Virus record (IMG/VR): IMGVR_UViG_3300022690_000141
Location: 1 to 27,180 of that record
Direction: 5' to 3' (one strand)
Length of the DNA: 27,180 bases
Source of the DNA: a virus
This document shows, in pieces, positions 1 through 27,180 of this stretch; the stretch's first letter is position 1, and every line of letters starts with the position of its first letter. Under the pieces are notes generated by a model. The model was not told where the DNA came from. It saw only the letters and a program-made list of their open reading frames with translations, and did not search any database. Both the position numbers and the translations under genes were made by a program.

Positions 1-2
1 CA

Positions 3-209
3 AATAAACAAGCTGATTTAGCTTATAACGAGGTTATCGTTAGAAGTATTATAGATGATATGTATGAGCAATACGGTATTGAAACAATAAGAACAACCTG
101 TTCTGGCAACATGAATAGGAGTGAAAGTAAAAGCAAGGGCGAGTTAAGCGTAGAGTTAGTTAACGCTATCGCTATAGAAAAAGCAAACGGAAAACTCAGA
201 GGTAAATAG
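3..209 (+). CDS. Hypothetical phage protein, 5' end outside window
   Basis: The frame is open from the left edge and ends with TAG at 207-209, so only the last 68 residues are visible. They are charged and soluble-looking, with an acidic stretch (IIDDMYEQYG) and a basic C-terminus (KANGKLRGK). The next gene starts two bases after the stop, on the same strand, which implies one operon. I do not recognise the family and see no membrane segment or metal site. Confidence rests on the continuous frame, tight spacing and codon use like the neighbours. Confidence 0.6.
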   Translation, partial: NKQADLAYNEVIVRSIIDDMYEQYGIETIRTTCSGNMNRSESKSKGELSVELVNAIAIEKANGKLRGK

Positions 210-211
210 TA

Positions 212-385
212 ATGATAACTAAATACAAACGTGTAGCAATAAACAGAGATGCACAATTACATGACAAATTATTCGTTAAGTATGATGATGTTGAGCGGTT
301 ACTAGAAAGCGTGTTAGAAGCTGCCGTTAAAGCTGGTGCTGATGCTGATAAGATGATGGAGTTAGTCAATAGTGATAACACTTAA
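212..385 (+). CDS. Hypothetical small protein (57 aa)
   Basis: An ATG at 212 opens a 57-residue frame ending at TAA 383-385. It begins MITKYKRVAINRDAQLH and continues into an acidic, probably helical C-terminal half (YDDVERLLESVLEAAVKAG, then ADADKMMELV). It starts two bases after the upstream stop and overlaps the following zinc-ribbon gene by 14 bases, which supports a translated, coupled operon. No recognised domain; a small helical phage protein is the safest description. Confidence 0.6.
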   Translation: MITKYKRVAINRDAQLHDKLFVKYDDVERLLESVLEAAVKAGADADKMMELVNSDNT

Positions 386-539
386 CTTTAAATGCAGCTC
401 ATGCCATCGTAGATACAATAAACGTGTTGATAGTGATACTAAGGTGATTGACTGTGAGTGTGGAGGTAAAGCACTTAAGCAGTTGAGTGCACCTAAGTAC
501 TTTTCTAATACAGTAGGCAAAAGCCCTAGTTTACTCTAA
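372..539 (+). CDS. Small zinc-ribbon protein (FmdB-like), GTG start
   Basis: A 55-residue frame starting at GTG 372 with GGAG ten bases upstream (358-361). It has a Cys-x2-Cys knuckle near the N-terminus (FKCSSCHRRY) and a second Cys-x-Cys-Gly-Gly knuckle (DCECGGKAL), followed by KQLSAPKYF. This layout matches the short FmdB/zinc-ribbon type of phage protein, where four cysteines hold one zinc ion. The role is unknown; small zinc ribbons often contact nucleic acid or other proteins. It overlaps the preceding gene by 14 bases and its last 14 bases overlap the 3' end of the convergent gene at 526-936. The start is inferred: there is no in-frame ATG, and the GTG is the only start with a good ribosome site. 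Confidence 0.65.
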   Translation: MITLNFKCSSCHRRYNKRVDSDTKVIDCECGGKALKQLSAPKYFSNTVGKSPSLL

Positions 540-936
540 ATATTTCTATTCTAGCCTTTCTTATTTTAGATGTGCCTCCTTCCGAGGTAGATCTAAAGTT
601 TATTTTAAACTCATGAATATCGTTAGCTAGCTCTTGTGCTGCGAATGAGGTTTTAACTATGTATTCATTTGCAAACTTAGGCGCATAGAATGACTCACTA
701 AAACTAATTCCGTTTAAAGTAACCTCTGTAACAACTGGCTTATCCCCACTATCGTTCGTGACCTCAAAGGTAGCTTCTCCCCTATATGTCCCTGCTGGAA
801 TAGTTGGAGTTATCAATGTAACTTTGTTTTGAAATGACGTGCTAGATGTGGTGCTTTGTGTTTCATCAGATTCATATTGATACTCACTACCAAAAATAGG
901 TAATGACTTTCCTGTTACTGGTCTAAATCCATCCAT
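526..936 (-). CDS. Virion-type hypothetical protein (136 aa)
   Basis: The start is ATG at 936 (MDGFRPVTGK), preceded by an AGAGG ribosome site. A longer frame reaches 987, but it would run through the upstream gene's 3' end and has no ribosome site. The protein is beta-rich and T/S-rich, with PAGTYRGEATFEV in the middle and a C-terminal block ending KIRKARIEIFRVN. That pattern (a 'PAGTYR' strand and a terminal 'ARIEIFRV') is one I associate with small conserved proteins in structural regions of P22-portal phages; their function is not established. It is the last minus-strand gene of the packaging block, and its 3' end overlaps the convergent zinc-ribbon gene. Confidence 0.65.
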   Translation of the reverse strand: MDGFRPVTGKSLPIFGSEYQYESDETQSTTSSTSFQNKVTLITPTIPAGTYRGEATFEVTNDSGDKPVVTEVTLNGISFSESFYAPKFANEYIVKTSFAAQELANDIHEFKINFRSTSEGGTSKIRKARIEIFRVN

Positions 937-938
937 AA

Positions 939-1205
939 TTAAGCCTCTTCTACTTGTAGTGAAACACCAGAATAAGCATAAGCCCAAATACCTATAGGGT
1001 TATCTGCACTTTCGAGAAATGTTTTTTCAACTATAGAGTTATAACCATCTGTCAGTATTGGCTTGGTTGATGACTCAACTAGCCTAACGTTTGACGTACC
1101 AAGATTTTGAATTATTATTTTAGTTCCGGTAGAAATACCAGTTTCTGAATAGATATCTACCCATTTTCTAGAGGGTAAAACTACCGAGGGTAACGAATGA
1201 GCCAT
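939..1205 (-). CDS. Small virion-associated hypothetical protein (88 aa)
   Basis: The preferred start is ATG 1205 (MAHSLPSVVL), which has GGA about nine bases upstream. An in-frame ATG at 1235 has no ribosome site and lies inside the structured intergenic block. The protein looks like a compact beta fold: WVDIYSETGISTGTKIIIQN, then NVRLVESSTKP and ADNPIGIWAYAYSG. Short proteins of this style, with a 'GISTGTKIIIQN' strand and a 'G-WAYA' C-terminus, occur next to head or connector genes in marine phages and are thought to be virion decorations. It sits downstream of the portal and ends three bases before the next start. Confidence 0.6.
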   Translation of the reverse strand: MAHSLPSVVLPSRKWVDIYSETGISTGTKIIIQNLGTSNVRLVESSTKPILTDGYNSIVEKTFLESADNPIGIWAYAYSGVSLQVEEA

Positions 1206-1238
1206 AATGTAAATTCCATTTATTTGTGCGTCCATGCA

Positions 1239-1307
1239 CTGTCGGGAATTAAATTATGTCGGGTAAGGTTGCCGGGTTGGTAGCGCTACCGTGCAAAGCC
1301 CCGACAG
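1239..1307 (-). other. GC-richer structured intergenic element between portal and virion genes
   Basis: The gap from 1206 to 1353 holds no supportable gene. It does contain a dense set of inverted repeats, unusual in AT-rich surroundings. The outer arms CTGTCGGG (1239-1246) and CCCGACAG (1300-1307) are perfectly complementary. A perfect 12-base palindrome, GGTAGCGCTACC, lies inside at 1279-1290. A second GTCGGG at 1258-1263 could compete with the outer arm for the same partner. In the minus-strand mRNA this would form a closed multi-stem element 34-102 bases before the ATG at 1205. There is no T-tract, so it is not a simple terminator. It could be a structured leader, an RNA-processing site or a translation-control switch. 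Confidence 0.5.
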
Positions 1308-1353
1308 CTAAGCACGTTTAGTATAACAAAAATACTTGATTTGTATAAGCTTA

Positions 1354-3636
1354 TTAGCTTTCCTCTTGCTTATCGCTAACGATATCGCTTTGAGTTTTCA
1401 TGTTATTAACTAAGCCTGGACCTATAATAGTTGCATTTCCACTAGCGTCTTGAATAGTTTTCAGGTTGTTGATAGCGTCATTAATCGATTGTTGTTGCGC
1501 TTTACCAACTGCCATGAACTCGTCAAACTCTTGCTTTCTTTGTGCTAAGTCTTGTTTCTCTGCATTCAATTGAATATTAGCGGCATCGACATTAAACTTA
1601 TCATCCTTCTCTCTTTGGAATTTAGCAACATCTAATTGTATTTCTTGTTCACGTAAATCAACTTTACGATTTTCTAGCTGAATATTAGCAACCTGTATTT
1701 GTTGGTTGCCTTGTATTTCAATCTGTTTGTTCTGAGCTTGGGTCATATCAGCCTGACCTTTTAACTCCTCTGCTCTTGCTGCTACCATCAGCGGATCTTC
1801 TTGAGCCGGTTGATTCTGTGCAGCTTCTTGTTGTGCTTGTCTAATCTGCTTCTCTTCATCTGTCAATTGTGACTCAGGAATTGCATCTTGCTGAAACAGT
1901 GACTCTCTAAATCTTTCAGACATCATATCCATACCTGGAATAGATAGGTTTTTAAGCCATATATCCATACCACGCTGTGCAACTTCTGGGTTTATAGCTG
2001 CCATATCCATAAACGCTTGAGTAGTTTCTTTTTGTTGACTGTTAAAAGCCGGACCAAAGTCACAGATAACATCATAATCGCCTTTAGATAAATCATTTAA
2101 CTCTACTGGTGTAGGACTTCCATCAGGGCGCAAGTTATCAAAGTCTAATACGTTATCATGAAGAGTAACCATTGAGCTTGTACCATCTTCTTCAAGGATA
2201 CGAACCTGTCTAGTTGAGTCGTAAACTCTGGGTATAGCATTGATTAATACCTTACCAACTTGACACACCATAACCTCTAATGACTTAAACCATTTGATTG
2301 AGCCTATGTTGCCTTGTTCTATTTGTTGACTACCGGCTATGCCTGATTGATTAGGGTTAGCATTACCTTGTAAGGCATTGAATGAATTGGCACTAGCTGA
2401 AATCATTTGTTGAGTATTAGCAATGGTAGTTTGTAAGCCTTGACTTGCAATAGGTCCACCTTCACTAGGTAAGAATGGTTGACCGTCTATGTGATTATAT
2501 AAACGTATTGGTGCATGGTCAGTATTCATCTTAGAATAGTCATAACCTGCTGCTTGCTCTCCTGTCATCCATTTAGCTGGTGAAGGAGATAATGCGCCAT
2601 CTTCTATATCTCTTGACATAGCATAGTTTAGAATACGTTGTTGATCGTAAAGCTTCTCTATCTTGCCAAAGTAAATAATTTTGTTTTCAAATATATCAAA
2701 GTTACCGTATATAGGAATGATAGGCAGGTCATTAAAAACTGTTTTCTCTTCCGGCTTTAACCAGTCACCGCCATCAAACAATCTAGAGTGTACACGCCAA
2801 GACTTTCTCATTCTGCGCTTTTCATCACCTTTATTGTCTAGCTCAATTGTAATTGGTTGACTACCATCAACAGGATTAGCTAATTCTTTTTGCACTGACT
2901 CAAATTTATCATCAACGCGATATACTGCACCGTTAGTCATTCGCACTAATTCGATATCAACTTGTTTCTTGTAATATAATTGGCCAACAGTTACAAAGTC
3001 AGCAGTATTAAAGAATGCTTGGTTTTGTCTATCATCTCCGACACTTTGACCTTTGCCATCTTTGAATCTTTCTTTATATTCTGCTGCCGGTATAGCGATT
3101 AACTTAACACACCATTTAGCATCACTTGCATCTTGTTTAACTGAGCCTAAATCAAACCATACTGAATCTAAAGCATTAGGCACTTTCTTAATAATTAAAT
3201 CTTGGTCGAATGAGTCACCGTCAACAAACTCTTGAACAACTTCAACAGCATCAAACCCACCAATAACATTAGAGCGAGAAGCATCGTTAAATACGCCATC
3301 AGCATTAGATATATTTCTTATATTTCTTATAAGTCCATCGTAAGTCTTAGCAACATCGATAGAAGAATCACCACCAGAAGGAGATACATTTAAGCTAAAG
3401 TCTGATTGTTCTATCTCTCCACTGATTTGATCTACAATAGGTGTACACATATCAAACGTGCCACGAAAGCGACCTTCTAACTTCTGCCATGCGTAAGGGT
3501 CCCATTGACCATCTCTTTTATTAAGGAATAACTTAGCATCTCTTGAGGCTTGTCTTGCATCAGTGGTCGCGTCTTGTGCTTCACTAATTATTACAAGTAC
3601 GTTGCTATGTTCACTAAAATCTATATCTATTGCCAT
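1354..3636 (-). CDS. Portal protein (P22 gp1-type)
   Basis: A 760-residue portal, close in length to the P22 portal (about 725). Twelve copies would form the ring at one head vertex through which the terminase pumps DNA and to which the tail attaches. Support: an N-terminal block with WDPYAWQKLEGRFRGTFDM followed by QISGEIEQSDFSLNVSP, the region by which P22-like portals are recognised; a mixed alpha/beta core; and a long C-terminal helical region (about residues 585-740), very rich in Q, E and K and largely coiled coil, matching the portal barrel. AGGA lies upstream of ATG 3636. It follows TerL by 15 bases, the usual terS-terL-portal order. The structured element at 1239-1307 follows it. Confidence 0.92.
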   Translation of the reverse strand: MAIDIDFSEHSNVLVIISEAQDATTDARQASRDAKLFLNKRDGQWDPYAWQKLEGRFRGTFDMCTPIVDQISGEIEQSDFSLNVSPSGGDSSIDVAKTYDGLIRNIRNISNADGVFNDASRSNVIGGFDAVEVVQEFVDGDSFDQDLIIKKVPNALDSVWFDLGSVKQDASDAKWCVKLIAIPAAEYKERFKDGKGQSVGDDRQNQAFFNTADFVTVGQLYYKKQVDIELVRMTNGAVYRVDDKFESVQKELANPVDGSQPITIELDNKGDEKRRMRKSWRVHSRLFDGGDWLKPEEKTVFNDLPIIPIYGNFDIFENKIIYFGKIEKLYDQQRILNYAMSRDIEDGALSPSPAKWMTGEQAAGYDYSKMNTDHAPIRLYNHIDGQPFLPSEGGPIASQGLQTTIANTQQMISASANSFNALQGNANPNQSGIAGSQQIEQGNIGSIKWFKSLEVMVCQVGKVLINAIPRVYDSTRQVRILEEDGTSSMVTLHDNVLDFDNLRPDGSPTPVELNDLSKGDYDVICDFGPAFNSQQKETTQAFMDMAAINPEVAQRGMDIWLKNLSIPGMDMMSERFRESLFQQDAIPESQLTDEEKQIRQAQQEAAQNQPAQEDPLMVAARAEELKGQADMTQAQNKQIEIQGNQQIQVANIQLENRKVDLREQEIQLDVAKFQREKDDKFNVDAANIQLNAEKQDLAQRKQEFDEFMAVGKAQQQSINDAINNLKTIQDASGNATIIGPGLVNNMKTQSDIVSDKQEES

Positions 3637-3651
3637 TTTTCTATATTCCTA

Positions 3652-5166
3652 TTAACAAATAGAGTCAAAGGTTAATGCTACCTTTTTGTTTAAATTAACT
3701 GGTTCAGTAAACGTTAAAGCTCCAGCATCACCGTAATCAGGACTAAACCCATACTTAGATTTAATCTTATCTTTCGACCATAAAACTCTTCTGTCGTTTG
3801 AGTCTCGTTCATAAGGAGAAGCGCATAAGTCTGCTTGCATCTCGTCATCATCTGGTATTTCAACGGGTAAAGATTCATCGACCATCCAATCAGCCATCTC
3901 GCCCCACATTTCATTTCGTTTGTTCTTATACTTCTTAGGTTTTAAAGGAGATGAACCAAAGTAAACAGCCTTAACCCTTTTTTTGTAACCTAATTCATGA
4001 AGCCTATCAACGATATCAGCACCGCCACCAGCATCAATAAACATCATATCAGGCTTCTTACCTGCTTCTTTGTCTACTGTGTCTAATAATTCTATACAGA
4101 TAGCAACATTCTTACCTAGCTTGTCGCATTCCTCGCCTTTGTAAGCCTCCATGCCATACATCTTTCTTGACTGCCTTTTAACAATAGCGAATCTATCACC
4201 ACCGCGACTAGGATCAACACCTACAATTAGCGGACCACTACCTTTAACTTTATTCTTCCTGGCTACCATGCAATGATCTGATTTAATTAAACCGTCACCA
4301 CCTGACACTTGAAAAGCTTCTGCTGCATTCATTGGGTATTCTTGTTTAAATGCCCTTGAACCGTCAACACCATCAGTTGTTAACTCTGCTACTTTCATTC
4401 TACGCCAGAACATTTGCTCTTTAGTTAAGGTGTAAATATCAGCAAGCGTTAACTCTTCATCAGTTAATACCGTGCCCTCTGGTACTTCTTTCTTATATTC
4501 TGCTTGCCAAAACCACGGAACAAAGATAGGCATGAATTCGCTTAACCCTTTCTCTGCTAGTTTCCATTGTTCATGAAAGAAGTTACCAACACCATTAGCG
4601 GTACTCTCCCATATTACTTCTGTACCATCTGCATCAGGTACCGCTTGCATGATACCTTTTGTATGCTCGCTAGCATTAACCCAGAATGAAACCTCTGAAC
4701 CATGAAAGTATTGTATTGTTTGACCACGGCCTACGGCCTTGTTACCTGCTGTACCTATCTTGTAACCAGAATCTAAAGCATCAAAGTGTAATTCTTTTGC
4801 GTTAGCTGCTGATGTAGTAGGCTTAACGAATGGAGGCAAGTTATCATAATAACGCTCGGTCATCTCAAACAGTGCGTTGGTTGACTCTCCGTCATGTGTA
4901 AGTATAAAAGCTTTAGTGCCTTTATTGTGAGTGGTTCGCCATATAAAGCGGCCCTCTACATAAGTACTTGCACCTTGTTGTCTACCCTTTAATAGAATAG
5001 CTCTAACTTTACCGGTATCTTTTAATTGAGTTTCTAGTTTTTCATGGATATATTTTTGTGCGTCATTAAGCAAAAGAGGCTGTAACCCCTCATGCTTTGT
5101 TCTAATCTTTAAACAGTTTCTTGCGTAATACTCAAAGTCATCTTTAAGCAACTGCCTTTTTTCCAT
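3652..5166 (-). CDS. Terminase large subunit (ATPase/nuclease)
   Basis: This is the DNA-packaging motor and headful nuclease. From ATG 5166 (MEKRQLLKDD) it is 504 residues. The ATPase half shows a Walker A-like loop KGRQQGAST (residues 60-68), a Walker B-like strand with the acidic pair region YFHGSEVSFW (about 153-162), and a coupling motif WESTANG (186-192). The nuclease half (RNase H fold) shows GVDPSRGGDR with Asp 318, FIDAGGG with Asp 378 and SPDYGDAGA with Asp 477/480, the expected metal-binding carboxylates. A TTG at 5178 would add four residues and overlap the terS stop, but the ATG four bases after that stop is more natural. It acts with the small subunit just upstream and docks on the portal encoded downstream. 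Confidence 0.93.
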   Translation of the reverse strand: MEKRQLLKDDFEYYARNCLKIRTKHEGLQPLLLNDAQKYIHEKLETQLKDTGKVRAILLKGRQQGASTYVEGRFIWRTTHNKGTKAFILTHDGESTNALFEMTERYYDNLPPFVKPTTSAANAKELHFDALDSGYKIGTAGNKAVGRGQTIQYFHGSEVSFWVNASEHTKGIMQAVPDADGTEVIWESTANGVGNFFHEQWKLAEKGLSEFMPIFVPWFWQAEYKKEVPEGTVLTDEELTLADIYTLTKEQMFWRRMKVAELTTDGVDGSRAFKQEYPMNAAEAFQVSGGDGLIKSDHCMVARKNKVKGSGPLIVGVDPSRGGDRFAIVKRQSRKMYGMEAYKGEECDKLGKNVAICIELLDTVDKEAGKKPDMMFIDAGGGADIVDRLHELGYKKRVKAVYFGSSPLKPKKYKNKRNEMWGEMADWMVDESLPVEIPDDDEMQADLCASPYERDSNDRRVLWSKDKIKSKYGFSPDYGDAGALTFTEPVNLNKKVALTFDSIC

Positions 5167-5170
5167 TTGG

Positions 5171-5590
5171 CTACTCAAGAGAGTCTAGCCATTGTTCATG
5201 TGTCATCTCTACGACAACTTGCTCTTGCTTATCACGCCATTGTTTAGGCTGTCTATTTTTAAGCCAAAATATCATTGCTGTAGTATCACCGGCTACATGT
5301 TTCTTAGTTGTAACCTTCTTAACACCTTGTTCTGACACCTCGTCACGTACTTCTGTAACCTCGTAACCCTTAGCTCTACCAAACAAAGAATTGACCACTT
5401 CTGCATCAGCTTTATGCTTTCCGCTTTTTATGGACTCAAAGAATGCAGGGTGCTCGTTCTTCCAATTGTTAATAGTTTGCTCTGTTACATCAAAGAATTC
5501 ACCTAGCCTTGCATCAGTAGCACCCATTAGGCAATACTTAAAAGCTAAGTCATTATACTCTTCTTTGTAGCTAGTTGGTTGGCCCGCCAT
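5171..5590 (-). CDS. Terminase small subunit
   Basis: A 139-residue DNA-recognition subunit of the packaging machine. The N-terminal helix-turn-helix (about residues 22-45, ATDARLGEFFDVTEQTINNW) would bind the pac site. The centre holds an assembly segment with KADAEVVNSLFGRAKGYE. The C-terminus has the family hallmark DTTAMIFWLKNRQPKQWRDK. This pattern is shared by many phage small terminases of the P22/Sf6-like and related groups. Its ATG overlaps the stop of the 21-residue basic peptide upstream (TAATG), and its stop lies four bases before the TerL ATG, so all three are likely translated together. The pac site is often inside terS in headful phages; I could not identify it. Confidence 0.9.
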   Translation of the reverse strand: MAGQPTSYKEEYNDLAFKYCLMGATDARLGEFFDVTEQTINNWKNEHPAFFESIKSGKHKADAEVVNSLFGRAKGYEVTEVRDEVSEQGVKKVTTKKHVAGDTTAMIFWLKNRQPKQWRDKQEQVVVEMTHEQWLDSLE

Positions 5591-5655
5591 TATTTAGACT
5601 TCTTCTTTTTCTTATTATGGCTAGTAGTGCGTTGACCTCGTTTATTAACTGGCAT
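5590..5655 (-). CDS. Lysine-rich 21-aa peptide upstream of terS
   Basis: ATG 5655 has a perfect AAGGAG site six bases upstream and encodes 21 residues ending NKKKKKSK; 9 of 21 are Lys or Arg. The stop shares its A with the terS start (TAATG), so termination here would feed translation of the small terminase. The strong ribosome site argues that it is translated. It may be a true DNA- or RNA-binding micropeptide, or mainly a translational coupling device. Three other very basic mini-ORFs in this window (10740-10835, 11521-11604, 22659-22781) have similar composition. No family is recognised. Confidence 0.55.
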   Translation of the reverse strand: MPVNKRGQRTTSHNKKKKKSK

Positions 5656-5665
5656 AACTTACTCC

Positions 5666-6040
5666 TTAATCACAAGCTCTAACAACTGTTACAGTGTTTT
5701 GAAATACTGGTGGTAATTCTAAACCAGCAGTATTGGTTACTTTAAATTGATGTGTGTATTGACTAGCTGGAACAATAGTATCTAACATTTTAGCTTTAGT
5801 TAGCGTTGTTCTAAATACGACTATTGGATCTCCTGCGCTATCAACATCTGCCTCTGTTACGATATCACCAGCTAGTAGTGTCGCAGTTACTAATACAGTC
5901 GTACAGTCAGCAGCAAATATTCGGTATTCAGCAGCAGTAAAGTTAGAAGCATCTAATACGCCTACTACATTACCGGCTTCATCTACATCATCAACTCTTG
6001 TTTTAAATGTTTGCGCGCTGTTATTGGTTAGGTTTGACAT
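5666..6040 (-). CDS. Virion-type beta-rich hypothetical protein (124 aa)
   Basis: Starts at ATG 6040 (MSNLTNNSAQTFKTRVD). The sequence is T/V/A-rich with regularly alternating strands: VGVLDASNFTAAEYRIFAAD, then DPIVVFRTTLTKAKML, and finally YTHQFKVTNTAGLELPP. This suggests an immunoglobulin-like or beta-sandwich domain, the kind found in small tail or baseplate accessory proteins. There are no catalytic motifs and no signal peptide. It lies between the basic peptide/terS and a series of virion-like genes, one base from the gene upstream. Structural role inferred; family not recognised. Confidence 0.55.
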   Translation of the reverse strand: MSNLTNNSAQTFKTRVDDVDEAGNVVGVLDASNFTAAEYRIFAADCTTVLVTATLLAGDIVTEADVDSAGDPIVVFRTTLTKAKMLDTIVPASQYTHQFKVTNTAGLELPPVFQNTVTVVRACD

Positions 6041-6041
6041 A

Positions 6042-6494
6042 TTACACCACCGTACCAGTTAGTGAGCCACTTGCATTAACTGCATAATCAAAGTCATTGT
6101 TAATAACATCGATAGCCGTTGAACCATCACTTGTTAAATCAACCACCTTGTAAATATCGTCACTTGTTGAAGTGTCGTTTACTATTACAGCAGTTCTTAT
6201 GGTTGCTGGATTAGAGGCGTTTTTAACAATAGTTGCTAAGTCAGCATAATCTAACGTTGATACTGCTCCGCTCCTTAACCATGTAACGCTTGTTAGGACA
6301 ATACCAGCAACAGGAAAGTTACCACCACCCACTTGTGTAACATCACTTAGATTAAATGGTGTTTGCGTAGCGTCAATAGCTGCAAAAGTATCAGAACAAA
6401 AGAATATCCTAAAAGTATCTGATGTATTATTGTATGCTCCTGTACCCGCTTGCAATGGGTATTCTTGAGCTAGTTTTGAATCACCTGCTGCCAT
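6042..6494 (-). CDS. Virion-type hypothetical protein (150 aa)
   Basis: ATG 6494 opens MAAGDSKLAQEYPLQAGTGA. The protein is rich in T, S, D and V, with strands around TFRIFFCSDTFAAID and TSVTWLRSGAVSTLDY, and an acidic, flexible C-terminus that ends in SGSLTGTVV. The central motif GAVSTLDYADLATIVKNAS resembles small tail-tip or neck proteins I have seen in marine phages, but no function is known. It is immediately followed by the 5666-6040 gene and preceded by the repeat protein, all in one direction, so co-expression as late genes is likely. Confidence 0.55.
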   Translation of the reverse strand: MAAGDSKLAQEYPLQAGTGAYNNTSDTFRIFFCSDTFAAIDATQTPFNLSDVTQVGGGNFPVAGIVLTSVTWLRSGAVSTLDYADLATIVKNASNPATIRTAVIVNDTSTSDDIYKVVDLTSDGSTAIDVINNDFDYAVNASGSLTGTVV

Positions 6495-6506
6495 TTCTAA
6501 ATCCTC

Positions 6507-7196
6507 TTAACATGTTGTGGCTATTGTACCATTAAATACTAACCTTTTCGAATCACCGTTAAACTCTAGCGCTTCAAGGTTGCCGTTAAATTCTAATCTT
6601 TGTGATATACCGTTAAATGCATGTGACTCTACATCACCATTAAACCCTAATTGACTTATAAAACCATTAAATACTAATCGCTCTATACTGCCATCGAAAC
6701 AAACTGTTGAAACTATACCTATTGGCTCAGGAGTTAATAATATACTTGGGTTAAATGTATTGTAGTTTGTATTTACTAATTGTTCTGCTATCTCTATTAC
6801 GCCAGCGGTTAGGGTTATCGTTGCGTTAAGTGCTGCGTAATTTGTGTTAACTGTATTTTCTGTTATATCAACTAATCCGGTTAAATCTATAATCGGATCT
6901 AAACTAGTATAGTTAGTATTCTTTAACTGTTCGGTTATTGATATTACACCCGTTAAGGTTATAACTGGATTTAGTGTTGCGTAATTAGTATTAACCAGGC
7001 TTTCAGTTATTGATAATGTTCCGGTTAAAGTTATTGCAGGATCTAAAGAATTATAATTTATATTCTTTAATGTTTCTGTTACTGATATACCAGTAGATAC
7101 AAGCTCATTAAATACACCAGCGCCAGGGATTAAATACTGATCTCCGTTTTCATCATCTTGAACTACACCAAATCCTGGTATTAAGTATTGAGCCAT
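6507..7196 (-). CDS. Three-class tandem repeat protein (229 aa)
   Basis: The whole protein is built from repeats. Residues 3-28 hold two copies of QYLIPGxGV spaced by 17. Residues 38-158 hold five copies, period 24 (the last 25), of a unit like SITEQLKNTNYTSLDPIIDL. Residues 167-224 hold seven copies, spaced exactly nine residues, of an F-N-G nonapeptide (FNG at 176, 185, 194, 203, 212 and 221, plus FDG at 167). Such regular repeats predict a fibrous or solenoid beta structure. It overlaps the beta-helix gene upstream by one base and lies among virion-type genes, so a tail or head appendage is the likely role. I do not know a characterised homologue. Confidence 0.7.
   Translation of the reverse strand: MAQYLIPGFGVVQDDENGDQYLIPGAGVFNELVSTGISVTETLKNINYNSLDPAITLTGTLSITESLVNTNYATLNPVITLTGVISITEQLKNTNYTSLDPIIDLTGLVDITENTVNTNYAALNATITLTAGVIEIAEQLVNTNYNTFNPSILLTPEPIGIVSTVCFDGSIERLVFNGFISQLGFNGDVESHAFNGISQRLEFNGNLEALEFNGDSKRLVFNGTIATTC
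6525..6698 (-). repeat. 27-bp coding repeats (nonapeptide F-N-G units, 6-7 copies)
   Basis: On the plus strand, related words (CCGTTAAA or CCATTAAA) recur every 27 bases. They encode the exactly nine-residue-spaced F-[N/D]-G units. The DNA copies have diverged at third positions while the F, N and G codons stay, which suggests selection on the protein rather than a recent duplication. Confidence 0.75.
6723..7085 (-). repeat. 72-bp coding repeats (24-residue NTNY units, five copies)
   Basis: Five head-to-tail units of 24-25 codons, each with the core xITExLxNTNYxxLxPxIxL, spaced by 24, 24, 24 and 25 residues. The copies vary at many positions but keep NTNY (NINY in the first) and the hydrophobic alternation. 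They form the central part of the repeat protein. Confidence 0.75.
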
Positions 7197-8500
7197 TAGC
7201 TAATATCTGCTTTAGGGTTTACATAAACCGTTGTACTTGGCTTGGCTAGGCATAAAAACACTTGATATGGGCCTTGCTTTCCTGTTTGTGTCGTTGTTAC
7301 TGAGCATTTTTGTTTTACGTTAGTTCCGCTTAAACCCGTCCAACTTGCACTTGATGATGTTTGATTTGCGGTTGTTTGATTATCTGCGGCTCTATCCGTA
7401 TCAACATTATATAGTGCTGTTGTGTCATCAGGATATTGCACTTCTACCCATATCTCAGCATCAGTTAAGTCTGTTGTTGTTCCATCTTGTACGAATTCTA
7501 TATCAAATGTTTTTGCTGTTGAGAAATCAGCCCACCCCTGTATTATTGGGAACCTTGCTGGTATAAAAAACTCTTTCGCATTAGTGTTTGTTACTATTTT
7601 ATTTGATACAGTTGCGCTATCCGGGTTAGTTGCATCTAAAATAATTCCTGTATCACTGAATAGCTCACCTTGCCTAACTGATCTATACTGTCTATTTACA
7701 GTGTTAGCGCTATCAACACCTTCAATTATTATTGTTTGTGCCGTGTCTGTTTTAACGTTCCTAACCAAGTTAACCGTTAATGCGTTAAGCGCGCAGTTAG
7801 TAGCTATAAATGTCTGGTCTGTTGCTAGGTCGGCAAAATTAACCTGCGCAACACCAGTGCAATCAACACCATCCATAAAAACTACAGACTGATTCGCAAC
7901 GGCTATTACACCATGATCAAGGTCTCCTGTTGCCGTTACAACTGTACTAATAGTTCCTCCTTTTATAATGACTGACTCGTCAGATGCTATCTCTATAACT
8001 GAATTGATTTTACTTGTGTTTGTGCTTTCATTTCTTCTTGTGTCGTTGAGTGATTCTAAGCCATCATCAGTTGCGCCATACCTTATCGCTGGTGATGTGC
8101 TGCCAGTTATCAACCCGCAGACATGCGTGTTTTCTTCCGTTGTGCCATCTTTAACAGTTAACGCCCTACCCCCTGCAAAATAAACACCAAAAACATAACT
8201 ACCTACTAAATCTATAGTAAGGTCGTCATTAGTGCCTATACCACTTAGTTGTGCTGTCATTGCTGGTGATGAGGTTATAGTTGTAGCTCCTGATACTGTT
8301 GAGCTTATAATTGTGCAACCAGCAGGAAAAATAAAGGTTTTACTCCCTGCTGTTAACGACTCTGAACTAGTCCTAGCCCAAGCTAAAGTGTCGGATGCTG
8401 ACATTCCAGTTATTGCAGCCGATAAAGTAGTATAAGCATCGGACCATGTTGTTCCGTCTGCACCGCCAACAGCGGCACTATCTAAAAATACATCAGCCAC
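7196..8500 (-). CDS. Beta-helix-like tail appendage protein (434 aa)
   Basis: Starts with GTG at 8500 (read as MADVFLDSAAVGGADGTTW); AGGAG lies eight bases upstream, and no nearby ATG competes. The N-terminal motif DGTTWSDAYTTLSAAI is typical of right-handed parallel beta-helix proteins, whose first strand is followed by repeated short strands. These continue as SKTFIFPAGCTIISSTVSG, GGRALTVKDG, SVIIKGGTIST and SVVFMDGVDCTG. The C-terminal about 130 residues form a different, beta-sandwich-like domain (FDIEFVQDG, IWVEVQYPDDTTALYN). In phages such proteins are spikes or appendages that may bind surface glycans; no catalytic residues are evident. The 3' end joins the repeat protein and the 5' end overlaps the upstream gene by eight bases. 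Confidence 0.65.
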   Translation of the reverse strand: MADVFLDSAAVGGADGTTWSDAYTTLSAAITGMSASDTLAWARTSSESLTAGSKTFIFPAGCTIISSTVSGATTITSSPAMTAQLSGIGTNDDLTIDLVGSYVFGVYFAGGRALTVKDGTTEENTHVCGLITGSTSPAIRYGATDDGLESLNDTRRNESTNTSKINSVIEIASDESVIIKGGTISTVVTATGDLDHGVIAVANQSVVFMDGVDCTGVAQVNFADLATDQTFIATNCALNALTVNLVRNVKTDTAQTIIIEGVDSANTVNRQYRSVRQGELFSDTGIILDATNPDSATVSNKIVTNTNAKEFFIPARFPIIQGWADFSTAKTFDIEFVQDGTTTDLTDAEIWVEVQYPDDTTALYNVDTDRAADNQTTANQTSSSASWTGLSGTNVKQKCSVTTTQTGKQGPYQVFLCLAKPSTTVYVNPKADIS

Positions 8501-8987
8501 TTAAAGCACTCCTGTTAATTTGGTTTATAGTTTCTTCAGATAATAACGCTAGATTCACACGTTGATAATATAGCTCTACTTCTTCTGTTGGCTTACCTGA
8601 TAAAGATGATAACTCTTGATTACTAAATTGTGCACCTGTAAATAAAATAATAGACTTTAAATTTATTAAACGATAGATACTTTCTAGATGTGTACCCCTG
8701 TCAATTACATCGGCTAAAGCTTCTGGAAGTGTTATATATTTAAAGCCCGTGATAATTTCTGATATGTCACTTGTGCTAGAGTCTATTTTTGTTTCTAGTT
8801 GTGCGAATTCAGCATCTTTTAACTGACTTAAAATATCATTTGTTTTTGATTTCGCATAAGTCAACGGGTCAACACCAGAATTTAAAAGATAGTGTTTAAC
8901 TACATCTTCATATTCAGTTGTAAATGTAACCTGTACTGACTTTCTACCGTCATTTTGTGTAACTTCTGAATTAACACTTACAATCAT
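8493..8987 (-). CDS. Hypothetical protein (164 aa)
   Basis: Starts at ATG 8987 (MIVSVNSEVTQNDGRKSVQV). The N-terminal 40 residues look like a beta hairpin (VQVTFTTEYEDVVKHYLL). The rest is mainly helical, with NDILSQLKDAEFAQLETKI and a C-terminal ELYYQRVNLALLSEETINQI. There is no signal peptide or recognised domain. It overlaps the beta-helix gene by eight bases and its first base is shared with the stop of the secreted protein upstream, so it lies at the junction between the lysis cluster and the virion genes. A virion accessory or chaperone role for the appendage next to it is possible but unproven. Confidence 0.5.
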   Translation of the reverse strand: MIVSVNSEVTQNDGRKSVQVTFTTEYEDVVKHYLLNSGVDPLTYAKSKTNDILSQLKDAEFAQLETKIDSSTSDISEIITGFKYITLPEALADVIDRGTHLESIYRLINLKSIILFTGAQFSNQELSSLSGKPTEEVELYYQRVNLALLSEETINQINRSALSG

Positions 8988-9211
8988 TATTTACAACCCC
9001 AATATATAGATCTTGGTTTTAGTTGTGACCATTCATTAACATTTAGCACAAACGAGAACTGACCTATAAAGCAATTAGCTCGCCTACCTGTTATGTTTTT
9101 AATCCTCATGTATTCGCCACTCTTTATGGTTTGAGGTATAGCGCCAGTGTTTACCGGTTCGCCAGCTGTAGCAAATAAGCTAATGAATATTATTAAAATT
9201 AATCGTACCAT
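8987..9211 (-). CDS. Small exported protein (74 aa), possible lysis accessory
   Basis: ATG 9211 has AAAGGA eight bases upstream. The N-terminus is a plain signal peptide (MVRLILIIFISLFATAGEP), with likely cleavage after ATA or AGE. The mature part, about 55 residues, is basic, with two cysteines (RRANCFIG and WGCK) that could form a disulfide in the periplasm. No lipobox cysteine is present, so it is not an Rz1-type lipoprotein. Its 5' end overlaps the membrane protein 9180-9488 by 32 bases, a layout like that of two-part spanin genes, but the sequence does not confirm it. The role is unknown. Confidence 0.55.
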   Translation of the reverse strand: MVRLILIIFISLFATAGEPVNTGAIPQTIKSGEYMRIKNITGRRANCFIGQFSFVLNVNEWSQLKPRSIYWGCK

Positions 9212-9488
9212 TAATAACGTCCTTTCGCTTTTGCTCTTGAGTAATTAAGTTCTCTAAAATTAAATCATAATCAATCTGTTCGTCATCGTTAAGATCATCT
9301 TTTAAATTATAAATAGCTAATTGTATCTTAGATAACCTTATATCTGTTTCAATCGACTTAAATAATTGTATACGTGAAATCTTTTGTAAATCTTCTTGGG
9401 TAGCTAATTGACTTATCCAACCAAACAACAATATTGACAGTGTAATTAATACAGATAGATTAACATTCTTTTTAGCCCATTCTTTCAT
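9180..9488 (-). CDS. Single-pass membrane protein with helical ectodomain (102 aa)
   Basis: A basic N-terminus (MKEWAKKNVN) precedes one hydrophobic segment (about residues 10-28, LSVLITLSILLFGWISQLA). A helical, charged region of about 70 residues follows (ETDIRLSKIQLAIYNLKDDL). By the positive-inside rule this would be an N-in/C-out inner-membrane protein, the topology of an i-spanin (Rz) or of a small holin-associated protein. It overlaps DUF1353 upstream by four bases and the exported protein downstream by 32 bases. Spanin-like function is inference from topology and neighbours; no family motif is visible. Confidence 0.55.
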   Translation of the reverse strand: MKEWAKKNVNLSVLITLSILLFGWISQLATQEDLQKISRIQLFKSIETDIRLSKIQLAIYNLKDDLNDDEQIDYDLILENLITQEQKRKDVINGTINFNNIH

Positions 9489-9829
9489 TGTTTATTACCG
9501 TAATTACCTTTGCCAAATGCTTTAACATAATAATAAGCTACTTTTGCTTTAATCTTTCCTACATTAAAATCTATAGCAACCTTGTATAAATTATTATCTG
9601 CAACCTTTTTATTGTCGATTGCGTTATCATAAAAATAGTCGTGTAATATTGAAGCCTCAAATAACCTTCCTGCTGGTGACATATACCACCATAGAATTCT
9701 TGGAATATTAGCACCGTTTGATATAAAATCTTTTGTTACTGTTCCGTATGGAGTTACCCAGTCCTCTAGTATTAACCATGAGCGAGCGCCAATCTTTTGT
9801 ACTTTAGGTCCGTTATATCTACGCTTCAT
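9485..9829 (-). CDS. DUF1353 family protein
   Basis: A 114-residue protein with the full DUF1353 signature: KDFISNGANIPRILWWYMSP (about 33-52), then EASILHDYFYDN with a conserved His-Asp (63-64), then a C-terminal helix with VADNNLYKVAIDF and YYYVKAFGKG. The family is common in tailed phages near lysis genes, but its biochemical role is not established; the conserved His/Asp and the buried aromatic core hint at an enzyme or binding pocket. Its ATG shares a base with the holin stop (TAATG), and its 3' end overlaps the single-pass membrane protein. Family call confident, function unknown. Confidence 0.8.
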   Translation of the reverse strand: MKRRYNGPKVQKIGARSWLILEDWVTPYGTVTKDFISNGANIPRILWWYMSPAGRLFEASILHDYFYDNAIDNKKVADNNLYKVAIDFNVGKIKAKVAYYYVKAFGKGNYGNKQ

Positions 9830-10131
9830 TATTTACGATTCAGCAAAATTTCTATATTACAATAGATTTTATCGAATTTGTCGTTTATTTCCGTGATATG
9901 TGAGTCTAGCTTATTGCTTTGCTCTTGGAGTTCTTGTTTGTTAGCATCTGCTAAAGTGAGTTTTTTGTGGGCCATGAATTGAAATACAATATAAACAAGT
10001 CCGAATGATAAGGTACACATTGCCCCTATGCCAGCAGCGTTTTCGTTAAAAAAGCTTAATGTGAATGTTATTGCACCTGAACCAGTTACGAGTGCCGCTG
10101 ATGCCTCAACGATGTGCTTAGGTGCTTCCAT
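9829..10131 (-). CDS. Putative holin (HP1-like, two membrane segments)
   Basis: A 100-residue membrane protein. The first segment spans about residues 9-29 (SAALVTGSGAITFTLSFF) and the second about 32-53 (AAGIGAMCTLSFGLVYIVFQ). The linker FNENAAGIG and the basic patch HKK after segment two match the pattern of HP1-type phage holins. The C-terminal half is a charged coiled coil (QEQSNKLDSHITEINDKFDK). A holin would time lysis by opening the inner membrane to the endolysin, here encoded far away on the plus strand (23317-23676). Another membrane protein of holin-like layout occurs at 14084-14497. Confidence 0.65.
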   Translation of the reverse strand: MEAPKHIVEASAALVTGSGAITFTLSFFNENAAGIGAMCTLSFGLVYIVFQFMAHKKLTLADANKQELQEQSNKLDSHITEINDKFDKIYCNIEILLNRK

Positions 10132-10136
10132 AGTAC

Positions 10137-10343
10137 TTACCTTTTATGTGTTGAGTTTTCGCACTGTTCTTTTGTGTACTTGCACCACTTACAGAAACTC
10201 TTATCGTATATGTTCTCACGTCGAATTCGCTCTCTTTTTTCGTGAAGGTAAACTTTTACGCAAATAGTTACTACAACGACTAATCCAGAATACAATATTT
10301 TGTGTTTTCCAAAGTGCGTTATTATAAGCTGTAGTAAATCCAT
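10137..10343 (-). CDS. Small membrane protein with Cys-rich tail, out-of-frame overlap
   Basis: The chosen start is ATG 10343 (MDLLQLIITHFGKHK), which has AGGTG nine bases upstream; a GTG at 10355 is in frame but lies inside that ribosome site. One hydrophobic segment (about residues 18-32, LYSGLVVVVTICVKVYL) is followed by a basic stretch (HEKRERIRRE) and a cytosolic tail with CKWCKYTKEQC, which could hold metal. The first 128 bases overlap the 3' part of the multi-pass membrane gene 10216-10740 in another frame. Function unknown; the position beside the holin suggests a lysis-cluster accessory. Confidence 0.5.
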   Translation of the reverse strand: MDLLQLIITHFGKHKILYSGLVVVVTICVKVYLHEKRERIRRENIYDKSFCKWCKYTKEQCENSTHKR

Positions 10344-10740
10344 TATATGAAACACCTATTTGTAAAATCCCTACCACTATGATTAATTCGTCATACCACA
10401 CGCTAAAAAAACTACCCAACAAGGACGAAGTTATTGTTAAGTCGTATATTATCATACAATGACAGGTCACCGCAAAAGCGAAAAGCAAGGATTGCTTACT
10501 TGCTAACTTGTCCAAAGGTAGACAACAAACCATTAACAACCCAGCAAAACCGTCCCACGCAATGTTTATTGCTCTATTTGATACGTACTCGAAATCATTT
10601 GTTGACTCTGGTAGCTCAAAAACTATATTTAAAACTGTAAAAAGCAAAATTATAGCCGAATGAACTCTATACCTTGATTCACCAAGAACCAAAATAATAA
10701 AGAAGTATGCAGCTATTACGTACATAAAAATAAAAGACAT
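10216..10740 (-). CDS. Multi-pass membrane protein (174 aa)
   Basis: About four hydrophobic segments: residues 3-20 (FIFMYVIAAYFFIILVLG), about 27-43, about 63-76 and 84-98 (LLFAFAVTCHCMIIYDL), with a further weak one near 118-130. The C-terminus is basic (RKSLPSRKKRANST). The start ATG overlaps the stop of the lysine-rich mini-gene upstream (TAATG). The last 128 bases overlap the 10137-10343 gene in a different frame. It is not a recognised holin family, though small phage membrane proteins of this kind can be holins or exclusion proteins. Function unknown. Confidence 0.55.
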   Translation of the reverse strand: MSFIFMYVIAAYFFIILVLGESRYRVHSAIILLFTVLNIVFELPESTNDFEYVSNRAINIAWDGFAGLLMVCCLPLDKLASKQSLLFAFAVTCHCMIIYDLTITSSLLGSFFSVWYDELIIVVGILQIGVSYNGFTTAYNNALWKTQNIVFWISRCSNYLRKSLPSRKKRANST

Positions 10741-10835
10741 TATTTCTTCTTCTTGTTTACTTTTCTTTTAATAGTTACTTTTTTACCGTTTATTGTTTTT
10801 CTTACTGGTTTTTTATCTTTAGTTCCTGATGCCAT
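10740..10835 (-). CDS. Lysine/arginine-rich 31-aa mini-protein
   Basis: ATG 10835 has AAGGA six bases upstream. The 31 residues include 14 Lys/Arg: MASGTKDKKPVRKTINGKK, followed by VTIKRKVNKKKK. The stop shares its A with the next start (TAATG). It has the same design as the mini-gene before terS: strong ribosome site, basic C-terminus ending in a lysine run, direct coupling. It could bind nucleic acid or acidic membrane lipids, or only secure translation of the downstream membrane gene. No family recognised. Confidence 0.5.
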   Translation of the reverse strand: MASGTKDKKPVRKTINGKKVTIKRKVNKKKK

Positions 10836-10861
10836 GCTTATTCCTTATTATCGGGTTGAGT

Positions 10862-11152
10862 TTAATTATACCTTTTATTCACATCAATTACATCTTCATC
10901 ACAAATCACTAATTCATACAGCCCTTTCCATTCACTTTCAAACTTTAACTCACCCTCTGAAAGTTTTCTTGAGCTTGGTGGTTTTTTACCGTCCTTAATT
11001 TCTATTGCTATTGTGATGTTGTTTTTACTAATGATAATGTCACAGCAGTTTTTTAACTGGCTAATGATTAATACGTACCAACCAAGCTTTCTAAATAGTG
11101 CAACAACTTGCTTTTGATTATCGTCAACCTTTGCAGCTCTTCTAAAGCTCAT
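10862..11152 (-). CDS. VRR-NUC-like PD-(D/E)xK nuclease
   Basis: A 96-residue minimal restriction-fold nuclease. The N-terminus MSFRRAAKVDDNQKQVVALF is typical of the small phage version of this family, in which a first helix (residues 11-24) carries the conserved acidic/Gln residues. The catalytic core is CDIIIS (Asp 38) followed by IAIEIKDGKKPPS (Glu 51, Lys 53), the D-(E)xK signature, and then SRKLSEGELKFESEWKG. Such proteins act on branched or flapped DNA in phage recombination, replication or packaging. It overlaps the HNH-like gene by four bases (ATGA), so two nucleases are coupled here. Confidence 0.8.
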   Translation of the reverse strand: MSFRRAAKVDDNQKQVVALFRKLGWYVLIISQLKNCCDIIISKNNITIAIEIKDGKKPPSSRKLSEGELKFESEWKGLYELVICDEDVIDVNKRYN

Positions 11153-11520
11153 GCTCTTGTATCCATTATTGAATCATAAACTTCTTGACTTGGAACTTCG
11201 TACCCGTCCATTTCCATATCGGCCATCATTTCGCTAAATAACTCTGATTGTTTACCAAACCTTTTGGTGAATTTGTGCTTATGGTGAGTGACATTTAAAG
11301 GATCGTTACTGTTTACATCGTGTAAATCAAACGGCACTGGTATTATAAACTCATGCCCTATGCTTACCTTATTATGCTTTGCACTTCTACCAAGTACGTG
11401 ATGAAGTTGAAAGTTACAATCTTGAGCGTATCCACCAGTATACATTGTGTGAATATTATCATTAGCCCAGTCAGCTATATCAGACATCCATTGCTTTTGT
11501 TTAGCGTTTGCTTGTTTCAT
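11149..11520 (-). CDS. HNH-like (His-Me finger) nuclease, recombination type
   Basis: A 123-residue protein with a histidine-rich core: FQLHHVLGRSAKHN (His 40/41), EFIIPVPFDLHDV (His 67) and NVTHHKHKFTKRFG (His 79, 80 and 82). The order HH ... LH ... HH-K-H with spaced positives matches the compact HNH-related phage proteins near NinG/Rap or DUF968, which cut branched or duplex DNA. The usual zinc-ribbon cysteines are absent, so the fold assignment rests on the His pattern. It starts immediately after the 27-residue basic mini-ORF (TAA then ATG) and overlaps the VRR-NUC-like gene downstream by four bases. Confidence 0.65.
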   Translation of the reverse strand: MKQANAKQKQWMSDIADWANDNIHTMYTGGYAQDCNFQLHHVLGRSAKHNKVSIGHEFIIPVPFDLHDVNSNDPLNVTHHKHKFTKRFGKQSELFSEMMADMEMDGYEVPSQEVYDSIMDTRA

Positions 11521-11604
11521 TTATCTTCTCCTGTATTTAACGTGCTTCTTTTTGAATTCGCTTCTTGATTTTACTTTCTGCTTGTTAAGTAGCATGTTAT
11601 ACAT
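11521..11604 (-). CDS. Lys/Arg-rich 27-aa mini-ORF overlapping a zinc-finger gene
   Basis: ATG 11604 has GGGAG eight bases upstream and opens a 27-residue frame, MYNMLLNKQKVKSRSEF then KKKHVKYRRR; 11 residues are Lys/Arg. Its first 34 bases overlap, in another frame, the 3' end of the zinc-finger gene 11571-11735. Its TAA is followed directly by the ATG of the HNH-like gene. Without it the gap of 50 bases before the HNH gene would be unexplained. Translation is inferred from the ribosome site and the fit between flanking genes. Confidence 0.45.
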   Translation of the reverse strand: MYNMLLNKQKVKSRSEFKKKHVKYRRR

Positions 11605-11735
11605 TTGCAATTCTCCCTACCCATTGAATCATTATTGATGTGATAGCATGGTGTACCTGGAGCAAATAGCTTTCCGCATTTACTGCAATGCTCGTTTGCT
11701 GTTTTAGGTAAAGTCTTAGCGTATCTAGCTTTCAT
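11571..11735 (-). CDS. Small Cys-rich zinc-finger protein (54 aa)
   Basis: ATG 11735 opens a 54-residue frame with five to six possible metal ligands: HCSKCGKLF (Cys 17, Cys 20), PGTPCYHI (Cys 30, His 32) and ENCKCITCYL (Cys 43, 45 and 48). This resembles small phage zinc-binding proteins with a terminal C-x-C-x2-C knuckle. The first four bases overlap the stop of the preceding gene (ATGA), and its last 34 bases overlap the basic mini-ORF. A DNA- or RNA-binding role near nuclease genes is plausible. The specific family is not recognised. Confidence 0.6.
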   Translation of the reverse strand: MKARYAKTLPKTANEHCSKCGKLFAPGTPCYHINNDSMGRENCKCITCYLTSRK

Positions 11736-11965
11736 GATTGCCTCTCTAAAAAATATAATGCAGTTTTCTTTGCTGCTTTTATTTCTTCTTTTGTATAATT
11801 AAAGTTACACCAGCGCTTTAACTCTCTTCGTAAATGTGATGCAAACTGGTTGCTACAATCGGCTGATTCTTTATAGTAATCAGTCCATTTCTTTTCTAGC
11901 TCAATAATTCTTTCATCAACTTTAAAGTCACATTCATACAACCTTTTAAACTCCTCCTTATCCAT
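11732..11965 (-). CDS. Hypothetical helical protein (77 aa)
   Basis: Starts at ATG 11965 (MDKEEFKRLYECDFKVD). The protein is charged and helical throughout (ERIIELEKKWTDYYKESAD, then HLRRELKRWCNFNYTKEEI and KAAKKTALYFLERQS). There is no membrane segment and no recognised domain. Its 3' end overlaps the zinc-finger gene by four bases, and it starts two bases after the upstream gene's stop. It belongs to the chain of short nucleic-acid-related genes between 10862 and 12880. Confidence 0.5.
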   Translation of the reverse strand: MDKEEFKRLYECDFKVDERIIELEKKWTDYYKESADCSNQFASHLRRELKRWCNFNYTKEEIKAAKKTALYFLERQS

Positions 11966-11967
11966 TG

Positions 11968-12411
11968 TTATTCTCCATAGCCCAAACTTAAACCCATTGC
12001 ACCAAAGAAGTTTTGAAGCTCATTTCTAAGCCTGTTGTGCATCTTGGTATCGAATAATCTTGTAACTGGTAATCTTTCCATTTCTAACAGCTGTTCTTCA
12101 TAACTCAATTCAAAGTAACCTTTAGTTTTTAATCCTTCGCCTATTATTGGCCCCATGTATTCATCAGCAAGAAGTATAGGCAAACCGAACGTTAATTTTA
12201 TATACCTTGTAGCCTCTGGAATAGTCAACGCTAATTCATCAGCTATAGCAGGATACCAACCTTGGTAAGCTCTGTTAGCTGCATCACTTCGTTTTTTACC
12301 AACTTCAACCAAAGTTACACGATACTTCTTTTGTGGATTCTTACCCATGTACACATCAATTTTACGGTATACGTCTTGCCTTGTTGATAGTGTTATTAAC
12401 TGGTTTTTCAT
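11968..12411 (-). CDS. Phage recombination-region protein (147 aa), NinB-like position
   Basis: Starts at ATG 12411. The conserved-looking core is KKRSDAANRAYQGWYPAIAD, followed by EATRYIKLTFGLPILLAD and a C-terminal RLPVTRLFDTKMHNRLRNEL. Patterns like 'RSxxxNxxYxxWxxxIA' and 'VTRLxxTKMxxxLxxxL' are reminiscent of phage recombination mediator proteins of the NinB type, which have a similar Asn-anchored helix and a late basic helix. The resemblance is partial, so I give no gene name. It is followed by small genes and the two nucleases, a fitting context. It overlaps the HTH gene upstream by four bases. Confidence 0.5.
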   Translation of the reverse strand: MKNQLITLSTRQDVYRKIDVYMGKNPQKKYRVTLVEVGKKRSDAANRAYQGWYPAIADELALTIPEATRYIKLTFGLPILLADEYMGPIIGEGLKTKGYFELSYEEQLLEMERLPVTRLFDTKMHNRLRNELQNFFGAMGLSLGYGE

Positions 12412-12593
12412 ACCGACACCAAAACCATCATATTTTTATTAATGCTAATATTTTTTAACTTGCCTCTACCTATTAAATAATAAGCGTCACTTCTAGCAGT
12501 CATACGAGTTATATTTAAAGCTTTAGATAAGTAAGTTACATTACAAGCCTTTTTACACAACTCAACTATACTTTCGTGCCTTTCGCGTATCAT
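12408..12593 (-). CDS. Small helix-turn-helix protein (61 aa)
   Basis: A 61-residue protein. Residues 15-37 (KACNVTYLSKALNITRMTAR) fit a helix-turn-helix: a first helix, a turn with the N-x-T pair and a recognition helix, then a beta wing (GRGKLKNISINKNMMVLVS). This resembles the short DNA-binding proteins that follow phage early promoters. It overlaps both neighbours by four bases (ATGA), so it is translated together with the wHTH-like gene upstream. Target unknown. Confidence 0.55.
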   Translation of the reverse strand: MIRERHESIVELCKKACNVTYLSKALNITRMTARSDAYYLIGRGKLKNISINKNMMVLVSV

Positions 12594-12880
12594 GCCATCA
12601 CCAATTTATGCGAGTTATTAGCCAGTACAACTACATTAACAAGCTTATTCTTAACCAGTGACCTAATATCACGTCTAATCGTTGATTGCTCACCTATGCC
12701 ACTTTCACAGCATTTATTGATTAACGCTACTTGCCCGATATTGTTATTTGCAGATATAACACCTAATACTACTTCACGCCTTGCTAATCTCTGGTTAGTT
12801 CGTGATGTAATTATATTCGTTGGCATTGCCGGTATTACTCCAGGCTTTCTTTGCATTGTTCTTATTGATTGTAAATTCAT
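12590..12880 (-). CDS. Winged helix-turn-helix-like protein (96 aa)
   Basis: The N-terminal 35 residues are basic and flexible (MNLQSIRTMQRKPGVIP). The rest has a plausible wHTH layout: VVLGVISANNNIGQVALINK, then STIRRDIRSLVKNKLVNVVV (recognition helix about 67-78), then a wing ending SHKLVMA. Its partner, 12408-12593, is a second small HTH protein, so the two may act together or regulate the region. No effector domain. A role in recombination or control of this operon is inference. Confidence 0.5.
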   Translation of the reverse strand: MNLQSIRTMQRKPGVIPAMPTNIITSRTNQRLARREVVLGVISANNNIGQVALINKCCESGIGEQSTIRRDIRSLVKNKLVNVVVLANNSHKLVMA

Positions 12881-12881
12881 G

Positions 12882-12971
12882 TTACCAACTCACATATATT
12901 GCTGAAATTATTAAAAAGGCTACTACTGCTTTACTGTACTTTTCCCAGAACTCTTTGTCTTTAGTGTTCAT
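12882..12971 (-). CDS. Single-pass membrane micro-protein (29 aa)
   Basis: ATG 12971 opens a 29-residue frame: a charged head (MNTKDKEFWEKYSKA) and a hydrophobic segment (VVAFLIISAIYVSW). It fills the gap between two genes and overlaps the exported protein upstream by 11 bases. Its stop lies one base before the next start. Function unknown; such peptides are often membrane-active or pair with larger membrane proteins. Confidence 0.5.
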   Translation of the reverse strand: MNTKDKEFWEKYSKAVVAFLIISAIYVSW

Positions 12972-13161
12972 TATTCACCTCGATACATTTTAAAACGTGA
13001 TTATTTTTAGCTTTGATTTCTTTTACTTGTTTACATAACAAACTGTACTCAGACTTATCAAGATTAATCTTGTCTGTTATTGCATCCATCAAATCAGGTT
13101 CGCCACAAAAAGCTAAACTTAAAACTAATATGGTTAATATAATTAAACTGTCATTATTCAT
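12961..13161 (-). CDS. Small exported or membrane-tethered protein (66 aa)
   Basis: The N-terminus MNNDSLIILTILVLSLAFCG is a signal-anchor-like segment with a cysteine at its end (LAFC, residues 16-19). That is close to a lipobox but has Phe where a small residue is expected, so lipidation is doubtful. The following 47 residues are charged and helical (DAITDKINLDKSEYSLL, VKEIKAKNNHVLKCIEV). It overlaps the coiled-coil gene upstream by four bases (ATGA) and the membrane micro-gene downstream by 11. Function unknown. Confidence 0.5.
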   Translation of the reverse strand: MNNDSLIILTILVLSLAFCGEPDLMDAITDKINLDKSEYSLLCKQVKEIKAKNNHVLKCIEVNNEH

Positions 13162-13340
13162 TGCATAAACCTATTAGTTGCCGTAATCACCTTTAAACTA
13201 ATCACATTCTCTAACCTTATGATTTCATCTTTAAGCGCGTTGTTTACCTCTATTAAATCTAAATAATCTAAAGTTACATCTCTTAACTCATTATCTAAAT
13301 CGCTATTCTGCTTTGATAGTTGTTGGTATGACATTGGCAT
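13158..13340 (-). CDS. Coiled-coil protein (60 aa)
   Basis: ATG 13340 has AAGGA eight bases upstream, preferred over a second ATG at 13334. Nearly the whole protein is a heptad-patterned helix (NSDLDNELRDVTLDYLDL, NNALKDEIIRLENVISLKV), so it probably forms a dimer. There is no DNA-binding motif. It shares four bases with the exported protein gene downstream, and may be its cytosolic partner or an unrelated early protein. Confidence 0.5.
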   Translation of the reverse strand: MPMSYQQLSKQNSDLDNELRDVTLDYLDLIEVNNALKDEIIRLENVISLKVITATNRFMQ

Positions 13341-13355
13341 TAGATTTATCCTTGC

Positions 13356-13565
13356 TTAAAGCTGAATATTAATTGTTAGCTCTACTGATGCGTAGATGAT
13401 AAAACAACCGTAACAACCTGCTAACAACGCAACAAAACCACTTACTCTTGTAATTAAGTCTAACTCTTTCGGGCAAGAATTTGTCGTAGCAACATAACCA
13501 ACAAGCGCTACACAAAGTGACATTACAAAAAAGAACAAAATCAATATTAATTTTAAAGCTTCCAT
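13356..13565 (-). CDS. Two-pass membrane protein (69 aa)
   Basis: Segment one covers about residues 5-26 (KLILILFFFVMSLCVALVGYV) in spirit, and segment two about 41-60 (VSGFVALLAGCYGCFIIYA), with a short loop holding NSCPKELD. Topology N-in/C-in with a small periplasmic loop is plausible. It is one of several tiny membrane genes between 12882 and 13565. It could be an exclusion or holin-like protein, but no family is recognised. Confidence 0.5.
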   Translation of the reverse strand: MEALKLILILFFFVMSLCVALVGYVATTNSCPKELDLITRVSGFVALLAGCYGCFIIYASVELTINIQL

Positions 13566-13574
13566 TATTTTTCC

Positions 13575-13856
13575 TTACTCGTCAAACAATTCCATATTCG
13601 CTGTGTACTCAAACAAATATCCACCTGTTTTATCTTCAATCTCAATCCTTTCTAGATAACCCTTAGTAAATAGGTTTTTTAATTGCTGTGATGCGTTCTG
13701 TACACATATATCGTACATATCAGCAATATCTCTACTTGTGGCTTGAGTTCGCTTTAATTGGTTTATTAACTCAAACTGTCTTTTACTTATAGATAATTCT
13801 TTTAACTTTTTGTAATTATTAAAAGCTATTTTCATTACCTCTATATCTGAACTCAT
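13575..13856 (-). CDS. Winged-helix transcription regulator-like protein (93 aa)
   Basis: A wHTH of MarR-like layout: helix 1 (KIAFNNYKKLKELSISKRQF), helix 2 (ELINQLKRTQATSRDIADMY), a recognition helix (CVQNASQQLKNLFTKGYLER) and a beta wing (IEIEDKTGGYLFEYT). It is the first gene of the minus unit reading away from the divergent promoter region at 13857-13976, the usual place for a regulator that controls itself and the neighbouring plus cassette. There is no ligand domain. Regulatory role inferred from fold and position. Confidence 0.6.
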   Translation of the reverse strand: MSSDIEVMKIAFNNYKKLKELSISKRQFELINQLKRTQATSRDIADMYDICVQNASQQLKNLFTKGYLERIEIEDKTGGYLFEYTANMELFDE

Positions 13857-13886
13857 GTGTTATTCTCGTTAACTGAATCAGATTTA

Positions 13887-13914
13887 ACTATAACCTAGTT
13901 GATGAATAAAACAA
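13887..13914 (-). promoter_or_regulatory. Predicted sigma70 promoter for the 13575-13856 unit
   Basis: On the minus strand: -35 TTGTTT (13914-13909), a 16-base spacer and -10 TATAGT (13892-13887). It lies 31 bases from the wHTH start. The -35 is moderate, the -10 good. Confidence 0.45.
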
Positions 13915-13931
13915 CCCTTATTTCAATCTAT

Positions 13932-13960
13932 TTGCCCTTTGTGATATTATTAGTTATTAA
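13932..13960 (+). promoter_or_regulatory. Predicted sigma70 promoter for the plus-strand cassette
   Basis: -35 TTGCCC (13932-13937), a 17-base spacer and -10 TATTAA (13955-13960), followed by an AAGAGG ribosome site and ATG 13977. It is back to back with the minus promoter at 13887-13914, so one regulator could control both. Confidence 0.5.
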
Positions 13961-13976
13961 CTAAGAGGTTTATATT

Positions 13977-14081
13977 ATGAATGACGAAAATTCTTGGATT
14001 GATGGATATTTAGATAGACCAACTAACGAAGGTATTGATAACGGTTTTACTGGTGCTATATCTCCTGATTGGGATGTTTAA
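13977..14081 (+). CDS. Acidic 34-aa mini-protein, first gene of the plus cassette
   Basis: ATG 13977 follows AAGAGG. The 34 residues (MNDENSWIDGYLDRPTNEG, then IDNGFTGAISPDWDV) are acidic, with no basic patch, the opposite of the other mini-genes here. The next gene starts two bases after the stop. It could be a regulator, an antitoxin-like partner or a structural peptide. No family recognised. Confidence 0.5.
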   Translation: MNDENSWIDGYLDRPTNEGIDNGFTGAISPDWDV

Positions 14082-14083
14082 TT

Positions 14084-14497
14084 ATGGCTTGGTACAATCC
14101 GCTTTCATGGTCAGATAAGATTGTTGACAATGTATTAGATAAAGATGATGGCTTACTTTCTCAAGTTGGCGGTTGGATTGGTAACATGAATCTAACCGAT
14201 GAAGAGATTATAAAATTTAATGCTAAGACTGTTGATAGTGTTCAAATGTTCGTTAAAGACACTCTAAGCGAATCTACAGGCAGATCTAAAACTAGACGAG
14301 CAATTGCTGTACTTTGGATTAAATCACAGTTAGCCATTGTTTTAATGTGCTGTATAGCTGCTCCTTGGAATATGGTGTTAGCAGAGTTTTACTTTAAGCT
14401 GGCAACGTCTACACTTATGATAACGGTTACAACAGCAATCTGTATTTTCTTTTTTGGTTCTCATGGTCTAGCTCGGCATAATGAGTCTAAGAAATGA
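14084..14497 (+). CDS. Holin-like or phage membrane protein (137 aa)
   Basis: Starts at ATG 14084 (MAWYNPLSWSDKIVDNVLDK), not the in-frame upstream GTG/TTG-type codon that would add five residues inside the preceding gene. The N-terminal two thirds are soluble (WIGNMNLTDEEIIKFNAKTV, then DTLSESTGRSKTRRA). Two membrane segments follow: about 73-92 (VLWIKSQLAIVLMCCIAAPW) and about 105-127 (LATSTLMITVTTAICIFFFG). I recognise the pattern 'LTDEE...FN.K.V...F...T.SEST.RS.TRR' as common to a group of phage membrane proteins that are often called holin-like, though function is unproven. It belongs to a three-gene plus cassette. Confidence 0.6.
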   Translation: MAWYNPLSWSDKIVDNVLDKDDGLLSQVGGWIGNMNLTDEEIIKFNAKTVDSVQMFVKDTLSESTGRSKTRRAIAVLWIKSQLAIVLMCCIAAPWNMVLAEFYFKLATSTLMITVTTAICIFFFGSHGLARHNESKK

Positions 14498-14506
14498 TGA
14501 GGTATT

Positions 14507-14575
14507 ATGGAACTGATAAAACTGGCGACTGGTCAAGATTTACCGCCACCTATCAAAACTCCACCACCAGAATAA
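14507..14575 (+). CDS. Proline-rich 22-aa peptide
   Basis: ATG 14507 has GAGG six bases upstream. The 22 residues MELIKLATGQDLPPPI then KTPPPE end in a proline-rich tail. The stop codon sits in the loop of a small inverted repeat, CACCAG (14565-14570) and CTGGTG (14576-14581). The cassette's terminator follows at 14599-14620. Translation is likely from the ribosome site; function unknown. Confidence 0.4.
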   Translation: MELIKLATGQDLPPPIKTPPPE

Positions 14576-14596
14576 CTGGTGATGTTGGAATTTAAA

Positions 14597-14818
14597 TTAC
14601 CTCATTATCTTGAGGTTTTTCTGTTCCAGTCGATTTACTTTTGACTTAAGTTTTGCTATCTCATCATTTTGTTTAAATATTAATTCATCCCTCATAGCTA
14701 TTACCCGGGTAAAGTTTTCTTCTGTCATTTCCATGCGCTCACCTTTAACTGGTGTTAGTCCGTTGTCGAACCATCTGCGCCCGTTGTGTAGATTTTTACA
14801 AGCCTGGTCGTTGTTCAT
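14597..14818 (-). CDS. Coiled-coil hypothetical protein (73 aa)
   Basis: Starts at ATG 14818 (MNNDQACKNLHNGRRWFDN). The C-terminal 40 residues are a charged heptad helix (MTEENFTRVIAMRDELIFKQ, then DEIAKLKSKVNRLEQKNLK). The first part has the small 'NGRRWFDNGLTPVK' motif, which suggests a conserved pocket or contact. It is the last gene of the replication unit, with the plus-cassette terminator folded over its 3' end. Family not recognised. Confidence 0.5.
   Translation of the reverse strand: MNNDQACKNLHNGRRWFDNGLTPVKGERMEMTEENFTRVIAMRDELIFKQNDEIAKLKSKVNRLEQKNLKIMR
14599..14620 (+). terminator. Intrinsic terminator of the plus-strand cassette
   Basis: The stem arms ACCTCA (14599-14604) and TGAGGT (14611-14616) enclose a TTATCT loop, and Ts run from 14616 to 14620 on the plus strand. 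It ends transcription of the 13977-14575 cassette just before the convergent minus gene and overlaps that gene's last codons. Confidence 0.65.
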
Positions 14819-14841
14819 TTATCTATCCTCGTTTAAAATTA

Positions 14842-15030
14842 TTAAAGTTTGCCTAGTGCTACCTGTAAATTAACTATGTGATCGTTTAGTTCTTTCATGT
14901 GGCTTTTGTGTGCCCTTAATGCTTTAGATTTGCATTGCTCTATATGCCTGATTTGGCACTCTAGCATATGCGGCATTAACCTTGCCCTTTCTTCATCTGG
15001 TAAATTATTCCATAAATGATCGTGTTTCAT
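14842..15030 (-). CDS. Conserved small phage protein (62 aa)
   Basis: MKHDHLWNNLPDEERARLMP opens a helical 62-residue protein with HMLECQIRHIEQCKSKALRA and a final helix. The pattern 'LW..LP.E.R..LMP..LE.QI.H..QCK.KA.RAHK' is one I have seen in replication regions of many gammaproteobacterial phages; no function has been assigned. The Cys/His residues are scattered, so no clear metal site. It lies just downstream of the helicase, suggesting a replication-region accessory. Confidence 0.55.
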   Translation of the reverse strand: MKHDHLWNNLPDEERARLMPHMLECQIRHIEQCKSKALRAHKSHMKELNDHIVNLQVALGKL

Positions 15031-15053
15031 GTTCTATCCTCGTTTAGTCTATA

Positions 15054-16484
15054 TTACTTTCTTTTTTTGTATGTATATTCGGTTTGACTATCTGCTTCTT
15101 TTTCTGCATCCAGCTTAACTTTATCTCTAAGGTTAATTCGTTTAGCCCCTTCTATTATTGATAAAGGAACATGAAAACCTTGTTTCATTTCTACGAATGC
15201 AGTACCAGTTCCACCATGGCGATTAAGCCTTACAATTACCTCTGTTAAACCTGTATCGCTTAGTGTTTCGTCATAAACAGATTCTTTATAAAGCCCTAAC
15301 CATAAATCAACATCTTGTTCTATTTGCCCTGTATCTCGGCTATCACTTGGCATAGGTCTTTTGTCTGTTCTGTTTTCAAGTCCACGATTAAGCTGCGTTA
15401 GCATAATTACTGTACAATTTAATTCTTTAGCTAAGTTCTTTAATCCTTTTGTGATCATGCCGTAAGCTAAATCATTTCTATCTGCTTTTTCAGCTTCCAT
15501 CAATGTTAGGTAATCAACCATTATCGCGCCAATTTTGCCTTTTTCCTTTCTTAACTTTCTTGACTCTCTTTGAATGTGACTAAGTGTTAATGCTGCCCCG
15601 TCATCAATAAACATATTTGAGTTTAAAAGTTCTTTAAAAGCATCATCTCTTCTGCCTTGTGATTCTGCGCTTATGCCATTTCTGTAAAATTCAGCAGGGT
15701 TAACTGTGGTTCTATTTGTCATTGCTCTTTCTGCAATCTCAACGCTTGGCATTTCCATTGAAAATACTGCAACTGGTTCTTTTAAATCTAATGCGAAATG
15801 ATTAGCTAATAACATCATAAATGCACTTTTACCCATTTTAGGTCTAGCACCTACACCAACTAAAGAACCTCTACGAATTAATCTAACGCCTAATATTTCG
15901 TCTAATGATTCAACACCAGTTGTAAAAGCGTTTTTATCATGGCCATCTTGTAAGACTTGATCTATATTATCCAACCACAAGCCTAAGCTATCTCCGATGT
16001 GTTTTAAGCCACCTTTATCATTTCGTAGGCTCATGTTGCTAATTTCGTTTATAGTTGTCTCTAGTAAGCCTAGGCGCTGGTAAACGTCACCTTCTGACCT
16101 GTCGTTAAACGTTCCTATCAAATCTTGTAGTTTTTGTGTTGTATAACGCTCTACTGAGTATTCACGAACCATTTTAGAATAAGCGATTATATTGCTAGAG
16201 CTTGGCGTGTTTCTGGTGATGTCAGCTAAGTACATAAATAAGCCAGTATCATCGACACCTTGTTTTTTACACTGATCTTCAACTGTTAATAAATCTATGT
16301 TTTCGTTTTTAGTAAATAATGCTTTGATGCTTGAAAATATTTGTTTGTGATAAAGTTTATAAAAACTACTTGGCTTTAACATTGCCATGGTCTTAATCAT
16401 CAGTTTTGATTCTGGCGTTGTTAATTGGATCAAGCTACCAATTACAGATTGTTCTGCAAATAAGCTATCTTCGTTAAATTCCAT
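15054..16484 (-). CDS. Replicative DNA helicase (DnaB family)
   Basis: 476 residues, matching DnaB-type helicases. The N-terminal domain (1-110) has EQSVIGSLIQ and FYKLYHKQIFSSI; a linker precedes the RecA-like motor. Walker A is GARPKMGKS (212-220), Walker B is IMVDYL (321-326), LTQLNRGLENR (362-372) provides the arginine/Gln motif H3, and DSRDTGQIEQDVD (381-393) is the H4 motif seen in DnaB. A hexamer would unwind the phage replication fork. It overlaps the replication protein upstream by 11 bases, the standard initiator-helicase pair of phages. The family call is strong. Confidence 0.93.
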   Translation of the reverse strand: MEFNEDSLFAEQSVIGSLIQLTTPESKLMIKTMAMLKPSSFYKLYHKQIFSSIKALFTKNENIDLLTVEDQCKKQGVDDTGLFMYLADITRNTPSSSNIIAYSKMVREYSVERYTTQKLQDLIGTFNDRSEGDVYQRLGLLETTINEISNMSLRNDKGGLKHIGDSLGLWLDNIDQVLQDGHDKNAFTTGVESLDEILGVRLIRRGSLVGVGARPKMGKSAFMMLLANHFALDLKEPVAVFSMEMPSVEIAERAMTNRTTVNPAEFYRNGISAESQGRRDDAFKELLNSNMFIDDGAALTLSHIQRESRKLRKEKGKIGAIMVDYLTLMEAEKADRNDLAYGMITKGLKNLAKELNCTVIMLTQLNRGLENRTDKRPMPSDSRDTGQIEQDVDLWLGLYKESVYDETLSDTGLTEVIVRLNRHGGTGTAFVEMKQGFHVPLSIIEGAKRINLRDKVKLDAEKEADSQTEYTYKKRK

Positions 16485-16950
16485 CGTTCCATCTCTCTTT
16501 ATTTAGGTAAGCTTCTGTTCTTGGGAAAAACTTCATATCCTCGCATGTAGCTATTCTATCAACAATGTCTTTAGAAACTTTTGTTGCAAGATTTTCTACT
16601 TCATCCAATGATAGCTTTTTACATTTTGTTTTCCACTTAGTTAAACATCCAGATTTATCACTACGTCTTTTACTTGGATACAAAGACCACCAATGTTCAA
16701 ACGAATCATTAACTATATTATTCTTCTCTTCTCTGTCTCTCCTCTCCTCTTCTGACACAAGCGACTTGCTAGCATGATGCTCCTCACCTTGTAGCTCAAT
16801 AAAACCAACACTTACAAGCAATTCCAAATCAACACTAGAGTTAGCACCTATTTTTCGTTTAACCCATGAATTATCAAACACCATTTCGTTATTGGTGCGA
16901 CTTGCTAGCATCCAGATACATAACAAATGGCACTTTGTAGCATCAGGCAA
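16474..16950 (-). CDS. Phage replication (initiator/loader-type) protein, N-terminus lost
   Basis: The open frame with a possible start begins at TTG 16950 (read MPDATKCHLLCIWMLASRTN). The conserved block up to residue about 55 (WVKRKIGANSSVDLELLVSV) matches the DNA-binding N-domain of phage replication proteins placed before DnaB. A linker rich in charges follows, then a C-terminal part with FEHWWSLYPSKRRSDK, typical of the region that contacts the helicase. Homologues normally begin further upstream; those bases are present but in another frame (16971-17039). So this is either a damaged gene expressed from an internal start or a consensus error. It overlaps dnaB by 11 bases. Confidence 0.6.
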   Translation of the reverse strand: MPDATKCHLLCIWMLASRTNNEMVFDNSWVKRKIGANSSVDLELLVSVGFIELQGEEHHASKSLVSEEERRDREEKNNIVNDSFEHWWSLYPSKRRSDKSGCLTKWKTKCKKLSLDEVENLATKVSKDIVDRIATCEDMKFFPRTEAYLNKERWNDGI

Positions 16951-16970
16951 GCATTCAAAATCATAATCAT

Positions 16971-17039
16971 CTAATAAGTGATTATGTCTTTGTAATGCTG
17001 GAAAGCATCCCAGTTTTTGACACTAAAAGTCTTTTTCAT
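16971..17039 (-). pseudogene. Out-of-frame N-terminal fragment of the replication protein
   Basis: ATG 17039 has an AAGG site eight bases upstream. It encodes MKKTFSVKNWDAFQHYKD, then frameshifts into IITY and a TAG. 'KNW..FQHYKD' is the usual opening of these replication proteins. The next conserved piece, LLDDYDFECLPDATK, follows in another frame (16939-16983). Related proteins carry a stretch like RxPPWIKLY between the two, and it is missing here. The simplest reading is a deletion of about 25 bases. The promoter and ribosome site are intact, so the gene was recently functional, or the sequence has an error here. Confidence 0.5.
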
Positions 17040-17064
17040 TATACTTACCTTGTGTAGTTAATTG

Positions 17065-17090
17065 AGCGCTTGTGATGGGGCGCTTTTTTA
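17065..17090 (+). terminator. Hairpin with plus-strand T-run after the RHH gene
   Basis: The arms AGCGC (17065-17069) and GCGCT (17080-17084) are followed by TTTTTTA on the plus strand, overlapping the RHH stop at 17088-17090. The T-run faces plus, opposite to the genes here, so it would stop antisense transcription. On the minus mRNA the hairpin has no T-run, so reading into the replication genes should continue. Confidence 0.35.
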
Positions 17091-17285
17091 TTTGGCTCTC
17101 GCGTCATTAATTAAAACTAAATCTTTAGCCTTATCTAAATCGTTAGCAGCTAGTGTTAATATTTGATTCATACCTAACCGCATTGCAGCTCTAGCAATCT
17201 TGCTAAAATCAATTCCTACAACTTCAGAAGCATCATCAATCTTTAGCTTTTGTGTTTCACTAAATCTTACATTTAACATTTTCAT
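17088..17285 (-). CDS. Ribbon-helix-helix (Arc-like) regulator
   Basis: 65 residues. The first strand MKMLNVRFSETQKLKIDDAS and the two helices that follow (GIDFSKIARAAMRLGMNQIL) match the Arc/MetJ ribbon-helix-helix fold, in which two strands insert into the major groove. Phage proteins of this sort repress early genes. Its own promoter region (17315-17343) contains a perfect 18-base inverted repeat in the spacer, a likely autoregulatory operator. It is the first gene of the replication unit. Confidence 0.75.
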   Translation of the reverse strand: MKMLNVRFSETQKLKIDDASEVVGIDFSKIARAAMRLGMNQILTLAANDLDKAKDLVLINDARAK

Positions 17286-17314
17286 TTAATTAACCTCTTC
17301 GTTAGTGTTAATAC

Positions 17315-17343
17315 ATTATTATATACTTTTGTATATACGTCAA
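17315..17343 (-). promoter_or_regulatory. Promoter with embedded palindromic operator for the RHH gene
   Basis: On the minus strand: -35 TTGACG (17343-17338), a 17-base spacer and a -10 AATAAT (17320-17315); an overlapping TATAAT (17323-17318) has a shorter spacer. The spacer holds the perfect inverted repeat TATATAC-TTTT-GTATATA (17320-17337). The RHH product would block polymerase here. The ATG at 17285 follows about 30 bases downstream. Confidence 0.65.
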
Positions 17344-17349
17344 GCTATG

Positions 17350-17376
17350 GATAATAAAAAAGAGCCTAAGCCCTTT
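17350..17376 (-). terminator. Intrinsic terminator after the 17382-18755 unit
   Basis: In the minus direction: arm AAAGGGC (17376-17370), loop TTAG, arm GCTCTTT (17365-17359, one G-T pair), then a T-rich tract made by plus-strand A bases 17350-17360. It falls just after the 17382-17657 stop and before the RHH promoter, and so separates two units. Confidence 0.65.
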
Positions 17377-17381
17377 GATGT

Positions 17382-17657
17382 TTATTTTCTACCCTCCTTT
17401 TGCAATGTTAATTGGTAGTCATCCATAAACTCAGCACCTAATGATGTTAATTTTTTATATGTATTGCTTTTAGCGTCAGTCAAGAATCCACCGTCAATCA
17501 TAATGTGATAAGCAGTATGGCCAGACCAATAACCTCGCGTTTGATCAAGTAAGTTCTTGTGTAACTGTTTGCGCATATCTTCAATAGGTGCTTCGCTTAA
17601 GTTTTTAGTCCATCTGTCTTGAAATAACTTTAAGATTATTTTATCAATGTCTCTCAT
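17382..17657 (-). CDS. Hypothetical protein (91 aa)
   Basis: Starts at ATG 17657 (MRDIDKIILKLFQDRWTKN). It is mostly helical, with a middle segment RGYWSGHTAYHIMIDGGFLT followed by a basic, possibly wHTH-like second half (KSNTYKKLTSLGAEFMDDYQ). The arrangement helix-turn-'GGFL'-helix is reminiscent of a winged helix, but too diverged to name. It is the last gene of the unit driven from 18815. Function unknown. Confidence 0.5.
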   Translation of the reverse strand: MRDIDKIILKLFQDRWTKNLSEAPIEDMRKQLHKNLLDQTRGYWSGHTAYHIMIDGGFLTDAKSNTYKKLTSLGAEFMDDYQLTLQKEGRK

Positions 17658-17685
17658 TTCTTTATTTGCTCCTGTTCTAGTTTAA

Positions 17686-18066
17686 TTAATCTTCTGTAGC
17701 GTGTTCGTCTACTTCGTAATCACAAGGGAAAACACTATCTCGATGTATAAATGTTTCTAATCTTCCCGTAGTTATCATTTCAACAACACCTGCGCTAAAC
17801 TTTTTACCATCAGGTGAATTGTAATGCTTTTTAACTATCAACCGATCCATGTATTTACCTGGCATTTTAGCTATTGTTAATATTTCAAAAACAATTTTAC
17901 CTTCAAAGTTTGCAGTATAAGAAACGTTGTAATAAAATTCTTCACGTTCTTCGTATTTATGGCAACCAGGAACTAACCAATAGCTTTTTTTACCTTGCCA
18001 TTCATCCATAAACTGATTGTAAAAAGGATAATCAAACTCAAATACATTTCCTTTTCTAAATTTCAT
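17686..18066 (-). CDS. Hypothetical protein (126 aa)
   Basis: ATG 18066 with AAGGGG six bases upstream. The protein is aromatic-rich and beta-leaning: VFEFDYPFYNQFMDEWQGKK, then YWLVPGCHKYEEREEFYYNV and FEGKIVFEILTIAKMPGKYM. The C-terminus is acidic (DYEVDEHATED). The pattern suggests a compact soluble phage protein that could bind a ligand or host target; I do not recognise the family. It overlaps the preceding gene by four bases (ATGA). Confidence 0.5.
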   Translation of the reverse strand: MKFRKGNVFEFDYPFYNQFMDEWQGKKSYWLVPGCHKYEEREEFYYNVSYTANFEGKIVFEILTIAKMPGKYMDRLIVKKHYNSPDGKKFSAGVVEMITTGRLETFIHRDSVFPCDYEVDEHATED

Positions 18067-18269
18067 TTCATACCCCTTACTTTGACTGACCAGTTATATA
18101 AATCATTTACTCTATTCACATCACGTTGAATAGTACCTCTAACTAGCTTGTATTTGCGCTCTGCTGGTGTTGCTGTTGTATCCGTAAAGATTACATCTTT
18201 GATAGCCTGTAATCGCTCTGGTTTGATATTAAGCTTTGCAGTTATGTAGTTAAATTGTGCTTTGTTCAT
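18063..18269 (-). CDS. TrfB/KorA-like helix-turn-helix protein (68 aa), tentative
   Basis: MNKAQFNYITAKLNIKPERL then QAIKDVIFTDTTATPAERKY and KLVRGTIQRDVNRVNDLYNW. The layout (short helix, conserved loop, then 'AERKYKLVRGTIQRDVNRV' as a two-helix DNA-binding unit) recalls the TrfB/KorA type of HTH seen in plasmid and phage regulators. It is a candidate for binding the paired operator at 18796-18829 upstream of its own unit. Fold assignment is tentative. Confidence 0.45.
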   Translation of the reverse strand: MNKAQFNYITAKLNIKPERLQAIKDVIFTDTTATPAERKYKLVRGTIQRDVNRVNDLYNWSVKVRGMK

Positions 18270-18478
18270 CTCTTACCCTCGCATAATAAATCTTTAGCTA
18301 TCAGTACAGGGCAATTAGTATTGTGCTTTATGTTTGTATCGTCTTTAAAATGCCCTGACTCGCAATAAATACACTCAAACCCTGTTAAATCTATATGATC
18401 ACCGCCATCATTGTATGGTGCATGATATTCAACAACCGCTTTAGCTAATTCTAAAGCGTCACTTTTAAAGCTCGTCAT
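18266..18478 (-). CDS. Small zinc-binding phage protein (70 aa)
   Basis: Contains a CIYC knuckle (GFECIYCESGHFKDD) and a second His/Cys pair (IKHNTNCPVLIAKDLL), the 'CxxC...H...CP...A..LL' pattern that recurs in many small phage proteins. One zinc ion is likely held by Cys, Cys, His, Cys. There is no known activity. It overlaps the following gene by four bases and lies four bases from the previous one, so it belongs to the unit starting at 18755. Confidence 0.6.
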   Translation of the reverse strand: MTSFKSDALELAKAVVEYHAPYNDGGDHIDLTGFECIYCESGHFKDDTNIKHNTNCPVLIAKDLLCEGKR

Positions 18479-18482
18479 ACTA

Positions 18483-18755
18483 TTAACCCCTTTTGATTTT
18501 AATGACTGAAAACTTACAATTCATAACACGACCATCTTCCGCTAGATATTTTCTGTAAGACTCTTTAGCTAAGATCATTGACTCTTTAGCTAGATGCTCA
18601 TCACTATGCTTAGACTCTATGGTGTTTCTTTCTTTAGATTCAGTTATAACTAAATGACTCCACTTACCTATAAGGCACGACTTTATAAAAACCTTACCGT
18701 CTACTGTGATGCATTCGCTTTTACTTTTTCCTATTCTTCTAGCCGTTGCTGTCAT
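18483..18755 (-). CDS. Hypothetical basic protein (90 aa), first gene of its unit
   Basis: MTATARRIGKSKSECITVDG opens a basic protein with a beta-like N-half (KVFIKSCLIGKWSHLVITES) and a helical C-half (DEHLAKESMILAKESYRKYL). It has two cysteines but no clear metal site. It is preceded by a near-consensus sigma70 promoter with two operator copies, so it is probably a strongly and early expressed product. That position often belongs to host-takeover or anti-defence proteins, but this is inference. Confidence 0.5.
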   Translation of the reverse strand: MTATARRIGKSKSECITVDGKVFIKSCLIGKWSHLVITESKERNTIESKHSDEHLAKESMILAKESYRKYLAEDGRVMNCKFSVIKIKRG

Positions 18756-18786
18756 TTCGTTATTCCGTTGCGTTGTTGATAAACCA

Positions 18787-18815
18787 ACTATAGACGTAAA
18801 CTATTACAGTGTCAA
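18787..18815 (-). promoter_or_regulatory. Strong sigma70 promoter for the 18755-17382 unit
   Basis: On the minus strand: perfect -35 TTGACA (18815-18810), a 17-base spacer and -10 TATAGT (18792-18787). It lies about 32 bases from the ATG at 18755. Two near-identical dyads flank the -35 (18796-18809 and 18816-18829). Confidence 0.75.
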
Positions 18816-18829
18816 GTAAATGATTACAG
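18796..18829. promoter_or_regulatory. Paired operator: two 14-bp dyad repeats, 20-bp period
   Basis: GTAAACTATTACAG (18796-18809) and GTAAATGATTACAG (18816-18829) match at 11 of 14 bases and are spaced by 20 (two DNA turns, same face). Each has the perfect dyad GTAA-N4-TTAC. They cover the spacer and the region upstream of the -35, the classic position for two cooperative repressor dimers. Confidence 0.6.
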
Positions 18830-18850
18830 TTTATTTATACTTTATTTCAG

Positions 18851-18877
18851 GTAATAAAAAAGAGCCGTTAAGCTCTT
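18851..18877 (-). terminator. Intrinsic terminator after the 18894-20722 unit
   Basis: In the minus direction: arm AAGAGC (18877-18872), loop TTAACG, arm GCTCTT (18865-18860), then T-rich TTTTTATTA. It lies 17 bases after the stop of the 43-residue membrane gene and just upstream of the next promoter. The plus-strand motif TAATAAAAAAGAGCC is shared with the terminator at 17350-17376. Confidence 0.75.
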
Positions 18878-18893
18878 GTGTGTTGGTGGTTGT

Positions 18894-19025
18894 TTATTCC
18901 TTTTTCAGATAGTCATTAACTGTTTTACTTTTTATTTTATTGGTTTGGTACTCAATCACTCCAGCGAACACAAATAAAATTATAACTATTGGTGTAAATA
19001 TTAAATAGAATAGTTCATTACTCAT
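18894..19025 (-). CDS. Single-pass membrane micro-protein (43 aa)
   Basis: ATG 19025 opens MSNELFYLIFTPIVIILFVF then AGVIEYQTNKIKSK and a basic, soluble tail (TVNDYLKKE). One membrane segment spans about residues 5-23, with a cytosolic basic tail likely. It overlaps the Cys-rich gene upstream by eight bases and is the last gene before the terminator at 18851. Function unknown. Confidence 0.55.
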   Translation of the reverse strand: MSNELFYLIFTPIVIILFVFAGVIEYQTNKIKSKTVNDYLKKE

Positions 19026-19272
19026 TATCTAACTCCAGGTTAACCTTATAACAAGCAAAATAATCACAAAAATCTATATCCGCACCATTGGCATAGGTTT
19101 GTTCTATATCGTTAAGTAAGGCTATGTTGTGTTGCTTTAAACATTGGTATGCTGTTAGGTTTCTAGTATCACAATGAGCGCATCCAACCCCACCGCAAAC
19201 ATGAGGAATTAACCTAAAGGCGTTAACCTGTGCTTTGAGTTCGTTTATTTCTTTTAGTGCTGCGTTTAACAT
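19018..19272 (-). CDS. Cys-rich hypothetical protein (84 aa)
   Basis: Starts at ATG 19272. The N-terminal helix (LNAALKEINELKAQVNAFRL) is followed by a metal-type block, HVCGGVGCAHCDTRNLTAYQ with Cys 26, 31 and 34 and His 25/33, and further cysteines (QCLKQH, FCDYFACYK). The block is short enough for a zinc ribbon. It overlaps the following membrane gene by eight bases. A zinc-binding regulator or inhibitor is plausible; family not recognised. Confidence 0.5.
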   Translation of the reverse strand: MLNAALKEINELKAQVNAFRLIPHVCGGVGCAHCDTRNLTAYQCLKQHNIALLNDIEQTYANGADIDFCDYFACYKVNLELDNE

Positions 19273-19274
19273 GA

Positions 19275-19475
19275 TTAATCCTTAATATCTTCTGGCGTTA
19301 GCTTAAAGTGTTTAGCTAATTGAGCTACATCACCCTTGGTTAAGTACATGTAAGCGTACTCGTTTGGCTTGGTAACGTGACACTTATATTCAATTTTAAA
19401 CCCTATACTTACATCACTTTCATGCCTCTCTACTTTAACATCCACATCATAAAACTTATGGTCTTCTATATTCAT
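19275..19475 (-). CDS. Hypothetical protein (66 aa)
   Basis: The chosen start is ATG 19475 (MNIEDHKFYDVDVKVERHES), with GGAG eight bases upstream; a GTG at 19484 is in frame but overlaps the previous gene. The protein has beta strands (GFKIEYKCHVTKPNEYAYMY) and a C-terminal helix (DVAQLAKHFKLTPEDIKD). The last part could act as a DNA-binding helix pair, but no motif is certain. Confidence 0.5.
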   Translation of the reverse strand: MNIEDHKFYDVDVKVERHESDVSIGFKIEYKCHVTKPNEYAYMYLTKGDVAQLAKHFKLTPEDIKD

Positions 19476-19477
19476 AA

Positions 19478-19675
19478 TTAACACTCCAATGTATCAAGGA
19501 ACTCTTTCAAGTCGGTGGTATCGTCAGAGTTTAAAAGCTTGGCCATATCTAGCTTATCTCTAATTTTAGATACTTTTAGATATGCGTTGCCTTTCTTTTC
19601 TCTGATTGAGGTGGTAGCTGCTTTTATTAGCTGCTCACGATTTAAGGTTGCTTTTAGTTTGTTGCTGATATCCAT
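19478..19675 (-). CDS. Hypothetical helical protein (65 aa)
   Basis: MDISNKLKATLNREQLIKAA then TTSIREKKGNAYLKVSKIRD and a short acidic C-terminus (DDTTDLKEFLDTLEC). The first half resembles a compact basic helical domain. No family is recognised. It starts one base after the larger gene's stop (19677), so it is translated with it. Confidence 0.5.
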   Translation of the reverse strand: MDISNKLKATLNREQLIKAATTSIREKKGNAYLKVSKIRDKLDMAKLLNSDDTTDLKEFLDTLEC

Positions 19676-19676
19676 T

Positions 19677-20261
19677 TTATTTACTCCCTGTAGTTAATAG
19701 GATTATGTTTGACGCTTCTGTTTCTCCGCAAACTTTATTGCCACTACTGAAAAATGATTTTCTATCTTCTCTGTAGAATCCTAGTGCATCAAAACCCATA
19801 AGAGTAAACTGATATGACCTACCATTTATTAGATTTACAGATGGATTTATTGTCTTAAATAAAACCGTATGAAGGTTTATTAACGGTATACTTCCAGCAG
19901 TAAGGTTTTCTAACCATACATATTTTCTATTTAAATGCTCGCTTTCATTAAAGGCTATAATCTTGCAATTAAACCAATTAACACCACCTTTTAGCTTGTA
20001 TTTACACTCCATACCAACACTAGGCAGTTCGCCAGCTTCTTGCATTTGGGTTGTGTATAGTTGTTTAGTTGGTCTTGGTGTGATTGTGTATCTATTATCT
20101 CCCTCTATATCACTAGACCACCCGCCAGTGTCGATACTGTCATATCCGTACATAGATCCTTTAACTCCAGCGACAACAAACTCAGACAAACTGAGCATCT
20201 CTAATGCGGCTATATGATGTGTTGCACCTTCTGGTGCTAAACTCCAATCTATATTAGTCAT
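19677..20261 (-). CDS. Hypothetical protein with 'APEGATH' N-terminus (194 aa)
   Basis: The chosen start is ATG 20261 (MTNIDWSLAPEGATHHIAAL), with AAGGA seven bases upstream; the longer frame to 20306 would run into the preceding micro-gene. The 'DWSLAPEGATH' motif is repeatedly found at the start of small phage proteins of unclear role. The rest is beta-rich (GVKGSMYGYDSIDTGGW, YKLKGGVNWFNCKIIAF, YQFTLMGFDALGFYREDRKS). There is no signal sequence or catalytic motif. It is the largest protein in the early unit and a good candidate for an interaction with a host factor. Family uncertain. Confidence 0.55.
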   Translation of the reverse strand: MTNIDWSLAPEGATHHIAALEMLSLSEFVVAGVKGSMYGYDSIDTGGWSSDIEGDNRYTITPRPTKQLYTTQMQEAGELPSVGMECKYKLKGGVNWFNCKIIAFNESEHLNRKYVWLENLTAGSIPLINLHTVLFKTINPSVNLINGRSYQFTLMGFDALGFYREDRKSFFSSGNKVCGETEASNIILLTTGSK

Positions 20262-20265
20262 TGTC

Positions 20266-20361
20266 TTATCCTTGATTGCTAAGTGTAAGTAAAAATAAGT
20301 AAGCACCCATGCCAGCCCAAACTAGAAAGCAAGCTCCGTATATGTATTTAGTCATATTCAT
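20266..20361 (-). CDS. Single-pass membrane micro-protein (31 aa)
   Basis: ATG 20361 with GAGG seven bases upstream. MNMTKYIYGACFLVWAGMGA and YLFLLTLSNQG form essentially one membrane helix, with a Gly-x3-Gly-like face. It overlaps the previous gene by four bases (ATGA) and ends four bases before the next start. The good ribosome site and fit argue for a real product. Function unknown. Confidence 0.55.
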   Translation of the reverse strand: MNMTKYIYGACFLVWAGMGAYLFLLTLSNQG

Positions 20362-20567
20362 TTTGTTACCTCGTTCCACTTCCGAGTGTGAGAGTTAAAG
20401 TTTTTTAGTTGCTTTTTGATGTTCGCTAAGTCACTGCCTGACATATTACGCAAAATCATATAGTCACTTGCTAGGAGGCCAATTTCTCTGGCTGATTTTT
20501 TAGCAGTATCTAATGTTTCTCTAGCTCCCTGTATAGATCTTCTGATGTCCCACGTTAAATCACTCAT
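20358..20567 (-). CDS. Helical hypothetical protein (69 aa)
   Basis: MSDLTWDIRRSIQGARETLD then TAKKSAREIGLLASDYMILR and a basic C-terminus (NIKKQLKNFNSHTRKWNEVT). Fully helical, probably two amphipathic helices joined near residue 42. No family is recognised. The start overlaps the preceding stop (TAATG) and its end overlaps the membrane micro-gene by four bases. Confidence 0.5.
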   Translation of the reverse strand: MSDLTWDIRRSIQGARETLDTAKKSAREIGLLASDYMILRNMSGSDLANIKKQLKNFNSHTRKWNEVTK

Positions 20568-20722
20568 TATCTATTCACCTTTTTATGCTCTTTCATTATT
20601 AAGTCAGCAACTACCTTTACTTTATTGTCAATTAAAGAGCCTGAATCAACTCTAAATTTAACAATCTCCTTTAATAGTTGGTCAATGTTCGGGTTTAATG
20701 CTACTGCGTTTGGTTTGCTCAT
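20567..20722 (-). CDS. Hypothetical protein (51 aa), first gene of the early minus unit
   Basis: ATG 20722 after an AAAGGAAA site. MSKPNAVALNPNIDQLLKEI then VKFRVDSGSLIDNKVKVVAD and LIMKEHKKVNR. Mixed helical, basic C-terminus. It follows the promoter at 20752-20780 and ends with TAATG coupling to the next gene. No family recognised. Confidence 0.55.
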   Translation of the reverse strand: MSKPNAVALNPNIDQLLKEIVKFRVDSGSLIDNKVKVVADLIMKEHKKVNR

Positions 20723-20751
20723 TTGTTATTTCCTTTGATTAATTTTCATTA

Positions 20752-20780
20752 ATACTAGCCGCTTTATCTTTATATGTAAA
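20752..20780 (-). promoter_or_regulatory. Predicted sigma70 promoter for the 20722-18894 unit
   Basis: On the minus strand: -35 TTTACA (20780-20775), a 17-base spacer and -10 TAGTAT (20757-20752). The ATG at 20722 lies 30 bases further. It forms a divergent pair with the plus promoter at 20807-20835. Confidence 0.55.
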
Positions 20781-20806
20781 GTATTTATTTAATATCGAAT
20801 TAATAC

Positions 20807-20835
20807 TTGCAATCAATTTAAAATAGGTCTAGTAT
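20807..20835 (+). promoter_or_regulatory. Predicted sigma70 promoter for the recombination operon
   Basis: -35 TTGCAA (20807-20812), a 17-base spacer and -10 TAGTAT (20830-20835). The predicted transcript starts near 20842 and leads to the gene at 20923. The -10 box is the same word as in the divergent promoter. Confidence 0.55.
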
Positions 20836-20845
20836 TTAAGTCAAT

Positions 20846-20877
20846 CCGGTGACTAGGGTCGCTAACCACACAACCGG
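20846..20877 (+). other. GC-rich leader hairpin before the recombination operon
   Basis: The arms CCGGT (20846-20850) and ACCGG (20873-20877) enclose a loop of 22 bases. It sits close to the expected 5' end of the plus mRNA, in a GC-rich patch of an AT-rich region. There is no T-run, so it is not a terminator; it may protect the mRNA end or bind a protein. The rest of 20723-20922 holds no supportable gene. Confidence 0.35.
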
Positions 20878-20922
20878 CACATAAATTAAAATGAGGTGGC
20901 AACTAATTCAAAGGGGCAAGAA

Positions 20923-21078
20923 ATGGACATTAACAAGGTTAAAGTAGAACAAGAGCTAGAAACGTATCGCCAGATATTAACAGTAGTCGAGAGCTATGAT
21001 TCATTAGCAGCTGTTAGAGGTTATTTGCATTCAATGATTGATTTTAGAGTAAAGATGAAAGGTGATAATGATGAATGA
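20923..21078 (+). CDS. Helical hypothetical protein (51 aa), first gene of the recombination operon
   Basis: The chosen start is ATG 20923 with AGGGG six bases upstream. MDINKVKVEQELETYRQILT then VVESYDSLAAVRGYLHSMID and a basic end. Nearly all helix; probably a dimer. It overlaps the next short gene by 11 bases. No family recognised. Confidence 0.55.
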   Translation: MDINKVKVEQELETYRQILTVVESYDSLAAVRGYLHSMIDFRVKMKGDNDE

Positions 21079-21139
21079 AGAAACTGTAACTATTAACCTC
21101 ACCAATGCAAGAGGCTATTTTGTGGTTAATGGCACTTGA
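21068..21139 (+). CDS. Short peptide (23 aa)
   Basis: Tandem ATGs at 21068 and 21071 follow AAAGG at a spacing of about five. The frame MMNEETVTINLTNARGYFVV and NGT ends at TGA 21137-21139. It could be a real micropeptide, or a coupling ORF that leads ribosomes from the previous gene toward ERF at 21161. Evidence is modest. Confidence 0.35.
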   Translation: MMNEETVTINLTNARGYFVVNGT

Positions 21140-21160
21140 GAAAGAAGAGAGAGAATTCTA

Positions 21161-21730
21161 ATGGATAAGTCTGAATTTTATTTAAGGGTATCTGATATTC
21201 AACAGGAACTTAAAGCACCAAAGAATCAATTTAATGCGTTTGGTAAATATAAGTATCGTAGTTGTGAAGATATCGTTCAGGGGTATAAAAAACTACCTTA
21301 TCAAATCCTATTACTTATTAGCGATGAAGTTGTTTTGGTTGGTGATCGTGTTTATGTAAAAGCAACGGCAACATTAACTGATGGTGAAAACTTAATTAGT
21401 TGCACAGGGCTTGCTAGAGAGGCGCAAACTAAAAAGGGTATGGATGATAGCCAGATAACAGGAGCGGCTAGTTCATACGCTCGCAAGTACGCTCTAAACG
21501 GTTTATTTTGTATTGATGATACTAAAGATGCTGACTCGATGAATAACTCAGCAAACAATAAAATATCGGTTAAATTATTATCCGCGTCACAAGTTAAAAC
21601 AATCAAAGGTATGTTAAGCGAGTTAATACCTGAAAGCGTTGTTTGTGGTGTGGTTAATGTTAATAAAATAGAAGAGATACTTGAGAGTGATTTTCAAGCT
21701 TGTGTAAACTGGATAAAAGGACAATCGTAA
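21161..21730 (+). CDS. ERF-type single-strand annealing recombinase
   Basis: 189 residues, matching the ERF superfamily of phage recombinases, which anneal complementary single strands and support genome circularisation or recombination-dependent replication. The signature covers residues 24-35 (FNAFGKYKYRSC) and 93-125: MDDSQITGAASSYARKYALN followed by GLFCIDDTKDAD, where the 'GAASSYARKYAL' helix is the family hallmark. The C-terminal part is a small DNA-binding-like region (SASQVKTIKGMLSELI). It shares a base with the next start (TAATG), which couples it to its coiled-coil partner. Essentially certain at family level. Confidence 0.92.
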   Translation: MDKSEFYLRVSDIQQELKAPKNQFNAFGKYKYRSCEDIVQGYKKLPYQILLLISDEVVLVGDRVYVKATATLTDGENLISCTGLAREAQTKKGMDDSQITGAASSYARKYALNGLFCIDDTKDADSMNNSANNKISVKLLSASQVKTIKGMLSELIPESVVCGVVNVNKIEEILESDFQACVNWIKGQS

Positions 21731-22641
21731 TGGATATAGTATTATTTAAAGATGTAACAACCGAAGAGTTTTTAACCGGCATAGAGGAGGAAGGAAAAAA
21801 ATACGAAGGTCTTTATGTTGATATGGAAGATCAAAAGCAACGTAAATATGTAAAAGATAAAGCATCATCGATTGCATCATTATTAAAAACGCTTGAACGC
21901 GCCCGTATCGATAAAAGTAAGGACTATAAAATACAAGTTGAATCAGAAGCGGCTGAAATAAAAGAACGATTAGAAGGTGCTAATGAGCCGTTTACATTAC
22001 TTATTGATGAACATAAAGCGGCACGTGCAAAAGTTTTGGCAGAAGAAAAACGAGTTGCTGATGAAAAGGCTTTGTTACTTCAAATAGAAGAGGATCACGA
22101 AGAAGCTTTAACAATGAATGAATTGTTTGAGTTTAAAAAGTCTGAATCTATTCGTTTACAAAAAGAACACGAAGAAAACTTAAAGCAAGAGGCTGCCGAA
22201 CGAGCAAAAATTCAAGCTGAGCAAGTAGCAAAAGAAGCACAAGAAAGAGTTGAGCGAGAAAAAGAAGAAGCTATTCAACGTGAAGAACAAGCTAAGTTAG
22301 CAGCACAACAAGCGGAAGAGGCTAGGATTGCATCAGAAGCAAGAGCTAAACAAGATGCTATCGATGCTGAAACAAGAGCTAAAATAGCAGCAGAAAACGC
22401 AGAGGTTAGACGTTTAGCAGATATCGAACAAGCTAAACAGGTTCAGATTCAAGCGCAAAAAGATCAAGTGAAAGCTGAGCAAGATGCACAGGCAAAACTT
22501 GAAGCTAATAAAAAACATGCTGGATTAATTTTAGGAGAAATAAAAAAGCACATAATGGAATCGTGCGGTATTGACGAACCATTAGCTAGAAAAATTGTAT
22601 TAGCTTTACGTAATACAGATCGTGTAACTATTAACTATTAA
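21730..22641 (+). CDS. Coiled-coil partner of the ERF recombinase (303 aa)
   Basis: Starts at ATG 21730, overlapping the ERF stop. The N-terminus MDIVLFKDVTTEEFLTGIEE and following KASSIASLLKTLERARIDKS match the conserved protein often encoded after ERF or RecT in phages. The centre (about 120-260) is one long Ala/Glu/Lys/Gln coiled coil (AERAKIQAEQVAKEAQERVE). The C-terminus (ESCGIDEPLARKIVLALRNT then DRVTINY) is the small helical domain conserved in that family. It probably forms an extended scaffold that assists the annealing protein or DNA end. Its biochemical role is not proven. Confidence 0.75.
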   Translation: MDIVLFKDVTTEEFLTGIEEEGKKYEGLYVDMEDQKQRKYVKDKASSIASLLKTLERARIDKSKDYKIQVESEAAEIKERLEGANEPFTLLIDEHKAARAKVLAEEKRVADEKALLLQIEEDHEEALTMNELFEFKKSESIRLQKEHEENLKQEAAERAKIQAEQVAKEAQERVEREKEEAIQREEQAKLAAQQAEEARIASEARAKQDAIDAETRAKIAAENAEVRRLADIEQAKQVQIQAQKDQVKAEQDAQAKLEANKKHAGLILGEIKKHIMESCGIDEPLARKIVLALRNTDRVTINY

Positions 22642-22658
22642 TAACAGAGGAAAGAAAG

Positions 22659-22781
22659 ATGAAAAAGAAAAACACTAAAAAAGCAAAGCCGTTAGGAATT
22701 CTATCAGGTGCAAACTTTAACTTGAAAAAACTCAACCGTGATAAAAGACGTATGGAAGAATCTAAAGGTTTAACTAAATAA
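22659..22781 (+). CDS. Basic mini-protein (40 aa)
   Basis: ATG 22659 has GAGGAAAG seven bases upstream. MKKKNTKKAKPLGILSGANF then NLKKLNRDKRRMEESKGLTK contains 14 Lys/Arg. The N-terminus is a lysine run, and the rest may form a helix. It lies between the ERF partner and the SSB-like gene, so it may bind DNA in the recombination complex. It resembles in composition, not in sequence, the basic mini-ORFs of the minus strand. Confidence 0.55.
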   Translation: MKKKNTKKAKPLGILSGANFNLKKLNRDKRRMEESKGLTK

Positions 22782-22801
22782 TCAAATAAAGGAAAGTAAA
22801 A

Positions 22802-23116
22802 ATGGCTCAATTTGTAAAGAAAGAAAACTTAACTATCTCAATTGGTGAATACGAGAAAGACGGACAAACCAAGAAGCAATGGCGTACTATTGGCGAGATA
22901 ATCTCAATGGTTGGTGATGATGGCAAGCCTTATCAATTCTTTAAACTATGGGGTGCTGGTGGAGTTGTTGAGGGTAAGGTATTTGAACAACAAGATAACA
23001 ACCAACAGCAGAATAATAACCAACAGAACAACCAGCAGCAAAGCAACAATCAACAAGGTTTTCAGCAAAATAATCAGCAAGGATTCAATCAGAACACTGG
23101 ATTTCAACAACGATAA
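22802..23116 (+). CDS. SSB-like protein with Q/N-rich tail (104 aa)
   Basis: Residues 1-58 form a compact beta domain (LTISIGEYEKDGQTKKQWRT, then IGEIISMVGDDGKPYQFFKL and WGAGG). The 'Y.KDG..K..W..IGEI....DDG..Y..F.LWG' pattern is typical of small phage OB-fold proteins annotated as single-stranded DNA-binding. Residues 62-104 are almost only Gln, Asn, Gly and Phe (NNQQGFQQNNQQGFNQNTGF). That tail is prion-like in composition and lacks the acidic tip by which bacterial SSB recruits partners. It sits in the ERF operon. SSB role inferred from fold and context. Confidence 0.6.
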   Translation: MAQFVKKENLTISIGEYEKDGQTKKQWRTIGEIISMVGDDGKPYQFFKLWGAGGVVEGKVFEQQDNNQQQNNNQQNNQQQSNNQQGFQQNNQQGFNQNTGFQQR

Positions 23117-23154
23117 TTAACAAACGCCACAAGGAAGTGGCAACAAGGATACTT

Positions 23155-23307
23155 ATGACACTGTTTAATAAGTTAGGAAGAGAGTTAGATAAAAAGCTAG
23201 ATGGATGGAGGGGAACAATACCTTTGATTTCGGTTTACATCTTAGCGGGTATTATGTTGTTTGGTGGGATTATTTTATTTAATGCTTGGTATCAAGGTTA
23301 TTTATAA
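23155..23307 (+). CDS. Single-pass membrane protein (50 aa)
   Basis: ATG 23155 has AAGGA five bases upstream. MTLFNKLGRELDKKLDGWRG is a basic amphipathic head, followed by one hydrophobic segment (PLISVYILAGIMLFGGIILF) and NAWYQGYL. It ends nine bases before the endolysin start. A pinholin-like or endolysin-assisting role is possible from position, but the sequence does not confirm it. Confidence 0.55.
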   Translation: MTLFNKLGRELDKKLDGWRGTIPLISVYILAGIMLFGGIILFNAWYQGYL

Positions 23308-23316
23308 GGGGGAGTT

Positions 23317-23676
23317 ATGATTTGGAAAGTATCAGAAAACTTTAATCGTGCAGAATTCGCGTGTCATTGTGGTTGTGGTTTCGCCACTGTAGATATTGAG
23401 TTAGTTAAACTATTGGAACTTATTAGAATTCAATTCAGACAACCGGTTACTATTAATTCAGCTTGTCGCTGTGAGCTTCACAATACCGCTGTAGGTGGTA
23501 GTTATGGCAGTAAGCATAAACAAGGTATAGCTGCTGATATAGTAGTTAAAAACACATCACCTAATGAGGTGTATAATTTTGTTGATAATCACGCGCCTGA
23601 TAAATATGGCATAGGGTTATATGATAACTTTACGCACGTCGATGTCAGGATCAAGAAAGCACGCTGGAGAGGATGA
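23317..23676 (+). CDS. Endolysin, M15-type D,D-/L,D-peptidase
   Basis: A 119-residue M15_3-like peptidase: NFNRAEFACHCGCGFATVDI (the N-terminal 'F.C.CG' opening), then VTINSACRCELHNTAVGGS and the zinc site SKHKQGIAADI (His 67, Asp 74) with FTHVDVR (His 107). These three residues bind the catalytic zinc, and the enzyme would cut the peptide crosslinks of peptidoglycan during lysis. There is no signal peptide, so it needs a holin; the nearest clear holin (9829-10131) is far away on the other strand. It overlaps the next gene by four bases (ATGA). Confidence 0.88.
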   Translation: MIWKVSENFNRAEFACHCGCGFATVDIELVKLLELIRIQFRQPVTINSACRCELHNTAVGGSYGSKHKQGIAADIVVKNTSPNEVYNFVDNHAPDKYGIGLYDNFTHVDVRIKKARWRG

Positions 23677-24284
23677 TGAAACGAATTAAAATGCCGTTAA
23701 ACTTTAGAATGCAAAACTTCTTATTTTTACCTAATGGTGAAATATTCTGGACCAGTGCTAGTAAAACTATTTGGCAGAAGATCAAACGATGGTGGAATAA
23801 AGATAAGTCTGAAATGTGCAATACATCGAGAGGCTTTACTTTGCCTTTTCATGGTCAGTATATTCGCACTGATGGGTTGTTTATCTATCGTGACTTTGAT
23901 AAAAATGTAAACCTCTATGAATTATCTACAGGTAAAGATATAGGGCTACAAATGGGAGGGAGTAAATTACCTGCTGGTGCTTTTGATAACGTTCACAGCA
24001 GTAAGGCTAGGCAAGGTTGCTCGTTTAATCCTTCAACGCTAGAGTATGATTTTATAGTGTTTGGTAATAAAGGTGATAGACCTATTGATATTAAATCTAT
24101 GATCACTGGTGATTATATTCAAACGTTAACTTATGTTGATTTCTGTAAAAGTTACTGGGCTAGTTGGGAGGCCGAAGGGTTGCAGTATGATTTAGATGGT
24201 AATTTATGGGTCGGGATAAGCGTCAAAACTAAGTATCTTAGCTCTCATTTTGGCGCTATCCTTAATTATTATCACAAGCTTTAA
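23673..24284 (+). CDS. Beta-rich hypothetical protein (203 aa), propeller-like
   Basis: Starts at ATG 23673 or 23676. The sequence has repeated strand-turn-strand pieces (FRMQNFLFLPNGEIFWTSAS, then GQYIRTDGLFIYRDF and SFNPSTLEYDFIVFGNKGDR) and a strongly propeller-like end: SWEAEGLQYDLDGNLWVGIS, where 'EAEGLQ...GNLWVG' is a blade motif of secreted and cell-wall-associated beta-propellers. There is no signal peptide. It is coupled to the endolysin by ATGA and is convergent with the fibre genes. It could be a virion or lysis accessory. Family not firmly identified. Confidence 0.55.
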   Translation: MMKRIKMPLNFRMQNFLFLPNGEIFWTSASKTIWQKIKRWWNKDKSEMCNTSRGFTLPFHGQYIRTDGLFIYRDFDKNVNLYELSTGKDIGLQMGGSKLPAGAFDNVHSSKARQGCSFNPSTLEYDFIVFGNKGDRPIDIKSMITGDYIQTLTYVDFCKSYWASWEAEGLQYDLDGNLWVGISVKTKYLSSHFGAILNYYHKL

Positions 24285-24694
24285 ATACTTTCGTCTTGTG
24301 TACCGTCTCGAAGCAGTTTAATTACATGAGCTGCTTCATCCGTTATAATCTCACCAACCTTTAATACTGAGCAAATATAAGTTACACCATCAATAGTATC
24401 TTGAAAGTCTAGGTCAGCATAACTCGCATTTAATAACCGTGATTTAATAACCGTTGCAGCAGGGTCAGAAGCTATAAACACCTCTTCTGTTATTGTAAAG
24501 CGCCTTTGCATTGCACCTGTTGATATTTTTCGTATAGCATCAGGAGTTGCAGGTGTAGTTGAGTAAATAGCTGGATGGCTACCATAACCAGTTAAAACAC
24601 CGTTTTCAAACTTACCACCATGAGCCTCTAGATATTCATCACCTTCTGCTGGTGTTCCGTCTATCCAACCATGTACATTATGATGTATTTTCAT
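24281..24694 (-). CDS. Fibre-associated hypothetical protein (137 aa)
   Basis: Starts at ATG 24694 (MKIHHNVHGWIDGTPAEGDE), overlapping the previous stop (TAATG). After a short N-terminal domain, residues about 52-90 (DAIRKISTGAMQRRFTITEE, then VFIASDPAATVIKSRLLNAS) resemble the C-terminal type found in small tail or fibre accessory proteins. It is the third in a fibre - accessory - accessory set, so a fibre chaperone or cap role is plausible. Its 3' end meets the convergent plus gene in a four-base overlap. Confidence 0.55.
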   Translation of the reverse strand: MKIHHNVHGWIDGTPAEGDEYLEAHGGKFENGVLTGYGSHPAIYSTTPATPDAIRKISTGAMQRRFTITEEVFIASDPAATVIKSRLLNASYADLDFQDTIDGVTYICSVLKVGEIITDEAAHVIKLLRDGTQDESI

Positions 24695-25107
24695 TACTTA
24701 ATTACTCCTGTTGAATAGCTATATCTGTAAGGATTTGCGCCAGAAGCAGCTTGTCTTATTAGTTTTATTACCTCGTCAACACCACCAATTAAAGGTTGTA
24801 AATTACCAGAAGCAGAAGCAAGCCCAGCACCACTATTAGCTATACTCCATTCGCCTATATTGTCAGAGTTTCCACCAAGTGCTAAGGCTGTAATTATATT
24901 TACACCATCAACTTGTAAATCATGTGAAACGGTATCGCCATTGTTTAAATTTTCTAGCCTTACTCTTTCTCCTGATGGTGGAGTTAAAGTGAATATAGTT
25001 ACTCCGACACCTCCGCCAGCAGCAACTTGTAATGTGCCACTAAAGAATTTTGGAACGAATTCACCACCGCCACTAGCATTAATTAGTTCTAAAGGTATAT
25101 CTGCCAT
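24694..25107 (-). CDS. Fibre-associated hypothetical protein (137 aa)
   Basis: ATG 25107 overlaps the fibre stop. The sequence is glycine/valine rich with beta strands (FVPKFFSGTLQVAAGGGVGV, then IFTLTPPSGERVRLENLNNG and WSIANSGAGLASASGNLQPL). Such beta-sandwich domains are common in small phage tail and head-decoration proteins. It is coupled on both sides, suggesting equal expression with the fibre. Family not recognised. Confidence 0.55.
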   Translation of the reverse strand: MADIPLELINASGGGEFVPKFFSGTLQVAAGGGVGVTIFTLTPPSGERVRLENLNNGDTVSHDLQVDGVNIITALALGGNSDNIGEWSIANSGAGLASASGNLQPLIGGVDEVIKLIRQAASGANPYRYSYSTGVIK

Positions 25108-25985
25108 TATAACGACTCCAAAATTGTTGTTGTTTTAGCTATTAATATAGCTGTTCTACCAGCCTTTATAACTATATTATCTGAACTTGTAGCTGTTGAG
25201 CCAGCACCTTTAATTGTTAATGCCGTGTTTGTTAATCTAACTGTGTTGGTAGAAATAGATTCGTTATGAACTACAATTGAATCACCTACAACATAAGCTG
25301 ATTTTAATGCTGCGTCTACTGAACCACCGCTAGCATCTATTTGATACTTCTTACCAGCAAACACTGTAAAGGCTAAACTCTTGTTAACCCATTGACCATC
25401 GATTGCAACAGACCAGTTTGTACCGTCATCAGTTTCAGGGTTATTTGCTGCTGTAGCTGTTAAAGCTTTCCATAAATTACCTACAGTTGATAATACTACA
25501 TCGTTAATAGCGTAAGTTATGTTTGTGTTCCATACACCTAGAAGTTTGAATAACTCCCACTTGTCAGCGTTAGTTAATGGATCGTTAGCTTGGTTAGCAT
25601 TAGATAAAGACTTGTAAAAGTTACCGTCCGAACCTTCTACTATGTCGTTTAAATCATAAGTTACTGCTGTGTCCCATAAAGTAAAATCACCTAATTCCTT
25701 TTCTCCACCTACAGGATCACGTTCAAATATCTGCTTACCAGTTTCACCCGTTGATAAATCATCAGCGACAAACACAACTTTAGCCGAACCACTGAAAAAT
25801 ATATTAGGCGTTCTTGCTGCTGCGTCTAATAATACTGGATGCGTATTAGGTATTGACTCTGCTTCATCCTTAAATGTGACTAGTTGCGTATTTGTACTAC
25901 TCTTAAAAAAGAATAGCTTACCATTTACTAACGGATTACCGGCACCGTCTAAGTATTGTGGTACTGGGTTTTCATATCTAGCCAT
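25107..25985 (-). CDS. Tail fibre/spike protein with two chitin-binding-like modules
   Basis: The N-terminus (MARYENPVPQYLDGAGNPLV, then NGKLFFFKSSTNTQLVTFKD) is the characteristic podovirus/siphovirus fibre anchor that attaches to the tail. Residues about 104-145 and 152-193 are two related modules of the CBM5/12 (ChtBD3) type: LWDTAVTYDLNDIVEGSDGN then FYKSL, and VWNTNITYAINDVVLSTVGN then LWKAL, each ended by a Trp after a spacer. They would bind chitin or peptidoglycan-like polymers. The C-terminal 90 residues are a beta-rich terminal domain (AFTVFAGKKYQIDASGGSVD). Likely receptor-binding or adsorption-assisting. Confidence 0.75.
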   Translation of the reverse strand: MARYENPVPQYLDGAGNPLVNGKLFFFKSSTNTQLVTFKDEAESIPNTHPVLLDAAARTPNIFFSGSAKVVFVADDLSTGETGKQIFERDPVGGEKELGDFTLWDTAVTYDLNDIVEGSDGNFYKSLSNANQANDPLTNADKWELFKLLGVWNTNITYAINDVVLSTVGNLWKALTATAANNPETDDGTNWSVAIDGQWVNKSLAFTVFAGKKYQIDASGGSVDAALKSAYVVGDSIVVHNESISTNTVRLTNTALTIKGAGSTATSSDNIVIKAGRTAILIAKTTTILESL

Positions 25986-25987
25986 TA

Positions 25988-26016
25988 TTGACCGCCTCTA
26001 TGTTGTGCTATACTAA
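25988..26016 (+). promoter_or_regulatory. Predicted sigma70 promoter for the lone plus micro-gene
   Basis: -35 TTGACC (25988-25993), a 17-base spacer and -10 TACTAA (26011-26016); an overlapping TATACT (26009-26014) is nearer consensus but has a 15-base spacer. AAGGG and ATG 26037 follow. It begins three bases upstream of the fibre start on the other strand. Confidence 0.5.
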
Positions 26017-26036
26017 TTTTATTTAAGGGTTTAATT

Positions 26037-26129
26037 ATGAATAACGAAGAACAGAAAAAGCAAAATAACAATCTTAACGTAATCGTTTTTATAATAGCAT
26101 TCATGGTTGTTGCTCTCTTTCTGGGATAG
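26037..26129 (+). CDS. Isolated plus-strand membrane micro-protein (30 aa)
   Basis: ATG 26037 has AAGGG seven bases upstream. The sequence MNNEEQKKQNNNLNVIVFII then AFMVVALFLG is a charged, Asn-rich head and one membrane helix. It has its own promoter and lies between two minus-strand virion genes; its last 29 bases overlap the 3' end of the ejection-type gene. This is the layout of a 'moron', an extra gene expressed separately from the phage programme. Function unknown. Confidence 0.55.
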   Translation: MNNEEQKKQNNNLNVIVFIIAFMVVALFLG

Positions 26130-27180
26130 TTCCAGCAGTAGCACTAGCAGCAAGGTTAATCGCTCTCTTGCCTTTAGCTAACTCTAATGCATCCTTAACC
26201 GTTTGATTTGCTATAAACTCTAAGTCATCTATATTAATTTTAGGATCAGATAACAAGTCAGCTAAATCAGAAATACTTCTTTTAGCTTTAGGTACGGCAG
26301 TTAAATAAGCTTTAGCTATCCTTTCTCCATTAGTGCCGGCCCTTGTAATAGCTTGAGCAAATGAAGCTCTATTTCTTGTTAGTTTCTGTGCTATTTGTTT
26401 TGATATAGTGCCGATAACTGGAACAATTAAAGCGCCAGTAGTTCCACCTACAACAGTACCCAAACCACCACCAGCAATAATTGAACCAAATACATTAGGT
26501 GACCTATCTATTGATAAACCAACCTTGCCAACTAATCTAGTTAAATTCTGTGCGAAATCACCTTTAACAACATCTCGCATAATAGCTCTTTCATCAGCAG
26601 GAATAAACTTAGATAATTTCTTGTTTCTAAGTATGCGATTAAACTCGTTTCTTATTCCAGCCTCCGCACCAGCAGCAACATCTTCACCTCTTGATATTGC
26701 CTCTGTTAATAACTCTGCGCGTCTAGCTCTACCCCATAATTTACGGGCCGCTTTAAATTTCTTACCGGTAGCTGCTGCTTTTTCTGTACCACCAATTAAA
26801 TCTTTAGCTTGTAGGTTGTCTAAGAAATCATCTATCTCAGCGATCATTATGTTACCTAAAGCTTTTTCTGTAGTATCTATCTGGCTAGCAACACCTTGAG
26901 CAACACTTCTTAAAGTATCTATTTCACCAAGACCTTGATCTAATCCTTTTGAATCTCTCAATACATCTAAAGCGCCTGCTGCTTTTTGTGTGACTCTTGG
27001 GTCTAAACCTGCTTTCTTGGTTTTGTTTTCAATATTGTTTATAAGGTTGTTAATTGAATTCTTTTTAACTTTTACGCCTGATTGATCTATCTCATTGTAA
27101 ACTTGTCGAGATACATTTTTAATCTGCTCAATCTCTGGTGCTGATTCAACAACCGCTTTAGTTATAGCTTTCTTAGTAGG
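26101..27180 (-). CDS. DNA-ejection-type virion protein, 5' end outside window
   Basis: The frame is open from the right edge to TGA 26101-26103, giving the last 359 residues. An internal TTG at 26961 is not the true start. The sequence is helical and charged at first (VESAPEIEQIKNVSRQVYNE, then KNSINNLINNIENKTKK), then has KKFKAARKLWGRARRAELLT and IRNEFNRILRNKKLSKFI. A glycine-rich hydrophobic stretch follows (FGSIIAGGGLGTVVGGTTGA), then a domain up to IPEREQQP. The 'ARKLWGRARRAE ... FRRILNNKK' block and the Gly-rich segment are shared by large phage internal proteins that leave the head with the DNA. Ejection role inferred. Confidence 0.65.
   Translation of the reverse strand, partial: PTKKAITKAVVESAPEIEQIKNVSRQVYNEIDQSGVKVKKNSINNLINNIENKTKKAGLDPRVTQKAAGALDVLRDSKGLDQGLGEIDTLRSVAQGVASQIDTTEKALGNIMIAEIDDFLDNLQAKDLIGGTEKAAATGKKFKAARKLWGRARRAELLTEAISRGEDVAAGAEAGIRNEFNRILRNKKLSKFIPADERAIMRDVVKGDFAQNLTRLVGKVGLSIDRSPNVFGSIIAGGGLGTVVGGTTGALIVPVIGTISKQIAQKLTRNRASFAQAITRAGTNGERIAKAYLTAVPKAKRSISDLADLLSDPKINIDDLEFIANQTVKDALELAKGKRAINLAASATAGTIPEREQQP

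Follow-up and report, generated by a model that had tools for sequence, protein, structure and literature searches.

The 229-residue protein described here, which we call the carrier, is probably a subunit of an accessory virion fibre in a phage with a P22-type portal, docking through its C-terminus and holding its N-terminus distal. It is encoded on the minus strand of the window (6507–7196), the window being a complete IMG/VR virus record (27,180 bases). The family to which it belongs is real and unusual, and has no name in the libraries searched. Its members share a repeat grammar in which copy numbers change by whole units, exchange their N-termini at a sharp border and keep a constant Ig-like neighbour gene, and relatives lie in tail blocks. 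In the working model that we propose, a C-terminal array of FNG nonapeptides would be the constant docking end, probably bound to the small Ig-like protein whose gene lies downstream and, by way of it, to the virion. Units of 24 residues would build a beta-rich spacer, their number determining how far it reaches. The N-terminus would be the distal, exchangeable end, which in relatives appears fused to laminin-G-like or other domains and which in the window, as a plug of two YLIPGxGV copies, may dock a payload encoded directly upstream.

Three repeat classes in one protein

The initial annotation had reported three tandem repeat classes in this protein, namely two copies of QYLIPGxGV, five NTNY-type 24-residue units and seven F-[N/D]-G units at nine-residue spacing. 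All three counts are borne out by the translation, with the correction that the open reading frame lies on the minus strand, from an ATG at 7196 to 6507. The N-terminal plug (minus strand, 7113–7190) holds QYLIPGxGV at residues 3–11 and 20–28, with YLIPG starting at residues 4 and 21. The stalk follows (minus strand, 6723–7085; residues 38–158) with five units of consensus SITEQLVNTNYTSLNPTITLTGxI; N[TI]NY occurs at residues 45, 69, 93, 117 and 142, at spacings of 24, 24, 24 and 25, so that the fifth unit is shifted by one residue. The C-terminal module (minus strand, 6510–6698; residues 167–229) consists of seven F[N/D]G units with a nine-residue period and ends in FNGTIATTC. Here the motif starts at residues 167, 176, 185, 194, 203, 212 and 221, every spacing being exactly nine. 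Chance is excluded as the source of these repeats by 20,000 shuffles of the protein: self-matches number 42 at lag 24 (shuffle mean 9.9, maximum 23) and 22 at lag 9 (mean 3.7, maximum 13). At the DNA level, in-register 24-mers are 47–71% identical and 9-mers 33–70%, and it is this divergence that leaves Tandem Repeats Finder blind to them.

Neither of two known repeat types fits the nonapeptide. The RTX beta-roll is built on GGxGxDxUx and was rejected, the carrier unit having the consensus [FY][NDS]G-x-[LI]-x-x-L-x instead. A collagen-like phage fibre, with its continuous G-x-y triplets, was rejected as well, there being one conserved glycine per nine residues in the carrier. AlphaFold2 with the family alignment gave a model with pLDDT 57 and pTM 0.38, four of the five models lying at 35–40, in which each 24-mer contains strands (block means 64–72). 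Foldseek searches with this model returned nothing significant (best E 0.057), several of the hits being to beta-solenoids. Since a multi-chain fibre need not fold as a monomer, the model speaks neither for nor against a beta-solenoid or triple beta-spiral fibre.

Relatives and their exchangeable N-termini

Searches of the repeat protein against Pfam, PHROG, PADLOC and PDB sequences gave no significant match. Among cultured phages, tblastn with the repeat protein, the 124-residue neighbour described below, the FNG protein of one relative (L027) and the YLIPG stretch found nothing convincing; a Stenotrophomonas match with E 5 was discarded, and the YLIPG pair as a DNA pattern in one codon choice, a weak test, had no match. 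True relatives were found in about twenty IMG/VR contigs through scans by protein, by FNG DNA pattern and by the 124-residue neighbour. Collagen-like and off-frame matches from the pattern scan were set aside. Among 397 bacterial genomes from the family of Pseudoalteromonas aurantia, 5 also match the 124-residue profile: three have an FNG protein upstream, one is cut by a contig edge, and one (L114), a weak 30-residue match within a long frame, was set aside. An initial scan of genome contigs had found no relatives and was insensitive, as the later profile matches make plain. A related profile matched none of the genomes drawn from the order (395) or the class (369), a search that used a different profile on thinly sampled groups. 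The matches point to hosts in the family of P. aurantia, which for the window itself is only a guess.

Four further loci (L099, L100, L102 and L105) contain F-x-G repeats that we judged unrelated to the carrier family. Two of them encode viral proteins of ~490–550 residues (L102, 3658–5136; L105, 1660–3300) made nearly entirely of F-x-G or Y-x-G type repeats, strikingly regular and showing NFSGSAVNE-type units of nine residues close to their start.

An alignment of 16 homologous sequences allowed us to describe the repeat grammar of the family. The C-terminal FNG array is the part common to all of them; 71 of its 72 F-x-G spacings are nine, and a terminal cysteine is present in 16/16. Homologues differ in copy number, with 2, 5, 6 or no 24-mers and from 2–3 up to about 8 F-x-G units, and every such indel in the alignment comprises whole repeat units. 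This variation supports the earlier idea of an appendage of variable length. Where 24-mers are missing, other stalks can take their place: in one relative (L065, 5272–5997) the FNG end sits on about seven 20-residue GSGALQSQxATTAGTGxV units, and prophage-type relatives use other repeat types. Orthologous 24-mers from different viruses are more alike (59% identity) than different units within one protein (48%), which indicates that the array was not freshly duplicated. The three repeat classes are all real and do not form one device: the FNG class is constant, and the 24-mer and YLIPG classes are each one of several interchangeable types.

The N-terminus differs in nearly every lineage, and the YLIPG plug of the window is unlike that of all relatives found. 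Short, tandem, hydrophobic N-termini occur elsewhere, as RYWAKRYWAK in L006, AFSSNAFSSASFSELSF in L050, RLGLYRLGAVRLGF in L034 and VNTWGAVNVWEAG in L055, and the YLIPGxGV pair is one of this set. Other relatives carry large N-terminal domains, either laminin-G-like (L060; PF13385, E 3e-8) or with no library match. DNA comparison with blastn places the change at a sharp border, where the 24-mer array begins (7092–7097): similarity to L002, L034 and L003 sets in at 7092, 7097 and 7095 respectively, and continues at 75–81% identity through the 124-residue gene. Such a border is the picture expected when N-terminal modules are exchanged onto a kept stalk and anchor.

This pattern bears directly on which end of the carrier would face the virion. 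Like classical trimeric side fibres and tailspikes of the P22 type, the carrier family is repeat-built and bears exchangeable carbohydrate-active domains, but its constant end is C-terminal and its exchanged end N-terminal. A classical N-terminally anchored fibre or tailspike was rejected as a description on these grounds, and the polarity of the carrier appears, judging by its relatives, to be reversed. One could still propose the ordinary orientation, with the N-terminal plug holding on to the virion and the FNG array as the tip that binds the receptor. Classical side fibres do attach N-terminally (PMC13243795) and the number of FNG units varies, yet what relatives swap for laminin-G-like or other domains is the N-terminus, the FNG end and its neighbouring gene remaining constant, and variability would be expected of the part that binds the receptor. 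We consider this orientation unlikely. A constant C-terminus fits attachment at that end, although it is not proof of it.

Gene neighbourhood and tail-block location of relatives

The genes around the carrier all run in one direction, in the order 434-residue protein, carrier, 150-residue protein, 124-residue protein, terminase and portal. Upstream, the stop codon of the gene for the 434-residue protein (minus strand, 7196–8500) overlaps the carrier ATG; by its position, and by analogy with relatives that have a separate upstream payload gene, this protein is a candidate payload. On the other side stand the 150-residue protein (minus strand, 6042–6494), the 124-residue protein (minus strand, 5666–6040) and, downstream of this cassette, the terminase small and large subunits and a P22-like portal (minus strand, 1354–5590), the portal being identified by PF16510 (E 1e-116).

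The 124-residue protein is the constant neighbour of FNG proteins. Its Ig fold is assigned by analogy to gp36 of phage LSH1, and a profile search of the PDB gave nothing significant. In every locus complete enough to judge, bacterial genomes included, the gene for the FNG protein has an Ig-like gene behind it, directly or, where the 150-residue gene is present, one gene later. Within the Ig-like family (5666–6040 of the window and its homologues), cysteine occupies alignment columns 52 and 129 together or not at all in 27/27 loci, and columns 4 and 24 are paired likewise in 27/27. A lineage may possess either pair, both of them (L024, L020) or neither, which suggests two alternative disulfides.

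The 150-residue protein matches phrog_644, a family with no assigned function, weakly (E 0.0061); this match belongs to the neighbour and not to the repeat protein itself. AlphaFold2 gave no confident fold for it (pLDDT 39). It was also rejected as a homologue of the GP4-fibre/whisker family, having no PF23140 match, no PDB match and an hhalign probability of 0.4 against the whisker family. Its gene adjoins FNG proteins only where these carry 24-mers, and among the loci gene and 24-mer stalk are always both present or both absent. Because this is a single event on the tree, the co-occurrence alone is no evidence that the two interact.

In other genomes the cassette has a different third gene, of 110–112 residues. 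Trios of payload-FNG, Ig-like and whisker-like genes stand after a block of tape-measure, baseplate and fibre-like genes in L115 and L117 and inside such a block in L118, and in L039 a trio of payload-FNG, Ig-like and 112-residue genes is likewise found at the end of or within one, the gene types of these four blocks being judged from sequence resemblance. The 112-residue protein of L039 matches the 110-residue chain of 9C39 and 9MT4 (E about 1e-6), 9C39 being the neck of phage Sf14, for which gp30 and gp31 whiskers were described (PMC11821841). It also matches PF23140, podophage GP4 fibre I gp80, weakly (E 0.033). The likeness to Sf14 whiskers and GP4 fibre I concerns the third gene in cassettes of the bacterial and L039 types. 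Whisker-like genes are confined to L039, L110, L111, L112 and L113, and the window has none.

Taken with the co-directional run that adjoins terminase and portal, these tail and baseplate blocks uphold the original placement of the carrier among virion genes, and the carrier is predicted to be present in virions of the window phage. The same neighbourhood could be read as that of a capsid fibre or head decoration, since the carrier gene stands beside terminase and portal genes and since phrog_240, which includes the third gene of prophage-type relatives, is annotated as a head protein. Against this, the cassette adjoins genes of tape-measure and baseplate type in bacterial genomes, and the relative of the 150-residue protein encoded by MW202475 (phrog_644; 33% identity by tblastn) is flanked by tail adaptor and tail fibre genes. 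A place on the head is therefore improbable.

Payloads and comparison with known appendages

Reading the carrier as a C-terminally docked fibre subunit leads to the question of what it would carry. The FNG module forms its own protein of 94–101 residues behind large genes in L047, L050, L052, L055, L057 and L059, and one payload family occurs fused to the stalk in L024 and as a separate protein in L052 (35% identity over 339 residues, E 2e-39). Being fused in some relatives and separate in others, payload and FNG protein are expected to work together. The free payloads of L055 and L057 share similarity confined to an 82-residue C-terminal piece that is 79% identical, and short N-terminal plugs may be the docking place for a separate payload. 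The L057 payload carries a SASA carbohydrate esterase domain (PF03629, E 8e-15), and Laminin_G_3 also occurs among payloads. With predicted esterase and lectin-like domains among the payloads of relatives, the likely job of the carrier is the binding or clearing of host surface polysaccharide.

The closest comparison is with the Alishewanella siphophage LSH1, in which gp34–gp36 provide a payload, a GP4-fibre-like protein and an Ig module, found in virions by mass spectrometry (PMC13243795). The C-terminal part of the gp34 payload is unexplained and poorly predicted, and a repetitive motif was asked about as the cause; gp34 was also matched to Alishewanella phage Slickus01 (OQ508957) (PMC13243795). 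Our link to LSH1 is indirect and runs through L039-type loci and Slickus01. The 124-residue protein of the window aligns with the L039 Ig-like protein (30% over 118 residues, E 2e-12), and L039 in turn matches Slickus01 in its payload (E 3e-8) and, by profile, in its third gene (E 3e-10). Slickus01 has the payload, small, small layout of the window-type cassette, and our Ig-like profile fails to detect its small Ig-like gene. In Slickus01 (L108, 4380–11321) a 2,313-residue payload with long runs of STFDISDV-like repeats stands beside the cassette-like genes.

The window shares with LSH1 three adjacent co-directional genes (6507–7196, 6042–6494 and 5666–6040) that include a carrier and an Ig-type protein. 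The wider likeness is that of a large payload, which has a domain at its N-terminus and a C-terminal part that is unexplained, accompanied by an Ig-type and a small fibre protein. The differences are that the window carrier has no payload domain and that it ends in a defined FNG module, borne on a 24-mer stalk. The third protein of the window is of the phrog_644 type and shows no detectable resemblance to the GP4-fibre/whisker family. The window is a metagenomic contig; the virion mass spectrometry is that of LSH1. For a protein of the gp34 kind, the carrier family offers a readable grammar of constant FNG end, interchangeable stalk and interchangeable payload.

In several relatives the FNG module stands alone as a small protein encoded behind large payload-like genes, and one could imagine that it helps to assemble or chaperone the upstream payload and is not retained in the virion. 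This is very improbable, as many relatives have the module fused to a payload with a long stalk and the comparable LSH1 module is in virions (PMC13243795). A non-structural early protein, for which we found no supporting point, has next to no credibility given the start/stop overlap with the upstream gene, the shared direction with terminase and portal, and the tail-block location of relatives.

If the FNG end is the anchor, as a C-terminally docked fibre would have it, the place where such appendages attach is predicted, the socket becomes open to study in laboratory phages, and annotators would have a short motif to use, F[N/D]G repeated every nine residues right before a stop codon, with a small Ig-like gene downstream. 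More tentatively, the FNG array with its Ig-like partner could be a general C-terminal plug used across tail types, with exchangeable N-terminal payloads and with stalk cassettes (NTNY 24-mers, GSGAL 20-mers and others) setting the length, a generalization that we rate as possible but somewhat doubtful. Were it true, it would constitute a natural phage-display socket of polarity opposite to that of classical fibres.

The window also contains a second minus-strand group of three genes (24281–25985), with only weak profile matches. Judged by eye, its first gene (292 residues) has the look of a fibre or spike N-terminus.
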